The translations under genes and the position numbers were made by a program. A stretch of DNA of 64,000 nucleotides from Semisulcospira habei (lineage: Eukaryota > Mollusca > Gastropoda > Semisulcospiridae), in contig BTPG01000006.1 in assembly GCA_036245525.1 (NCBI GenBank), positions 74,134,727 to 74,198,726 of the forward strand. The letters run 5' to 3'. How positions within the stretch are numbered: position 1 is the first letter of the stretch; every line of letters begins with the position of its first letter. The notes under the pieces were generated by a model. The model made no database searches. It worked only from the letters and a program-made list of their open reading frames with translations, and was not told the origin of the DNA. Of this stretch, positions 1-64,000 are shown in pieces.

Positions 1-2
1 TT

Positions 3-1475
3 TTGAAATCCAGTAAGATATTTATAGACCTGTTGTCTGATCGTACGATGGGTGAAATGGTGGAACGCGGATTGAGGGGAGGGATTAGTATTGCAGCAAA
101 TAATTATGCCAAAGCAAATAATAAATATCTAGATGACCTTGACCAGGGTTTTGACCCCTCAAGGTCAAGGTCATTCATTACGTACCTTGACGCGAACAAT
201 TTGTATGGGTTCGCGATGTGTGAGTTATTGCCCTTAAAAAACTTTTGTCTGCATGATTTGTCACAGTATGATGTAACAGACATAACAAACAATATTATGA
301 GTCATGACCGGAATGATGCGAAGGGTTGGATCTTTGAAGTAGACCTAGAGTACCCACACCATCTACATGATTATCATAATGATTATCCATTAGCTGTTGA
401 GAAAATGAGCATGACGGGTAAAAAAGAAGACACTAAACTTGTGCCAAATCTAAATGACAAATTCAATTATGTTTGTCACTACCGCTTGTTACAGTTTTAC
501 ATCAGACACGGGTTAGTACTAAAGAAAGTTCACAGAGGCATTCAATTTGATCAGAGTGCTTTCATGAAAGATTACATAATGAAGAACACAACCCTGCGTG
601 CCAGAGACGGCAACACTGCATTTGACAAAGACTTCTTTAAGCTTATGAACAATGCCTGTTTTGGCAAGACAATGGAAAATCCTCATCACCGCAAAGATGT
701 GAGACTGGTCACAACTGAATTGGGTGCAATTAAACTTACAGGTAAGCCTCAGTACACAGGGTACAAAGAGTTTCATTCATCATTGTATGCTGTGTCACTC
801 AAAAAAAAGATTGTTAAACTGGACAAGCCAGTATTCATTGGTATGGCAATTCTTGAGTTATCAAAATTGTTGATGCTTGAATTTTATTATGATTACTTCA
901 AACCGAAGTATCCTGAGTGTCGATTGTTATACACTGACACTGACTCTATGATCATTGATGTGTGTACTGAAGACTTTTATGAAGACATGAAAACAGAGTT
1001 ACACATGTATGACACATCTGACTACCCTAAAGACCATCCACTGTACAGCACACAAAACAAGAAAGTGCCTGGGAAGTTTAAGGATGAACTGAATGGTGTG
1101 CCAATAGTTGAGTATGTTGGTCTGAGATCAAAAATGTATTCTATACTGCACCAAAAGGGAAGTCAGTCAAAAGCCAAAGGAATAAAAAAAACAGCGATAA
1201 AAAATAAAGACATTCGTCATGAACATTACAAGCAAGTGTTAGATGGTGCATTAATGCCTGATTATCCAAACAAGTCACTGAGATCAAACAAACATAATCT
1301 TGAAATGATCCAAACACATAAGAAGTCACTTGCAATAGGGGACACAAAGCGTGTGTTTCACAGTAAGGAAAAAGCTTATGCACCTGGGCATTACAGGCTC
1401 AAGTTATCTGAAGAAATAGCTGATGAACTGATTGATGAGTTAGTTACTGAAATGAGTAAGTGTCTGTGGGGATAA
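3..1475 (+). CDS. Protein-primed family B DNA polymerase, Polinton/adintovirus-type, 5' end cut by window
   Basis: The open frame enters from the left edge, so the true start is outside the window, and it reads 490 residues to a stop. It shows the three palm motifs of family B polymerases: motif A as DANNLYG near residue 63, motif B as KLMNNACFGKTMEN near residue 214, and motif C as YTDTDSM near residue 315. The NLYG form of motif A is typical of protein-primed polymerases of Polintons (Mavericks), adintoviruses and related integrated DNA elements. The 3'-5' exonuclease and N-terminal part would lie upstream. No capsid, integrase, ATPase or protease gene is visible, because DIRS-type sequence begins directly after the stop; the native C-terminus may have been replaced there. 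The frame is intact across all motifs, so the copy may be young or under selection. It lies in the intron after EDEM2 exon 8. Polymerase type is secure; the exact element family is inferred. Confidence 0.88.
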   Translation: MKSSKIFIDLLSDRTMGEMVERGLRGGISIAANNYAKANNKYLDDLDQGFDPSRSRSFITYLDANNLYGFAMCELLPLKNFCLHDLSQYDVTDITNNIMSHDRNDAKGWIFEVDLEYPHHLHDYHNDYPLAVEKMSMTGKKEDTKLVPNLNDKFNYVCHYRLLQFYIRHGLVLKKVHRGIQFDQSAFMKDYIMKNTTLRARDGNTAFDKDFFKLMNNACFGKTMENPHHRKDVRLVTTELGAIKLTGKPQYTGYKEFHSSLYAVSLKKKIVKLDKPVFIGMAILELSKLLMLEFYYDYFKPKYPECRLLYTDTDSMIIDVCTEDFYEDMKTELHMYDTSDYPKDHPLYSTQNKKVPGKFKDELNGVPIVEYVGLRSKMYSILHQKGSQSKAKGIKKTAIKNKDIRHEHYKQVLDGALMPDYPNKSLRSNKHNLEMIQTHKKSLAIGDTKRVFHSKEKAYAPGHYRLKLSEEIADELIDELVTEMSKCLWG

Positions 1476-1479
1476 TCTG

Positions 1480-2412
1480 TAATTCTTCTCTGACAAATGC
1501 CTTCTGTGGCATCACTGATAGCCACGAGTCGCCAAAGAGCAGAGTACCCCCAAGGGAGGCGCGACGCAGCTGAGTACGCAGATCGGGAGGCATCCCACGG
1601 CAGGCTTGAAGCACGGAATCCCGACGCATCAAGTTGCAATTGACAGTGGCTTGCTGGAGGTGGGTGGAGAAGGAATCTCGCACGTCTTTGAAGCCAGGTG
1701 GCTGCGGGAGGGACTTAAACTTCTTCACTTGACGGCCCACGCCGACGAAGGCAGAGACCTTCCTCTGAAGGGGGGGGGGGGGACGTGGGGCAGGCATCTG
1801 CAGGAAGGGTCGCGGCGATTATCCGAGTGACGTCGTTGAGGGCCAGCAACTTTTCCGCACGAGAAGTCGACGAAAGCCTAGGGGAGTCCGGGTCGTCGCG
1901 GGGCGAGGGCGAGCGGCTGTCAACGTCGCACAGGACCGAGACGGAGTCCTCAGGGAGTAGACTCAGGGCATCATCGTCCATGGGGCGGAAGGGCGGGTGG
2001 GAAGAGCCCACAGTAGCAGGGGCCCGACGAGATGTAAAACGGCTATCCTGCGGGCCACGGCTCTCCAGGGACATGACGTGTCGACGGGTAGGGGGCGACA
2101 AATGCAGCGAGGAGCATCTGTCACGGGGGGGGGGAGCGACTGCGATGCCGGGAGCGGGGACGACGATCTCTCACAGGCAAACTCCTGGGGGGGCGCCTCC
2201 GGGGGAAAGATGATCGGTGTTGAGAGCGTTGGGGCGAGGGCACAGGACGTCGGGAGGGAGCGCGACGAGGCGGCGCGCGATGAGGACGAGGAGGGTCGGG
2301 GGCTGCGGCCGCGACCGTGGTGTGTGGTCCTGTCCTTCCGAGGCAGCTCGTTGGGCGAGCGAGCGTGTCTGGAGCTGGTGGCGGAATGGGAGGTGTCGAG
2401 TCCGGGGCGCAA
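1480..2412 (-). pseudogene. DIRS gag-like ORF1 remnant (D1)
   Basis: Fragments in different minus frames align with the D6 gag-like region. Shared words include PEDSVS, KRFKSLPQPP versus KKFKSLPQPPGF, and a Ser/Arg/Pro-rich stretch before them. A run of 13 G (1770-1782) lies where the frame changes. DIRS ORF1 is generally considered a gag-like nucleocapsid protein; no enzymatic motif is expected or seen. The 3' part is lost at the left breakpoint. The family assignment rests on similarity to D6 and on D6's linked RT and recombinase, not on a gag signature. Confidence 0.55.
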
Positions 2413-2964
2413 GTCTTAGTTGGCCAGGCTCAATGAGGCAGGTGCTAAGGTACGGCGCAGGGCGCGATACTGCAGGCCGGGCTCAGTGAGGCGGGCACTC
2501 TGCCGGCATTTAGACCCCTCAGAAGGGTCAGCGGGCTTGGCAGTGGACGCAGTCCTGTGGTAAGCACCTTTGGCGTGTGTCCGATGTGTCATCCGTTCCA
2601 AAAGGCCGGGTCGGGAAGGCGCGGTCACTTCTCCAGAAGCGGGAGGGGGCGGCAAAGGAGCCGGTCGGACACTAGCTGGCATAGGGCACTTGCGCTGGTA
2701 GAAACTCCAAAGGTGAGACCACCGTACCTCGGGCCAGTACGAGCAGACATCACAGAGGTGGTCCAAGGAGCAGCCAGCACAGGGGAAGGAGACCGCACTG
2801 GACGTCGCCACACCGGGAGTAAGCAAGAACCCGGGAGCTGCAACACATATCAGGCATGCTAGGCGACCAAGCGTGGGTACCTGAGTAATACGTGGGTAAT
2901 ATAAGGGACAAAGAGGTACCTGTGGCCGAATCAAATGCAACACATGTCCGACACAACATGCTAA

Positions 2965-3352
2965 AAGACGAGGGCACAAGGGGCCACGCTAAGCTAAGAC
3001 GAGTGTCGGGGGCACAATGGTACAACAAAGTACAAACAAAACATAGTGCTGCTGACCAACGGTGGCGCTAACCACCCGTAAACGGCGAGGGCACGAGGGG
3101 CCACGCCAAGCTAAGATGAGCGTCAGGCGCACAATGGTACAACAAAGTACACACCACAAAACGAAGTGCCGCTGACCAATGGTGGCGCTAACCACCTGTA
3201 AATGGTGAGGGCACGAGGGGCCCCGCCAAGCTAAGACGAGCGTCGGGCACACAATGGTACAACAAAGTACAAACGAAACGAAGTGCCGCTGAACAACTGG
3301 CGCTAGCCACCCGCTAATGGCGAGGGCACGAGGGGCCCCGCCGTGCGTCGAG
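2965..3352. repeat. About 118-bp tandem repeat, three-plus copies, in D1
   Basis: Successive copies begin with ctaagacgagygtcgggc, continue through acaatggtacaacaaagtac and end in gagggcacgaggggcc. Starts are near 2995, 3112 and 3231, with a partial copy on each side. Copies differ by point changes and small indels. No function is visible. Confidence 0.8.
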
Positions 3353-3937
3353 TGTCAAGATATACGACGCACGAGAGAGAAAACGAGGCGCCCCAGGCGC
3401 AGCTGGCGCCCGGCTCGGGGGCCAGCCGAGGGCTGTTACCGCTACCTTACCTCTCAGACGAAGCGGGGACGGGGGGGAGAGGGGGGGGGACCTTTATAAC
3501 ACCGGCACGGCGCAAGGCGGGAAAAGCGGGCCACACCAGGCCGGCGCAGAAGAGGCAACGGTAGCCCAAGCAAACAAAGCCCTCTCAGCAGGAAACCAGC
3601 AGAGGAGAAGCTCTGCCGCACAGGCAGTGGAGAACACGAAGTCCGAAGTCAAGCGTAAGCAAGAAGACCGGGCACTGGTCGCAGCATACACAGGTAGAGT
3701 CCAAGGCTAACGCTGAACACGTCTTCACAGCGCGAGCTAAGTAGGACAACTGGTTGGTCTACCACGTCACCCAGAACCGGTAGGGCAGGGACGGGAGACA
3801 ACTCTCGGCCCCTCTGGGGGTTCCCTGAGTGCCTCCCGGGTTGTTTTGTAACATAACGGGTTCTTAGGCTAAAATTGAGCAAGTAGTAGACACTTCCTAT
3901 TAGTCATGTCATCGGTAATGTTTTTGAGGAAACAAAT

Positions 3938-4422
3938 GTAAAACTATAACATGACAGCAGGTGCCAAAGCCTCAACTTGTGACAATGGTGTTTCAGCTTA
4001 CGCTTTTCCAAAGCTGATACTGTTTTCTCTGGGGCATGTGATGCGCTGTACGCCAGAGCAACTAGCCTTAGAAATAAATTCTAATGTTTATGTAAGAAAT
4101 GTTCATAAATAAAAGGTCAGCAGAGCACATAATTGCAGTGTGTTTAGTGTGAAGTCCACTATAGTCAGACAGTCAGTAAACAAGCTGCTAATGAGGAATG
4201 TGCTGGAAGTTGTGCGTATACCATTCTTACCTGCATGCTCCCAGCGCATAAGAAACTACTATGGCAAGACAACCACTGCAAACTAGTTATCTCAGACTGT
4301 CCTGTACCCTTGCAGTATCAAAATATAAAGGTGCAAAGACCATCAGGCACTACCCTAACAGTATCACAGCTGATCTAACTACATCTGTCTACGGACACAG
4401 CATCTGAGAAAGACGACAATAC
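3938..4422. other. Intron of the EDEM2-like gene after exon 8
   Basis: Ordinary AT-rich DNA between the D1 right end and exon 8. I see no coding exon, repeat or structured element. The next EDEM2 exon, which should begin by completing a Glu codon, is not here and must lie left of the window. Confidence 0.5.
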
Positions 4423-4567
4423 CTGGGCGCAGTGGGTATCCCTCACGGCCCTGATGCACCTCCGCTTTGGGGATGTTGTAAAACTCTGGAGTGGCCCCAA
4501 ACTGCTGCCACACCTGGTGAAAATTGTGAATTGTCTTCATGGCACTGTCCAAATCTCCAAGCATACT
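4423..4567 (-). CDS. EDEM2: EDEM2-like exon 8 (GH47 domain)
   Basis: The minus strand reads from an acceptor (ccttccttag, then AGT ATG) to a donor (CGCCCAG, then gtattg), 145 bp. It encodes SMLGDLDSAMKT, then WQQFGATPEFYNIP, then REGYPLRP. The last codon is split after G, so the next exon should supply the rest of the catalytic-site Glu of the LRPE motif. This matches the LIGDIDNAM..PEFYNIP..REGYPLRPE segment of EDEM2. The phase joins exon 7, which ends on a complete codon. A MITE lies about 30 bp upstream of the acceptor. In this family the protein trims mannose from misfolded glycoproteins in the ER lumen to commit them to ERAD. Confidence 0.9.
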
Positions 4568-4597
4568 CTAAGGAAGGAAAAAATAATAGTTTATTAA

Positions 4598-4803
4598 GTC
4601 ATTCAGCCTGACGACCGTATTTCCCAAATTTTGGAGGATCCATCTAATGACTATGCACCAGTTGCAGGAGACGGATCATCCATGATAATTCAATGGCAGT
4701 GACAGATTAGCTGGGCACCAACAGGCGCCTAGCTAATCTGGCACTACTCTTGAATTATCATGGTCGCCCCATCTCCTGCTGTAGTGCATCAGGGCTGAAT
4801 GGG
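4598..4803. mobile_element. piggyBac-like MITE (about 206 bp) beside EDEM2 exon 8
   Basis: TTAA at 4594-4597 precedes an inverted pair gtcattcagcc...gggctgaatgggc, followed by a decayed ctaa. The interior folds back on itself: tgataattcaatggcagtg...agattagc pairs with gctaatctggcactac...gaattatca. It is the same family as 19145-19350 and 53457-53727, where the TTAA duplications are intact. Confidence 0.65.
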
Positions 4804-5642
4804 CTAAACTAGTCTCATAAAATATGTCCACATTCAATGTTGCCACTCCCATTCCCAATCCCCTCTATATATAGTTATATGATATTGATCACCATTTTGT
4901 GTGACTTTTACCAGTAAGTAGAGCATGATTTCGAGTTGGTAAAGCTGTCACATGTTCAGTTAAGCAAGTTCAGTTTTAATGTCAGCTCAAGACCATAGTA
5001 TGTATGAAGTGGTCACTACAGTATAGTTTTTGGGACACTGCACCCCGTGCACACTGTCCAGTGTTGAACTGTATACCATGTAAACTGTCCAGTGTTAAAC
5101 TGTCCAAGACTTTTCAAGCTTTGCTTTCTAAGAGAATGTGCCATAATGTGGCCAGTTTCTGGTTGTCCACCTTCTTGATTGAGTGTATGCATAAAATATA
5201 TTATTTTTAAACACAATGAACTTGTCAAGGAGACAAGATAGCGGCCATACAACACCTCCAGGCCGCCTGCTCCGGTAGAAATGGTCGCCACACGCAGTCT
5301 AGCAGTCATTGTGCCTTCGTTTGATATATGATGTCGGGAACTGCAATGCTACATCATGACTGGTGTTTCTTTTTTATTACTTTTGGGAATTTGTTGTGCT
5401 GTGGCTGTTAATTGGATTCTCAGTAGTTTCCTCCGCCGTCAGTGCAATGCTAGTTTATACACACCGGCTGATTTTTGTTAGTGCCATTGGAATTCCGATC
5501 TCAGAAGAACAGCGCGCATTATGCTGTGGCAAAAATCCAACGTGCTTTTCTCCCCCTTCAAGCATCTCAGGGGTGGCTCTTCCCACGCCACGCTCAACAT
5601 CACTGCCTGAGGAGTAACGTGAGTGTGTGCAGCGAGGCGAGT

Positions 5643-5785
5643 GCCGGCAGGCTTCAGGCCCCAACATTCCAGCCAAGGGACGTGATGACGGACACAGTGA
5701 CTGTGTTTCTTCTCTTGCCGGCAGGCTTCAGGCCCCAACATTCCAGCCGAGGGACGTGATGACGGACACAGTGACTGTGTTTCTT
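5643..5785. repeat. 74-bp direct tandem duplication
   Basis: Two adjacent copies begin with gccggcaggcttcaggcc (5643 and 5717) and end with gacacagtgactgtgtttct. They differ at about one base over the shared length, so the duplication is recent. Function unknown. Confidence 0.85.
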
Positions 5786-6119
5786 ACAACACTGACTTAA
5801 CAGCGTGTGCATGTGTGTACTGTGCTTTAGAAACAATTTTGGACTGCTGCTTTTACATTAATGCTGTAGTTTTACTATTATTACTTAAAAATAAGTAGGT
5901 GTGAAGTTATATATTAGTTAAGTTATAATTAAGGTGGTGAATGTTTATGCCGGAGCGACTGTCTGATAGCTGGCGCTGTTCTAATAGCGACGGGCCCCCA
6001 TGTAGCAACTGTGAAAGTATAATTCATCTTTTTGTTTTGTTGATGTGTATTTCTCATTTGTGTAACTAGTATCAGCCAAGCAGAAAGTTTAAAAACATTA
6101 TATTACGTGTTTAAGAGAT

Positions 6120-6388
6120 ACTATGATAGGGCTGTCCTTAGTTTGCTTTGTGTTAGGGAGGTTCAGGTCGGGTTGGGGCCGTTGGCGCCGGCCATGAGAC
6201 GCCTTGGCAACGGGCTTCACCCGTCCCGAGCCATTGTCCATTTCAGTGTTGTGTGTAAACTGTTGTGTGAGTTTGGGTGATTGCAATTTGCACCTGAGGT
6301 GACAAAACAAATTTTCCTGTACGTGGCAACATGTATTTGGAAGAATAAAGTTGATAGATTCATTCATTCATTTATTCATTCAACTTCA
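6120..6388 (+). mobile_element. Possible retroposon 3' end with (ATTC)n tail
   Basis: A GC-rich body (gttggcgccggccatgagacg) is followed by gaataaagttgatag and four to five ATTC units. Short 3' tandem tails are usual for LINEs and their SINEs. No clear TSD or ORF was found, so the left boundary is a guess. Confidence 0.3.
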
Positions 6389-6415
6389 CATGAAAATGAT
6401 CTGTTGCGAGAAGAA

Positions 6416-6726
6416 AAATGTATTTTTCTTTAAAATGTATTTTTCGAAAAATACTTACCGATGACATTACAGTATGGAATGGTTCTTAGCTAGACTAATT
6501 TTAGCCAAAATTGTTGTGTACGAGTATGGCAGTGTTGGCAGGTGAGGGGCAGCATAGCCTAGGTGGTAACCCGAGTAGCCTCCCTTCCATCCCATCCAGG
6601 AATGTGCACAGCGGAAGCTCACCAGTCAGTTTCTTAGCAGGACCAGCGGCAAGCGGGGCAGGTGGGAGGGTCCTTCGAGTAATGTCATCGGTAAGTATTT
6701 TTCAAAAAAATACATTTTAAAGAAAT
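6416..6726. mobile_element. Short DIRS-related element S1 (about 310 bp)
   Basis: The ends are long inverted repeats: tttttcgaaaaatac then cttaccgatgacattac on the left, and gtaatgtcatcggtaag then tatttttcaaaaaaatac on the right. The interior (ctagactaattttagcc, gtaacccgagtagcctcc, gcggcaagcggggcaggtgg) is homologous to the terminal 220 bp of DIRS elements at 8611-8822, 46475-46690 and 52885-53110. It has no coding capacity and probably moves, if at all, with proteins supplied in trans. Confidence 0.7.
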
Positions 6727-6727
6727 C

Positions 6728-6846
6728 AATTTTTCTTTAAAATGAATTTTTTTCGAAAAATACTTACCGATGGTATTACTGATAGGAAATGTTACCTAGC
6801 TAGCCTAATTTTAGACAAAATTTGGTTGTATCCGTATAAGGGAGTA
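6728..6846. mobile_element. Short DIRS-related element S2, left part only
   Basis: It starts directly after S1 with the same left end (tttttttcgaaaaatacttaccgatggtattac) broken here into aaaaatac and cttaccgatgg, followed by ctagcctaattttag. It is cut at about 6846 by an RTE LINE fragment. Confidence 0.6.
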
Positions 6847-7064
6847 GTTGAAAAAAGTGTGGAGCTCCAGAGAGCTGTCACAACACACCAAAGTCCGGAT
6901 TTTCAACTCCAATGTAAAAGCAGTTCTCCTATATGGAGCAGAGACTTGGAGATTGACAAAAACCACAGTCAACAGACCTTCATGAACAGTTGCCTTAGAA
7001 GAATTTTGAAAATCCACTGGCCAGAGAAGATCAGCAACGTCAGATTCTGGGAGAGAACAGAGCA
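6847..7064 (+). mobile_element. Internal fragment of RTE-like LINE, plus strand
   Basis: The plus strand encodes pieces of the LINE C-terminal region also found in the 8.8-kb copy: RIFNSNVKAVLLYGAETW equivalents, then TFMNSCLRRILKIHWPEKIS. It lacks both the 5' part and the LINE 3' end with its TAAG tail, so it is not a simple target-primed insertion. It joins the DIRS sequence at a shared agagca/gagcaa stretch, consistent with microhomology joining or template switching. Confidence 0.75.
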
Positions 7065-7074
7065 ACCTCCCGAT

Positions 7075-8372
7075 AATTTTAGCTAAGATACCGACGGCGC
7101 CCAGGGCGCCAGGAGGGAGTGTTGCGCCGCCACAATGTCTCCCACCAGTGAAGGTTCTGACGCTGGCTGGAGAGGTCCCCCAGGTAGAAGCAGCCGAAGG
7201 TAGTCTCTGCTCGCAATCCTACGGCCGCCACGTCTTACACAGTACAGTAGCGGTTGAATGCAAGGCTTGCGGCCGAGGCTCTGACCTCGTGCACCCTGAT
7301 GATCATTCGTTTGGCTGCATCAGGGGAGAGATCTTGGTAGGCGGAGCGTATCACCTCATCAGAGCCAGGAGGATATCGTCTGGGCTGAGATGTCATTCTA
7401 CCTGAGGACAGTGGGAGGAAAAGGCGTGTAAAGCCCTCACCGGGTCCTGTTGTCTGGACTCATGGGTGGAACCTGGGTCTCTCAATGGTGCATGGTGACT
7501 GCGGGGTAGCCAAAGAGCTCGGGTCTTGGTGAGAAACGCCGGGTCCCGCAGCTGTTGAACTGAGCCGTCGGTCCGGAACTGCAAACAAGCGGGGGCGTGC
7601 TGATAGTCTTTTCCTTTTCGCGGCGCTCGAGGTTCCGCGACCGGGCAGAGACCACTCGACGGGACTGTGGTGGCTGCCGGCGCTAGAGCTCGGGCTCGCA
7701 GCCTAAGCCATGGCGTTGAAGGCTCTACAACCTGGTAAGGGCCACTTGTCGAGTCTGTGGGGCTTACCAGTGTTGGACCCTTACCTGTGCTGGGTGTGCA
7801 GCACACTGATCCTGGAAGCAGACGCGAGGGCCAGTAAGAAGCAGGTCTTCCACGTCATGTTCGGTAGCCTCACCAACTGGATCGGTTCGAAGCGGTCAGA
7901 GTTGAGCCAAGTAAGGACCCAAGGCAGGTCCCATCGCGGCACCAGGGAGTGCAGGGCGGGACGTTGTAGACCGAAATGGGCCATCAGGTCAGCGAGGTCT
8001 TTGCAATTACCAGGGTCATGTCGTCCCAAGTGTCGGTACATGTCAGCGAGCATGGCCAGGTAGCCATGAAAGGTGATCGGCTAAGAACGCTGGTAGGTGA
8101 ACAGCCAGAGGAAGCAGTCCGCCAGCTGAGGAACCGTGGGGGAGAGGCGCCTGCCGTCACACCAGTCGCACAGGACTCGCCACACCCCTTTGTAGCCTCG
8201 TCTGTTCGAGATGCAGCGGGCTGTAGCAATAGCTTCCACGGCCGCACCTGAGAGGCATCTAGTGGCGAGGGCTTGCCGCACAATCTCCGGCGTGAAGGAG
8301 GAGCCGTTCGGGGCACGGGTGGTACAGCGCCTGCCATGGTTGCTTGAGCATCGTGCACGGGGTGGGAAGCCG

Positions 8373-8410
<38 letters not shown>

Positions 8411-8560
8411 CATGGCGAGGTTCAGGAGGTCGGTGGTCCATGACTTGGTCCAGCACAACGGGGCCACCAGGAACTGGGTCGCGGAGCACCCTGTGAGCTT
8501 GAGTAGGACTTTGGGAACAAGCATCGCCGGTGGGTAGGCGTAGGCGACAGGCTGTCCCAC
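7075..8560 (-). pseudogene. DIRS tyrosine recombinase remnant (D2)
   Basis: Three minus-strand blocks in different frames rebuild the order of a DIRS recombinase. The N-terminal SAM-like part (8560-8070) has ALATRCLSGAAVEAIATAR and LADCFLWLFTYQ. The catalytic-domain start (8053-7780) has MLADMYRHLGRHDPGN and TCFLLALASASR, the last R being the usual first catalytic Arg. The C-terminal part (about 7330-7075) has VHEVR (HxxR) and CFYL with the nucleophilic Tyr. A stop, frameshifts and a G-run break it. Between the middle and C-terminal blocks, around 7700-7760, sequence resembles the D5 minisatellite (TDSTSGPYQVVEP). It would have catalysed integration of the circular DNA intermediate. Confidence 0.75.
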
Positions 8561-8833
8561 GGGATGGAGAGAGCATTGACTGCCCGAAGTTTACACAGTC
8601 CGAAGCTAGAGACACCGACGTACACAACCTTCCATTGTCTAGCTAAGAAACTGACTGGTGAGCTTCCGCTGGGTGCATTCCTGAATGGGATGGAAGGAAG
8701 GCTACTCGGGTTACCACCTAGGCTATGGCGCCCCTCACCTGCCAACACTGCCATACTCGTACACAACAATTTTGGCTAAAACTAGTCTAGCTAAGAACCA
8801 TTCCATACTGTAATGTCATTGGTAATGTGTTTT

Positions 8834-10498
8834 ACTTACTTACTTACGCCTGTCACCCCTACCCGGGTATAGGCCGTCGACGAGAGACCTCCAGCAACTC
8901 CTGTCCTGTGCTTCTCCTTCGATTCTACTCCAGGTGGTTCCCAGTCTCTTGATGTCTGCTTGGAGGTCTCGACGCCAGGAGTTTCTCGGCCTACCTCTTT
9001 TCCTCTTTCCCTGGGGGTTCCATGACAATGCCTGCCTAGTGATACTGGAAGCTGGCTTTCTCAGACTGTGACCGATCCATCCCCATCTTCTTCGCCCAAT
9101 TTCATTCTCTGCTGTTATGTGCTCTGTTCTCTCCCAGAGTCTGACGTTGCTGATCTTCTCTGGCCAGTGGATTTTCAAAATTCTTCTAAGGCAACTGTTC
9201 ATGAAGGTCTGTACTCTGTTGACTGTGGTTTTTGTCAATCTCCATGTCTCTGCTCCATATAGGAGAACTGCTTTTACATTGGAGTTGAAAATCCGGACTT
9301 TGGTGTGTTGTGACAGCTCTCTGGAACTCCACACTTTTTTCAACTGGAGAAAGGCTGCTCTGGCTTTACCGATTCGTGCTCTGACATCTGCATCAGTGCC
9401 GCCTTTTTTGTCTATGATGCTCCCGAGATAGGTGAAGGACTCCACCTCCTCCAACGGGGTGCCAGCAAGCAAGACTGGTTCTTCCCTGGTTGCGTTCAGC
9501 CTCATTGTCTTTGTTTTCTGTTTGTGAATGGTGAGGCCCACTTGGGACGAGATGTCAGCAAGCCTCGTGGTCTTGTCCTGCATTTGTTGATGAGTGTGGG
9601 ACAGTAAAGCCAAGTCGTCTGCAAAATCGAGGTCGTCAAGCTGTGTCCACAGTGTCCACTGTATTCCACTTCGTCTGTGCTCTGTGGTCATCTTCATGAC
9701 CCAGTCTATGGCCAGTAGGAAGAGGAACGGAGACAGCAGACACCCCTGCCTGACACCAGTTCTGACCTGGAGCTCTCTGGTGAACTGCCCTTCGTGGATC
9801 ACGCGACATGTCATGCCATCATAGCTGCTCTTGATCAGGCGGACGAGCTTTGTGGGTACACCGTAGTGTCGTAGGAGTTTCCACAGAGTCTCTCGGTCCA
9901 CGCTGTCAAATGCTTTCTCATAATCCACAAAGTTGACGTACAGCGGGGAGCTCCACTCCAGAGACTGTTCCACGATGATGCGGAGAGTGGCGATCTGGTC
10001 TGTACATGATCGGTTCTTCCTGAATCCTGCTTGCTGGTCTCTCAGCTGGGGGTCAACGGAGCTCTTCATTCTCTCTAGGATGATCCTGTTGAAGACCTTT
10101 CCTGGTACTGACAGCAAGGTGATTCCTCTGTAGTTGGAACACTTGCTGAGGTCGCCTTTCTTGGGAAGCTTGATTAGGTACCCCTCCTTCCAGTCAGCTG
10201 GCATCACCTCCTCTTCCCAGATCTTTCCTAACAGTGGGTACAGCATCTCAACTGTTGTCTCTAGGTCTGCTTTCAGAGACTCCGCTGGGATGCCATCTGG
10301 CCCTGCTGCTTTGCCATTCTTCAAAAATGCCACTGCTTTTCTGATCTCTTCCCGGCTGGGTCTGTCACAGCTGATGGGTAGGTCGGTCTCTGCCGGCTGG
10401 ATGTCTGGGGGGTCGGGTGGGCTAGGTCTGTTCAGTAACTCTTCAAAATACTCGGCCCATCTGTCGAGTTGGTCTGCTCTGTCTGCAATAGGCTTGCC
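8834..10498 (-). mobile_element. RTE-like LINE copy 1, 5'-truncated, with 12-bp TSD
   Basis: The 3' end on the minus strand is a short tail of TAAG units. The flanks gtaatgtgtttt at 8822-8833 and 10499-10510 are a perfect 12-bp target-site duplication inside the D2 right terminus. The 5' truncation falls within the RT-coding region, the usual result of target-primed reverse transcription. Confidence 0.93.
8840..10498 (-). CDS. RTE-like LINE reverse transcriptase (5' partial)
   Basis: About 550 residues of LINE protein read without a stop. It starts mid-linker at GKPIADRADQLDRWAEYFEE, because the endonuclease has been lost. RT blocks follow: KNGKAAGPDGIPAE, LPKKGDLSKCSNYRGITLLS, FRKNRSCTDQIATLR, VDYEKAFDSVDR (catalytic Asp), GVRQGCLLSPFLFLLAIDW and LDFADDLALL (catalytic FADD). 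The C-terminus carries AVLLYGAETWRLTK and GKRKRGRPRNSWRRDL. The order and the lack of RNase H fit the RTE superfamily. The open frame runs about 30 codons further right into DIRS terminal DNA, which is not part of the protein. It is the best-preserved RTE RT in the window but cannot retrotranspose alone. Confidence 0.88.
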   Translation of the reverse strand, partial: GKPIADRADQLDRWAEYFEELLNRPSPPDPPDIQPAETDLPISCDRPSREEIRKAVAFLKNGKAAGPDGIPAESLKADLETTVEMLYPLLGKIWEEEVMPADWKEGYLIKLPKKGDLSKCSNYRGITLLSVPGKVFNRIILERMKSSVDPQLRDQQAGFRKNRSCTDQIATLRIIVEQSLEWSSPLYVNFVDYEKAFDSVDRETLWKLLRHYGVPTKLVRLIKSSYDGMTCRVIHEGQFTRELQVRTGVRQGCLLSPFLFLLAIDWVMKMTTEHRRSGIQWTLWTQLDDLDFADDLALLSHTHQQMQDKTTRLADISSQVGLTIHKQKTKTMRLNATREEPVLLAGTPLEEVESFTYLGSIIDKKGGTDADVRARIGKARAAFLQLKKVWSSRELSQHTKVRIFNSNVKAVLLYGAETWRLTKTTVNRVQTFMNSCLRRILKIHWPEKISNVRLWERTEHITAENEIGRRRWGWIGHSLRKPASSITRQALSWNPQGKRKRGRPRNSWRRDLQADIKRLGTTWSRIEGEAQDRSCWRSLVDGLYPGRGDRRK

Positions 10499-11438
10499 GT
10501 AATGTGTTTTGAGGAAACAAAAATTTTTACAGCAGCCTGAGTGTAACGCACGCAGACTTGCCCACAGTCGCACGGACAGACTCTCACGCAACAGACGCAT
10601 ATACCGCCACTGACTCAGACGGGCGCATTCATGCGGTAAAACTCAACACACGGGCTCCCTTTCTAAAGTGACTTTTATACAAGATAAATATACCAAAAAA
10701 CGCTCACACTATCAAGCTATATACATCACATACACATCACACTATCTTTGCCAGGCTAGGTTTTAGTTTCACACTGTCTCCAACCTGTTTGATGTTATTG
10801 CCTGGTTACGTTGGTCCTTCTCATGTCTAGGCGTGAAAGTCCTTCGTCGTACGCTTCTTCTTGCCGTCCTGTCTCTTTGGCATGGACGTCCTCGTTCTCG
10901 TACGGTAGCGCAGTTCTCGCTTTGACTCGGGCGTCTTGGTCCCGGTCAGACTCGCTCTCAGTGAAGAGCTGGAGGGATGACCTCACGTTAGGTCCCACCT
11001 GTGACTCGACGTCTCGGCATCCGTCGTTCCACTCTTTACAAGAACTCTGAATAGACAACAAAAGTCCCAACGTAACACTTGCTAAACACACCACATATTG
11101 GATAAATGAGAAACGTCACGTAACCTGGCTGATACAAATAACTCACACGTTCATTCACACACACACACGTGCTTCATAAACTGTCTATTTCCGTAACACC
11201 CCCATATCTCTGTCACTATCTTGAAACAGACTATAGCCTAACACTCTTGCTATACACTACTCTATACACTGGAAAAGACTATGCTTAACCATCACGTATC
11301 ACCTTCATAGCGACTTAAGCATACACACCTTACATTCCTTTAGTTATCTATCTCGGTAAACAACTGTATACCAAAAACACCAGTTACTTCACTGAATTCT
11401 AAACCAACATAGCTGAAACAAAACCGGTCAACACTATT

Positions 11439-12660
11439 TTACTTACTTACGCCTGTCACCCCTACCAGGTACAGGCCGTCGATGAGAGACCTCCAGCGAC
11501 TCCTGTCCTGTGCTTCTCCTTCAATTCTACTCCAGGTGGTTCCCAGTCTCTTGATGTCTGCTTGCAGGTCTCGACGCCAGGAGTTTCTCGGCCTACCTCT
11601 TTTCCTCTTTCCCTGGGGGTTCCATGACAATGCCTGCCTAGTGACTTTGGTGTGTTGTGACAGCTCTCTGGAACTCCACACTTTTTTCAACTGGAGAAAG
11701 GCTGCTCTGGCTTTACCGATTCGTGCTCTGACATCTGCATCAGTGCCGCCTTTTTTGTCTATGATGCTCCCGAGATAGGTGAAGGACTCCACCTCCTCCA
11801 ACGGGGTGCCAGCAAGCAAGACTGGTTCTTCCCTGGTTGCGTTCAGCCTCATTGTCTTTGTTTTCTGTTTGTGAATGGTGAGGCCCACTTGGGACGAGAT
11901 GTCAGCAAGCCTCGTGGTCTTGTCCTGCATTTGTTGATGAGTGTGGGACAGTAATGCCAAGTCGTCTGCAAAATCGAGGTCGTCAAGCTGTGTCCACAGT
12001 GTCCACTGTATTCCCCTTCGTCTGTGCTCTGTGGTCATCTTCATGACCCAGTCTATGGCCAGTAGGAAGAGGAACGGAGACAGCAGACACCCCTGCCTGA
12101 CACCAGTTCTGACCTGGAGCTCCCTGGTGAACTGCCCTTCGTGGATCACGCGACATGTCATGCCATCGTAGGTGCTCTTGATCAGGCGGACGAGCTTTGT
12201 GGGTACACCATAGTGTCGTAGGAGTTTCCACAGAGTCTCTCGGTCCACACTGTCAAATGCTTTCTCATAATCCACAAAGTTGACGTACAGCGGGGAGCTC
12301 CACTCCAGAGACTGTTCCACGATGATGCGGAGAGTGGCGATCTGGTCTGTACATGATCGGTTCTTCCTAAATCCTGCTTGCTGGTCTCTCAGCTGGGGGT
12401 CAACGGAGCTCTTCATTCTCTCCAGGATGATCCTGTTGAAGACCTTTCCTGGTACTGACAGCAAGGTGATTCCTCTGTAGTTGGAACACTTGCTGAGGTC
12501 GCCTTTCTTGGGAAGCTTGATTAGGTACCCCTCAGCTGGCATCACCTCCTCTTCCCAGATCTTTCCAAACAGTGGGTACAGCATCTCCACTGTTGTCTCT
12601 AGGTCTGCTTTCAGAGACTCCGCGGGATGCCATCTGGGCCTGCTGCTTTGCCGTTCTTCA
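11439..12660 (-). pseudogene. RTE-like RT domain (copy 2), broken
   Basis: It has the same RT blocks as copy 1, including VDYEKAFDSVDR, GVRQGCLLSPFLFLLAIDW and LDFADDLALL. The protein jumps from SSRELSQHTK to the C-terminal TRQALSWNPQGKRKRG because of the 236-bp deletion. A frame change near 12625 separates it from the upstream linker and endonuclease. Confidence 0.85.
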
Positions 12661-12701
12661 AAAATGCCACTGCTCTTCTGATCTCTTCCCGGCTGGGTCT
12701 G

Positions 12702-14180
12702 TCACAGCTGATGGGTAGGTCGGTCTCTGCCGGATGGATGTCTGGGGGGGTCGGGTGGGCTAGGTCTGTTCAGTAACTCTTCAAAATACTCGGCCCATCT
12801 GTCGAGTTGGTCTGCTCTGTCTGCAATAGGCTTGCCTTCTTTTTTTACTGGTCTTTCTGTATGGCCATACTTGCCTGACAATCTTCTGGTAATGTTGTAG
12901 AGCTGTTTCATGTTGCCGCTGCCTGCTGCCTTTTCTGCCAGGCTGTCTGTGTAGGCCCTCTTGTCTGCCCTGATACTCCTCTTCACCTCGCGGTTGGCTT
13001 CCCAGTATTCCCCCTGTGCCCTTACTTTGGCTGCTCTCGTGCGACTGTTGTTGACAACTGCTTTCTTCTGCTTCCTCACTTTTATCTTCTTCAAGGTCTG
13101 TACCAACAGCCAGTCCTTGTGATAGTGTTTCCTGAACCCTACAGTGTCTTTGCAGGTTGAGTTCAGCGCCTCTCTAACTGCCTTCCACTGCTGCTCTGTG
13201 GTGACGTCCTCCTCTTCATTTACTAGCTCCTGTAGCGCTTGTAACCGGTTGGACAGCACCAGTTTGAACTCTTCTCTAACTCCAGTTTCTCTCAGGAGGC
13301 CTACATTATAGCGCTGTCTTCTTGTTGTCTCTGTGCAGCTTTTCTTTAGCTTGAGCTTCATTCTTAAGGTAAGCAGTTGGTGGTCTGAGGCGACATCTGC
13401 TCCCCTCCTCACTCGAACATCTTGAAGGGATCTTCTAAATTTCTTGCTAATGCAGATATGGTCTATTTGGTTCTCTGTTGTATGGTCGGGTGAGACCCAA
13501 GTTGCTTTGTGTATTCTTCTGTGTGGGAAGATGCTGCCTCCAATGACAAGTCGGTTTAGAGCACAAAAGTCTACAAACCTCTCCCCGTTCTCACTCATCT
13601 CCGAGCCTAGTCCCTGTCTCCCCATCACCTCTTCGTATCCGGTGTTGTCCTCCCCTATTTTGGCATTAAAATCGCCCATGACGATGGTGATGTCTCACTC
13701 CGCACATTTGTCCAAGGCACTCTGGAGTCGGTCGTAGAACTCTTGTTTCTCTTCCTCGTCACTGTCATTAGTGGGCGCATAACACTGGATGACGTTCAGC
13801 TTGAGCTTTTTCTTGGTTCTTAAGGCTGCTGTGATAATTCTTGGCCCAAGAGGTTCCCAGCCCATCAGCGCTCTCTGTGCCACTGGTGACAGCATGAATG
13901 CTACACCTTCTGTATGGGGGGCATTCTCCTCTTCATGACCTGAATACAGAATCATCTCCCCACTTAACAGCCTTTTCTGGCCAGACTGCGTCCATCTGGC
14001 TTCACTGATACCTAGCAGGGAAAGGTTGTACTTTTGCATTTCCGCTGCTATCTGGGCGGCCTTGCCGCTCTGGTACATGGTCTTGACGTTCCATGTGCCC
14101 ATGGTTGTATCCCTGGATAGAGAGAGGCGGCTCGGTCCTGTGGCTTCCGAAGACTTCCGGCTTTCATCACAGGACGTCAT
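12702..14180 (-). pseudogene. RTE-like apurinic-type endonuclease and linker (copy 2)
   Basis: The N-terminal part (14180-13695) has TMGTWNVKTMYQSGKAAQ (catalytic Asn of the APE fold), LGISEARWTQSG (catalytic Glu) and VIQCYAPTND. A TGA break near 13694 is followed by MGDFNAKIGEDN, RLVIGGSIFPHR, WVSPDHTTENQIDHI and ASDHQLLTLRM (13679-13300), the rest of the endonuclease. The linker to RT follows down to 12702. APE endonucleases nick the target and prime reverse transcription. An inactivated copy. Confidence 0.88.
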
Positions 14181-14838
14181 AAGTCTTCTGGTAGAAGAAC
14201 CTTCCTCCTCCAGGAAAGGAATTACTGTTAGTCTTTTCGTCGGCGTTTTTGTAGCTATTTCCTTTTTTGCAGGGTGGGGAAGCTACCCCCACGCCCAACC
14301 CCCTTACTAGGAGGACCAGGGGTTTTCTGTCGGGGTCACCTTCCCTTAGACCATGTTGGTTCACGGCACCTTATTTCATTCGGTGCACCCCTCTCACGAG
14401 GGACCCCCTATCCACCACCCATGAGACGTGCCTCAACGCCATATGGTCCCAGCGCGAGGGGTCAACACTATACAAGCAAATTACTCTTAGCAACGCATAC
14501 TGTCTTTAACTAAGCAACTATCAATACTACATATATAGAAACATACCTGAAATCTAGGCTTCAGAGTCTTGGAATATGGGCTAGGTATCTCAAACACAAC
14601 CGTTCCATACGACAAGACAGCCCGTACTACCGATCTAGACCTCTGACAGACACAGCTTCCGCCTAGAACTCACTAAACAGAACTCACCAAAACTCCGTGC
14701 TAACCATGTCTTACAGATTCCACGTGGAGCCTAATGCCACCCGGACTATCGGCACAAACAAACCGTTAACAAAACCCGTACTGTACTAATCCTACGGTGT
14801 GAGCACTATGCTTGGGCATAGAGCTTCATCACACTGAG

Positions 14839-15735
14839 CTGCACCGATAGAACGATGTCTGCGCTGAGCGCATGTGCGTGTAGCCACTATTGCATAAAGC
14901 CTGAACACAAACCACGTTTACTATAGTCATGATCAGCTTTGACACTCGATATCCATTTGTAGTCTTACTCTGTAAATTGATGTGCGGTAGTCTAAGAAAT
15001 TATACTCGATTAACCCTTCAATAATCTACATATTCATATATTGCCAAGCTTTTTCCCTGCAGAATGAGATTCATTTTAGCAATGAAACGAATATTGCAAT
15101 TGTTGACCTATTAATGTGACCTCTCACCCAAACTTGAAAAGACAAATTAACACTGGACAGTGTACATGGGGTACAGTGTCCCAAACAGTATACTATAGTG
15201 ACCAGTTCAGCCATAGTATGGGTGTCAAAACTGTACAATTTGATCAAATATAAAATTAGGACCACTGTGTTATCTACGTCACTTTCAGAGCTGTATTGTA
15301 AATTGTTAGGGAAACATTCCCACTGAAAAAAGTGAAAAACACCATGCTGGTGGTACGTCAGATTTATCAACCTTCAAGAACGTGTTGCCATCTGATCTGA
15401 GAGCAGAAAAATAACAGACTACCACTAGTACTAGCTCATTTGAGACGTGCTGCATCCAGATATGCAACGGATAAAGTTTGCATTACATGCATACAGATAC
15501 AATTCAGCAAATGATGCAGGAATCACCATGACAAAATGTACTAGCAGCAACCAAAGGGTTAGCATTTAAGATGTGATACAAACGGATATGTGGAAAATGA
15601 AGTTAGCATACAAGCCATGGCACATTTTTGCAGCATGTCTCGAATGCCGACTTCATTTCCCATGTATCTGTAGGCAGCAAGTTGCAAAGTAGTCAACATG
15701 TTAAGATGAGGAAAACCTCAGATGCATTGTTTTAC
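14839..15735. other. EDEM2 intron 7 sequence, no gene seen
   Basis: AT-rich DNA between the solo LTR and exon 7. I found no ORF with recognisable content and no clear terminal repeats. Confidence 0.45.
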
Positions 15736-15860
15736 TTGTATTCCTGGCCAGTAAGCATCCAGCGATGTGAAGAGGGGAAGGGAAATGCCGCCTTTCTTCA
15801 TGTTGGCCCACATGTACCAGTCGTCTCTCTTCAAATACATCACGATATGTTTTTCATACT
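15736..15860 (-). CDS. EDEM2: EDEM2-like exon 7 (GH47 domain)
   Basis: The acceptor tgtttcag is followed by AG TAT GAA; the donor is ATACAA then gtaaaa; length 125 bp. The split codon from exon 6 (G) plus AG gives Glu, so the joined protein reads [17 protein letters not shown], then [15 protein letters not shown], then [10 protein letters not shown]. This matches EDEM2 EYNKAIRNYTRFDDWYLWVQMYKG..SLEAYWPGLQ. The exon ends on a whole codon and joins SMLGDLD in exon 8. No stop or indel. Confidence 0.92.
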
Positions 15861-15920
15861 CTGAAACAATTGTATTATATTTGAATTTGCAACATATCAT
15901 TCTACGCAGCTTTCCATTTC

Positions 15921-17564
15921 CAGTGGTGGATCCAGGGGGGCCCAGCTACCCCCCCTCCTCCCCCACGCCATCAACCCTGACCAAAAAAAAATTGTATGGT
16001 TATTTGTGGAAGTTGTGTTTTACAATTCGATTGTTCTTCTTTTCTTGTATGGTGTATTTTACAATTATCTCACAGGATCAGTGGGTGAGCATAGTGTGTT
16101 CATGGGCCTATAGTCAAATATCCTCACTTGGCACTCCTGACTTGCATCTGTCACAGTACTTCATGCAGACATAGAGTGCCAGGTGCCCCGCACTCACAAG
16201 GGCTCATGTAAATCAGTGCCTCTTGCTGTGCGATACAATCCCCACAGCATCCTCAGACTGAGGCAATAAGCCGCTGAAGACTGAGGCAATAAGCCGCTGA
16301 CTGCTGGCCAACCCCAGCGGTGGAAAAGTGTCCAATCATTGCTGAACTGGGTCCCAACTCAGTCCCTCAGCAAACCATAGAGTTTCATATGCCCCTTCAG
16401 TCACAGGGGCTCATGAAAAGCATTACCTCTTTCTGTGCCATACGAATGGTATTGCATCCTCATACATGGCAGTCATCTAGGTTTAAGTCTACGCCTGTGT
16501 ACACGCCAACTGTGGTCAGAAAGCGAGAAATCAACTGCACTGTGAGTGTCTCCCCTGGGTTGAGCAGCCGACTGGCCCGGGTATCACAGGTAATTGCTAA
16601 GCCCCTAATCCTGTCACACAACACTTTCTGAGCACAGTGGGTCTCCAGCCTCACACAGATTGCATAGCTTTGTCTTCCGTGGACATGCACAAGTGCCCAT
16701 TGGAGTAGCGATGTGGTCATTGATGCGTGTCACCAGAGGGGAGGTGTAAAATGTCTTGATTTTGATCAACCTTGAACTAACCCTTAAGTAATCGTCAGTC
16801 AGTGCAAGAGGTATACATCATGAGTGATAATGACTATTTCTGTGAGCCAATCTTGTGTTCCTCATATGGAGGAGGTTTGTGGGTTTATAGAGCAGAATCA
16901 CAATTTTCACAAATGGCTGTGTTGTTCCTCAGACGGAGGAGTACTTGGTAGTGTAGTGTTGTCAAACACAAGGTGATTGCTCCTGCAGAAACTCCAGGTA
17001 GAACATTCTTTTCAATAAGAAATTATCACCATATAAGAATCAGAAGTGCCAGATTAATCTTGCTTTTGTTAGGGTGGTTGGGTGGAGGCGGGGAGGAGGA
17101 CAAGTGCATGTAGATATGATCAGCCCTTCCTTGTAAACTGTTAAAAAAGTGCCAAAAGAGGTGCTGTGTCCCGAGATGAAAGAAGAAACGCTTTAACAAA
17201 TAAAAATTGTAACCTCTGCAAACTCAAAATTTGTCTCAGAAAACCCCAACAAAACACAAAAAAAGAAAGAAAGAAACACGTGTAGAGAGAACCGTTACAA
17301 CACTAAGGTACAATTTTAAAGAAAATCCCAAAAAGAAAAGCATCATAAAAAAATAATTTCAACACAGCTTATTTGTAATTGTTCTTTTTAAGCACGTTTC
17401 TTCTTTGTTATGAATTTATGCTCGCCTGATAGTCACTGTTTTGGTCTGGATTTTGGTTTGGAAAACAAGGGGGGAAGGGGGAGGGGGAAGGGGGAAGGGG
17501 GAGGGGGAGGGGGAACGGGCACCCCCCCCCCCCCACCATCGAGACACCCCTGGATCCGCCCCTG
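15921..17564. mobile_element. Possible hAT-like non-autonomous DNA transposon in EDEM2 intron 6
   Basis: The ends form an imperfect inverted repeat: cagtggtggatccagggg at 15921 and cccctggatccgcccctg ending at 17564. CAGxGGxGGATCCAG ends are common in hAT-type elements. C-rich and G-rich tracts lie just inside both ends (15937-15970 and 17467-17534). The interior has no transposase ORF. I found no convincing 8-bp TSD, so the limits and superfamily are tentative. Confidence 0.45.
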
Positions 17565-17685
17565 CCTTTCTGTAATTTCACCAGTTCACTGCAGACTCAA
17601 ATATGGCACATCAAAATATACCACTTCTACTATAAATACATCCCCTAATGAGTTCAGCCCTGAAACATTTAAGATATAGATCGAC

Positions 17686-17765
17686 CAAGATAGTTTAAAG
17701 GTGGTGCAAAAATAGCTTGGCACCAAGCTACTCTGGCACCACCCCTAAACTATCATGGTTGATCT
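17686..17765. repeat. Hairpin repeat related to the piggyBac-like MITE core
   Basis: Arms atagtttaaaggtggtgc and ggtggtgccagagtag-type sequence pair around a short loop. It resembles the cores at 18223-18325 and 19145-19350 (aagctattctggcac), without recognisable TTAA ends. Confidence 0.55.
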
Positions 17766-18222
17766 GTCTTCTCAACTGCAATGCAACCAGTGTCTTGAAA
17801 GGCCATAAATCCAAAAGCAGTAGCTCTTTGCCTGCGGATGTCGACTTCTGCCGCTTTGTGATTACGTCCCTTACAACAACATCAGCAGGAGATCTGTCCC
17901 GCCAAGATATGCTTGCAGTGCGTGTGCTTGGCTATTTTAAGCACCGAGTGTGCTGTTACAAGACGATACTTGGCATGCACACCATACCCAGAAATGAACT
18001 GTTAACAAAGTTACTTAGTGACAATACATGATGCAGAAAAGTTACTTAGCAGACAAAGAGTTAAAGAGGAGTTCATAGTCATGCAAGTAAAAACCATAAT
18101 TCAGTCAAACCTGTTTTGAGCAACAACCATTTTTGGAAGAAAAGTGATCTTAAGCCTTAACATCCTGAGGGTAAATATTTAAAATTTGCTGATCGTCCCA
18201 TGAAGGCTACATCACAAATCAG

Positions 18223-18325
18223 AAGACAGATCAACCATTTCAGTTCAAGGGTGGTGCCAGAATAGCTTGGCGCCTCAGGTGCCAAGCTATTCTGGCACTA
18301 CCCTTGAACTATCATCGTCAAATTT
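18223..18325. repeat. Hairpin repeat, MITE core
   Basis: Arms ttcaagggtggtgccagaat and attctggcactacccttgaa pair almost perfectly around agcttggcgcctcaggtgcc. It is the same family as the other TTAA-type MITEs; the outer ends are lost or diverged. Confidence 0.6.
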
Positions 18326-18467
18326 ATTTCAATAAAAAGTGTATCAGGATGAAATGGGTTACAGCCACCAAAATGATGGTCCTTAATGACAGGTGATCTC
18401 TCTTAAGGGTGGTCACTCAAAACTGTATGATCTAGCAGGGTATGCACCATCACATGAACAGACTAAC

Positions 18468-18609
18468 CTCTAAACATCTCCAGCAGCTCTGGAATGTTGA
18501 ACATGATAGCGCCTTTCACCAGGTACTCGAAGTAGGAATCCACTCCCCCTCCAATGCCTGAGTCCAGTGCTGTCCACTTCCCGGTTAACACGTCTATATG
18601 ATTACCAAC
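18468..18609 (-). CDS. EDEM2: EDEM2-like exon 6 (GH47 domain)
   Basis: The acceptor ctttttag is followed by GTT GGT AAT; the donor is AGA G then gttagtc; 142 bp. It encodes [20 protein letters not shown], then [17 protein letters not shown], then PELLEMFR. This is nearly identical to EDEM2 [35 protein letters not shown]. The Asp of DSYFEYL is one of the GH47 acidic active-site residues and is kept. It joins exon 5 at a codon boundary (..IGL, then VGNH). Confidence 0.95.
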
Positions 18610-18631
18610 CTAAAAAGTACAAAAGGATTTG

Positions 18632-19014
18632 TCATAATTTTTCTGATGTAGGATGAGTAACTGTTACAGAGGTTGTGATTGTTCCAGATCTGACAGCAGA
18701 AAAATGAAAAGACAGTTCATCAGTCATTATGTGTGACCCAAAAAATGAGATTATTTATGAGTTTCACAAATAAAACAGGAAGAAATAAACTAGACTTTAA
18801 GATCAGCATCATCTATCATCTATTTGTCATCATTTTTCTGATGTAGGATGAGTAACTGTAACAGAGGTTGTGATTGCTCCAGATCTGACAGCAGAAAAAT
18901 GAAAAGACAGTTCATCTATCATTATGTGACAAAAAAAAAAAGAGATTATTTATGAGTTTGACAAATAAAACAGGAAGAAATAAACTAGACTTTAAGATCA
19001 GCATCATCTATCAC
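18632..19014. repeat. 195-bp direct tandem duplication in EDEM2 intron 5
   Basis: Two adjacent copies (ttctgatgtaggatgagtaa at about 18641 and 18836) continue through ccagatctgacagcagaaaa and end in agcatcatctatca. Differences are few, so it is recent. Confidence 0.85.
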
Positions 19015-19144
19015 AAACATTTTGACTGTGTTAGGATGTGTAGATCAACTGATAAAGGCAAAAGAACATAAATAATTTACAATTTAGCAATCATTGTGTG
19101 TGTTCTTGATTATAAGTATAATTATCATTATCTGTTAGCATTAA

Positions 19145-19350
19145 CCCTTTCAGCACCATGGGCGCATTTGCCGAATTTTGGAAGTGTTACTTAACGTCTA
19201 TGTACCACTTGCAGGAGGTGGACTGACCATGATAATTCAAGGGTAGTGCCAGATTAGCTTGGCGCCTTCAGGCGCCAAGCTAATCTGGCACTGCCCTTGA
19301 ATTAACATGGTCAATCAATCTCCTGCTGTAGGGTGCTGGCGCTGAAAGGG
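19145..19350. mobile_element. piggyBac-like MITE with TTAA target duplication
   Basis: TTAA at 19141-19144 and 19351-19354 flank a 206-bp element with terminal inverted repeats ccctttcagcacc and ggtgctggcgctgaaaggg. The interior is a near-perfect hairpin (aagggtagtgccagattagc with gctaatctggcactgccctt). TTAA duplication with CCCTTT ends is the piggyBac signature. It lies 19 bp from the exon 5 splice donor. Confidence 0.85.
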
Positions 19351-19369
19351 TTAATCTGACTCTACATAC

Positions 19370-19581
19370 CAAACCAATGGGAGAACGAAGCTTCCACAGT
19401 GCCCTCATGGCACGCATGGCGACCTTTTCAAACACGGGATCCCCTGTCAGGCGACTCAAGGCGCCAAACTCTACGAGGAAGGTGCCCACACCAGCAGTGC
19501 AAGTGACAGCTGTTTCCCCTTCAGGTACACCATGTCGCAGGTTCACTGTTCCATAGGGCATGCCAGTCGGGGTGTCAAAAG
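19370..19581 (-). CDS. EDEM2: EDEM2-like exon 5 (GH47 domain)
   Basis: The acceptor ttttcag is followed by CT TTT GAC; the donor is GGTTTG then gtatgtag; 212 bp. With G from exon 4 it reads [20 protein letters not shown], then [20 protein letters not shown], then [13 protein letters not shown] and [11 protein letters not shown]. The AF(N/D)[12 protein letters not shown] and CTAGxGTFxVEF blocks are diagnostic of EDEM2 among the EDEM paralogues; EDEM1 and EDEM3 differ in both. No stop or indel. Confidence 0.95.
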
Positions 19582-19844
19582 CTGAAAACAGTAGAGCAGA
19601 ACCTGTTCTGAGCAACCACCCTTGAGAGATTACCTGTCATTAAAGACCATGATTTAGGTGGCTGTCTTTAATGATAAGTGACACTTTTACTCTTCAAACC
19701 TGAAGGATAAAAATGTCACCTGTCATAAGATGCTCTCTCAAGAGAAGTCATAAAGTTCAAGACTTTTCATAAGAGTGTACCTGTCTTTAAAGACCTCTTT
19801 TAAAAAAAAAAAAAAACAGGGTGTTTGTTCGAAACAGCAAAAAA

Positions 19845-20033
19845 ATGAATTTTTTTTTCTAAATGTATTTTTTTTTTAAATACTTACCGATGGCATTACT
19901 ATTAATATGGAATACACTCTATAGCCTAGCGATTTCAGCCCAAAATTGTGTCCCTTACACAACTAGGGAGGAGACACCGGGGATCCAAGTATAGGAGCCC
20001 GGGTGGCCTCCCCTTACCAGCCTATACCGGCAA
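19845..20033. mobile_element. Short DIRS-related element S3, left part
   Basis: Left end aaatgtattttt then aaatacttaccgatggc, followed by gatttcagcccaaaattg and gtggcctccccttacc. It is cut at about 20034, where RTE LINE sequence begins at a shared caagc-type junction. Confidence 0.6.
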
Positions 20034-20604
20034 GCGTGAATGCTACTCCTTCTGTATGGGGGGCATTCTCCTCTTCATGACCTGAATACAGAATCATCTC
20101 CCCACTTAACAGCCTTTTCTGGCCAGACTGCGTCCATCTGGCTTCACTGATACCTAGCAGGGAAAGGTTGTACTTTTGCATTTCCGCTGCTATCTGGGCG
20201 GCCTTGCCGCTCTGGTACATGGTCTTGACGTTCCATGTGCCCATGGTTGTGTCCCTGGATAGAGAGAGGCGGCTCGGTCCTGTGGCTTCCGAAGACTTCC
20301 GGCTTTCACCACAGGACATCATAAGTCTTCTGGTAGAAGAACCTTCCTCCTCCAGGAAAGGAATTACTACTGTTAGTCTTTTCGTCGGCGTTTTTGTAGC
20401 TATTTCCTTTTTTGCAGGGTGGGGAAGCTACCCCCACGCCCAACCCCCTTAATAGGAGGACCAGGGGTTTTCTGTCGGGGTCACCTTCCCTTAGACCATG
20501 TTGGTTCACGGCACCTTATTTCATTCGGTGCACCCCTCTCACGAGGGACCCCCTATCCACCACCCGGGGGACGCGCCTCAACGCCATATGGTCCCAGCGC
20601 GAGG
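20034..20604 (-). mobile_element. RTE-like LINE fragment, 5' part only
   Basis: It contains the 5' end (..ggtcccagcgcgagg at 20604), the leader and the first about 100 residues of the endonuclease ORF (TMGTWNVKTMYQSGKAAQ, SEARWTQSG), then stops at 20034. The 3' part is missing, so it arose by a deletion joining S3 to the LINE interior, not by ordinary 5' truncation. Confidence 0.85.
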
Positions 20605-22867
20605 ACTGGGTCACTGTAGGCAGACCAGAAGAGTTCATCTGTAGACTGGATGTACACACAGTGTGTAACGATGGACTAGTGGCACAGTCAGTCAGGGGCA
20701 CAGTAGGTAGGCCAGACAAGTTCACATGCAGACTGCCTGTATTCACAGTACTACAATTCACATAGTTGAACTGTGACACCGAGGACAGCCTGTGTGAGTT
20801 CATGTGTAGACCGAGTAGGTGCAAAGGTACAGCAGGTGCAGTCAAGCGTGACTGCTACTGAGCCAGTAGAGCAAAAAACAGAAAAAGCCAAAGCATTTTC
20901 CACTCTGGAGAAAATGGTCCACAAAAAAGATACCAAAATGTAGCCCTGTTCATCATGAACATGAAGATGACATACTCCAAAAGGGACAATCAATACAGCC
21001 ACAATTACACATGAAACAATGGGAGAGAGGTTCACTCTGCCTGCAAGGCGTATGAACACAACTCACAACGAACACGGAGTCCAAACTGCGCCGTCTCCCT
21101 GCGCCATGAGCGCTCCTTCAAACTTATCCATTCCTGTGTATCCAAGACGAGGGTGTAAAGTCCCAGAACCGCGGACGCGAGGTCCCTCCCCATCTAGTCA
21201 GCCATTTCCACTGACTCCATCCATACTGCAGAGGCGGTTGTCAGTACTGGTGGAGCGCTCAGTATGGCTCCACCCTTGAAGTAGGTACCCCTAAGGATAC
21301 TCCCATGGCCTGATCTTCCTCCAATCCTCCCTGTGTCTGCCAAACGGGGGTGTAATGTACCAGCGTCTGCCCTCGGCAGGAAAACCCGTCTAGTCGGCCA
21401 TATCACTGACTCCATCCAAACCACAGAGGCGGTTGTCAGTGCTGGTGGAGCGCTCTCTATGGCTCCACCCTTGAAGTAGGTACCCCGAAGGATACTCCTT
21501 TGGCCTGATCTTCCTCCAATCCTCCCTGTGTCTGCCAATTGGGGGTGTAAAATACCAGCGTCTGCCCTAGGCAGGAACCGCCCATCTATCAGCCACGTAC
21601 TGACTAACCTCATACCATCCGAAGGCGGTTGTCAGAGATCAATGCCGTGACACGTAGCACTGTCCGCCGGTCCGGCGAAGAGGAAAGGGAAGATGACACA
21701 GAACCATGAGAAGGGTGTCCTACACGCACCGAATCTGAGCGCTGTGATATCCTTCGATCGCCTTCATCCTTCCATATTTAGGGCGGTGGCTACCAGAACC
21801 TCGGAAGCGAGGTCCCTCCCTATCTTGTCGGCCATTGCACTGACTCCATCCAAACCGCGAAAGTGGTTGTCAGTGCTGGTGGAGGGCTCTCTAAGGCTCT
21901 ACTCTCGAAAAAGGAACCCTGAAGGTTATCCCTTAATCCTTATGGCCTGTCTTGTCGGCGACTTAACCAGATTCCCCCCTGAGCGTTGCCTCGACGTTGC
22001 GACCCTCTTCCTTCTTCGTAATATCCCGGCGCTGACTCGTCCAACGGCCGTAGGGTCCAAAGGGCTCAGGGGATGGTTCCCCGCGACTGCTGCCTGAGTT
22101 CTCTTTATATCTTTTTGTTTGCCAGGAGGGCATGAAAGAGATCCAATCCGTGCGGGGAACCGAGCTCACTACACCTGTTTGCCAATAGGTGGCGGACCAG
22201 GGACAGGAGGTATCCTAGAGCAAGTAGCTCTGAGCTCAACGGTGCTATGCAAGATGCTTTGCTGTCCGCCGGCCTGGCATAAATCTCGTCCGCTGCCAGT
22301 CTTTATTAATCTCCAACGCCCGCTGGGGAACGTGGCAGCTCAATATTAGCACTGGAAGGGGCAGCAGTCCCCTCTTTGCGCCCGACAAAAGTATTATTCC
22401 TCTGCTTCATCTCTATGGCTGCAGTCGATATCAGCTGACGAACAAGTCTCTCTCTGCGATAGCAGGCCCACAGCTGTGACCAAGTTCCTCCTTCCAGGCC
22501 ACGCAACGAATGCAAGGTCGACTGGAGGGACAGCCCGAGTAGTGAAGGCAGACATCGTGTACATCATTAGGCCATAGGGGAACGCCACCATCGGTGCCGG
22601 TCCTCACCTAAACACTGTAAAATAGGACAGACAAAAGGCCACTACGAGAGCTCGAAGCCTCCTCAGAGGGTCCGAATTCCCGGTCAGCCTTGTACATAAA
22701 AGCAAGGGCCAAGATGTGACCCGATAAAAAAACATAACGTCCCCTGAGGCTATAGTAACCGAGGCTTTACCTTGTCATGTTCTAAGTGCGTAATCCCCAA
22801 GACCCAACACCAATCACCAATTCCTTGCACCAAACCACCCACAACACAGGAATCCTTCCATCGTTCT

Positions 22868-22902
<35 letters not shown>

Positions 22903-23176
22903 TTGTAAGTCCTCGTGAGCAGAGTTCACCAACTACCATCGGAGCACAAGTGCACACGATCGGTCTGACTCAGGTAAGCAATGATACTGACGAATAAGGG
23001 TGAGTGCGCCACCGGATACGGTAGTACGGGAGGCCACTCGGGAGTGCCCTGGTAATGGCACACCAGTGATTGGCGCCCTTAGAGGGCACCACAGTAAGTT
23101 TTTGGGGCTAAAATTGACATGCTAAGCGAAGTTTCCAGTTAGTAATGTCATCGGTAATGATTTTGAGAAAATAAAA
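20605..23176 (-). mobile_element. DIRS-like retrotransposon D3, 5' half
   Basis: The right end carries ttagtaatgtcatcggtaatg followed by ttttgagaaaataaaat, a diverged DIRS terminus. The interior contains the DIRS 5' landmark accgaggctttaccttg (22761-22777), a 29-T run (22871-22899) and a 195-bp repeat array. RT, RNase H and recombinase are absent. Assignment is by shared termini and landmarks; the interior is otherwise diverged. Confidence 0.6.
21212..21870. repeat. 195-bp in-frame tandem repeat in D3
   Basis: Copies start with tgactccatccaaac near 21212, 21407 and 21841, with a degenerate one near 21595. 195 is 65 codons, and the minus strand stays open through two copies with FLPRADAGTLHP, LADTGRIGGRSG and GTYFKGGAI repeated. 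This could be a repetitive gag-like segment or a minisatellite in a dead element. Confidence 0.75.
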
Positions 23177-23689
23177 TGATTATGCAATGTATCACCCTGT
23201 TCAGCCCTGAAACACTACAACAAAAGAAGGACCGACCATGAAACAGTCAAACCTGAGGTAACCACCCAAGGGACCACCAAAGAGTGGTTAGACAGATGGT
23301 CTTCTTACACATGTAAATAATAAATAATAATTACGCTATTTATAATGCACTTATCTTATAATAATTATAACTCTAAGCGCGCACTCAAAACTCGCGCACA
23401 CATGCGCACGCTTTTGACAATGACTCAGGTACCACAAATACATTACGACAGTCAGCTTGGGGTGGGGAGTGTGGTGATGTTATAGTGCTAGAACTGTTGA
23501 AAGAGGTGAGTTTTGAGAGCAGACTGGAAGGAGGAGAGAGAGTGTTTCTGATGGAGAGAGAGTGGGAGAGTGTTCCAGGTGGATGGACCGTAGACGGAGA
23601 AGGAGCAGGGGCCGAAAGTGCTGAGTTTGGTGCGGGGGATGTGGAGGCGGGGGATGTTCATCTAAGTTACAGAATGAAGACTATTGGCC

Positions 23690-23812
23690 AGTTGCATGAG
23701 TGAGCTTAGTCCTGTGCCAGCCACTAAGCAAGGTGCTCCGATTGTGCAAGAACAGCATATGATGCCTACTGGCACAAAACTACTCTGGAACCACCCTTGA
23801 AATGACATGGAA
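23690..23812. repeat. Palindromic-repeat and MITE-core fragments
   Basis: ccagttgcatgagtgagctt..agccactaagcaaggtg matches one arm of the palindrome at 60453-60540. It is followed by ctactctggaaccacccttg, a MITE-core arm. Both are fragments. Confidence 0.5.
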
Positions 23813-23939
23813 GAAATACCTCATGAACATTGGAGGACAACTTCACAAGTTGAGATTTTCCACCTCAGTGCTCCATGATCTAAATCAGTAAAGAATGGCA
23901 AAGCCCTTAAGGCTCGCATGCATGACTAATCCACATAAT

Positions 23940-25240
23940 TAACCTGACCTTTGTGACCTTGACCTGTCTGACAGGTCACTGAAATATGAATTATGCAAGT
24001 GTTTAAGTGTTGTAACATAAGTAAAAGGTTGTACCTTTGTACCTATAAAATCCATGTTTTTTTCTGAAAATATATACAGTTTTCACATACAGTTTTGTCA
24101 ACCTCCAGCAACCCTTGACCTTTGCGAGTAGTAAACCAAATCAGTATACACAGAAAGGTCTTATCATCAGCTACCATGCTGCCAAATCTGGCTGAAAATT
24201 CTACCCAAAAAGGAGATATTTTTCATATCATTTGCTGATCTTTTGTCATACAGAGATCACATCACAAGCGAGGAAATGGGAAGCAGAATCAGGCAAGCCA
24301 TCGGTCCCTATGAAGACTTCTTAGCCATTGTGAAAAAACGCAAACTGAAGTGGTATGGGCATGTCACGCGTTCAGCAGGGCTTGCCAAAACAATCCTGCA
24401 AGGCACTGTGCAAGGAGGACGAAGGAGAGGACGACAGAGGAAAAGATGGGAGGACAATATCTCAGTGTGGACAGGACTGAAGCTGGGCAATACGCTGAGA
24501 ATGGCAGAGAACAGAGAGGAATGGAGGGAGATGGTTGCCAAGTCATCAGTGGTGCCCCAATGGTCGGCAAGACTACGGGATATAGATAGATAGATAGATC
24601 TTTTGTCACCCTTGAGCTTTCCCAGGAGTCATCCAAATTAGCATGCATATGAAAGTGTTACCATCAAGTATCTCCAAATGAGGTATGGGATGGAAGTTTT
24701 AAAAAAACATTTTTTGGTCCACAAATGGCTATTTATGGCCTATTTCCTGATCTCTTGTGGTCCTTGACCTTTCTGAGTGGTCATCCAAAATAGTATGCAT
24801 ATTGTCATCTTATCATTAGGAATCTCTGCATTAAGTTTGGATTTAACGTTGTGAATAGTACTTGAGAAAAAAAAGTTTTGTCAAAATATGACTATTTTTT
24901 ACCTATTTCCTGATCTCATGTGACCCTTGACCTTTCAAAGGGTCATCCAAATTAGCAAACCTAGGAATGTCTTACCATAAGGTATCTTTGTACCAAATTT
25001 GGGTTTGATATTGTGTGAATGGTATATGAAATTTTTTTGTAAAAATCAAAATATGGCTATTTTTTACCTATTTCTGAATCCTGTGACCTTGGCTTTACCT
25101 TTGAGAGAAGTCACTGAAATTGTTATGTTTTAAAAGGTCTTGCCCCAAAATATCCTTGGGATAAATTTGAAGACTGTGGCTTAAATAGTCTCTGAGAAAA
25201 TGGCAACATTAAAGTTGATGACGGACGATGTGGATGGATG
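23940..25240. repeat. About 190-bp degenerate tandem repeats with TGACCTTTGACC-like motifs
   Basis: Repeated phrases are cttgacctttctgag, gtcatccaaattagcatgc, cttaccataaggtatct and tggctattttttaccta, recurring about every 190 bp for about six units. A 348-bp LINE is inserted at 24249-24596. Similar arrays are widespread in molluscan genomes (general knowledge); no coding function is apparent. Confidence 0.65.
24249..24596 (+). mobile_element. 5'-truncated LINE with (GATA)n tail and 12-bp TSD
   Basis: The TSD gatcttttgtca is at 24237-24248 and 24597-24608. The insert encodes, to a stop, the C-terminus of a LINE ORF2: SYRDHITSEEMGSRIRQAIG, then KRKLKWYGHVTRSAGLAKTI, then GGRRRGRQRKRWEDNI. It ends in tagatagatagat. 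This differs from the RTE-like family here. No RT motifs remain. Confidence 0.9.
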
Positions 25241-25362
25241 ACCACTGGCCCATTACACATATTCACTTTGCTATCACATGTTAGGCCAAATTTTAGGAGG
25301 ACCAAAACAAACAAAAACACATGCAAACACTTTGAGCGAAACATGCACACACATGTACTGAC

Positions 25363-25488
25363 CAGGTAGCAATTTGCGAGCAATGTTTTCCGCCATGCGC
25401 AGAAGGGGTCCAGAGCAAGGCCAGCCAGGCTCAAGCTCCATTCCCGCTCTCTTCATGATCAGGTGGGCCGACAGCAGACCACCCACAA
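25363..25488 (-). CDS. EDEM2: EDEM2-like exon 4 (GH47 domain)
   Basis: The acceptor attttgcag is followed by TT GTG GGT; the donor is CTACCTG then gtcagtac; 126 bp. With the split codon it reads [16 protein letters not shown], then [18 protein letters not shown], then NIARKLLP. It matches EDEM2 [39 protein letters not shown]. The trailing G completes Ala at the start of exon 5. Confidence 0.95.
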
Positions 25489-25975
25489 CTGCAAAATAAG
25501 AAAACAATGCAGTCCTCTGTGCTTTTACATATCATGAATGTGTTTGTGCAAATACCTGCTACATAAACCCAAAGCAGGTCAACCACAGGTATTGCCCCTA
25601 AGCAGTATACAGGGGCTGCTTCGCTTGATTACTGTGAAGACTGTGGCATGGATGCTCCTAACAGTAACAGTCATACAGGTAATTTCAGGTGAGTACCATA
25701 TGGTGGAGATGGACACGAGAATTTGAGATGTAAATAAGGCCACTCCTTGCTATCAAGAGGTATAGAGATTCTCATGAGCACTTACTGCTGCAGGGGCTCA
25801 TGAGAATGTATGCCCCTTGCGGATGGAGTAGGCTGGCTGAATCCAGTGTATGCATGAATGAGCTCCATGCCAGCCATTGTTTCTGATAAATCTTATGTGC
25901 TAATATCACCCATGGAAAATGTATTGATCACATACACTTCAAAGGTAGTAATGATTCCATAACCTTGAAAAATAA

Positions 25976-26059
25976 CCCTTTGGATGTCAGTAGCAGTTTA
26001 TGTCACGGTGATTCCTGTCGGAATCGTCTCGACATAAACCACTACCGACATCCAAAGGG
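25976..26059. mobile_element. Small CCCTTTGG hairpin MITE, 69 bp from EDEM2 exon 3
   Basis: Inverted repeats ccctttggatgtcagtagc and accgacatccaaaggg, with inner arms gtttatgtc/gacataaac. It resembles piggyBac-type ends, with degenerate TTAA-like flanks (ataa, ctaa). A related sequence with ctgtcggtagtgggtt..gacagccaaagggttaa is at about 53200-53271. Confidence 0.55.
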
Positions 26060-26128
26060 CTAAAATCAACATCAAGTAACTCACAACATCACAGACTATG
26101 TGAATGATCAAAATACATCATACTGCAC

Positions 26129-26280
26129 CTCGAATGTTGGACTCAAAGACAGAGACATTGATGTCCATATCAAAGAAACTCTCAGACTTGTCGATCAGGA
26201 GTTTGGACACCCTGCGGAACTCGGAGTAGTTTCCCATTACAGCCAAAGTGTCCAAGGCATCGATCAGAGTGAGAGAGTAG
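26129..26280 (-). CDS. EDEM2: EDEM2-like exon 3 (GH47 domain)
   Basis: The acceptor attcttttcag is followed by C TAC TCT; the donor is ATTCGAG then gtgcag; 152 bp. With AG from exon 2 it reads [20 protein letters not shown], then [13 protein letters not shown], then [13 protein letters not shown]. The Glu in FESNIR is a GH47 active-site acid and is present. It matches EDEM2 [34 protein letters not shown] short DIRS-related element (S4) starts only about 15 bp upstream of the acceptor. Confidence 0.95.
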
Positions 26281-26296
26281 CTGAAAAGAATAGAAA

Positions 26297-26606
26297 AAAT
26301 GAATTTTTCTCTAAAATGTATTTTTTCGAAAAATACTTACTATTAGGAATGCCTCTTAGCTAGCACAATTTCAGCCAAAAATTGGTTGTGTACCTATATG
26401 GCAGGGGAGATAACCTAGGGGCGCCGAAACCTAGGAGTACCCCGAGTAGCCTCCTGTCCAACTCCATCCGGTCATGCCTAGCGGATTCCCACCAGTCTGT
26501 TCGCTTAGCTGACTAGCCGCAAGCGGGGCAGGTGGGAGAGTCCTTCAAGTAATGTCATCGGTAAGTATTCTTCGAAAAAATACATTTTAGAGAAAAATTA
26601 ATTTTT
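26297..26606. mobile_element. Short DIRS-related element S4
   Basis: Left end attttttcgaaaaatactta; right end gtaatgtcatcggtaag then tattcttcgaaaaaatac. The left core has lost ccgatg. The interior carries cctctta-gctagcacaatttc, gagtagcctcctgtcc and ccgcaagcggggcaggtgg, as in S1. It abuts EDEM2 exon 3 on one side and S5 on the other. Confidence 0.7.
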
Positions 26607-26906
26607 CTCTAAAATGTATTTTTTCGAAAAATACTTAACGATGATATTACTATTAGGAAACGTGTCTAAGCTAGACTAATTTTAGCCCAAAATTGTTGTG
26701 TACATGGTAGGGGAGGTAACAAGGGGCGCTATAGCCTAGGCCGTGAACCGAGTAGCCCCTACTTCATCCCATCTGGGCACGCGCCCACCGGATGCTTACC
26801 AGTCTGTTTCTGAGCAGAACAGCGGCAAGCGGGGTATGTGGGAGGGTCATCCGAGTAATATCATCTGTAAGTATTCTTCCAAAAAATACATTTTAGAGAA
26901 AAATTA
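26607..26906. mobile_element. Short DIRS-related element S5, tandem with S4
   Basis: Left end tttttcgaaaaatacttaac then gatgatattac; right end gtaatatcatctgtaag then tattcttccaaaaaatac. It follows S4 directly, sharing the tctctaaaatg/cattttagaga outer arms, and is followed directly by the D4 left terminus. Confidence 0.7.
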
Positions 26907-27055
26907 ATTTGTTTCCTCAAAACACATTACCGTTGATATTACTATTAGGAAGAATGACGAAGAGGAGGTGGGTGCCACTATAATGCCCCTAAACCCTAGT
27001 TACTTGCCAATGAGGCCCACCCTCCCAAGCAACCTCCCGATAATTTTAGCGAAGA

Positions 27056-28090
27056 TTACCAATGGCACCTGGGGCGCCGGGAGGAAGTGTTGCTCCGCCG
27101 TGATGTCTCCCACCAGCAAAGGTTCTGGCGCTGACTGGAGAGGCTCCTCAGGTAGAATCGGGCAAAGGTCGACTGCGCTTGCCATCCCCCGGCCGCCACG
27201 ATATTTGTGACCGCGCAGTTGCGGTCGACCGTTAGTCTAGCAGTCATGGCTCTGACTTCGTGCGCCCTGATGTTCATTCGTTTGGCTGCATCCTGGGAGA
27301 TCCTGGTAGGGAAGCGTATCACCCAACGGAGCCAGGATGATATCGTCCGGGCCGAGATGTCATGTCTACCTGGGGACAGAGGGAGGAGAAGGCGGGTGTG
27401 TCCCCTGCGTAGTGGCTTGTTCCGGCGCAGGTAAAACGCGTAAAGCCCTCACCGGGTCCTGTTGTCTGGACTCTCGGGAAGAGCCTGGACTCGTAAGGAG
27501 GAAGAGAGCACTTGAGGGGCAGCCAAAGGAGATCGGGCCTTGGCGCGAACTGCAAGTATGCGGGCCATGCTGAAAGGGCGTGCAGCTCGACCCTGGAGGC
27601 AGAGGTGAGGGCTAGTAGGAAGCAAGTCTTTCGCGTCACGTCCGGCAACTGCGCCAACTGGAAAGGGTTAAAGCAGGCAGGGTTGAGCCAGGTCAGCACC
27701 CGGGGCAGGTCCCATCGAGCAAAGGGCGGACCATTGTAGCCTGAAGGAGGCCATAAGATCGGTGAGGTCCTGCAGTCGCCAGGGTCAGATCATCCCCAAT
27801 GCCGGTACGTGTCAGCGATCATAGCCAGGTAGCCCCGAACAGTGATTGGCGCTGAATGCTGGTCGGTGAACAGCCAGAGAAAAACTCTGCCAGCTGGGGG
27901 ACACCGTCAAATGCGTGGGGCAGAGTCGTTTGTCATCACACCCATGGCACAGGACTCGCCACTTCCCTTCGTAGACCCGTCTGGTCGAGGATCTGCGAGC
28001 TGTAGCGATGGCCTCCACTGCTGCACCTGAGAAGCCTCTAGCCACGAGGGCTCGCCGCACCATCTCCAGGCGTGGTGGAGAAGGAGTCAG
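27056..28090 (-). pseudogene. DIRS tyrosine recombinase remnant (D4)
   Basis: The N-terminal block (28090-27830) has RRALVARGFSGAAVEAIAT, SSTRRVYEGKWRVLCHGC and SWQSFSLAVH. The middle block (27699-27600) has MLTWLNPACFNPFQL and TCFLLALTSASRVELHAL (catalytic Arg in SASR). The C-terminal block (27322-27056) has IRAHEVRAM (HxxR) and GWQAQSTFARFYLR (catalytic Tyr). All catalytic positions are present, but in three frames. Confidence 0.82.
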
Positions 28091-28559
28091 TTGGGCAAGG
28101 ATAGGACAGCGCCTGTCGCGGTAGCTTGAGCGTCGTGCATGGTGTGGGAAGCCGCAGTGGGGGGAGCCAAGGTGAGGTTCACAGGGTCGGAGGTCCGTGA
28201 CTTTGTCCAGCATAACGGGCCACCAGGAACAGGACCGCATTGAGCCCTCTGAGCTGTGTGACGAGAGTTCTCGGGACTTGTAATCAACGTGAGTGGTTTC
28301 ACGGCGCGGGTCAGAGGCCAGTGATCCATGAGCACCTGCCCCAGGAAGTGTCCACCCGGAACAGGACTGCATTGCCATCTTAGCTGAGCCGGAGCTTGGA
28401 GTTAGCACCGTAGGAGGTACGGCGAGGCGACGAGGCCATCCCAAGAGAGGTAGAGAGCGTCGACCACTCAGGCTAGCGGCAATGGAACGGCGGAGGTCAA
28501 AGCGAGGAAGCTGTCGGTACCAAGTCGGCGCGATCATAGGGAACTCACAGCCGCGCTGA

Positions 28560-29640
28560 TCGCCCGAAGATGTCCGGATGGCGCGACCACTTGGAGCGGA
28601 GCTGCTGGCCGCGATGTGCGATGGAGTTGGCAAGTCATGCGGAAGTCCCGTGAAGACTCTTTCTCGGGTAGCAACATCTCTACTGCGCACCAACGGAGCC
28701 ACCAGCAGAGGAGGAAGGAAGGGCGAGGATCCGCGTCCCGCCCTGCTTCTAACGTAGTCGACAACTGCAGCGCTGTCGGAGAGGACGAGAAGCTCCTGAC
28801 GTCGCTGACGTGATAACCGACGCTTGGCCACGAGGTCCGGAGCACATCCGCCGAAGACTGAGTAGAATCTCTGTAGCAGGTGAGCACCCGCAGCGGCGTG
28901 ACTTGCGACGGTGCCAGGGACATCTGGGGTGAAGGTGAGAAGAAGTATCTCCCGTCGCAAGGAAGATGGGATCCGCCCAGCGAAGAAGGTGAGGACGGAG
29001 CAACGGCCGCACCCGAACCTGAGACTCGAGGTCGTCCGACGAGGGTCGTCCATGGAGAAGCGAGAGCAGCTGAAGCAGGGGGGGGGGGGGGGGGGGGCAG
29101 TAGAGGCATCGTAGGGGACAAAGGTCCGCTGCAGTACCTACCAGATCCTAAAGCTGAAGTCATCGTCTGGCGTAGGACGCCTGCTCTTGAAACACCCGCC
29201 GCGCTGGATTCGCAAACCGCTGAATCTGCCACTCCTGAAGTCGTCTTTCGTGAGGTCGATGCGTGATTCCATCCCTAGGCCAAACGGCGCTACGATGTGA
29301 AGTCGGACTTGCCCACGTAGACCAGGAAGCTGAGCTTGTCAAAGAATCCAGAAGTGCATCTCGATCATTCTCCAACGAGGACCCCGACCGGTATCGCACG
29401 AGAAGATCGATTAGGGAAGTGGAGCATGAAGACATCCAACTTGTGCTGTCCACTAAGACGAACCACTACGGTTGAAACCTCAGAGGCAGTGACTGACACC
29501 GAATGGAGCGCGCGACACTGGCAATCACACCGCCGAAGGCCAACCAGAGGAAACCTCTGGAGACGGGCTGTCTGTTGATGTACAGAATTTGAATTCTTCT
29601 CCCAGGATGTCTCCGACCGGTTCCGCAAATGCTGATCGTC
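28560..29640 (-). pseudogene. DIRS RNase H and RT remnants (D4)
   Basis: The RNase H region (about 28830-28560) has QELLVLSDSAAVVDYVRS, matching the D6 block QELLVLSDNSTLVSYFQN with the SD acidic residue. Upstream (29640-28830) lie out-of-frame RT thumb/connection pieces that match D6 (VADSAVCESSAAGVS against IQKLANLARQVS). No YxDD box could be read. Heavily mutated. Confidence 0.6.
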
Positions 29641-29850
29641 TAGGGACGTTGACGTGGCTGTACAAAGACGTCCAACAGGCCCAGTCCACTACAGCCTGCA
29701 GAAGCGGTAGAACGCCCAGAGGCTGCGGAAGAGCCGACGGGAAGTGCGCGACACTGGAAGACCACGCCGACAGTCGGGAGGTCGAGGCCGCAGCGCAGTG
29801 TTAACCCAAAGCACCCGTGCACACGAAGTGGTAGCCGGCAAGGCGGCGAC

Positions 29851-31288
29851 CCAGTATAGTCTAGCAGCTGCCCTTCATAGACGATCAGCCGTTTATGAGA
29901 TAGTGATTTTCTAGAGAGTAACAAAGGTTTGGGTATATCAAAATGAAGTCTAGTATGAATAAAAGCAGTGCGCGCTCGTTTTAAACCGCCGGAGGATGGA
30001 GACATTTTTCTGTAGCACATTTTGTTTCCAGTATGGCTGCAGACGAAACCAGGACCGTAGCGGCCATGTTTACAGGGGATCAGTAGTTTACACGGGTCTC
30101 ATTGTTCCTGTATTCAGTGGTAGTATGCACTATATGTCACTTAAAAGGATTTCATTTTTTAAAGTAAAATTTTCACACTTAGATATATTAAGAGAAGAAA
30201 CAATTACGAAAACGCTTGCCTTGAACTCAAAATTAATATCGTTACTCAACAATAAGGTATCCCAAATCACGTGATCAAAACATCACGTGATGCCACGACC
30301 TCCGCGGACGTGAATTTTGGTGTGCCGACGGGTTCTTTTTGATTTGTTCTACATAAGCTTGTTTGTTTAAAAAAAAAAAAGCAAACGTGTAAAGTTGCTG
30401 TGTGGATTTTTACTGCTTGATAAAGGTTTGTCACGTTTATTTCCATTCACTTTACCATCGCTTTGCCCGTTTCATTTCGACAACACAGCACCAAAACAAA
30501 ACGCAACCCACAACACAAACGCTATCTTCAAAACCTATGCTGCATTCTGTAAAAGAAAAAGAGTGCCACACCACTTGGTTTTAACTGTCATGGCTGAGCA
30601 AAGTTTCGGAACTTGATTAATTATTTTATGCAGCAGTAACATTTATTTTAATCAGTTGCACTGACAAGCTATGTTGTGATGTGCGATCACTGCCAGTGCC
30701 AATTATGCAGTCTCAGTGATCACTGATGGTACAGTACACTTCACACTGAAAAAAAAATACACAGCACAATGTGAACACACTTGGAAGTTCATGCAATGCT
30801 TTGTTTAAAATTGAACCCTATCTTGCTAGCAGTAGCCTACTGCACAAAAGAGGAACTTATTTTGCTGCTGTGTTATTTGCAGTTTGTCTGCATATAGACA
30901 TTTGCAGTTCGCTGCAAGGATTTTTAGCAGCTGACATTAGCACTGACATATTGGGATTAAAACGAGAAAGAAAACGGAGAAAGGTGACACAGAGATGATT
31001 TAATAAATCAGTCAAGTGATCAAATGAATGAGATATCTATGTTTTATAATAAACAGCTAGTTATGGGGGGGGGGGGGGGGGGGGGAGAGGAGGCACATAC
31101 TTTATAATGTACACGTACTATTTCTTTCAGTGTTTCCATTACCCACTCATAACACCATTAGACTCGATGAGTTGTCATGTTTTGAGTGGTTTACAAAATA
31201 CATGTACTTGTTGCTGTTACATTATCTTCTTACTGGTTTTGACATTTCGCTGTAAGATTTACAGTCCCATACTTTAAGCGTGTTCCCC
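29851..31288. other. Non-coding intron DNA with a 21-G run
   Basis: AT-rich DNA in EDEM2 intron 2 (between exons 2 and 3). A run of 21 G is at 31065-31085. Nothing else structured or coding was recognised. Confidence 0.45.
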
Positions 31289-31524
31289 CTAACGCACACA
31301 GTTAGTTAGTTAGTTATTTGGGTTTAACGCCGAGCAGGCGACTAAGGCCATCTCACGGCGGGATGGGTAAAAATCTGGTCAGCCAGACTAAAAGCAAGGT
31401 CTTAAGACAAGATGTAAATATAGATTAAAAATCTCAGGCTAAAATGTCGCACATGTCTTTAAAAGAAATGTCTACAGACTCTCAAAAAGGGCAAATAAAA
31501 AAGATTCACATAGTCTATGAATGC

Positions 31525-34500
31525 TCAAATCTTGTTAAAAATATTGCATGCTCGCAAGAAATTGAAGATTTTGTCCGGGGGAACATCCCGGAACAAAACC
31601 TTCAAGGAGTCTGCTGTAAAGTGTTTATATCTGGTGTCAATTAGGTCAGCACAATACAGCAAAAAGTGTCGAACAGAAAACTGCTCATCACAGGCAAAAC
31701 ACCATGGACGCTCATCCTGTTTAAGTAAGTAAGAGTGCGTAACATACGTGTGCCCGATGTGGAGCCGAGCAAGGACAGTCTCCTCACGGCGGCTGCCGCA
31801 GCGGAAAGGTAGACTGTCAGACAACTTAGGAAGAGCTTCATGAAGCTTGTTCCCTTCCTCTTTGTCCCACTCGAACTGCCACTCGCGGGCCACGTACGCA
31901 CTAATCACAGGTTTAAAATCACTATAGACAGTCTGTGTGTCAGGGACAGGGTCACTGCGGGCACTGTTGGCAGCAGAATCTGCGATTCTGTCGCCTTCGA
32001 TGCCCACATGGCCTGGGACCCAAATAAAAATGATGTCATAATATTCCTTCATCAAGTCCGCGTAGAGCTCTCTAATCTGCACCAGCAGTGGATGGTCTGA
32101 TCCCGCGCCCTGAAGGGCCTGCAGGGCAGAAAGAGAGTCAGACAGAATCAGGAAGTTCCTTTCCCGAGACTGATAGGCATGCTTGAGTGCTAGCAGAATG
32201 GCCTGCAGTTCTGCACTAAATACAGAGGAATGGTCAGGGAGACGGAGCTTAAATGGGCGTCTAGGATGGCGAGAGGACACTGCAGCCGCAGCCACTCTTC
32301 CATCCTCAGACTTGGACCCATCCGTATAAAGACGACAATAGCCAGGAAAAATTGAAAGGAGTTCATTGAGGCTCTGTTGGTATATGGCTGGTGGAGTACA
32401 ATCCTTCTTGTGGGCAGTCAAGTCCAGCAAGATGTCAGGAACTGGTAGTAGCCAGGGTGGAGTGACGTGTTGCAGAGATTCCGAAACTTTGTCCAGGTCC
32501 ACTCCGGCCGCCTGCAGATGAGGTCGGACACGGAAGGAAAGTGGACGGACAGCTCCCGGATGGGCATCGTAAATCTCTGCAAACGACGGGTTAAAAACAC
32601 AATCATAGGCAGGATTTTCTGGATGGGCCTTCAGCTTCAGAACGTAGCTGAGCATGAGGCGGATGCGGCGGAGCCTGAGAGAAGGCTCCCCTGCCTCTGC
32701 ATACAGACTAGGAACTGGAGATGTCCTGAAGGCTCCCAGACATATGCGCAGACCTTGATGGTGAATTGTGTTCAGACGCTGCAGAACAGACTTGGAAGCC
32801 GAGCCATATACCACAGAGCTGTAATCCAGTTTGGACCGAACAAGGGCCCGGTACAGTCGAAGTAAGACGATGCGGTCTGCACCCCAGTCAGTACGACCAA
32901 CGACACGAAGAATGTCGAGGGCCTTCCAACAAGAGGTTCTAAGGTAGTTAACATGGTTGCAGAAGGTCAATCTTTTGTCAAAGATGACCCCCAAAAACTT
33001 TGCCTCTTCGGACACCTTAATTGGCACACCAGCAATGCTCAGGCTAGGTTCTGGAAAAAATTTCGTCTGGTTAGTAAAATGCACACAGACTGTCTTGGAG
33101 GGCGAGAATCTGAATCCATTGAGAGACACCCACCCCTGGATTCGATCAACACACAGCTGCAAGCGCCTCTCAAGGGACGCAAGTCCTCGACCTCGTGCAC
33201 ACAAAGCAAAGTCGTCCACAAACAAAGAGCATTCAGAATCATCTTTGACGGCCTTTACAATGTTATTTATTTTAATGCTAAATAAAACAGGAGATAGAAT
33301 ACTGCCCTGCGGGACACCCATCTCCTGTTCAAAGGAGTCGGAGAGGGTGGAGCCCACACGGACATGGAACGACCTGTTGGACAAAAAATTGTGAATAAAA
33401 ACGGGCAGATGCCCTTTAAAACCCATGTCCGACAAATCAGACATTATACCATGCTTCCAGGTAGTGTCATATGCCTTTTCAAGATCAAAGAAAATTGCAT
33501 AGACATGCTGCTTGTTGACAAAAGCATCTCGGATAAAAGACTCAAAGCGGACTAGATGGTCAGTTGTACTACGGAAGCGCCGGAAACCGCACTGGAGGTC
33601 TGTGATGAGACCCTGTGACTCAAGATGCCACACCAGTCGGGCGTTGACCAAGCGTTCCATAGTTTTACATAAACATGATGTCAAAGCTATTGGCCGGTAG
33701 TTGCCCGGGTCGGAAGGATCCTTACCCGGCTTGGGAATTGGCACAACCACAGCCTGGCGCCAAGATGGCGGAAAATGACCGGTTATCCAGATATGGTTAA
33801 AGGCCTTGAGAAGTACAAGGAGTGAATCCTCAGGCAGATGTGTTATGAGCTGATAATGGATGGTATCTAATCCAGCAGCAGAGTCAGTACATTTCTGCAA
33901 GGCTTGCTGCAATTCTGAAAACGTAAAAGGGGCATTATAGTCTTCCAAGTTATCCGATATAAAATCACAAGCACAAGATTCTCGCTTCTCCTTCTCTCTC
34001 TGGAAGAAAGGTGAATAATGCTCCGTTGAAGAATTATGGGCAATGGTGGAGGCAAGCAAATTGGCCACAGCCTTTTTATCTGTGACCAAACTGGCACCAT
34101 CTCTAAGATGGCCGACAGAAGCCGAGCCACCCTTGCCCCTAATTCTTCGAACAGCCTTCCAGACTTTTTGGGACGGAGTCCTAGAAGATAAAGATGAGAC
34201 AAAGCGTCTCCAGGAAGCACGGCGTTCACGTTTAAAAATGTAACGGGCTTTCGCCCGCTGTCTTTTAAAGGTTAAAATATTTGCTTGCGACGGATTACGA
34301 AAAGCACGTCGCTGAGCAGATTTGCGCATTGTTTGGGCCTTGCGGCCTTCATTGAACCATGGTACTCTCGGCTTCCGAGGGAGTGATGTGGAAGTTCTAG
34401 GGATGGTTTCACCTGCAACATCCAACAAAATAGAAGTAAAACAAGAAACAGGTTCTTCAGCTGACATGACCACCTCCTCTGTAAGACGAGACTGACAGAG

Positions 34501-35001
34501 AGAGGCAAACAGAGACCAGTTAGCTTTCTTGAGATTCCAGCGCCCCACCGGCGAATCCTCCTCACAGCTGACCGATGACAGGACTACTGGGAAGTGGTCA
34601 CTACCACACAGGTCGTCGTGAACCTTCCAGTCAAAGTCCAGCATGAGAGAAGGATCACACACAGTGAGGTCTAGAACAGAACTAGATCCGGAACCTGAGT
34701 TAGAGTATGTAGGTGAGCCATCGTTAAAGACACATAGGTTAAGTTGAGAAAAAACATCTTCTAACATCTGACCTCTGCCATCATAGTGGTCACTACCCCA
34801 AAGGTGAGCATGACCGTTAAAATCCCCCATGAGAATAAAGGGAGAGGGCAGTTGATCTACTAAGTTAAAAATATCATTGCTACAGACCCGCAGTGATGGT
34901 GGCAGGTAAATACTACATATGGTTATGGTCTTTTTTAAGGTAACCCGAGCAGCGACAGCCTGAAGCCTCTGCCTGACGGCATGTCTTCTGCCCATGGCCA
35001 T
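31525..35001 (-). CDS. I/Nimb-like LINE ORF2: endonuclease (N-truncated), RT, RNase H, zinc knuckle
   Basis: A long open frame of 1,158 residues. From about residue 57 come FILMGDFNGHAHLWGS, VLDLTVCDPS and GSDHFPVVLS (the C-terminal half of an APE endonuclease). RT spans about 400-700 with PIPKPGKDPSDPGNYRPIAL, FFDLEKAYDTTWK, GVPQGSILSPVLFSIKIN and LFVDDFAL near 593 (FVDD where FADD or YADD is usual). RNase H has YTDGSKSEDG near 894, SAELQAI, LILSDSLSAL and WVPGHVGIEGDRIAD near 995. A Cys/His knuckle WCFACDEQFSVRHFLLYC is near 1103. APE plus RNase H places it in the I-type LINEs. The first about 12 residues come from ORF1 DNA in another frame because of the deletion, so the native start and catalytic N-terminus are gone. 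Confidence 0.92.
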   Translation of the reverse strand: MAMGRRHAVRQRLQAVAARVTLKKTITICSIYLPPSLRVCSNDIFNLVDQLPSPFILMGDFNGHAHLWGSDHYDGRGQMLEDVFSQLNLCVFNDGSPTYSNSGSGSSSVLDLTVCDPSLMLDFDWKVHDDLCGSDHFPVVLSSVSCEEDSPVGRWNLKKANWSLFASLCQSRLTEEVVMSAEEPVSCFTSILLDVAGETIPRTSTSLPRKPRVPWFNEGRKAQTMRKSAQRRAFRNPSQANILTFKRQRAKARYIFKRERRASWRRFVSSLSSRTPSQKVWKAVRRIRGKGGSASVGHLRDGASLVTDKKAVANLLASTIAHNSSTEHYSPFFQREKEKRESCACDFISDNLEDYNAPFTFSELQQALQKCTDSAAGLDTIHYQLITHLPEDSLLVLLKAFNHIWITGHFPPSWRQAVVVPIPKPGKDPSDPGNYRPIALTSCLCKTMERLVNARLVWHLESQGLITDLQCGFRRFRSTTDHLVRFESFIRDAFVNKQHVYAIFFDLEKAYDTTWKHGIMSDLSDMGFKGHLPVFIHNFLSNRSFHVRVGSTLSDSFEQEMGVPQGSILSPVLFSIKINNIVKAVKDDSECSLFVDDFALCARGRGLASLERRLQLCVDRIQGWVSLNGFRFSPSKTVCVHFTNQTKFFPEPSLSIAGVPIKVSEEAKFLGVIFDKRLTFCNHVNYLRTSCWKALDILRVVGRTDWGADRIVLLRLYRALVRSKLDYSSVVYGSASKSVLQRLNTIHHQGLRICLGAFRTSPVPSLYAEAGEPSLRLRRIRLMLSYVLKLKAHPENPAYDCVFNPSFAEIYDAHPGAVRPLSFRVRPHLQAAGVDLDKVSESLQHVTPPWLLPVPDILLDLTAHKKDCTPPAIYQQSLNELLSIFPGYCRLYTDGSKSEDGRVAAAAVSSRHPRRPFKLRLPDHSSVFSAELQAILLALKHAYQSRERNFLILSDSLSALQALQGAGSDHPLLVQIRELYADLMKEYYDIIFIWVPGHVGIEGDRIADSAANSARSDPVPDTQTVYSDFKPVISAYVAREWQFEWDKEEGNKLHEALPKLSDSLPFRCGSRREETVLARLHIGHTYVTHSYLLKQDERPWCFACDEQFSVRHFLLYCADLIDTRYKHFTADSLKVLFRDVPPDKIFNFLRACNIFNKI

Positions 35002-35602
35002 ACTTTTGGCACTTAAAGCACCGGAGGGGAAGAGGGACGTACTTTTTCACTCTCAGGGAGTAGTAACCTCCCCAGATGGTAGTAGGAGGGGTGGGGGTGC
35101 CAAACGTCAGGATGATGGTAGGGAGACGGATCTCCCCACCACCTCGCTTGGAAGCGAAGCGCCTGACGCAAGTCACACCCTGAGACTTAAGGTTCCTTAC
35201 AAGTTCATCTTCTGACAGTTCTGCCAAAGCTTGATCTTTGATTACGCCTCTTGACGAATTCATAGTTTTGTGGGGTGTGACTTCCACAGGAGTGTCTCCG
35301 ATGGAAGAGAGCCCCAGTAGCCCACTGGAGTGTGCCCGAGTACGGCACTCCACCAGCAAGTCACCAGACCTGAGGCGCTGGGCGTCAGGCCTGCCAACAT
35401 GGCTCCTGAGGGTCTCCCCCACCAGAAAAGGATGCAGCTTGGTAACTGGTTTCTCCTTCACCTTGCTATGGACAATGAGGAAGCGAGGCCATACGGCCGA
35501 CGCCTGAGGTGTCGCTTCCTCACAGTCTGAATCACTGTCGTGTTCAATGTCGGTGTCTATGTGCCGTTTCTGTGCTAGTTTTGGTTTTTTGGTTTTATCC
35601 AT
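34913..35602 (-). pseudogene. I/Nimb-like LINE ORF1 (gag-like), C-terminus lost
   Basis: It begins MDKTKKPKLAQKRHIDTD with an acidic stretch, continues through WPRFLIVHSKVKEKPV and IKDQALAELSEDELVRNLKS, and reaches a zinc knuckle CFKCQKYGHGQKTC near residue 200. After that knuckle the frame runs into endonuclease DNA and ends. Copy B retains two further Cys/His motifs downstream. Such ORF1 proteins bind LINE RNA. Confidence 0.88.
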
Positions 35603-36291
35603 ATTATATTAGTAGAGATATTCATCCCCCGGGGGTCCCCGCCCGCCACCGAGCCCAACAAGGGAAAGTGCAACTGTCGGCGGGTCTCCAGCCGACGCAC
35701 AATGGAGACTGCCCGAAAGATATACTCAAGGGGGTAAGCCCGATTGAACCGTTTGAGCCACCGCCTTCTATCACACCGTAGAATGCAGGGGAATACTGGC
35801 GTAAAGCACCTAATCAGCAGCAGAAGCTATAGCATGGTGCTCCGTATAGCAACCCGCATGTCAACAGTGGGATAGGGCTCAACGTGACAAGAGCCGATTG
35901 ACTAGGCCGGTACGACTAGCCTCCCGTTTAGGTAGAAGTCAAGGCCGAAGTGGAGTGTTGGCACCAGTGAGCCGCAGCCCAAAGGGAACCTCAGCCACCA
36001 GGATCCTCTTCTCCCCCGACACGGGTCTCCAAGCACGGCAAACACTTGGGATCCAAAGGACCAAAAAGTCACGAGTATTTTTAAGGACCAATCCAACATG
36101 GTACGACCTAGGTTAGCACAGCTCCTTAAAAACCGGACCAGTGAAAAGGCTGAACAACATATCTGCTGACATCAAGTCCTAATCCTGGACAAAGATGGCA
36201 CCCGTCCGCTAGCCCACTCAGTCAGGGACTGAGCGGACTACCCACCTACGCCACGTGGAGGCCGGTGCCGGGTAGGCTCTAACGCACACAG

Positions 36292-37887
36292 AGGTTGACT
36301 GTATCATTGATATGTGTGTGTAGGTAGCGTTTGGTTTTGTTTGAGGTGGCAGTTTTGGCCTCACCTTTAAGTTTGGTGCCGCTGTGCATGTGGCCACCAG
36401 TACTATTTACAGAACTGATGACTGCATGTGCAGGCTAGTTCACGGTATCAAAATGTGAACTGGGCAGCCTATTGTTTGAAGTGATCAGTGGTAGCAACAT
36501 CCATGATGTAGGTGTGCATTTGGCCACTGGTACTGTTTACAAAGGTGCTGTTTACAGAACTAGTGGCTGAGTATGCATATTATTATTAGTACTGTTATTG
36601 TTATCAGGTGTGGCCTTATCTCTAAGTTTTGGTGCCCCTGTGCATGAGACCAACAGTACTTTTCACAGAACTGATGGCTGCATGTGCAGTGTGGTTAACT
36701 GTACACATGAAATTTGTAGGTGGGCAGCTAAAATACAGGCAGTCAATACAAGCCACTTGTTTAACCTGAAGTCTCTATATATAGATTTTACAGTCCACTA
36801 ATGCCCATCAGTATACAATTGTGCATGTCTTTTGTGGGTATTCTGTGGTTTTGTATGTGGGCTGGGGTTGAAAGTGGGGCGGTATGGCACCTATTACCGT
36901 GTATGTACAAAACCTTCATTACAAACAAACATACATTAATAATTTTAATAAATAGTTATTTGGGTTTAACGCTGCGCGGTAGACTACAGCCATCTCATGG
37001 CAGTTAAATAAATAAGATAAAGTAAGTCAAAGATACCTGGGACATAAGAATGCTAAGTAAAGTATAGATTATGATCATGCACAGATGTACATTGGTGGAT
37101 GTTCTGCGGTTTTGTGTGTGTAACTGGATTGGGGTTAAGTAAAGTATAGATTATGATCATGCACAGATGTACATTGGTGGATATTCTGCAGTTTTGTGTG
37201 TGTAACTGGATTGGGGTTGGGAGAGAGCGATACTGCACCTATTACCATGTACGTGTATAAGACATAAGACATTTATTCACCAAGTAAAACGTTATAAGGA
37301 TTTTTGTGTGGCATGGCGACAGTAAAATATGTCCTCACTTGTAGGGCATTCATCATGTCATACACTTAGTTGGCGATCATCCTATATACAGCACTAAAAG
37401 ATAGATAAACACAATATTAAACACAAATCAGTCATATGTCACAAATCATGGAATCACGTTGTTCCGTGCATGGTGATGTATTGAGGACAGCTTCTGGAAA
37501 AAAAATTGCATCTGAATCGAGAGGTTCTGGCTTTAAAAGCACGAAACCGCCGGCCAGAGGGCAGAAGCTCAAAGAGATGATTGGCTGGGTGTGACAGATC
37601 TGACAGAATAGTACTGGTGGCCACATGCACCATGGTGTATGTTCTTGAGCTGTATGCTGATGTGCATGTACAAAACCTACATTACAAACAAACAACAACA
37701 AAAAAATAATTTAAATAAATAAGATAAAGTAAGTCTAAGGTACCTGGGACATATGCATGCTAGGTAAAGGATAGATTAAAAATTATGAACATACACAGAT
37801 GTGTATGTCCTTCTTTTGGTAGGTGTTCTGCGGTTATCTGTGTGTATTTAGGTAAGGGTTGGAAGCAGGCAGTATGGCACCTATTAC
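36292..37887. repeat. Field of dispersed degenerate repeats, part 1
   Basis: Recurring phrases are gtgtgcatgtggccac, gatagattatgaacatgc, acagatgtacattggtgg, ggcacctattaccat, gtacaaaacctacattacaa and tacctgggacatatg. An exact-looking 82-bp duplication spans about 37055-37218. At about 36955-37010 a piece matches the 3' end of the I/Nimb-like LINE (atttgggtttaacgc..catctcatggc). The same phrases continue after the ribozyme composite at 39173-39714 and 40089-40230, so the composite and SINE-like copy were inserted into this field. Confidence 0.6.
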
Positions 37888-38213
37888 CATCTATATATGT
37901 AAAAAACTAGACCGAAAGGGTTGACTGCCAGTGCTTATAATTTAGAAAAAACTACCAAGTGAGTAGGAAAAGCACTGTCAAGGGAGAGAAGTGTGCATGA
38001 TAGACCAATGATCATAGATCTACTTTGGTCCAAGCACACACAAAAAAAAAAAAGATAGGAAAGAGGGGGCCGCTAAGTAAGAGACTGAAAGCAATGCATA
38101 TGGAAGCCCCCCCCCCCCCCGAAAGGGGGCGTATCACATATCCACTGTTCCAGCCCCTAGGTGCATGGAAATGTAGATCTAGGTCCCCCAAGTGGGGGTC
38201 CAGATATTGAGCC

Positions 38214-38257
38214 GGTGTGGACAGCTGTTTCGGTCTTGGCGACCTCGTCAGCACACC
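38214..38257 (-). ncRNA. Type I hammerhead ribozyme motif, unit A1
   Basis: On the minus strand: stem I GGTGTG, core CTGACGA, stem II GGTC-GCCAA-GACC, core GAAA, a four-pair stem III ACAG/CTGT with no loop, cleavage triplet GTC, and stem I closing strand CACACC. All catalytic-core positions of the hammerhead consensus are present and both arms of stem I pair perfectly. The loopless palindromic stem III suggests action as a dimer, as known for other hammerheads with minimal stem III. Confidence 0.88.
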
Positions 38258-38745
38258 ATCGGCAACACTGGAGGAAGAGAAGGAATTTCTGCTTACCTGC
38301 AAAGAAGACCACATTTTACTGTGGTTTGTGCAGGGGCATACATTCCATGCCTCCACCTAGAGCTAAATTTCCATGCACCCTAAGAGAGAACCTACTAAAA
38401 AGGGGGAAGGGGTTGCAGTCGAAATTGTAGTAAAAAACTAGACCGAAAGGGTTGACTGCCAGTGCTTATAATTTAGAAAAAACTACCAAGTGAGTAGGAA
38501 AAGCACTGTCAAGGGAGAGAAGTGTGCATGATAGACCAATGATCATAGATCTACTTTGGTCCAAGCACACAAAAAAAAAAAGATAGGAAAGAGGGGGCCG
38601 CTAAGTAAGAGACTGAAAGCAATGCATATGGAAGCCCCCCCCCCCCCCCCCCGAAAGGGGGCGTATCACATATCCACTGTTCCAGCCCCTAGGTGCATGG
38701 AAATGTAGATCTAGGTCCCCCAAGTGGGGGTCCAGATATTGAGCC

Positions 38746-38789
38746 GGTGAGGACAGCTGTTTCGGTCTTGGCGACCTCGTCAGCACACC
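38746..38789 (-). ncRNA. Hammerhead ribozyme motif, unit A2 (one stem I change)
   Basis: Identical to the A1 motif except for one base in the 3' strand of stem I (CTCACC instead of CACACC), which weakens stem I. The core, stem II and the ACAG/CTGT stem III are unchanged. Confidence 0.82.
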
Positions 38790-38854
38790 ACAGTAAAATG
38801 TGGTCTTCTTTGCAGGTAAGCAGAAATTCCTTCTCTTCCTCCAGTGTTGCCGAT

Positions 38855-38898
38855 GGTGTGCTGACGAGGTCGCCAAGACCGAAACAGCTGTCCACACC
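38855..38898 (+). ncRNA. Type I hammerhead ribozyme motif, inverted unit A3
   Basis: Plus-strand GGTGTG-CTGACGA, stem II GGTC/GACC with GCCAA loop, GAAA, ACAG/CTGT, GTC, CACACC. Perfect pairing throughout. It is a mirror of A1, so transcripts from either strand of the composite would contain a ribozyme. Confidence 0.88.
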
Positions 38899-39172
38899 GG
38901 CTCAATATCTGGACCCCCACTTGGGGGACCTAGATCTACATTTCCATGCACCTAGGAGCTGGAACAGTGGATATGTGATACGCCCCCTTTCGGGGGGGGG
39001 GGGGGGGGGGGGCTTCCATATGCATTGCTTTCAGTCTCTTACTTAGCGGCCCCCTCTTTCCTATCTTTTTTTTTTTTTGTGTGCTTGGACCAAAGTAGAT
39101 CTATGATCATTGGTCTATCATGCACACTTCTCTCCCTTGACAGTGCTTTTCCTACTCACTTGGTAGTTTTTT

Positions 39173-39714
39173 CATCTATATATGTGTATATTTTCTTGTT
39201 TGCTGATGTGTATGTACAAAACCTTCATTACAAGCAAACAAAATAAATAAATAATTTAAATATATACTTATTTGGGTTTAATGTCGAGCAGGCGACCAAT
39301 GCCATCTCATGGCGGTTAAATAAAAAAGATAAAGTAAGTCAAGATACCTGGGACATATAAATGCTCAGTAAAGGATAGATTATGAACATGCACAGATGTA
39401 AGTGTCGTTTGGTGGGTGTTCTCTGGTTGTGGAGTGGGGTTGGGAGTGGGCAGTATTACCATATATGTGTATGTGAATATCAGCATATGAACAAAACCTA
39501 CTTTTCAAACAAATAAAAATAAATAATAAATTTAAATAACTAGGACATATGAATACCAAGTAAAGGATATATTATGAACATGCACAGATGTTTGTTCTGT
39601 GGTTTTGTATGTGGGGTGGGGAGTGGGTGGTATGCACCTATTACCATATATGTGTACATGTTATGTTCACATCATATATGTGTATATGTATGTTCTCATC
39701 TTGTATGCTGATGT
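39173..39714. repeat. Field of dispersed degenerate repeats, part 2
   Basis: The same phrases as 36292-37887 (gatagattatgaacatgcac, gtacaaaaccttcattac, attaccatatatgtg). At about 39265-39325 there is another match to the I/Nimb-like LINE 3' end (tttgggtttaatgtcgagc). Confidence 0.55.
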
Positions 39715-40077
39715 CCCCAACCCAGGTCTACCCTGGGGGACTTGGGTGGGGTTAACTACTTTTTAGTTCCAAGGGTGACCCTGGTCAGCCCCACAGGGTG
39801 GGTTTTCCCCTCTATTCTGGGGCGTGTGTTTCTGTCTACCCTTGGTACATTCACCTGTATTTACCTTTTTTAAACTCTTCCTACTGTCTGCACTGCTTGT
39901 AGCTCTTGATATTGGATGTGTGTTGCTAAAGGGTCTAGTTAGGTTTATTTAGTGTATTAGACCAGCTGGCGACATACATTCAATATTCTGTTTAGTTTGG
40001 GTTTTTTCACAAGCAGTGCAGGCACGTCCTGAAAAAGTCTTGTTGCTGTCGGGACGTTAATGTACAATCAATCATTT
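39715..40077 (+). mobile_element. Short retroposon, copy 1 (363 bp, 11-bp TSD)
   Basis: The TSD tatgctgatgt is at 39704-39714 and 40078-40088. It starts ccccaacccaggtctaccct and ends gggacgttaatgtac then aatcaatc repeats. A second copy in opposite orientation is at 51298-51686. No ORF and no clear pol III boxes, so it may be a SINE or a 5'-truncated LINE tail. Confidence 0.85.
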
Positions 40078-40499
40078 TATGCTGATGTGTATGTGCAAAC
40101 ATACATCACAAACAAACAAACAAACAAACAAAATAATAAATTAATAAAATAAGTTGGGGATACCTGGGACCTATGAATATGCATGTTAAGTAAAGGATAG
40201 ATTATGAACATGCACAGATGTAAGCATATTGAAAACAAATTTCCTCTCCTTGGTGAACACTACCATACCACTATAGTGATCATGCGCATCAAGGAATTCC
40301 TTCCATCCATAATTAAAAGGATAAATAATAAATAAATATGTAAGTGAATACATACATGAATCAATAATAAATAAATAAAACATGTAATATAATAGAGAGG
40401 GCTACTATCTGTATTGTGTCTCATGCAGGCCTGATAAAGCTTAATCATAAGAGTCCTTGTGAGTACTTGAGTGCGGATTGGTTGAATTGGTTGCAAAAA

Positions 40500-40814
40500 C
40501 TAAAATTTTATATTTAGGTGTTTAGCTGAACATGGTGATTTTGATGGAAATGGTTCGGAGATGGATTTCACTCTGCCTGGCTTGTGCTTAAGACCAGTCG
40601 GATACGAGTGTGCTTGACCAGTTAAAAATCCCATCTCCACTAATAAAATAAACAAAAAGAGCAGACCTGCACTTAGAGCCGTTAGGCTGAAAAACAGACG
40701 AACAACATGCATGTTGTATCCGGCCAAAAAGTCTTCAGAATGTTGAAGATGGTCGGCAGACACATTGCACAACATGCACAAAGGGAGTTTACTTTCGATA
40801 TGCTTTTCTCCCAC
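40500..40814 (-). CDS. Hypothetical small ORF with one membrane segment
   Basis: An internal Met starts MHVVRLFFSLTALSAGLLFL followed by FILLVEMGFL, a plausible signal anchor of about 20 hydrophobic residues. A Lys/Pro/Ser-rich tail follows to a stop at 40500. It could be the first exon of a type II membrane protein, but no good splice donor follows. About 180 bp upstream on the same strand is a CpG-containing stretch with a YY1-like box. I do not recognise the family, and it may be chance. Confidence 0.3.
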   Translation of the reverse strand: MGEKHIESKLPLCMLCNVSADHLQHSEDFLAGYNMHVVRLFFSLTALSAGLLFLFILLVEMGFLTGQAHSYPTGLKHKPGRVKSISEPFPSKSPCSAKHLNIKF

Positions 40815-40981
40815 AAAAGACCGAGTTATATGGAAAAGGCTGTTTTCAAGACCAGGAAAAATAACGTATTTGACGTTGATAAGATGTTCAAATCGAAAAT
40901 AATCTCTGTTTCAATTCTGGAGCAAAGTAAAGCTTCATCAACCGTGCGCGTCTGATTGACTTCTTTAGAAGGCTTCTCGCT

Positions 40982-40994
40982 GACCGCCATTTTG
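40982..40994 (-). promoter_or_regulatory. YY1-like CAAAATGGCGGTC box
   Basis: The minus strand reads caaaatggcggtc, close to the AANATGGCGGC consensus of YY1 sites found near animal promoters. It sits in a locally CpG-rich patch (gcgacgcgacc) in otherwise AT-rich DNA, upstream of the small membrane-type ORF. Suggestive only. Confidence 0.3.
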
Positions 40995-42989
40995 AAACTA
41001 GCGACGCGACCATGCTTACCGCATTAAAAATAATACTTTTAAACTTATTTTATTGTATATATGTATGCATGTTTACTTGCTCATGATTTTAATTTACTCA
41101 CTGGAATAAACTTGTAACTTGTATGCTTGAAATTTTCAATGTTATGCACAAAAAGTGTCTTGCACCTTATCCGGGCGGTGTACGAGGACTGGTTCCCTCA
41201 CATCGAAAAATAGCTTTCGAAAAACACTTCTACAAAAATGTCTCCATCCTACGGACAAATATTGTTGCCATGCATAAACTATATGGCATTAGTACTTTCG
41301 TTTCGTACCTGCAAACCATTGTTACTCTTTTGACGAACTACTTAGTCTGCAGAAATTGCGAAAAGCTGCTAGACTAGTAGTGGAACGCAGCGTAGTAGGA
41401 GGTAACCGGACCGCCAGGAACTCCTAAGGTGGGGAGGGCAGGAAGCCTTCGATCCTCTATGCGCGGAACGAAGTCCGAAAGAGGCTCATCAAGTGTATCC
41501 AAGCACCATCTCCACAGGACGACGCGCAAGTCCCAGAACCGTAGAAACTGTTGTAGGGCGCCGTCAGGCGAAGTTACTAAGAGAATAAGGCGGATCACTA
41601 AACCACAGTGCTAACGCACCTTCCAGCTGTAACGCTCTACCAAGTATACACCCTTGAATAACCCCGCACATGTGTACACGCAAACCCTACTTGCTGCATC
41701 GGCAGCCAACACTAAGGCTATGCTCAACAAAACCTCTAAGCGCCAAGCGGGCGTGCAAACCCCGCAGGCTCATCCCGTCCAGGGAAGGCATCATCCCTGG
41801 GCTGGAAGCTGAACCACTGTGTAGGGCCGGAAAGCTTGCATCATAACCCGTGCAGCACGAGACAACCTGTACCGTGAGAGTCAGGTGCACGCTGCACCAT
41901 GACCCGTAGTCTTGGCCGGGGCGATGGTACTTGCACTGGGCTGGAGGCGGAAACTCTGTTGGCCTGTGGCAGGTTAGGTCGGCCGTACTCTTGTCCCGAC
42001 GCCGGCCCAGGGACGGGCGCATCCAAGGCACGGTAAGCAGTCTGTGGCAGCGGCAGCCTGTCCCGCGAGCGCGGTCACCGTTGAGGAATGGCAGCCTGCT
42101 CGTACGTCAATGCCCAAGGTCCGTCCGCATCGATCTGAGTAGAAGGGGAGCGCAATAACGATGTGAACCCGGCTCATCCATTAACTTCTAACCAACGGAC
42201 GGGTGTACGCAAGGCCAACAGTCTTGTCCAGTCGTGAATGCCTTACATTGAACCTCCACCCTGAGACAGCCTTAGTCGACTGTCGGCGTTAACCCCCAAT
42301 CAACCACTAAACTAAGTTACTGCCTTTTGAGCGAGACGCTGAAGCATCAAGGAAACTCATCGTGATCCCGACTCATCCCATACCAATCCCGACAAGCGGG
42401 AGCACACTAGGTCAGCAGACTATATGTGGTCCCCTGTCAAAGCCCTAAGAGCAGGCGCCTAATGACTGAGCTGGACGAGGGTTGGAGTGCCATACTCCCA
42501 TGAGAGCGCCACATGGTCCAGCCAATCCTTAGCCATGCTGCACCGGAGGGGAGACGGGTGAGCCGCTCATCGCGATCCCGTCTCGTCCAGAATCCTTCTA
42601 ACCGATGAGCGGGTGCTCTCAGTACCTACGAGTTGGCGTGCACCAGCCGAAGTTCTAGGAGTAGTCCCCGTCCTGCGGCGTACGTCCCCCGAGCGCTGCA
42701 CGGACCAGCATCCTCGTCCCGCTGAGGAACTCATCACTCACCATGGGCGGGACGTCATAGTCTATCCATGCAGGGGTATCCCCTGGGGTGCGGCGAACAG
42801 CGTCCCCGGAGGGTAGACGGGGCATGTCATCTCGCGCGATCCTGCCTCGTCCACATTCTTCTATCCCACGAGCAGGTGCTCGTCAGTCCAGCATCCTTGT
42901 CTGGTCGTGGTCCCCTGTCCCTAACCTTGGAAAGGGGCGCCAACCTCCGGCTGGACTCGTGTCAAAGGATAGAGGCAGAAGCTGACCTA

Positions 42990-44045
42990 ATCCATGCCAT
43001 TCAAGGCTCCACAACCGGTGAAAAACCACTCGTTGGGTCTGTGGCAGTCCCCGGTGCTGGAGTCTGTACTTGGGCTGATGTCAGTCGTCACGCATCAGTC
43101 TATCCCGTGCCGCTAGAGGCTCCACAACCGGTGAAAAACCGCTAGGCAGATCTGTGGCAGTCACCAATGCTGGATTTCGTTCTTGGGATGGTGGTGGTCG
43201 TTCACATGTCAGTCCATACCGCGTCACTCTAGGCTCCACAACTGGCGAAAATCACTAGTCAGGTCTGTGACCGTCCCCAATGCTGGAGTTCATTCCCGGG
43301 ATGGTGTCGGTCGCTCATGCGTCATTCCATCCCACTTCACTTGAGGCTCCACAACCGGTGAAAAAACACTCATCGGGTCTGTGGCCGTCACCGATGCAGG
43401 AGTTCGATCTCAGGCTGATGTCATCCGTCATACATCAGTCTATCCTGTGCTGCTCGAGGCTCCACAACCGGTGAAAAACCATTCGTTGGGACTGTGGCCG
43501 TCACCGATGCCGGAGTCCATTCTCGGGATGGTGGCAACCGTTCACGTGTCAGTCCATCCCAAGACACTCGCGGCTCCACAACCGGTGAAGTACCACTCGT
43601 CGAGTCTGTGGCAGTCACCGATGCTGGAGTTCGTTCTCAGGCTGATGTCATCCGTCCACGCATCAGTCTATCCCGTGCTGCTCGAGGCTCCACAACCGAT
43701 GACCTACCACTCGTCGGGTCTGTGGCAGTCAACGACGCTGGAGTACTTTCTCGGGACGGTAGAGGCCGATCACGTGTCAGTCCATCCCGTGTCGTTCGAG
43801 GCTGATCACGTGTCAGTCCATCCCGCGTCGTTCAAGGCTGCACAAACGATGCCAGACCACTCATCGGGTCTGTGACCGGCCCCGATGCTGGAGTGCGTTC
43901 TTGGGTCGATGTCCGTTCCCGCATCAGAACCCGTGATGCTCGAGGCTCCACAACCCGTGACATACCACTCGTCGGGTCTGTGGCAGTCACCAATGCTGGA
44001 GCTCGGTCTCGTACAGGAGTTGGCCATTCAAGCCGCTAGAAGCTC
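42990..44045. repeat. About 114-bp minisatellite, nine or so copies, in D5
   Basis: Units begin ggctccacaaccggtgaaaa, continue cactcgtcgggtctgtggc and tcaccgatgctggagttc, and end catcagtctatcccgtg. Starts fall near 43006, 43118, 43231, 43345, 43458, 43571, 43685, 43806 and 43941. The spacing of 112-115 bp is close to 38 codons and several frames stay open, but units carry indels. A related unit lies at about 7700-7770 in D2. Confidence 0.85.
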
Positions 44046-44055
44046 CATAGCTGGG

Positions 44056-45299
44056 TGTGATAAGACTCTATGCTCATGCATAGTGTTCACACAGTAGGGT
44101 AAATACGGTACAGTAGTTGTCAACGGTTTATTTTGTGCCGATAGTCCGTGTGGCACGAGACCCACGTGAAATCTTTAAGACATGGTTAATACGGGGAGTT
44201 TTAGTGAGTTGTAGGCGAAAGCTCAGTCTGGCAGAGCTGTAGAAACATTAGTACGGGCTTTATTGTCAGAGGGTACAGACGTGCGTGAGATACCTTAGCC
44301 CGTATTCCAAGACTCTAAAACCTAGAATTCAGGTATGTTTTTGATATGTATTATTGACAGTTGCTTAGTTAAAGGCAGTATGCGTTGGTAAGGGTAAGAG
44401 TAATTTGGGTGTATAGCGTTGTCTGGGTTGCTTCAGTTATGTTGGTTTGGAATTCAGTGAGGTAACTGGTGTTTTTCGTGTACAGTTATTTACCGAGATG
44501 GATAACTAAAGGAATGTGAGGGGTAGTTAAGCATAGTATTTTCCAGTGTATAGAATAACGTATAGCGAGTGTTAGGTTATAGTCTGTTTCAAGGTAGTGG
44601 CAGAGCTATGGGGGGTGTTACGAAAGTAGTTTGGGTTATGAAGCACGTGTGTGTGTGAATGAACGTGAGAGTTATTTGTATCAGCCAGGTTACGTAATGT
44701 TTCTCATATGATCCAATAAGTTGTGTGTTTAGCAAGTGTTACATTTTAGAACTTTGTTACTGTTCAGAGTGCTTGTCAAGAGAAGAGCGATGGACGCCGA
44801 GACGTCAGTCACCAGGGACCTAATGCGAGGTCATCTCTCCATCTCTTCACTCGGGGAGCGAGCGACCGTGCCGAGACACTTGGGTCACAGCAAAGATATG
44901 GTACAAGTATGAGGACGTCTACGGTACGAGAGACAGGATGACTCGGGAGCGTACGAGAAGGGACTTGCACGCCTAGACGTAAAAGGACTGAACATAACCA
45001 GGCGAGAACACCAAACAGGTTGGAGCGTGAGAGACTAATACCTAGCCTGGCAGTGATATTGTGTGTATGTGAATGTGGTGTTAAGGTGCTGGTAGTGGGA
45101 AAGAAGGGGTGTATATAGTTGTGATAGTTTGCGAGCATTCTTCTTATATTGTTTATTTTGTATAAAAGTTACGTTAGAAAGGGAGCCGGTGTGTTGAGTT
45201 TTTACCGCATGAATGCGCCCATCTGAGTCAGTGGCAGTGTATGCGTCTGTTGTGCGAGAGTCTGTGCGTACGACTGGGGGCAAGTCTGCGTGCGTTACA
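44056..45299 (-). mobile_element. Solo LTR 2 (1,244 bp), inverted relative to LTR 1
   Basis: On the minus strand it starts TGTAACGCACGCAG and ends TTATCACA. The 5-bp duplication ctggg lies at 44051-44055 and 45300-45304. It is homologous over its length to 10542-11437 plus 14472-14833. It is inserted in D5. Confidence 0.92.
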
Positions 45300-45600
45300 C
45301 TGGGACCATAGCACCTCCCGCCAGATGGCGCAGACCAGTCACGGGTGCGTGGAAGCACAGCCGGAGCAGGGTAGGCCGACGGCATGCTCATCACTTGGCC
45401 ACTGAAACTGCCCACAACGCATGCAGGTGTGGAACTGCATAATGCAACACATAGTGCACAAAAAAGCAAGCGAGCGTGACCCCTACGGGTCCGCAACAAG
45501 TATCCGTGCGGATAAAACAAAATGAAGCCAAGCGTACAGCGCATGCCAACGCCCGTCCCCATCCCCTGAGCACCGGCCGAGAGCAATAACCGAGGTTTTA

Positions 45601-45986
45601 CTTACTTACTTACTTACGCCTGTCAGCCCTACCCGGGTGTAGGCCGTCGACAAGAGACCTCCAGCAACTCCTGTCCTGTGCTTCTCCTTCGATTCTACTC
45701 CAGGTGGTTCCCAGTCTCTTGATGTCAGCTTGGAGGTCTCGACGCCAGGAGTTTCTCGGCCTACCTCTTTTCCTCTTTCCCTGGGGGTTCCATGACAATG
45801 CCTGCCTAGTGATACTGGAAGCTGGCTTTCTCAGGCTGTGACCGATCCATCCCCATCTTCTTCGCCCAATTTCATTCTCTGCTGTTATCTGCTCTGTTCT
45901 GTCCCAGAGTCTGACGTTGCTGATCTTCTCTGGCTAGTGGATTTTCAAAATTCTTCTAAGGCAACTGTTCATGAAGGTCTGTACTC
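45601..45986 (-). mobile_element. RTE-like LINE copy 3 (3' end, 386 bp) with about 14-bp TSD
   Basis: The TSD taaccgaggtttta(c) is at 45587-45600 and 45987-46001. It holds the LINE C-terminal codons (GKRKRGRPRNSWRRDL, EGEAQDRSCWRSLVDGL) and TAAG tail units. Strong 5' truncation. The interrupted target is the conserved DIRS ccgaggttttacc landmark. Confidence 0.93.
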
Positions 45987-46852
45987 TAACCGAGGTTTTA
46001 CCTTGACAGAAAGGCGAACACGGCAAACCAACAAGGTGTGAAGACCACCGCCGTCCCTCGGCGAAGCCCAGCCAGGACAGCCAGAGGAGAACCCAGTCCG
46101 CCGCCGGCTAGTCCAGTCTGTGGTCCGTGGCATCAGTTCCCAATGCCACAGGCTCGTTCGGTGAAGTACAACACGAACACCAACGAAGAATCCGCAGGCA
46201 AAGCGTCCCAGCATAGCACAAGACACAAGGGGCTAGCACCACCGAAGCGGAAAGTTCAGGACACACAACGACCGGTACACACCATACACAGCCGCCAGCC
46301 GTGGTTCGTGAGCACAGCTCACTAAGTCACTACAAGGCTCGTCAGGTCTAAGAATCCACAGAACTGACGAGAAAAAAACACAGAGCAAGTGTCCCCACAC
46401 AGCTGCTAGCACTTCCAACTTGGAAAGCCGAAGCCACCAACACTAGTTTCTTCCCTATGAAGGAGAGCTATCCATGTACACAACCTTCCACTGTCTAGCG
46501 AAGAAACAGACTGGTAAGCATCGGTGGGTGCGTGCCCGGATGGGATGAAGGGGAGGCTACTCAGGTCACGGCCTAGGCTATAGCGCCTCTTGTTACCTCC
46601 CCTACCATGTACACAACAATTTTTGGCTAAAATTAGTCTAGCTTAGACACATTTCCTAATAGTAATATCATCGGTAATGTGTTTTGAGGAAACAAATTTA
46701 TTTGTTTCCTCAAAATACATTACCGATGACATTACTATTAGGCAGAAGAATAGCAAATCGGAGGAGGAGGCCGCGTAAAACACCCCTAACCTCTGAATAC
46801 TGCCAACGAGACCCGACCTCCCTGGAGCAACCTCCCGACAAGAGCCTAAGAG

Positions 46853-48100
46853 CTACCTACGGCACCTAGGGTGCCGGGAGGGAGTGTTGCGACACAGTGC
46901 TGTCTCCCACCAGCGTTCGTTCTCGCACTGGCTGGAGAGGTCCCTCAGGTAGAACCGGGCGAAGGTTGACTCTGCTCGCCAGCCCACAGCCGCCACCATG
47001 TCTTTGACGGCACAGTTGCAGTCGAAGGCGAGGCTTGCAGCCATGGCTCTAACCTCATGCGCCCTGATGTTCATTCGCTTGCAGCATCAGGGGAGAGGTT
47101 ATGGTAGGCGAAGAGTAAAACCCAACGGAGCTAGGAAGATATCGTCTGGGCTGAGATGTCAGTCCTACCCGAGGACAGAGGGAGAAAGAGGCAGGAGCGT
47201 CCCCTGCATAGCGGCTTGGTCCTGCGCAGGTATACTCATAAGGCTCTCACCGGGCTCTGCTGGCTGGTCTCTCGTGCCAGGCTTGGTTCCTGTAACGGCC
47301 GAAAGGTGATCACCTGTGGGGCGGTCAAGGGCGACCGGGCCTTGGCCAGGAAGGCCGGATCGGTCAGTAGGTGCACGGAGACATCTGTTCTGAACTGCAA
47401 GCAGGAGGGGCGTGTAGAGAGCCTGTGCAGTTCGCTGACCCTGGAGGCCGTGGCGAAGGACAGTAGAAAGCCAGTCTTTCAGGTCACGTCGGCCAACCGC
47501 GCCAAGGGGAGCGGTTTGAAACGGTCCGAGTTCAGCCACCCAGCCCCCAGGGTAGGTCCCATCACGGAATCAGCAAGCGGCGGGCAGGCCGATGGAGGCC
47601 AAGTGGGCCATCAGGATGGCGAGGTCTTCACAGCCACCAGGGTCCGGGTGGCCCAAATGGCGGTAAGTGTCGGCGATTATGGCCAGGTACCCTCTGATGG
47701 TGATCGGCGCCCAGTGCTGCTCGGTGAAGAGCCAGAGGAAGAACTCGGCCCGCTGGGGGGTAGACAGATCTGTGGGGGAGAGGTTGGTCGTCGCACCAAG
47801 CCCACAGGACTCGCCACTTTCCCTCGTAGACGAGGGTCTGCAGGCTGTAGCGATAGCTTCCACTGCTGCACTTGAGAAGCCTCTAGCGGCGAGGGCATGC
47901 CGCACCAACTCCAAGCGTGGGGGAGGAGATGCTTGGGGCACGGGTGGTACCGCACCTGCCGTGGCTGCTTGAGCCTCGTGCATGGAGTACAGGGGGGGCC
48001 CGTGGCGAGGTTCAGGAGGTCGGTGGTCCACAACTTGTTCCAGCAGAACTGAGCCACCAGAAACAGGACCGCGCTGCAACCCTTGAGCTTGAGCAGGACC
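46853..48100 (-). pseudogene. DIRS tyrosine recombinase remnant (D6)
   Basis: The N-terminal block (48100-47570) has ELVRHALAARGFSSAAVEAI, then AEFFLWLFTEQHWAPITIRG and LAIIADTYRHLGHPDPGG, the SAM-like DNA-binding part. The middle (47539-47165) is out of frame but keeps LRAPTDRSGLPGQG and similar DIRS words. The C-terminal block (47074-46853) has MNIRAHEVRAMAASLAF (HxxR) and GWRAESTFARFYLRDL with the catalytic Tyr. It would integrate the circular cDNA without a target duplication. Confidence 0.85.
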
Positions 48101-48276
48101 TTGGGGACGAGCACCGTAGGCAGCTAAGTGTATGCGATGAGGCCGTCCCATGGAATGGAGAGAGCATCGACTGCCCAGGCTAGCGGGTCTGGAAAGGGAG
48201 AGACAAAGAAGGGTAGCTGGCATTCCACGTCGCGAAGAGTTTGATCATGGGGCTCTCCCACGCTGCGCAGAACATA

Positions 48277-49700
48277 CTAAAGATGTCGGGACGGAGCGCC
48301 CACTTGGAGTGGAGAAGCTGGCCGTGTCACGAGAGGGAGTCGGCCAGGACAGAACGGTGGCCAGGGATGTGTCTCGCTCGGAGAGAGATGCCTCGATCTT
48401 TGCACCACTGGAGAAGCTGGTAGAGGAGGCTGCAGAGGGAGGGAGAGCACGACCTGTCCTGATTCTGGAAGTAGGAGACTAATGTGGAGTTGTCTGAGAG
48501 GACCAGGAGCTCTTGGTGTCGCAGACGTGACTCCCATGCGATGACCGCTTCCAACTCTAACCAGTAGATGTGCTGGGCCACGAGGTCCGGGGCCAGAAGC
48601 CCGAGGCTGTGGAGAACATCGGCAGCAGGAGCACGCCCCAGCCAGAGAGACTTGCGTCAACACAGCGAGACAGCTGGGGTGGGGCGAGTAGAAGAGAACT
48701 CCCGTCGCGAGCCAGCAGGGATCCGCCCAGCGTAGAAGATGGGAAGGAGCATCAGAAGTACCGGAACCTGAGACTCGATGTCGCCAGCCGAGGGTCGCCA
48801 GTGGAGAAGCAGATGCAGCTGAAGCAGGCGGTAGCAGAGACGGCCGAGGGGAAGGAGGTCCGCTGCCGCGCTCATCAGGCCCAGGAGCTGAAGCCACAAC
48901 CTGGCGGAGACCGCTTCCTCTTGAGACACCTGTCGTGCTAGGTTCGCCAACTTCTGTATCCGTTACCCCGGAAGCCTCATCTCGTTGAGATCGGTGCAAA
49001 ATGCCATCCCCAGGTGGACGAAGCGGCGGGACGTCGCAAGGCCAGACTTGCCCGCGTTGACCAGGAAGCCCATCCGGTCGAGCAGCTCTAGTAGCACATC
49101 TCGGTCCTACTCTAAGGAGGCCTCCGACCGGTTCTGCCAGAGGAGATCGTCCAGGTAGTTTGACGCGGGGCTCGCAGACGTCCGTCTGTACCTGGCGACG
49201 ACGGCGTCCAAGATGCGGGTAAACACCCAGGGGCTGCAATGAACTTGTTTAGCGTGGAGAGGTCGATGACAGGGCGCCACTTGCCGCCGGCTAGGGAACC
49301 AAGAAGAGGCTGTTGTAGAAGGCTGGGGAGTCGTGATGTGTTACAACCTCAGTGGCGGCCTTCTGAAGCAAAGTGGCGACTTCGCCGCGAAGGGTGTCGG
49401 CGCTGAGCTGGTCCGTCGGCACCAAAGTCCACAAGGGAGAGTGGCGTTCTTCAAGTCGGTCGGCAGGTTGCAGGAGTGCAATCAGCATCCCGACGCACCC
49501 GGTCACAGCGAGCGGCAGCGGCAATGACATTGATGGATGTTTGGTATGCCGCGCAGGAGGTGGAGACCGCCCAAGCCAGGATGTCCCCCAAGAGCGATGA
49601 GAGCAAAAGGAGCCAAGCATCCTCAACACGTCGAACCACAGCTTGCGTAACCAGGTCCAGGAATCCCGCTGAGGCGAGGGCATTGCGTAAGAGGGAAGAC
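48277..49700 (-). pseudogene. DIRS reverse transcriptase and RNase H remnant (D6)
   Basis: RT opens near 49420 with LRGEVATLLQKAATEVVTH then SPAFYNSLFLVP. After a frameshift it continues GGKWRPVIDLSTLNKFI at about 49285-49235. A deletion follows, then PWVFTRILDAVVARYR and the catalytic box YLDDLLWQNRSEA (about 49158-49118). The thumb is LDRMGFLVNAGKSGLATS and LHLLLHWRP. RNase H (48581-48327) has HIYWLELEAVIAW, ELLVLSDNSTLVSYFQNQ and ARHIPGHRSVLADSLS, retaining the acidic residues and the His. Stops and shifts inactivate it. Confidence 0.88.
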
Positions 49701-50671
49701 GTCCTGTCTACGCCGAGGGGGAGATGACGCAATCTAGAGCTACCCGCCAGAGACTGCGCCGGGGTAACCACCGCCGGAAGGGGACAGGCGAAGGCTTGTG
49801 AGAAACCGGCGTACCATTCCTGGCGGAAAATGATGTCCACGTCCGCACACCACCTGGAGTTGGAGAAGAATCCCGAGTCGCCCAATGAGCCCTGCAGCAG
49901 ATGAGCGGAGACGCGTCACGCAGGTCCCGGAATCTAGGAGGCTGGGGAAGAGACTTGAACCGCTTGATCTGCAGAGTGGCATCCACCTGTAAGCTGTGGA
50001 GCTGTCATCACGGAGGAGTGCCGAAACAGAATCTTCTGGGGCCAAGCTGAGGGCGTCACCAATGCCGGCACGCGGGTGAGCTTCCCTACGTCGGTGAGCA
50101 GAGGACTCGCTAGTGGCGTCCCGCCGTGTGGCAGTCGCACTGAGGGGGGGGGGGGGGGGGGGGGTGGACCTTCTCCCCTGTGAGCAGTGCCGCGAGGAAT
50201 AAACTGTGGCGGAGACCCGCGAAGCTCTCTGCGAAGAGACTGTAATGCGATGCGAGGACCGGCGGCCACGCAGACAGTGGCTGCATCGGGTGGAACTCGG
50301 TGGCTTGACACTGGTGTCAAGGAGGACAAACGACTAGGCCAGCGGGGCGAGGTGCGCCGCGGCGAGCGAGGCACATATCCAGGCTTCGAGTGAAGCACCG
50401 TGGTTGGACGAACGAGGGCACCGTCAGACCTGGATGAAGGCCTACCGTGTCGGCATGCGTCCCAGTCACGGGAAGCAGTCCGCGGGCGTGGAGGCCTGTC
50501 CCGTGAGTGCGAACAAGGTCGAGGCACGGGTGTCCGCTCGTAACTTCTATCACTAGGTACTGGCAGGGGCTCGCCACTGACCGTCCGCAGCGGCGAAGCA
50601 ACACGCAGTTTATTCATCTTAGAAACAGCGATTGTACTAACAAAATTCTCGCATACTGCAGTCAAATGCAT
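49451..50671 (-). pseudogene. DIRS gag-like ORF1 remnant (D6)
   Basis: The start MHLTAVCENFVSTIAVSKMN leads into an Arg/Ser/Pro-rich segment (50671-50180) broken by a 21-G run (50144-50164). It resumes with MAPEDSVSALLRDDSSTAYR, IKRFKSLPQPPRFRDLRDA and, in another frame, LRNALASAGFLDLVTQAVVR and LLLSSLLGDILAWAV. D1 has the same order (PEDSVS, FKSLPQPPGF). No enzyme motif; gag-like by position upstream of RT. Confidence 0.6.
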
Positions 50672-50799
50672 ATCTCAATAAAGTTGAGCTATTACTCTTT
50701 TAAAAAAGTCGTTCCTTTTTTTTTTGTTGCATTGTGTTGTGTTTGTTCTCCTCTATAACAAAAATGTGATACTGGAATTTTGACCTGCCAGTACCTACT

Positions 50800-51980
50800 A
50801 TCACCAAGCATCCTGTCCACTCAGGAGGATAGGCGGGGCAAGCACACTCGCTGTGGGCCAGACTCTTTTCCTCTACCTTATCTGAAGAGCGGGCGCACAC
50901 TGGTCCAGCAGTCTCATCCGGCTGAGGGCACTTGTTACTGACCTTGGGGCGTATGACGTACATCTGTGCTGGACTTGTCCCGAGGGTTTGGAGGGCTGTA
51001 CTCCTGGAGCCGCGTCAGGACCCGAGCTTTCGTCCCCTTCTTAGCTCGGGCCGGTAGGCGGGTAGTGCATGCACGCTGCGGGCCAGACTCCTACTGGATA
51101 CTCTCAGTACTTTGCGAGTTGGCACACACTTTTTCTCTCCCTTTTCCTCTTTTTCGTTTTCTGATAGGGCTTGTAGGCGGGGCGAGCGAGCGAGCTGTGG
51201 GCCAGGCTTGTCTACTCATTCTTTAACTGACGAGCGGGTGCCCACTGGTCCAGCAGTCTCGTCCGACCGAGGGTACTTGTCACTGACCTTGGGGCGGTTG
51301 ATTGATTGATTGTACATTGCTTAACGTCCTGACAGCAACAAGGCTTTCTCAGGACGTGCCTGCACTGCTTGTGAAAAAAAACAAAACAGAATATTGAATG
51401 TATGTCGCCAGCCGGTCCACTACGTTAAATAAACCTACAACATGGGGCCTAAATAAAGCCAAAACCATTTGGCAACACACATCCAACATCAAGAGCTACA
51501 GGCAGTGCAGACAGTAGGAAGAGTTTTAAAAAGGCAAAAAATACAGATGAATGGACCTCGGGTAGACAGAAACACATGCCCCAGAATAGAAAGGAAAACC
51601 CACCCTGTGGGGCTGACCAGGGTGACCCTGGGAACTAAAAGGTACCTAACCCCACCCAAGTCCCCCAGGGCAGACCCGGGTGGGGTCCTTGGGGCGGGAC
51701 GATGTACGTCTGTGCTGGACTTGCCCTGAGGGTTTGGAGGGCCATACTCCAGAAGCCGCGTAGAGCCCTGACCTAGCTGGGGTGGGCAAGCGGGTCGTGC
51801 ATGCACGCTGCAGGCCAGGCTCATACTGGATACTGTCAGTACTTAGCGAGCTAGCGACCAATCCGCTCGATGTCCATTCTATGGCCAGGCTCATCGTTCT
51901 TACTTCTTGGAGAGCAGGCGCACACTGATCCGGCAGTCACATCCGACCAACAGAACTTGTCACTGACCTTGGGGCAGGAC
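50800..51980. repeat. Long degenerate direct repeats in D6 5' region
   Basis: Recurring blocks are gcgggcgcacactggtccag, actgaccttggggc, tacatctgtgctggacttg, ggtttggagggc and gtgcatgcacgctgcgggcc, with starts near 50890, 51230 and 51900 and intermediate blocks near 50940 and 51690. A 389-bp retroposon interrupts the array at 51298. Weaker relatives (gagcgggtgctc..gtccagcat) occur in D5 at 42300-42960. Confidence 0.65.
51298..51686 (-). mobile_element. Short retroposon, copy 2 (389 bp, 11-bp TSD)
   Basis: The TSD ccttggggcgg is at 51287-51297 and 51687-51697. It is the reverse of the 39715-40077 copy: the tail ttgattgattgattgtac is on the left, and the head with gcagacccgggtgggg is on the right. 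Confidence 0.88.
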
Positions 51981-52139
51981 GCCGTACTCCTAGGATCTGT
52001 AACACTTGACGTAGCCCGTGCAGTCCGAGTGTCCACATCTGGGGGGATACACCTTGTCCCATCCACGGAGGTGGCGGTAGGGGGGGGGGGGGGGGGGGGG
52101 GGGCAGTAGCAGGTGCCTGATCTCAGACTGGTGTAGGCC

Positions 52140-52490
52140 TGTCGCAGTGATATTAGCCCCAAAGCTAAGACCACTTCTGTTCCAGCCAGGGGGGCGCAGA
52201 CCACGCACGGGCAAGTGGAAGCACAGCCGGGACAGGGTAGGCACACGGCATGTTCGTCACTCGGCCATTGGAAGTCCCCACAGCATGTGCAGGTGCGGAC
52301 TTGGAAACTGCAAAACATAGACAACAGTGTAGGGCGAGCGAACGTGGCTTTCCGAGGCCACGCAAACGAGCGTACGTTTCGAGCAAAAGCGGATTTCATG
52401 CACAGTGCCAATTCCACAGCCAGTGCCGTCGCCCCTCTCCCTCTTCCCTGAGCGCTGGTCACGGGCAACAACCGAGGTTTTACCTTGCCA
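52140..52490 (-). pseudogene. DIRS 5' Cys-rich coding segment (D6)
   Basis: The minus strand encodes TCTCCGDFQWPSDEHAVC then LPCPGCASTCPCVVCAP, a dense Cys/His segment. D1 has CAGCSLDHLCDVC at the equivalent place, and D5 has a frame-shifted relative at 45380-45560. A small zinc-binding domain at the start of ORF1 is plausible. Upstream, atggcaag followed by gtaaaacctcggtt looks like a short first exon with a splice donor. Confidence 0.5.
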
Positions 52491-53114
52491 TGGCGGAGAG
52501 GCCGGAGCCAGACCCAAGGCCATAGGGGACCAACCCGTCACAGAGGCAAGGCCCCGCACCACCAACCGGTAGAGGCACCACAAGTCCCACGGAAGCACCA
52601 CCAAGGTCCAGCGGAAGCCCCCACACAAAAAGCCAACGAGGTAACTCCAAGTAGCACAGTGCACACAGTAATCCAAGGCAAGCACAGTGGACATGGAAGC
52701 AAGTCTAAGCACCCAAGCACCACAAAAGTCCAGCGGAAGCCCCCAGGCGAAAACCAAAGAAGGTAAACTCAGTCCAAGCTAGCACAGTGAACACAGTAAT
52801 CCAAGGCTAGCACAGTGCACACGGTAGGCAAGTCCAAGGACACAAGGTGACCGGTCACACTGTACACAGCCAAGACGCAGTAAAGTAGGTACACAACCAT
52901 TCCCGGCTAGCTAAGAGAACAGACTTGCGGGAATCCGCTAGGCATGACTGGATGGGGATGGACGGGAGGCTACTCGGGGTACCCACTAGGTTTCGGCACC
53001 CCTAGGTTACCTCCCCTGCCAAATAGGTACACAACCAATTTTTGGCTGAAATTGTGCTTGCTAAGAGGCATTCCTAATAGTAATGTCATCGGTAATGTAT
53101 TTTGAGGAAACAAA

Positions 53115-53452
53115 GAATGCTTTACAAATCACATACATCATCATGTTATGTTGCAAACTCTACAGACAATATAGGGACAGCATCTCATGTCAAGCATTTA
53201 GCTGTCGGTAGTGGGTTTTGTTGTGAAGATTCCTGCAGAAATCATACTGAGACTGACAGCCAAAGGGTTAAGTTACTGACCATTATATTCCATGCTAGTG
53301 TGAATTATCATGGTTGATCTATCCCTTAAACTGAAGTTTACAGTCTTAAGAGAACAGATCCCAACTTTGGGAATTTTGGTTTCCAGGCTCCCTGCACTAC
53401 ATAAATACTGCATGCTCCTGAAGATAAATAAATTTTTGATTTATGGATAAAC
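53115..53452. other. EDEM2 intron 2 sequence with MITE remnants
   Basis: Contains ctgtcggtagtgggtt..gactgacagccaaagggttaa (about 53200-53271), a relative of the 25976-26059 hairpin ending in TTAA. No exon seen. Confidence 0.45.
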
Positions 53453-53456
53453 TTAA

Positions 53457-53727
53457 CCCATTTAGCCCCCAACGCCCAAGAGCAGGAGATGGATGAACCA
53501 TAATAATTCAAGAATAATTCAAGGGTAGTGCCAGATTAGCTTTGGCACCTTCATGAACCAAGCGAATGTGGCACTACCCCTGAATTATAATAATAAATAA
53601 TAACAAAGAGCATTTATATCGCTCTAAATCCCCAGGATTATCATGGTCCATCCATCTCCTGCAACTGGTACATAATCATTAAGTGATACCTCCAAATTTA
53701 GGAAATGTGGCCATTGGGTTAAATGGG
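53457..53727. mobile_element. piggyBac-like MITE with TTAA duplication, nested insert
   Basis: TTAA at 53453-53456 and 53728-53731. The termini are cccatttagcccccaacgcc and ccattgggttaaatggg. The hairpin core (ttcaagggtagtgccagatt with gtggcactacccctgaat) is interrupted by about 55 bp rich in aataataa (53585-53640). It lies 28 bp from the exon 2 splice donor. Confidence 0.75.
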
Positions 53728-53755
53728 TTAACAGTGAAAGTTAAATAGTACACAC

Positions 53756-53866
53756 CTGCCCCAGGTATCGTGTCCATCACATGTGAGAGGTCGCAGTTCA
53801 TCATAAGGGTAGGCATGTCTGATATAGCCATCATAGGCATGGTAGAACATCCTCTTCACCATATCC
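53756..53866 (-). CDS. EDEM2: EDEM2-like exon 2 (start of GH47 domain)
   Basis: The acceptor tttgtccag is followed by G GAT ATG; the donor is GGGGCAG then gtgtgtac; 111 bp. It encodes [20 protein letters not shown] then [16 protein letters not shown], matching EDEM2 [36 protein letters not shown]. The trailing AG joins C of exon 3 as Ser. The upstream exon with signal peptide must end in phase 2; I could not find it between 53.9 kb and the window end. Confidence 0.94.
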
Positions 53867-54497
53867 CTGGACAAAGAATACATAAAAATCACACACAAGC
53901 CTGTTGCTAAACAGTTCCGGCGCAAGCTGAGCTGCGGCGGGGCGGCTCACAATATCCCTTTTGGGACAATAAATATCTTGAATCTAAACAACTATGCCAC
54001 ACAATAAATGTTCTGATCTGTGATTCTGTACCTAAAGCCTACAGCTGCAGTGTCCAAAATTACAGACCACCACAGGGAGGACCAAATCGACTTGCCCACT
54101 GCCATACGAGATTTTTTTCAGGCATGGCAAATTAAGTCATGATTCCTAGAGACAAACTGGCAAGTGAAAATGAGACTGTGATAAAATACTGTGTGCGTAG
54201 CAACAACATATTTTTTGTCAAGAAAACTACATTACAATAGGAAATTAGTTCCTTTTTGTGATTCCACTATGAAGACATTATTGTTGGAACACTTATGTTT
54301 CTCACAGTTTCATTTTCACCAAAATGGACTAACCTATAGAAGATTTTCATGTATATGTATAGAGTAATAGTAGTATGTCCTGTGTATTGCTGCTACACTG
54401 GATGACAGCAAAGACAATACATTATAAGACAAATCACTTGCCCCTAGAGTGCGAGGAAGCGTTTTGCGAGTTTTCTCCCTTGTAATCGTGTTGAATC

Positions 54498-54610
54498 ATG
54501 GCTGACCGAACGAGGCAAGGGTCTGACTTTTGCAGCGCAATTTCTTGTTCGAACGCCCGCTACAAGCCAAGCTGCATATCATTTTTCCTTTTTCCCAACG
54601 AAGAAACAAG
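54498..54610 (+). CDS. THAP-domain protein, first coding exon
   Basis: ATG at 54498 opens MADRTRQGSDFCSAISCSN, then ISFFLFPNEETR, ending AG before a strong donor (gtaagctg). FCSAxxCSN...SFFxFP is the N-terminal half of the THAP C2CH zinc finger. The remaining Cys-His pair and the AVPTIF box should be on later exons, which I could not identify downstream. THAP proteins are sequence-specific DNA binders derived from P-element-type transposases, so this could be a host factor or a transposase exon. It is divergent from EDEM2 exon 2, 632 bp away. Confidence 0.7.
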
Positions 54611-55567
54611 GTAAGCTGATTACTCTGTGGTCTTATCTTTGCATAAATAATAATACTGAAAGATAATAATTTCATGGCGCAGAAGATGTCTATCTCGATA
54701 ACTTTCGATTCTGAATTAGACTTGCCAGGGTGATACGCAGGCATAGGTTCCTCATGTGATATGTATATTTGGGATTAAATCAGGGAGAGTGGAAAACTGC
54801 TCCAACTGCAAACAGACCATGCCGTGAATTTCGAGAAATGCCAGTGGAAAAGTGGTCTAACGACCATTTAGATCCAGAGTAATTATAAGTTTCTAGTAAT
54901 TTTGTTTTCAAATGTAGAAGAGGACCATATGTACATAGACCAGTTTTCCTGTCTAATTTTATCCATTTAATGGTGGACTAACTCAAGTTAGATCCAGTCA
55001 TTTGAGCCACAAGTGCTGAACTTGGGCGAGGAAAAGTATTCTTTAGGCTACACGAACCTTTCCCTTTCGTTCAAGACAATACGACTGATAGGGAGAAGCC
55101 TGTGTACGTTTCACGTTCTTAAGCGAGTTGTTTTAAGAACCGATGTTCCGATCAAAATGAGGAAAGTACTGGTGAGAAATTAAGCAAAGAAACCTTGAGT
55201 TTGTAAGGTCGTTGATCAAATTCAGTCATTGCAAAGCTACTTCGCTTTCATTGTCTATGAAGACTTAAAAAAAAGTACCCAACGGAGAAAGAAACACGCA
55301 GTGACGCTTAGAAAAGACGGGTACAACACAATTTATTAATATTTCATGTAAATACCCTTTGTCAAAATAGACAAACAAACAAACAGAGAGATTAGCCGCT
55401 ACTTATCTTCATTGGCAGAAGGAATGTGGCAACTGAAGGAGGTGACGTAACATAAAAGAAAAGGAAGAACAAAAGTGCGGAAAAAGGAAAAATGACGTCA
55501 ACGAAAAATCGTAAGAGAGAGACTCGGGAAGAACCTGAACACGAGAGACATGAGTGTGTGCAAGCAT
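54611..55567. other. Non-coding DNA between THAP exon and LINE copy B
   Basis: AT-rich, with no recognised second THAP exon. A run of unique-looking sequence borders the abrupt LINE breakpoint near 55568. Confidence 0.45.
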
Positions 55568-57344
55568 GCCATACTTCCAGGTAGTGTCATATGCCTTCTC
55601 AAGATCGAAGAAAATTGCATAGACATGCTGCTTGTTGACAAAAGCATCTCGAATAAATGATTCAAAGCGGACTAAATGGTCAGTTGTACTACGGAAGCGC
55701 CGGAAACCGCACTGGAGGTCTGTGAGGAGACCCTGTGACTCAAGATGCCACACCAGGCGGGCGTTGACCAGGCACTCCATAGTTTTACATAAACATGATG
55801 TCAAAGCGATAGGCTGGTAGTTGCCCGGGTCGGAAGGATCCTTACCCGGCTTGGGGATCGGTACAACCACAGCCTGGCGCCAAGATGGCGGGAAATGACC
55901 AGTTCTCCAGATATGGTTAAAGGCCTTGAGAAGTACAAGGAGTGACCTCTCAGGCAGATGCGTTAGGAATTGATAGTGGACGGTATCTAGGCCAGCAGCA
56001 GAGTCATTACATTTCTGCATGGCTTGCTGCAATTCTGATAATGTAAAAGGGGCATTATAGTCTTCTGAGTTATCGGACTTAAAATCACAAATACGAGACT
56101 CTCGCTTCTCCTTCTCTCTCTCGAAGAAGGGTGAATAATGCTCTGTTGAAGAATTATGGGCAATGGTGGAGGCAAGCAAATTGGCCACAGCTTTTTTATC
56201 TGTGACCAAGCTGGCACCATCTCTAAGATGGCCGACAGAAGCCGAGCCATCCCTGCCCCTAATTCCTCAAACAGCCCTCCATACTTTCTGGGACGGAGTC
56301 CGAGAAGTTAAAGATGAGATGAAGCGTCTCCAGGAAGCACAGCGTTCACGTTTAAAAATGTAATGGGCTTTCGCCCTCTGTCTTTTAAAGGTTAAAATAT
56401 TCACTTGCGACGGAGTACGGAAAGCACGTCGCTGAGCAGATTTGCGCGCTTTTTGGGCCTTGCGGCACTCCTCATTGAACCATGGTACTCTCGGCTTCCG
56501 AGGGACTGATGCGGAAGTTTTAGGGATGGTTTCACCCGCTACGTCCAACAAAATAGAAGTAAAAGAAGAAACAGGTTCTTCAGCTGACATGACCACCTCC
56601 TCTGTAATACGAGACTGACAGAGGGAGGCGAACAGAGGCCAGTCAGCTTTCTTGAGATTCCAGCGCCCCACCGGCGGATCCTCCTCACAGCTGATCGATG
56701 ACAGGACTACTGGGAAGTGGTCACTACCACACAGGTCGTCGTGAACTTTCCAGTCAAGTCAAAGTCCAGAATAAGAGAAGGATCACACACAGTGAGGTCT
56801 AGAACAGAACTAGATCCTGAACCTGAGTTAGAGTATGTAGGTGAGCCATCGTTAAAGACACATAGGTTAAGTTGAGAAAAAAAAATCTTCTAACATCTGA
56901 CCTCTGCCATCATAGTGGTCACTACCCCAAAGGTGAGCGTGACCGTTAAAATCTCCCATGAGAATAAAGGGAGGGGGCAGTTGATCTACTAAATTTAAAA
57001 AAATCATTACTACAGACCCGCAGGGATGGTGGCAGGTAAATACTGCATATGGTTATGGTCTTCTTCAAAGTAACCCGAGCTGCGACAGCCTGAAGACAGG
57101 TGTCGATGCTAACGGGGCTACATAAAATTTGGCTACTAATGAGAAGAGCCACTCCACCCGAGTGCCTCTCCGAATCAGAGCCTTTATGTATAACGTTAAA
57201 ACCATTAAAAGACACAGGGTCAGACGTCTTCAGGTAAGTCTCCTGAAGAGATATTACTGAGGGGTTATAGCACTTGGCTAAAAGACGTAATTCCTCAAAG
57301 TTAGCTTGAAAACCACGACAATTCCACTGAAGCAGAGAGTCCAT
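55568..57344 (-). pseudogene. I/Nimb-like LINE ORF2 remnant: endonuclease and N-terminal RT (copy B)
   Basis: ORF2 starts at 57344 as MDSLLQWNCRGFQANFEELR, the intact APE endonuclease start with the catalytic Asn, then VISLQETYLK and GGVALLIS. It shifts frame near 56960 and again near 56730, resumes GRWNLKKADWPLFASLC (56671-56267), then RT pieces PIPKPGKDPSDPGNYQPIAL and FFDLEKAYDTTWK (56209-55568). It ends right after RT motif A. It supplies the endonuclease start missing from copy A. Confidence 0.88.
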
Positions 57345-57346
57345 GA

Positions 57347-58786
57347 TTATGTTTTATCTGGGGGTGCGAAGTTTTCCCCCCCTTTTTCCTTTGCCTTGGA
57401 AGGAGTTGGAGAAACAGAGTGGGGCCGGCTCCCGGGCCTCCTCTGGTTCTTAGGAGATGAAGGGGGTGGAGGTGCCGCAGCATCGGCAATGACAACTTCC
57501 ACTCCCTCCATCTGCTCCTCCAATGCAGCATATTTGTTTTGAAGGGGGACATCAGTGTTCCCCTTCTGGGCCCGTGTGCACGGCGGTCCCATAGATTTCT
57601 TAGACTTCTGGTCCTGGGCAGCGGTCCTGCCGCTAGAGTTAGTGGCCTTAGAAGGCTGACCAGAGCCAGAAACCTTTGGCATTGACAAACTAGCATGTTT
57701 GGGTGGGGGCTGAGGCTTAGGAGCAGCAGAAGGCGGTGCCACCGGACCGGTAGCGTCCGCCCTCTGCATTCCCTGGCTCCTCGTCACCACCGGAGGAGGG
57801 TTACTCTCCAGGGGCGAGAGGATCCGAGGCTCCGCCCCCAAACCAAGAAGTTGGGGTTTGACAAGAGAAGTCTTTGGTGGGGCGCTTGCCTGCCACCGCA
57901 GCACTAAAAGTATACACAAAGTTGTTATTTGAGTTTGGCGCAGCCTCAGCTGCACCAGGGCCATCAACCAGTTTTTTGGCGTCCGCAAAGGACAGCCCCT
58001 TCTCCACACGCACCTGCTGAATCCTGCACTCGGAGATCCAACGAGGGCACTTCTTGTCCGAAGCCATATGCGCCCCCTGGCAATTCACACACAGGGGGAT
58101 GGTTGTGCAGAGTGTCCGGGCTTAGTGCAACGGGCGCATAGAGCCTCTGCCTGGCGGCATGTCTTCTGCCCATGGCCATGCTTTTGGCACTTAAAGCACC
58201 GGAGGGGGAGAGGGACGTACTTTTTCACTTTTAGGGAGTAGTAACCTCCCCAGATGGTAGTAGGAGCTGTGGGGGTGCCAAACGTCAGGATGATGGTAGG
58301 GAGACGGATCTCCCTACCACCTCGTTTGGAAATGAAGCGCCTGACGTAGGTCACCCCCCGTGACTTAAGGTTCCGTACAAGTTCATCTTCAGACAGTTCG
58401 GCCAATGCTTGATCTTTAATCACTCCTCTAGAGGAATCCATTGTTTTGTGGGGAGTGACCTCCACTGGAGTGTCTCCAATGGAGGAGAGCCTCAGTAGCC
58501 CATTGGAGTGTGCCCGGGTACGGCACTCTACCAGCAAGTCACCAGACCTGAGGCGCTGGGCCTCAGGTCTGCCAACACGGCTCCTGAGGGTCTCCCCTAC
58601 CAGGAAAGGGTGCAGCTTGGAAACAGGCTTCTCTTTAACTTTGCTGTGGATAATGAGAAAGCGAGGCCAGGCGGCCGACGCCTGAGGTGTCGCTTCCTCA
58701 CAGTCAGAGTCACTATCGTTCTCAATGACAATGTCGGCGGCTATGTGCCGCTTTGGTGCCAGTTTTGTTTTTTTGATATTTTCCAT
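57347..58786 (-). pseudogene. I/Nimb-like LINE ORF1 with zinc knuckles (copy B), frameshifted
   Basis: It starts MENIKKTKLAPKRHIAAD, with the same body as copy A, the first knuckle CFKCQKHGHGQKTC and then CARCTKPGHSAQPSPC. A frameshift near 58090 leads to CQGAHMASDKKCPRW and LSFADAKKLVDG, then a Pro/Ser/Lys-rich tail to 57347. Three clustered Cys/His motifs followed by a conserved SFxxAKKLV helix are usual for ORF1 of jockey- and I-type LINEs. The stop lies 2 bp before the ORF2 ATG, typical of coupled translation in such elements. Confidence 0.87.
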
Positions 58787-59052
58787 ATTATAGTATGATA
58801 GATATTCATCCCCCAGGGGTCCCCGCCCGCCACCGAGCCCAACAAGGGAAAGTGCAATTGTCGGCGGGTCTCCAGCCGACGCACAATGGAGACTGCCCGA
58901 AAGATATACTCAAGGGGGTAAGCCCGATTGAACCGTTTGAGCCACCGCCTTCTATCACACTGTTGAATGCAGGGGAATACTGGCGTAAAGCACCTAATCA
59001 GCATCAGAGGCTAAAGCATGGTGCTCCGTATAACAACCCGCATGTCAACAGG

Positions 59053-59149
59053 TGTCTGCAAACAGCACCCAAAATAGCAGCTGACAGACAAAAGTGGCGC
59101 TCCCTTGCCGTCGCCTCAAGCACCAGACGGCGCAGAGAGGACTGAATGA
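59053..59149 (+). mobile_element. 97-bp LINE 3' end with 11-bp TSD
   Basis: The TSD atgtcaacagg is at 59042-59052 and 59150-59160; copy A has a single uninterrupted site. The insert encodes ADRQKWRSLAVASSTRRRRE and a stop, like the last residues of many LINE ORF2 proteins, then a tgaatga tail. The LINE family is undetermined. Confidence 0.8.
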
Positions 59150-59841
59150 ATGTCAACAGGGGGATAGGGCTCGACGTGACAAGAGCCGATTGACTAGGCT
59201 GGTACGACTAGCCTCCCGTTTAGGCAGAAGTCAAGGCCAAAGTGGAGTGTTTCAGCCATCAGGATCCTCTTCTCCCCCGACACGGGTCTCCAAGCACGGC
59301 AAACACTTGGGATCCAAAGGACCAAAAGCTCACACGTATTTTTAAGGACCAATCCAACATGGTAAGACCTGGGTAAGCACAGCTCCTTAAAAACCAGACC
59401 AGTGAAAAAGACTGAACAACATATCTGCTGACATCAAGTCCTAATCCTGGACAAGGATGGCACCCCTCTGCTAGCCCACTCAGTCAGGGACTGAGGAGAC
59501 TACCCACCCACGCCACGTGGAAGCCGGTGCCCAGTGGGCAATGGAGAGGAGGAGAAAGAACAGGTAATTAGTGATGATTTCTTATTAATCTCTTTGTGCA
59601 TACAACGCCAGATACTGTTTACAGTTTCTAACGGGTGCATGCATAAAGTGGTTAGCGTGGCCTGTGTATTATAACTATTTGGTTTTCTTGATAATACCTG
59701 CTGCAAGTTGAACGTGTATTAATAAACTCATCTTCTTGTGAGATTGTTAAAACAACTTATGTTTGCTGTAAATTATTTATTTAGTCCTGTACTGGTGGTT
59801 TGTTTATATGTTCGTTTGTGTGCATGTGTGTTTGTTTGAGT

Positions 59842-59845
<4 letters not shown>

Positions 59846-59890
<45 letters not shown>

Positions 59891-59903
59891 TGCATGTGTG
59901 TGT
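59846..59903. repeat. (GT)n/(GTGC)n microsatellite
   Basis: About twelve GT units followed by five gtgc units and more GT. It may form Z-DNA. No gene nearby. Confidence 0.9.
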
Positions 59904-60452
59904 TTGTGTACTAGACATCAACTCACACTTATGGCAACAATGAAATGCCTGATTTATTTATTTTTGTATTACACTTTCCGTGCTAATTACCACTTTCCCG
60001 AAAAATCTTTCGATTAGGAACAGAAAAAAATATCTTAGAAGCAAAGCTCATGTGATTTTAAAACAGTTTTCCACAAAGCACACACAAAAAGCACACGTTA
60101 CCTTTCAAAAAGCCTCGCCCTCAGGGCTCGAGTCCATTACCAGATAGTGATAGACATACGGCCACAACACGATTACACCATGGGACACAACTGCTACACT
60201 GACCTCGCCTTTTTCAGTAAGCCTTATGAAGGAGTGATCTGTCTTATAATGTACTGTCTTTGATGACAGCCAAATCAGTCATGCCATCATTCTCACAGAC
60301 TGAAAATGCCTGCTGCAAAAGATCAACGCAAGAATGGGAAGCCCAGACTGGCACTGGGCCATTGCCCACTGCCAAACTGGGCTTCCAATTCCTACGTTGA
60401 TTGCCCAAGACTGTCGTGGGTCTACTGCCCAGGACATGCTGGAATTCTGGGG

Positions 60453-60540
60453 TCAGTTGCATGAGCGAGGTGCGCCGCTATAGCAGCGCACCTTGCTTAG
60501 TGGCTGGTGCAGGACTAAGCTCGCTCATGCAACTGGCTCC
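60453..60540. repeat. Palindromic repeat with gttgcatgagcgag ends
   Basis: Outer arms tcagttgcatgagcgag and ctcgctcatgcaactgg, and inner arms gtgcgccgctat/atagcagcgcac. A diverged half-copy is at about 23690. It looks like a tiny MITE. Confidence 0.65.
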
Positions 60541-61364
60541 AGGGCAATGATTGAGTAGACACCCTTGCTGGCAAGGCAGAGGTCGCACGGGGGCTATGGA
60601 TGGGCAGATCAGAAATGGTAAGAAACCTGAGAAAGCATTTCTAGGAACAGAGCCAGGAGCACCACACAGTTGAACGCCTCCAGAGCAGAGGTGTGGAGAA
60701 AGGCAGCAGTTGTTGGGCAGACTTGAAAGGACATGAGAGATCTAAAGTAAACCAAACCAATATTGGTACAATCTCGAAAGGAACTCTGGGAAGACTTCTG
60801 ATCGGTAGGGTCCATGTATGGGCTTTTCCGAGCGCAGAGCTCCCATCTTGACTGAACTGGACTGTCCAGTGTCACAACCAGCATTTTTCCCAGTAAAACT
60901 GGTCACAGAAATATATTTTTATTTTTGTTATATTATCTAAGGATAATGATGTCTGAAGAACAATGTTATTGTAAAAAGTGGTAATCATACAAAGAAATTG
61001 TATGTTGTGGTTCAATTTTGTGATGTCCACCATAACAACCGACATTGAATGTTAAAGCAAACATAATTTCAAGAGGAAATAAAATACTTTGTATACTTCC
61101 ATCACTGAGAATGGATTATAGAAATAAATTCTTTTGAAAGAGAATGATAAAAAAGAAAGAAAGATTGAATGTGACCATATTTATCACCGCATGTCCTCCA
61201 TCACAACCAACACTTTCAGATAGGGCCAAGTTTAATGTTGTATAAGGGCCAAATTATATATTTTACTATTCTCTGCTGGAAATTATCTGTATTTGCATGT
61301 GCAAGTCTTTAATTTCACAGGCCCATTTGCTAGATAACATGCCCACATGCTTGATAGTCAAACT

Positions 61365-61560
61365 AATCTCTGCTGGAGGCGCCTGCCACCAATGCCAAAG
61401 GTGCGAGGTTCGAAAACGGGTTCCGGCGTCGGACTTTTCTCCTCTGGTAAGTGTCACCGTTAATTCGGGCGGACCGTCGGGGGTTCTTTCTCCGGGTACT
61501 CCGGTTCTTCCTCCCCCCACACTTTGGTACCAGTTTCAGGCCACTTTACAAATTTCAAAT
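61365..61560 (+). mobile_element. Possible tRNA-type SINE fragment
   Basis: ggttcgaaaacgggttcc resembles a pol III B box, followed by a conserved-looking block tttctccgggtactccggtt and cttcctccccccacac that I associate with widespread animal SINE bodies. No TSD or tail was found. Confidence 0.3.
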
Positions 61561-62055
61561 ACAAGCGATCAAAAATCTCTGTAACTTCAGTAGCTGAACT
61601 GGCCCTTCGTCTGTCTTGCGTAAATCCGTGTCTGTTACGTGAGTGTGCGTGTTGGGTTTCAATTTGCAGCGCTTTGAGTCGATTTGCCCAAAAATTGAGA
61701 AAAATCGCCTATATAATAATGGTATTATTATTATTTATTATTATAATCAGTGCCTAAAATAAGCCTATTTTTAAAACACCTGTGTTGGTTGTCACTTTGA
61801 ACATTTTTGTTGGTCATCACTTTTGGCACAAAAGACCTTTTGTCACAGGCTAAAACTGACTGCACACGCGCATACGTAAAATTGTTTAGGATACCAAAAA
61901 AAACATTCAGGCTCCAATTGGATGATAGTATTGAACAGCTAATAAAGACCTAAAAAACATTTTAAACATTTTGTCTTCTCTGCCTGCATATATATGCTCA
62001 GGCATAAACTTGACACGTTTGAGCATTCTATAATTTCCCAACGGCAGGTACGAAA

Positions 62056-62371
62056 AATGAATTTTTCAATTAAAATGCATTTTTTTGAAAAATACTTACC
62101 GATGGTATTACACTTAGGAAATGGCTCTTAGCTGGCCTAATTTTAGCCAAATTTTGGTTGTGTCCGTATAAGGGGGTGTTGGCAGGAGTGGGGCGCCATA
62201 GACCATGCCAAACCCGAATAGCCTCCCCTTACTCACATCCGGTACAATGTTACCCAGCATACCCCAGTTTAGTTCTTAGCGAACTGCGGCAAGCGGGGCC
62301 GGAGGGAGGGACCTTCGAGTAATACCATCGGTAAGTATTTTTCAAAAAAATGCATTTTAATTGAAAAATTC
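62056..62371. mobile_element. Short DIRS-related element S6
   Basis: The arms are aatttttcaattaaaatgc and tttttgaaaaatac with cttaccgatggtattac, and the mirror gtaataccatcggtaag with gcattttaattgaaaaatt. It is about 316 bp, with very long and well-matched inverted ends. The interior matches S1. It is followed directly by the D7 left terminus. Confidence 0.75.
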
Positions 62372-64000
62372 ATTTGTTTTCTCAAAACACATTACCGATG
62401 GTATTACACTTAGGAAGAATCACAAAGAGGAGGTGGGTGCCGCTATAGCGCCCCTACTGCCAACCACATTGCCCACAAACTCGCCCTCCTGCAGCACACT
62501 CCCGATAATTTTAGCTAAGATACCTGCGGCGCCTAGGGCGCCGGGAGGGAGTGTTGCGCTGCTGCGGTGTCTCCCACCAGCGAGAGGATCTGTCGCTAGG
62601 AGGAGAAGTCCCTCAGGTAGCAGCGGGCGAAGGTGGACTCCGCTCGCCATCTCATAGCCGCCACAAGACTTTGACTGCACCGGTGCTGTCGCAGCGGAAC
62701 TTGCGGCCATGGTTCTGACCTCGTGCGCCGCGTTGTGCAACATGTGGCCTCAACAGGTCAACGTCCTGGCAGGCCGGGCGGATAACTCCCCGGAACCAGG
62801 AGGAGCAGGTCTGGCTGAGATACCACGTCTACCTGTGGACAGAGGGAGAAAACAGGTGTGTGCGTCCCCCTGCGCCAGCTTGGTCCGGCGCAGGTACACA
62901 CGGAAGACTCTCACCGGTTCCTATTGTCTGGGCTACTGAGTGGAATCTGACACTCGTACGGGCAGACAGACATAGACTGTAGGGCAGCCAAGGCGACCAC
63001 GACTTGGCCCTGAAGGCTGGTACCGCAGTAGTTGCACGGTGCCGTCCGTCCGTACCAGCCAGCCATCTGTGTGTGTGTGACGACAGCGCGTACGGATACT
63101 GACCCTGGAAGAGGTAAGGCTGTCACCGGGTTTTGAAGTCTGTTCTCCCGGGTGGCACCCAACACGCGCAGGGCGAAACAACTGTCGCCGTCATGTAGGC
63201 CGCGTCTAGTCCAGGCAGATGTGTCAGGTAGCTGTAGCATGAACCGGTCGACTGGCACTGCCAGCCACCCGGGTGTGTGGACAGCGTGCATAGTACTGAG
63301 CCTGGAGGTTGAGTCAAGGACTGCCCTGAAGCTCTCCTCCTTGAAACATCCGTCAGGCGCGTCATGTGCCGGGTTCCAACAGACGAGGTTGAGATCCCGT
63401 AAGCCCCCAAGGTAGAACTTGGTCCCTGCGCAGCACAGCGGGGCATTCCAAGCGAAGGGAGCCTCTGAAGTGAGGTTTTGCCGCTACCCGGGTCTGATGA
63501 GCGAAATCGCCTGTAGGAGTCGGCGATCATGGTGAGATAGTCCTGAACGGTGAAAGGGGCCGTCCTTAGGAGATGAAAACCCCCGAGGAAGCACCCTGCC
63601 AGCTGGGGCTTCGTCCAGTTCGGAAGGAAGAAGGTTGTCATTCCCGTCACACAGCGCTCGTCATCTACCCTCGCAACTCGACTGGTTGATGGTCTGCGGG
63701 TTGTCTCGGTAGCACCTATGGCCGCCGTAGGAAGCCTCTGTGGAAGAGGGCTTGCTGCCCAATCTGCGGGTGCGCACCTACATCCACCAGGCTGCAACAC
63801 AAGTAATGGCGGACAACCACGCGTACACTTCGGCATGCAATCTCGATGGCGAGCAGTGGAGCTGGAAGATCTGGCCACAGCGACGCCTCCCCGCGCGGCA
63901 GGCCTCCAGCGCACTAGCCACTCCCAATTACGCCCTCCTTCTCCAAGCAGAGGAGGTGGCAGGTTGAACGGTGATCCCCTAGTAAGTCATCCGTCCTAAG
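62372..64000 (-). mobile_element. DIRS-like retrotransposon D7, 3' part, runs off the window
   Basis: The left terminus is tttgttttctcaaaacac then attaccgatggtattac. Recombinase remnants follow to the window edge; RNase H and RT would lie beyond 64000. Confidence 0.75.
62420..63914 (-). pseudogene. DIRS tyrosine recombinase remnant (D7)
   Basis: The N-terminal block (63914-63430) has WTKPQLAGCFLGGFHLLRTA then FTVQDYLTMIADSYRRF, matching the D6 FTEQHWAPITIRGYLAIIAD block. The C-terminal block (62743-62580) has NAAHEVRTMAASSA (HxxR). The Tyr region is out of frame near 62610 (ccttcgcccgctgctacct on the minus strand). Multiple indels. Confidence 0.65.

What the first reader, a model, noticed from the sequence alone, without database searches (positions are those of the whole stretch)
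37901..39172. Three hammerhead ribozymes in a small retroelement with TSD
Three 44-nt sequences match every core position of a type I hammerhead: CTGACGA, GAAA, a GTC cleavage triplet, 4-bp stem II and stem I closed by GGTGTG/CACACC. Two are perfect and one has a single stem I change. They lie in an ORF-less 1.27-kb insert bounded by a 13-bp duplication. Hammerheads are known in Penelope-like elements and retrozymes, so self-cleaved, possibly circular RNAs are a real possibility here.
Basis: partly seen in the sequence, partly recalled or inferred. Interest (0 to 1): 0.88.

Follow-up and report, generated by a model that had tools for sequence, protein, structure and literature searches.

The report
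Ribozyme parasite of a Penelope retroelement
A short non-coding jumping element with a self-cutting RNA motif, present thousands of times in this animal genome, appears to be copied by a separate, protein-coding Penelope-type retroelement, because both share similar paired RNA starting sites and the same end pattern; this would name a helper for such elements.

Summary
Window 37901-39172 is a 1.27-kb insert with a 13-bp target duplication and three type I hammerhead motifs: one full unit of about 530 bp, one 5'-truncated direct copy, one inverted copy. The motif pattern occurs 6,571 times in the genome, 0 for the reversed control. The one free core position (N7) varies; the rest of the core hardly does. 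Rfam Hammerhead_1 matches end to end but below its cut-off (22.7 of 34 bits).

The new part is the mechanism. Of 46 usable loci 26 are head-to-head with 3' ends outward. These ends cluster at two sites 45 nt apart (A, B); in 21 of 21 arrays with both ends at these sites, one is A and one B. An abundant Penelope-like element of the same genome shows the same rule in 6 of 6 arrays examined. The 2 kb of it that I read resembles the unit only around A and B: two adjacent stem-loops, one site in each loop.

Most likely a non-autonomous ribozyme element (metazoan retrozyme kind) parasitising that Penelope-like element. A circular RNA template is plausible, not proven. Cleavage and expression were not testable.

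The parts
37888..37900 (.). left copy of 13-bp target site duplication CATCTATATATGT
   Evidence: duplicate at 39173-39185
37901..38430 (-). unit copy 1, sense on minus strand; its outer 3' end (37901) is start site B (GGTCTAGTTTTTT|)
37930..37976 (-). stem-loop 1 of copy 1 (AGTGCTT/AAGCACT) with site A in its loop
   Evidence: read with the stems
38214..38257 (-). type I hammerhead ribozyme motif, copy 1, perfect
38431..38790 (-). unit copy 2, 5'-truncated, direct repeat of copy 1
38415..38460 (-). complete stem-loop 2 (GCAGTC/GACTGC) across the copy 2 / copy 1 boundary, site B in its loop
   Evidence: read
38461..38507 (-). stem-loop 1 of copy 2
   Evidence: read
38746..38789 (-). hammerhead motif, copy 2, one stem I mismatch (CTCACC)
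38791..39172 (+). unit copy 3, inverted (head-to-head with copy 2); outer 3' end (39172) is start site A (GGTAGTTTTTT|)
38855..38898 (+). hammerhead motif, copy 3, perfect; Rfam RF00163 22.7 bits over the whole model
39173..39185 (.). right copy of the target site duplication

Best explanation
It is a young copy of a non-autonomous, ribozyme-bearing retroelement (metazoan retrozyme kind) mobilised by an autonomous Penelope-like element of the same genome, called PLE-B here. SHOWN by sequence: thousands of motif copies; tandem and head-to-head units; target duplications mostly of 11-15 bp; two preferred outer ends A and B, 45 nt apart, one of each in the head-to-head arrays with both ends at these sites, in this family and in the PLE-B arrays examined; and a similar twin stem-loop carrying A and B in both. 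INFERRED: PLE-B protein, probably as a dimer, binds the twin stem-loop; each nicked target strand primes reverse transcription in one of the two loops; both cDNAs run upstream along the RNA for up to several units and their free ends are joined in the middle, giving a head-to-head concatemer. Also inferred: the hammerhead cuts multimeric transcripts into 532-nt units, probably as a dimer through its palindromic stem III (ACAGCUGU), and a host ligase closes them into circles that serve as template.
For: Copy number: 6,571 pattern matches, reversed control 0. Ribozyme constraint: nine core positions 3 mismatches of 1392, N7 50 of 153, rest of unit outside two homopolymer tracts 1282 of 67354. 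Ends: of 46 usable loci (48 examined, 2 dropped) 26 are head-to-head; 21 have both ends at A or B and all 21 are A+B; 5 have one end elsewhere. Shared flank word median 13, against 5 for mismatched flanks. Among 100 motifs in listing order: 10 head-to-head neighbours, 0 tail-to-tail. PLE-B: 6 of 6 hand-picked arrays are A+B, shared flank words of 12-14 bp. 5 of 36 unit windows, all over the tail, score above the shuffle maximum against PLE-B's L109 (best 64; 200 shuffles max 45; 29 window pieces max 41). A-B spacing is 45 in both, and both fold as two adjacent stem-loops; stem 1 keeps pairing through double changes. One template per array: divergence 0.44% within and 1.85% between arrays, 0.36% between the two strands of one array; 436 of 442 site-by-array combinations uniform, against a mean of 285 in 50 shuffles. 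No pile-up of 5' ends at the cleavage site (0 of 63 within 5 nt, 1.3 expected), as run-off from cleaved linear RNA would give.
Against: No RNA or activity data. Rfam score below cut-off, and no hammerhead in L033 and L037, which hold many motif copies, at E <= 1. blastn with words of 7 and E <= 1 did not report the tail similarity to PLE-B, only low-complexity matches; it rests on a local alignment with shuffles and on the folds. With flanks the predicted minimum fold of one or two motifs is not the hammerhead; only the bare 44-mer pair folds as a double hammerhead. PLE-B makes tandem head-to-head arrays too, yet the 2-kb piece read has no canonical hammerhead core on its sense strand, so concatemers do not prove ribozyme-made circles. 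15 of 81 within-array variants also occur in another array; 7 of 71 units have their nearest neighbour in another array. 5 of 26 head-to-head loci have an end outside A/B. The main 39 loci were best BLAST hits, so multi-unit young copies are over-represented.
Confidence: 0.82

Rival explanations
1. Same element and same helper, but the template is an uncleaved multimeric read-through transcript of an existing array; the ribozyme is incidental.
For: PLE-B itself forms tandem arrays, and no canonical hammerhead was found in the 2 kb of it read. For the anole element PAc, hammerhead mutants did not change insertion in vitro (PMC11167929, parts 1-2 of 4 read). 15 of 81 within-array variants recur elsewhere.
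Against: Units of one array, on both strands, are uniform at family-polymorphic sites in 436 of 442 cases and 77 of 81 within-array variants are in a single unit, as expected from one circle. The ribozyme core is kept while N7 drifts.
Confidence: 0.4
2. Mobilised by a LINE (several are in the window) with twin priming producing the inversions.
For: LINE ORFs lie in the window; twin priming also gives 5' inversions (recalled).
Against: Both outer ends lie at two preferred internal sites, in 21 of 21 cases one of each. The same rule and a similar start region occur in PLE-B. The 3' ends read T runs, not poly(A). I did not compare the unit with the ends of the LINEs.
Confidence: 0.04
3. Plain satellite DNA amplified by recombination, ribozyme a relic.
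For: Tandem units; metazoan hammerheads were first seen as satellite repeats (PMC7229834).
Against: Dispersed copies with shared flank words of median 13 bp and preferred ends; 58 of 100 listed motifs are single, not in arrays; core conserved.
Confidence: 0.03
4. The unit is simply the pLTR of an autonomous Penelope element, not a separate parasite.
For: [quoted passage not shown] In L102 a unit copy abuts a PLE-B fragment.
Against: The PLE-B intergenic piece resembles the unit only around the tail. In L102 the join lies at the unit's own 3' end site, and the match of another PLE-B copy (L089) stops there, though only 53 nt of L089 lie beyond. Units of 517-544 bp repeat without room for an RT ORF between them.
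Confidence: 0.1

Closest known systems
Metazoan non-LTR retrozymes (Cervera and de la Pena 2020, PMC7229834, parts 1-4 of 6 read)
   Same: Tandem units without long ORF, type I hammerhead, GC below 50% (insert 48.6%), target duplications longer than 4 bp, weak palindromic stem III as in salamanders; PLEs already proposed there as helpers
   Different: Unit 532 nt rather than about 170-400; head-to-head inverted arrays with A/B ends are not described in the parts read; here a concrete helper with a similar start module is proposed
Penelope-like elements, including PAc/Poseidon of anole (PMC11167929, parts 1-2 of 4) and Adineta Penelope (PMC3846280, passages)
   Same: Tandem and inverted copies, target duplication, 'tail' of 30-40 bp on one inverted end, two adjacent internal RT start sites, both target strands cut and extended
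   Different: No RT or endonuclease ORF here; tail 45 nt; in the arrays examined with both ends at A/B, the two ends use different sites without exception
Plant LTR retrozymes (PMC4918200 seen in listing only; features from PMC7229834)
   Same: Non-autonomous, hammerhead, circular RNA model
   Different: Type III hammerhead, LTRs, 4-bp target duplications, Gypsy helper proposed
Minimal dimer-acting hammerheads of Penelope elements (Lunse 2017, Cervera 2014; not held; known here from passages of PMC7761336)
   Same: Type I, weak helix III, thought to act as dimers
   Different: Not compared directly

Membership tests
Type I hammerhead ribozyme | CUGANGA / GAA core, three stems, cleavable H17, stem I open | tested here: met
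   core constraint; a second family in the same genome with all three stems changed but paired
Type I hammerhead ribozyme | Rfam RF00163 score above curated cut-off | tested here: not met
   22.7 of 34 bits, full-length match, E 8e-4; none in larger scans (for L033 and L037)
Type I hammerhead ribozyme | Self-cleavage | not testable with these tools
   needs in vitro transcription
Metazoan retrozyme | Tandem repeats without long ORF, each with a type I hammerhead | tested here: met
   89 units of 517-544 bp in 35 loci
Metazoan retrozyme | Target duplication longer than 4 bp, no LTR, PBS or PPT | tested here: inconclusive
   shared flank words median 13; LTR, PBS and PPT were not searched for specifically
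Metazoan retrozyme | Unit size of about 170-400 nt | tested here: not met
   mean 527.6, range 517-544 nt
Metazoan retrozyme | Expressed as linear and circular RNA | not testable with these tools
   no RNA data
Penelope-like element (mobilisation signature) | Inverted ends with optional 'tail' from two adjacent RT start sites | tested here: met
   PLE-B; that these are RT start sites is inferred
Penelope-like element (as autonomous member) | ORF with RT and GIY-YIG endonuclease | tested here: not met
   insert has none of that length. PLE-B: GIY-YIG by Pfam for the L102 frame; its RT-like stretch (YKRYIDDG) I named by eye and it hit no Pfam model
LINE-dependent SINE | One-ended priming at a single 3' end | tested here: not met
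   two alternative internal ends; sharing of a 3' end with a LINE was not tested

The most novel reading that the evidence does not exclude
A ribozyme-made RNA circle carries a twin stem-loop of the same form as its helper's; the two subunits of a Penelope-type reverse transcriptase each start in one loop, primed by opposite strands of the same target cut, and roll round the circle, so that one circular RNA yields a head-to-head DNA concatemer. The two-start rule (A on one strand, B on the other) would then be the general way Penelope elements make their inverted repeats.
Probability: 0.4. Interest if true: 0.88.

Novelty: new variant of a known kind. Interest (0 to 1): 0.74.

Why it matters
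How animal retrozymes move has been a guess: Penelope-like elements were called strong candidates because both have type I hammerheads, occur in tandem and co-exist (PMC7229834). Here one helper is proposed in one genome, with a similar RNA module of about 100 nt that can be tested. The one-A-one-B rule also gives a simple physical reason for the inverted pLTRs and the optional 'tail' of Penelope elements: two starts on one RNA, one per target strand. My searches of the held library listed no paper whose title or opening abstract states this rule or a shared start module between a retrozyme and a PLE; beyond listings I read only parts or passages of four papers, supplements were not open to me, and two key papers were not held.

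Tried and rejected
Chance: rejected. Rfam at gathering as sole judge: rejected, because a larger scan missed a full-length match that a short scan shows. Copies elsewhere: none for the exact motif in IMG/VR, for a near-exact motif in GTDB contigs or for the whole insert in phage records; those collections may leave out the window's own genome. A looser pattern gave 21 IMG/VR stretches that I did not study. LINE twin priming and satellite amplification: see rivals. L102 as native pLTR-ORF junction: set aside after L089. A canonical hammerhead in PLE-B: not found in L109; TTGACAAAGGGTATTTACCCGAAA in L109 (1634 on) looks like a changed core with both C3 and G8 altered, which I note but do not claim. 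Searches for RF00163 and for a Penelope-type hammerhead pattern in the whole genome, and for the exact PLE-B tail, did not complete. The hammerhead family 2 element in L107 lacks the GGCAGTC...GACTGC hairpin and was not followed. MFE folding does not settle activity: the 63-nt motif with flanks prefers another fold. L047 was called one-directional through segment choice (it is the single 'other' among the 20); searches show it head-to-head with A and B ends; I left the count at 21.

Full report
WHAT IS THERE. The window holds a 1.27-kb insert at 37901-39172 flanked by the 13-bp repeat CATCTATATATGT. It has three pieces of one unit: a full copy and a 5'-truncated copy on the minus strand, and an inverted copy on the plus strand. 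Each piece carries the same 44-nt type I hammerhead motif, one of the three with a stem I mismatch. A structural descriptor finds the two perfect ones and none in 40 dinucleotide shuffles. The bare core pattern is not above chance. Rfam gave nothing at its cut-off and no hammerhead in a 1451-base scan, but in an 86-base scan Hammerhead_1 aligns over its full 45 positions with 22.7 bits (cut-off 34), E 8e-4. The Rfam consensus shown there also has a palindromic, loop-less stem III.

THE GENOME. The window lies in a 1.98-Gb assembly of 507 contigs. Among the 120 listed relatives of a LINE in the window, the only one named for an animal is from the limpet Patella caerulea (48% identity), and several are named for symbiont metagenomes of clams, so a mollusc is likely but not established. 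The motif pattern occurs 6,571 times, the reversed control 0. Of 100 places typed from that listing in order, 42 lie in 14 clusters of two or more and 58 are single; neighbours on opposite strands are head-to-head 10 times and tail-to-tail 0 times; N7 is uniform inside each of the 14 clusters but over the list is A 72, C 18, T 6, G 4. Over 38 loci (the window and 37 chosen by BLAST, not by motif), nine core positions show 3 mismatches in 1392, N7 50 in 153, stems and core together (without N7 and loop II) 27 in 5882, and the rest of the unit outside two homopolymer tracts 1282 in 67354. N7 is the one core base known to be free (recalled), so this is the pattern a working ribozyme would leave. 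A second hammerhead family with all three stems changed but still paired was found by descriptor in L092/L107; its pattern gives 67 matches in the genome, some places counted twice through the gap, control 0. In one Rfam scan L107 has two hammerhead matches below cut-off (24.2 of 34 and 23.7 of 52 bits), while L033 and L037, which hold many copies of the first motif, show none at E <= 1.

ENDS. I examined 48 loci (the window, 39 best-BLAST loci, 8 motif-listed loci, of which L072 and L073 are one element) and dropped two for edges or N. In 26 head-to-head elements both outer ends are 3' ends. They cluster at two places in the unit, with a scatter of several nt: A, after GGTAGTTTTTT (about 274), and B, after GGTCTAGTTTTTT (about 319), 45 nt apart. 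21 elements have both ends at A or B, and all 21 are one A and one B (14 AB, 7 BA, 0 AA, 0 BB). The window's own insert is one of them: B on the left, A on the right. Five have one end elsewhere; one of these (L048) ends next to the ribozyme cleavage site. The 20 scored as one-directional use A (12) or B (7), with 1 other, L047, which searches show to be head-to-head. Longest shared flank words have median 13 against 5 for mismatched flanks; 72% are 11 or longer against 0.1%, and 26% are 8 or shorter. The 5' ends (63 in 38 loci) are spread evenly (p 0.18) and none lies within 5 nt of the cleavage site, expected 1.3.

ONE TEMPLATE PER ARRAY. 89 complete units (taken with an intact motif, so damaged ones are left out) from 35 loci differ by 0.44% within arrays, 0.36% between the two strands of one array and 1.85% between arrays; 64 of 71 units have a nearest neighbour in their own array, 7 do not; 36 of 37 units are closer to an opposite-strand unit of their own array than to any unit elsewhere. 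At family-polymorphic sites 436 of 442 array columns are uniform against a mean of 285 (max 307) in 50 shuffles. Of 81 variable sites inside ten arrays, 77 are in one unit only; 66 are private and 15 recur in other arrays. A circle, or a very uniform multimer, fits; a pool of mixed linear monomers does not.

THE HELPER. A GIY-YIG search gave 35 matches (150 of 1583 candidates scored). One locus, L102, carries a unit copy next to an RT-like stretch and a GIY-YIG frame. The RT-like stretch hit no Pfam model, the GIY-YIG frame did, so calling it Penelope-like rests on the endonuclease, the YKRYIDDG motif and the layout, not on a tree. A search with this stretch hit all 150 scored of 2088 candidates, most with one and the same score, with open frames of up to 2136 aa (1152 aa recurs), some in tandem about 4.7 kb apart and some head-to-head. 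I fetched 2 kb between two tandem copies (L109). blastn of the unit against it (words of 7, E <= 1) reported only low-complexity matches. A local alignment finds unit 245-344 against L109 1694-1788 with score 64; 200 shuffles of that tail reach at most 45 and 29 pieces of the window at most 41; of 36 unit windows, five (starting at 210-270) score 47-64 and the other 31 at most 44. The outer ends of six head-to-head arrays (hand-picked from the list because the two opposite-strand hits were close or the array was long) are all one A (GGGTACTT...|) and one B (GGTCTGGATTGAT...|, with small variants), with shared flank words of 12, 13, 13, 12, 14 and 14 bp. A to B is 45 nt in both.

TWIN STEM-LOOP. 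Both sequences fold as two adjacent hairpins with A in the first loop and B in the second. Of 65 distinct tail sequences of suitable length (66 found by the anchors GGCAGTC and GACTGC), 59 have stem 1 with at most one mismatch and were counted; 6 were dropped. In these 59, 7 of 413 cells of stem 1 are unpaired. Stem 1 changes on both sides in several ways (AGTGCTT/AAGCACT, AGTGCTA/TAGCACT, AGTGCCT/AGGCACT, and AAGCGTG/CACGCTT in PLE-B), while stem 2 (GCAGTC/GACTGC) does not vary, which follows from its use as the anchor.

MECHANISM. Frangieh et al. 2024 (PMC11167929, parts 1-2 of 4 read) showed for an anole Penelope element that both target strands are cut and extended and that reverse transcription starts at two adjacent internal sites, the span between them being the 'tail'. 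The Adineta paper of 2013 (PMC3846280, passages; [quoted passage not shown] The present data add that in head-to-head arrays with both ends at these sites the two ends differ without exception in 21 and 6 cases, in parasite and helper alike, and that the sites sit in two neighbouring hairpins. The simplest reading is one RNA, two protein subunits, one start per target strand. Cervera and de la Pena 2020 (PMC7229834, parts 1-4 of 6) proposed Penelope elements as helpers of animal retrozymes from shared features and co-existence; this locus gives sequence evidence for one such pair.

LIMITS. Nothing here shows cleavage, RNA or circles. Folding energies favour other structures for the motif with flanks. 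PLE-B makes similar arrays without a recognised hammerhead in the piece read, so the ribozyme may not be needed for concatemers; it may serve to free and close the short RNA, or only to trim it. Locus choice favours young multi-unit copies.

Noticed in passing
L107 2809-4251 (C1:96265500-96271500); 67 pattern matches genome-wide: Second type I hammerhead family (CTGAAGAGCTC...GAGCGAAACCGGT), stems wholly different but paired, next to a fragment of another GIY-YIG element; direct plus inverted copies whose order looks tail-to-tail, unlike the first family.
   Followed up: partly
L109 1634-1658: TTGACAAAGGGTATTTACCCGAAA in the helper's intergenic region, resembling a hammerhead in which C3 and G8 are both changed.
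   Followed up: partly
L048 248: One array whose outer end lies one base past the ribozyme cleavage site, as if priming began at the 3' end of a cleaved RNA.
   Followed up: no
window 38160-38184 and 38355-38379: 25-bp inverted repeat (92%) inside the unit enclosing the hammerhead; could hold the cut ends together.
   Followed up: no
window 8840-10642, 31525-35046, 55409-56266 (-): Reverse transcriptase ORFs; the 31525-35046 frame is 1173 aa with endonuclease, RT and RNase H domains.
   Followed up: partly
L069-L076, one search list: The majority subfamily (72 of 100 listed motifs) has N7 = A; ends in these loci lie at about 252-267 and 305-320.
   Followed up: partly
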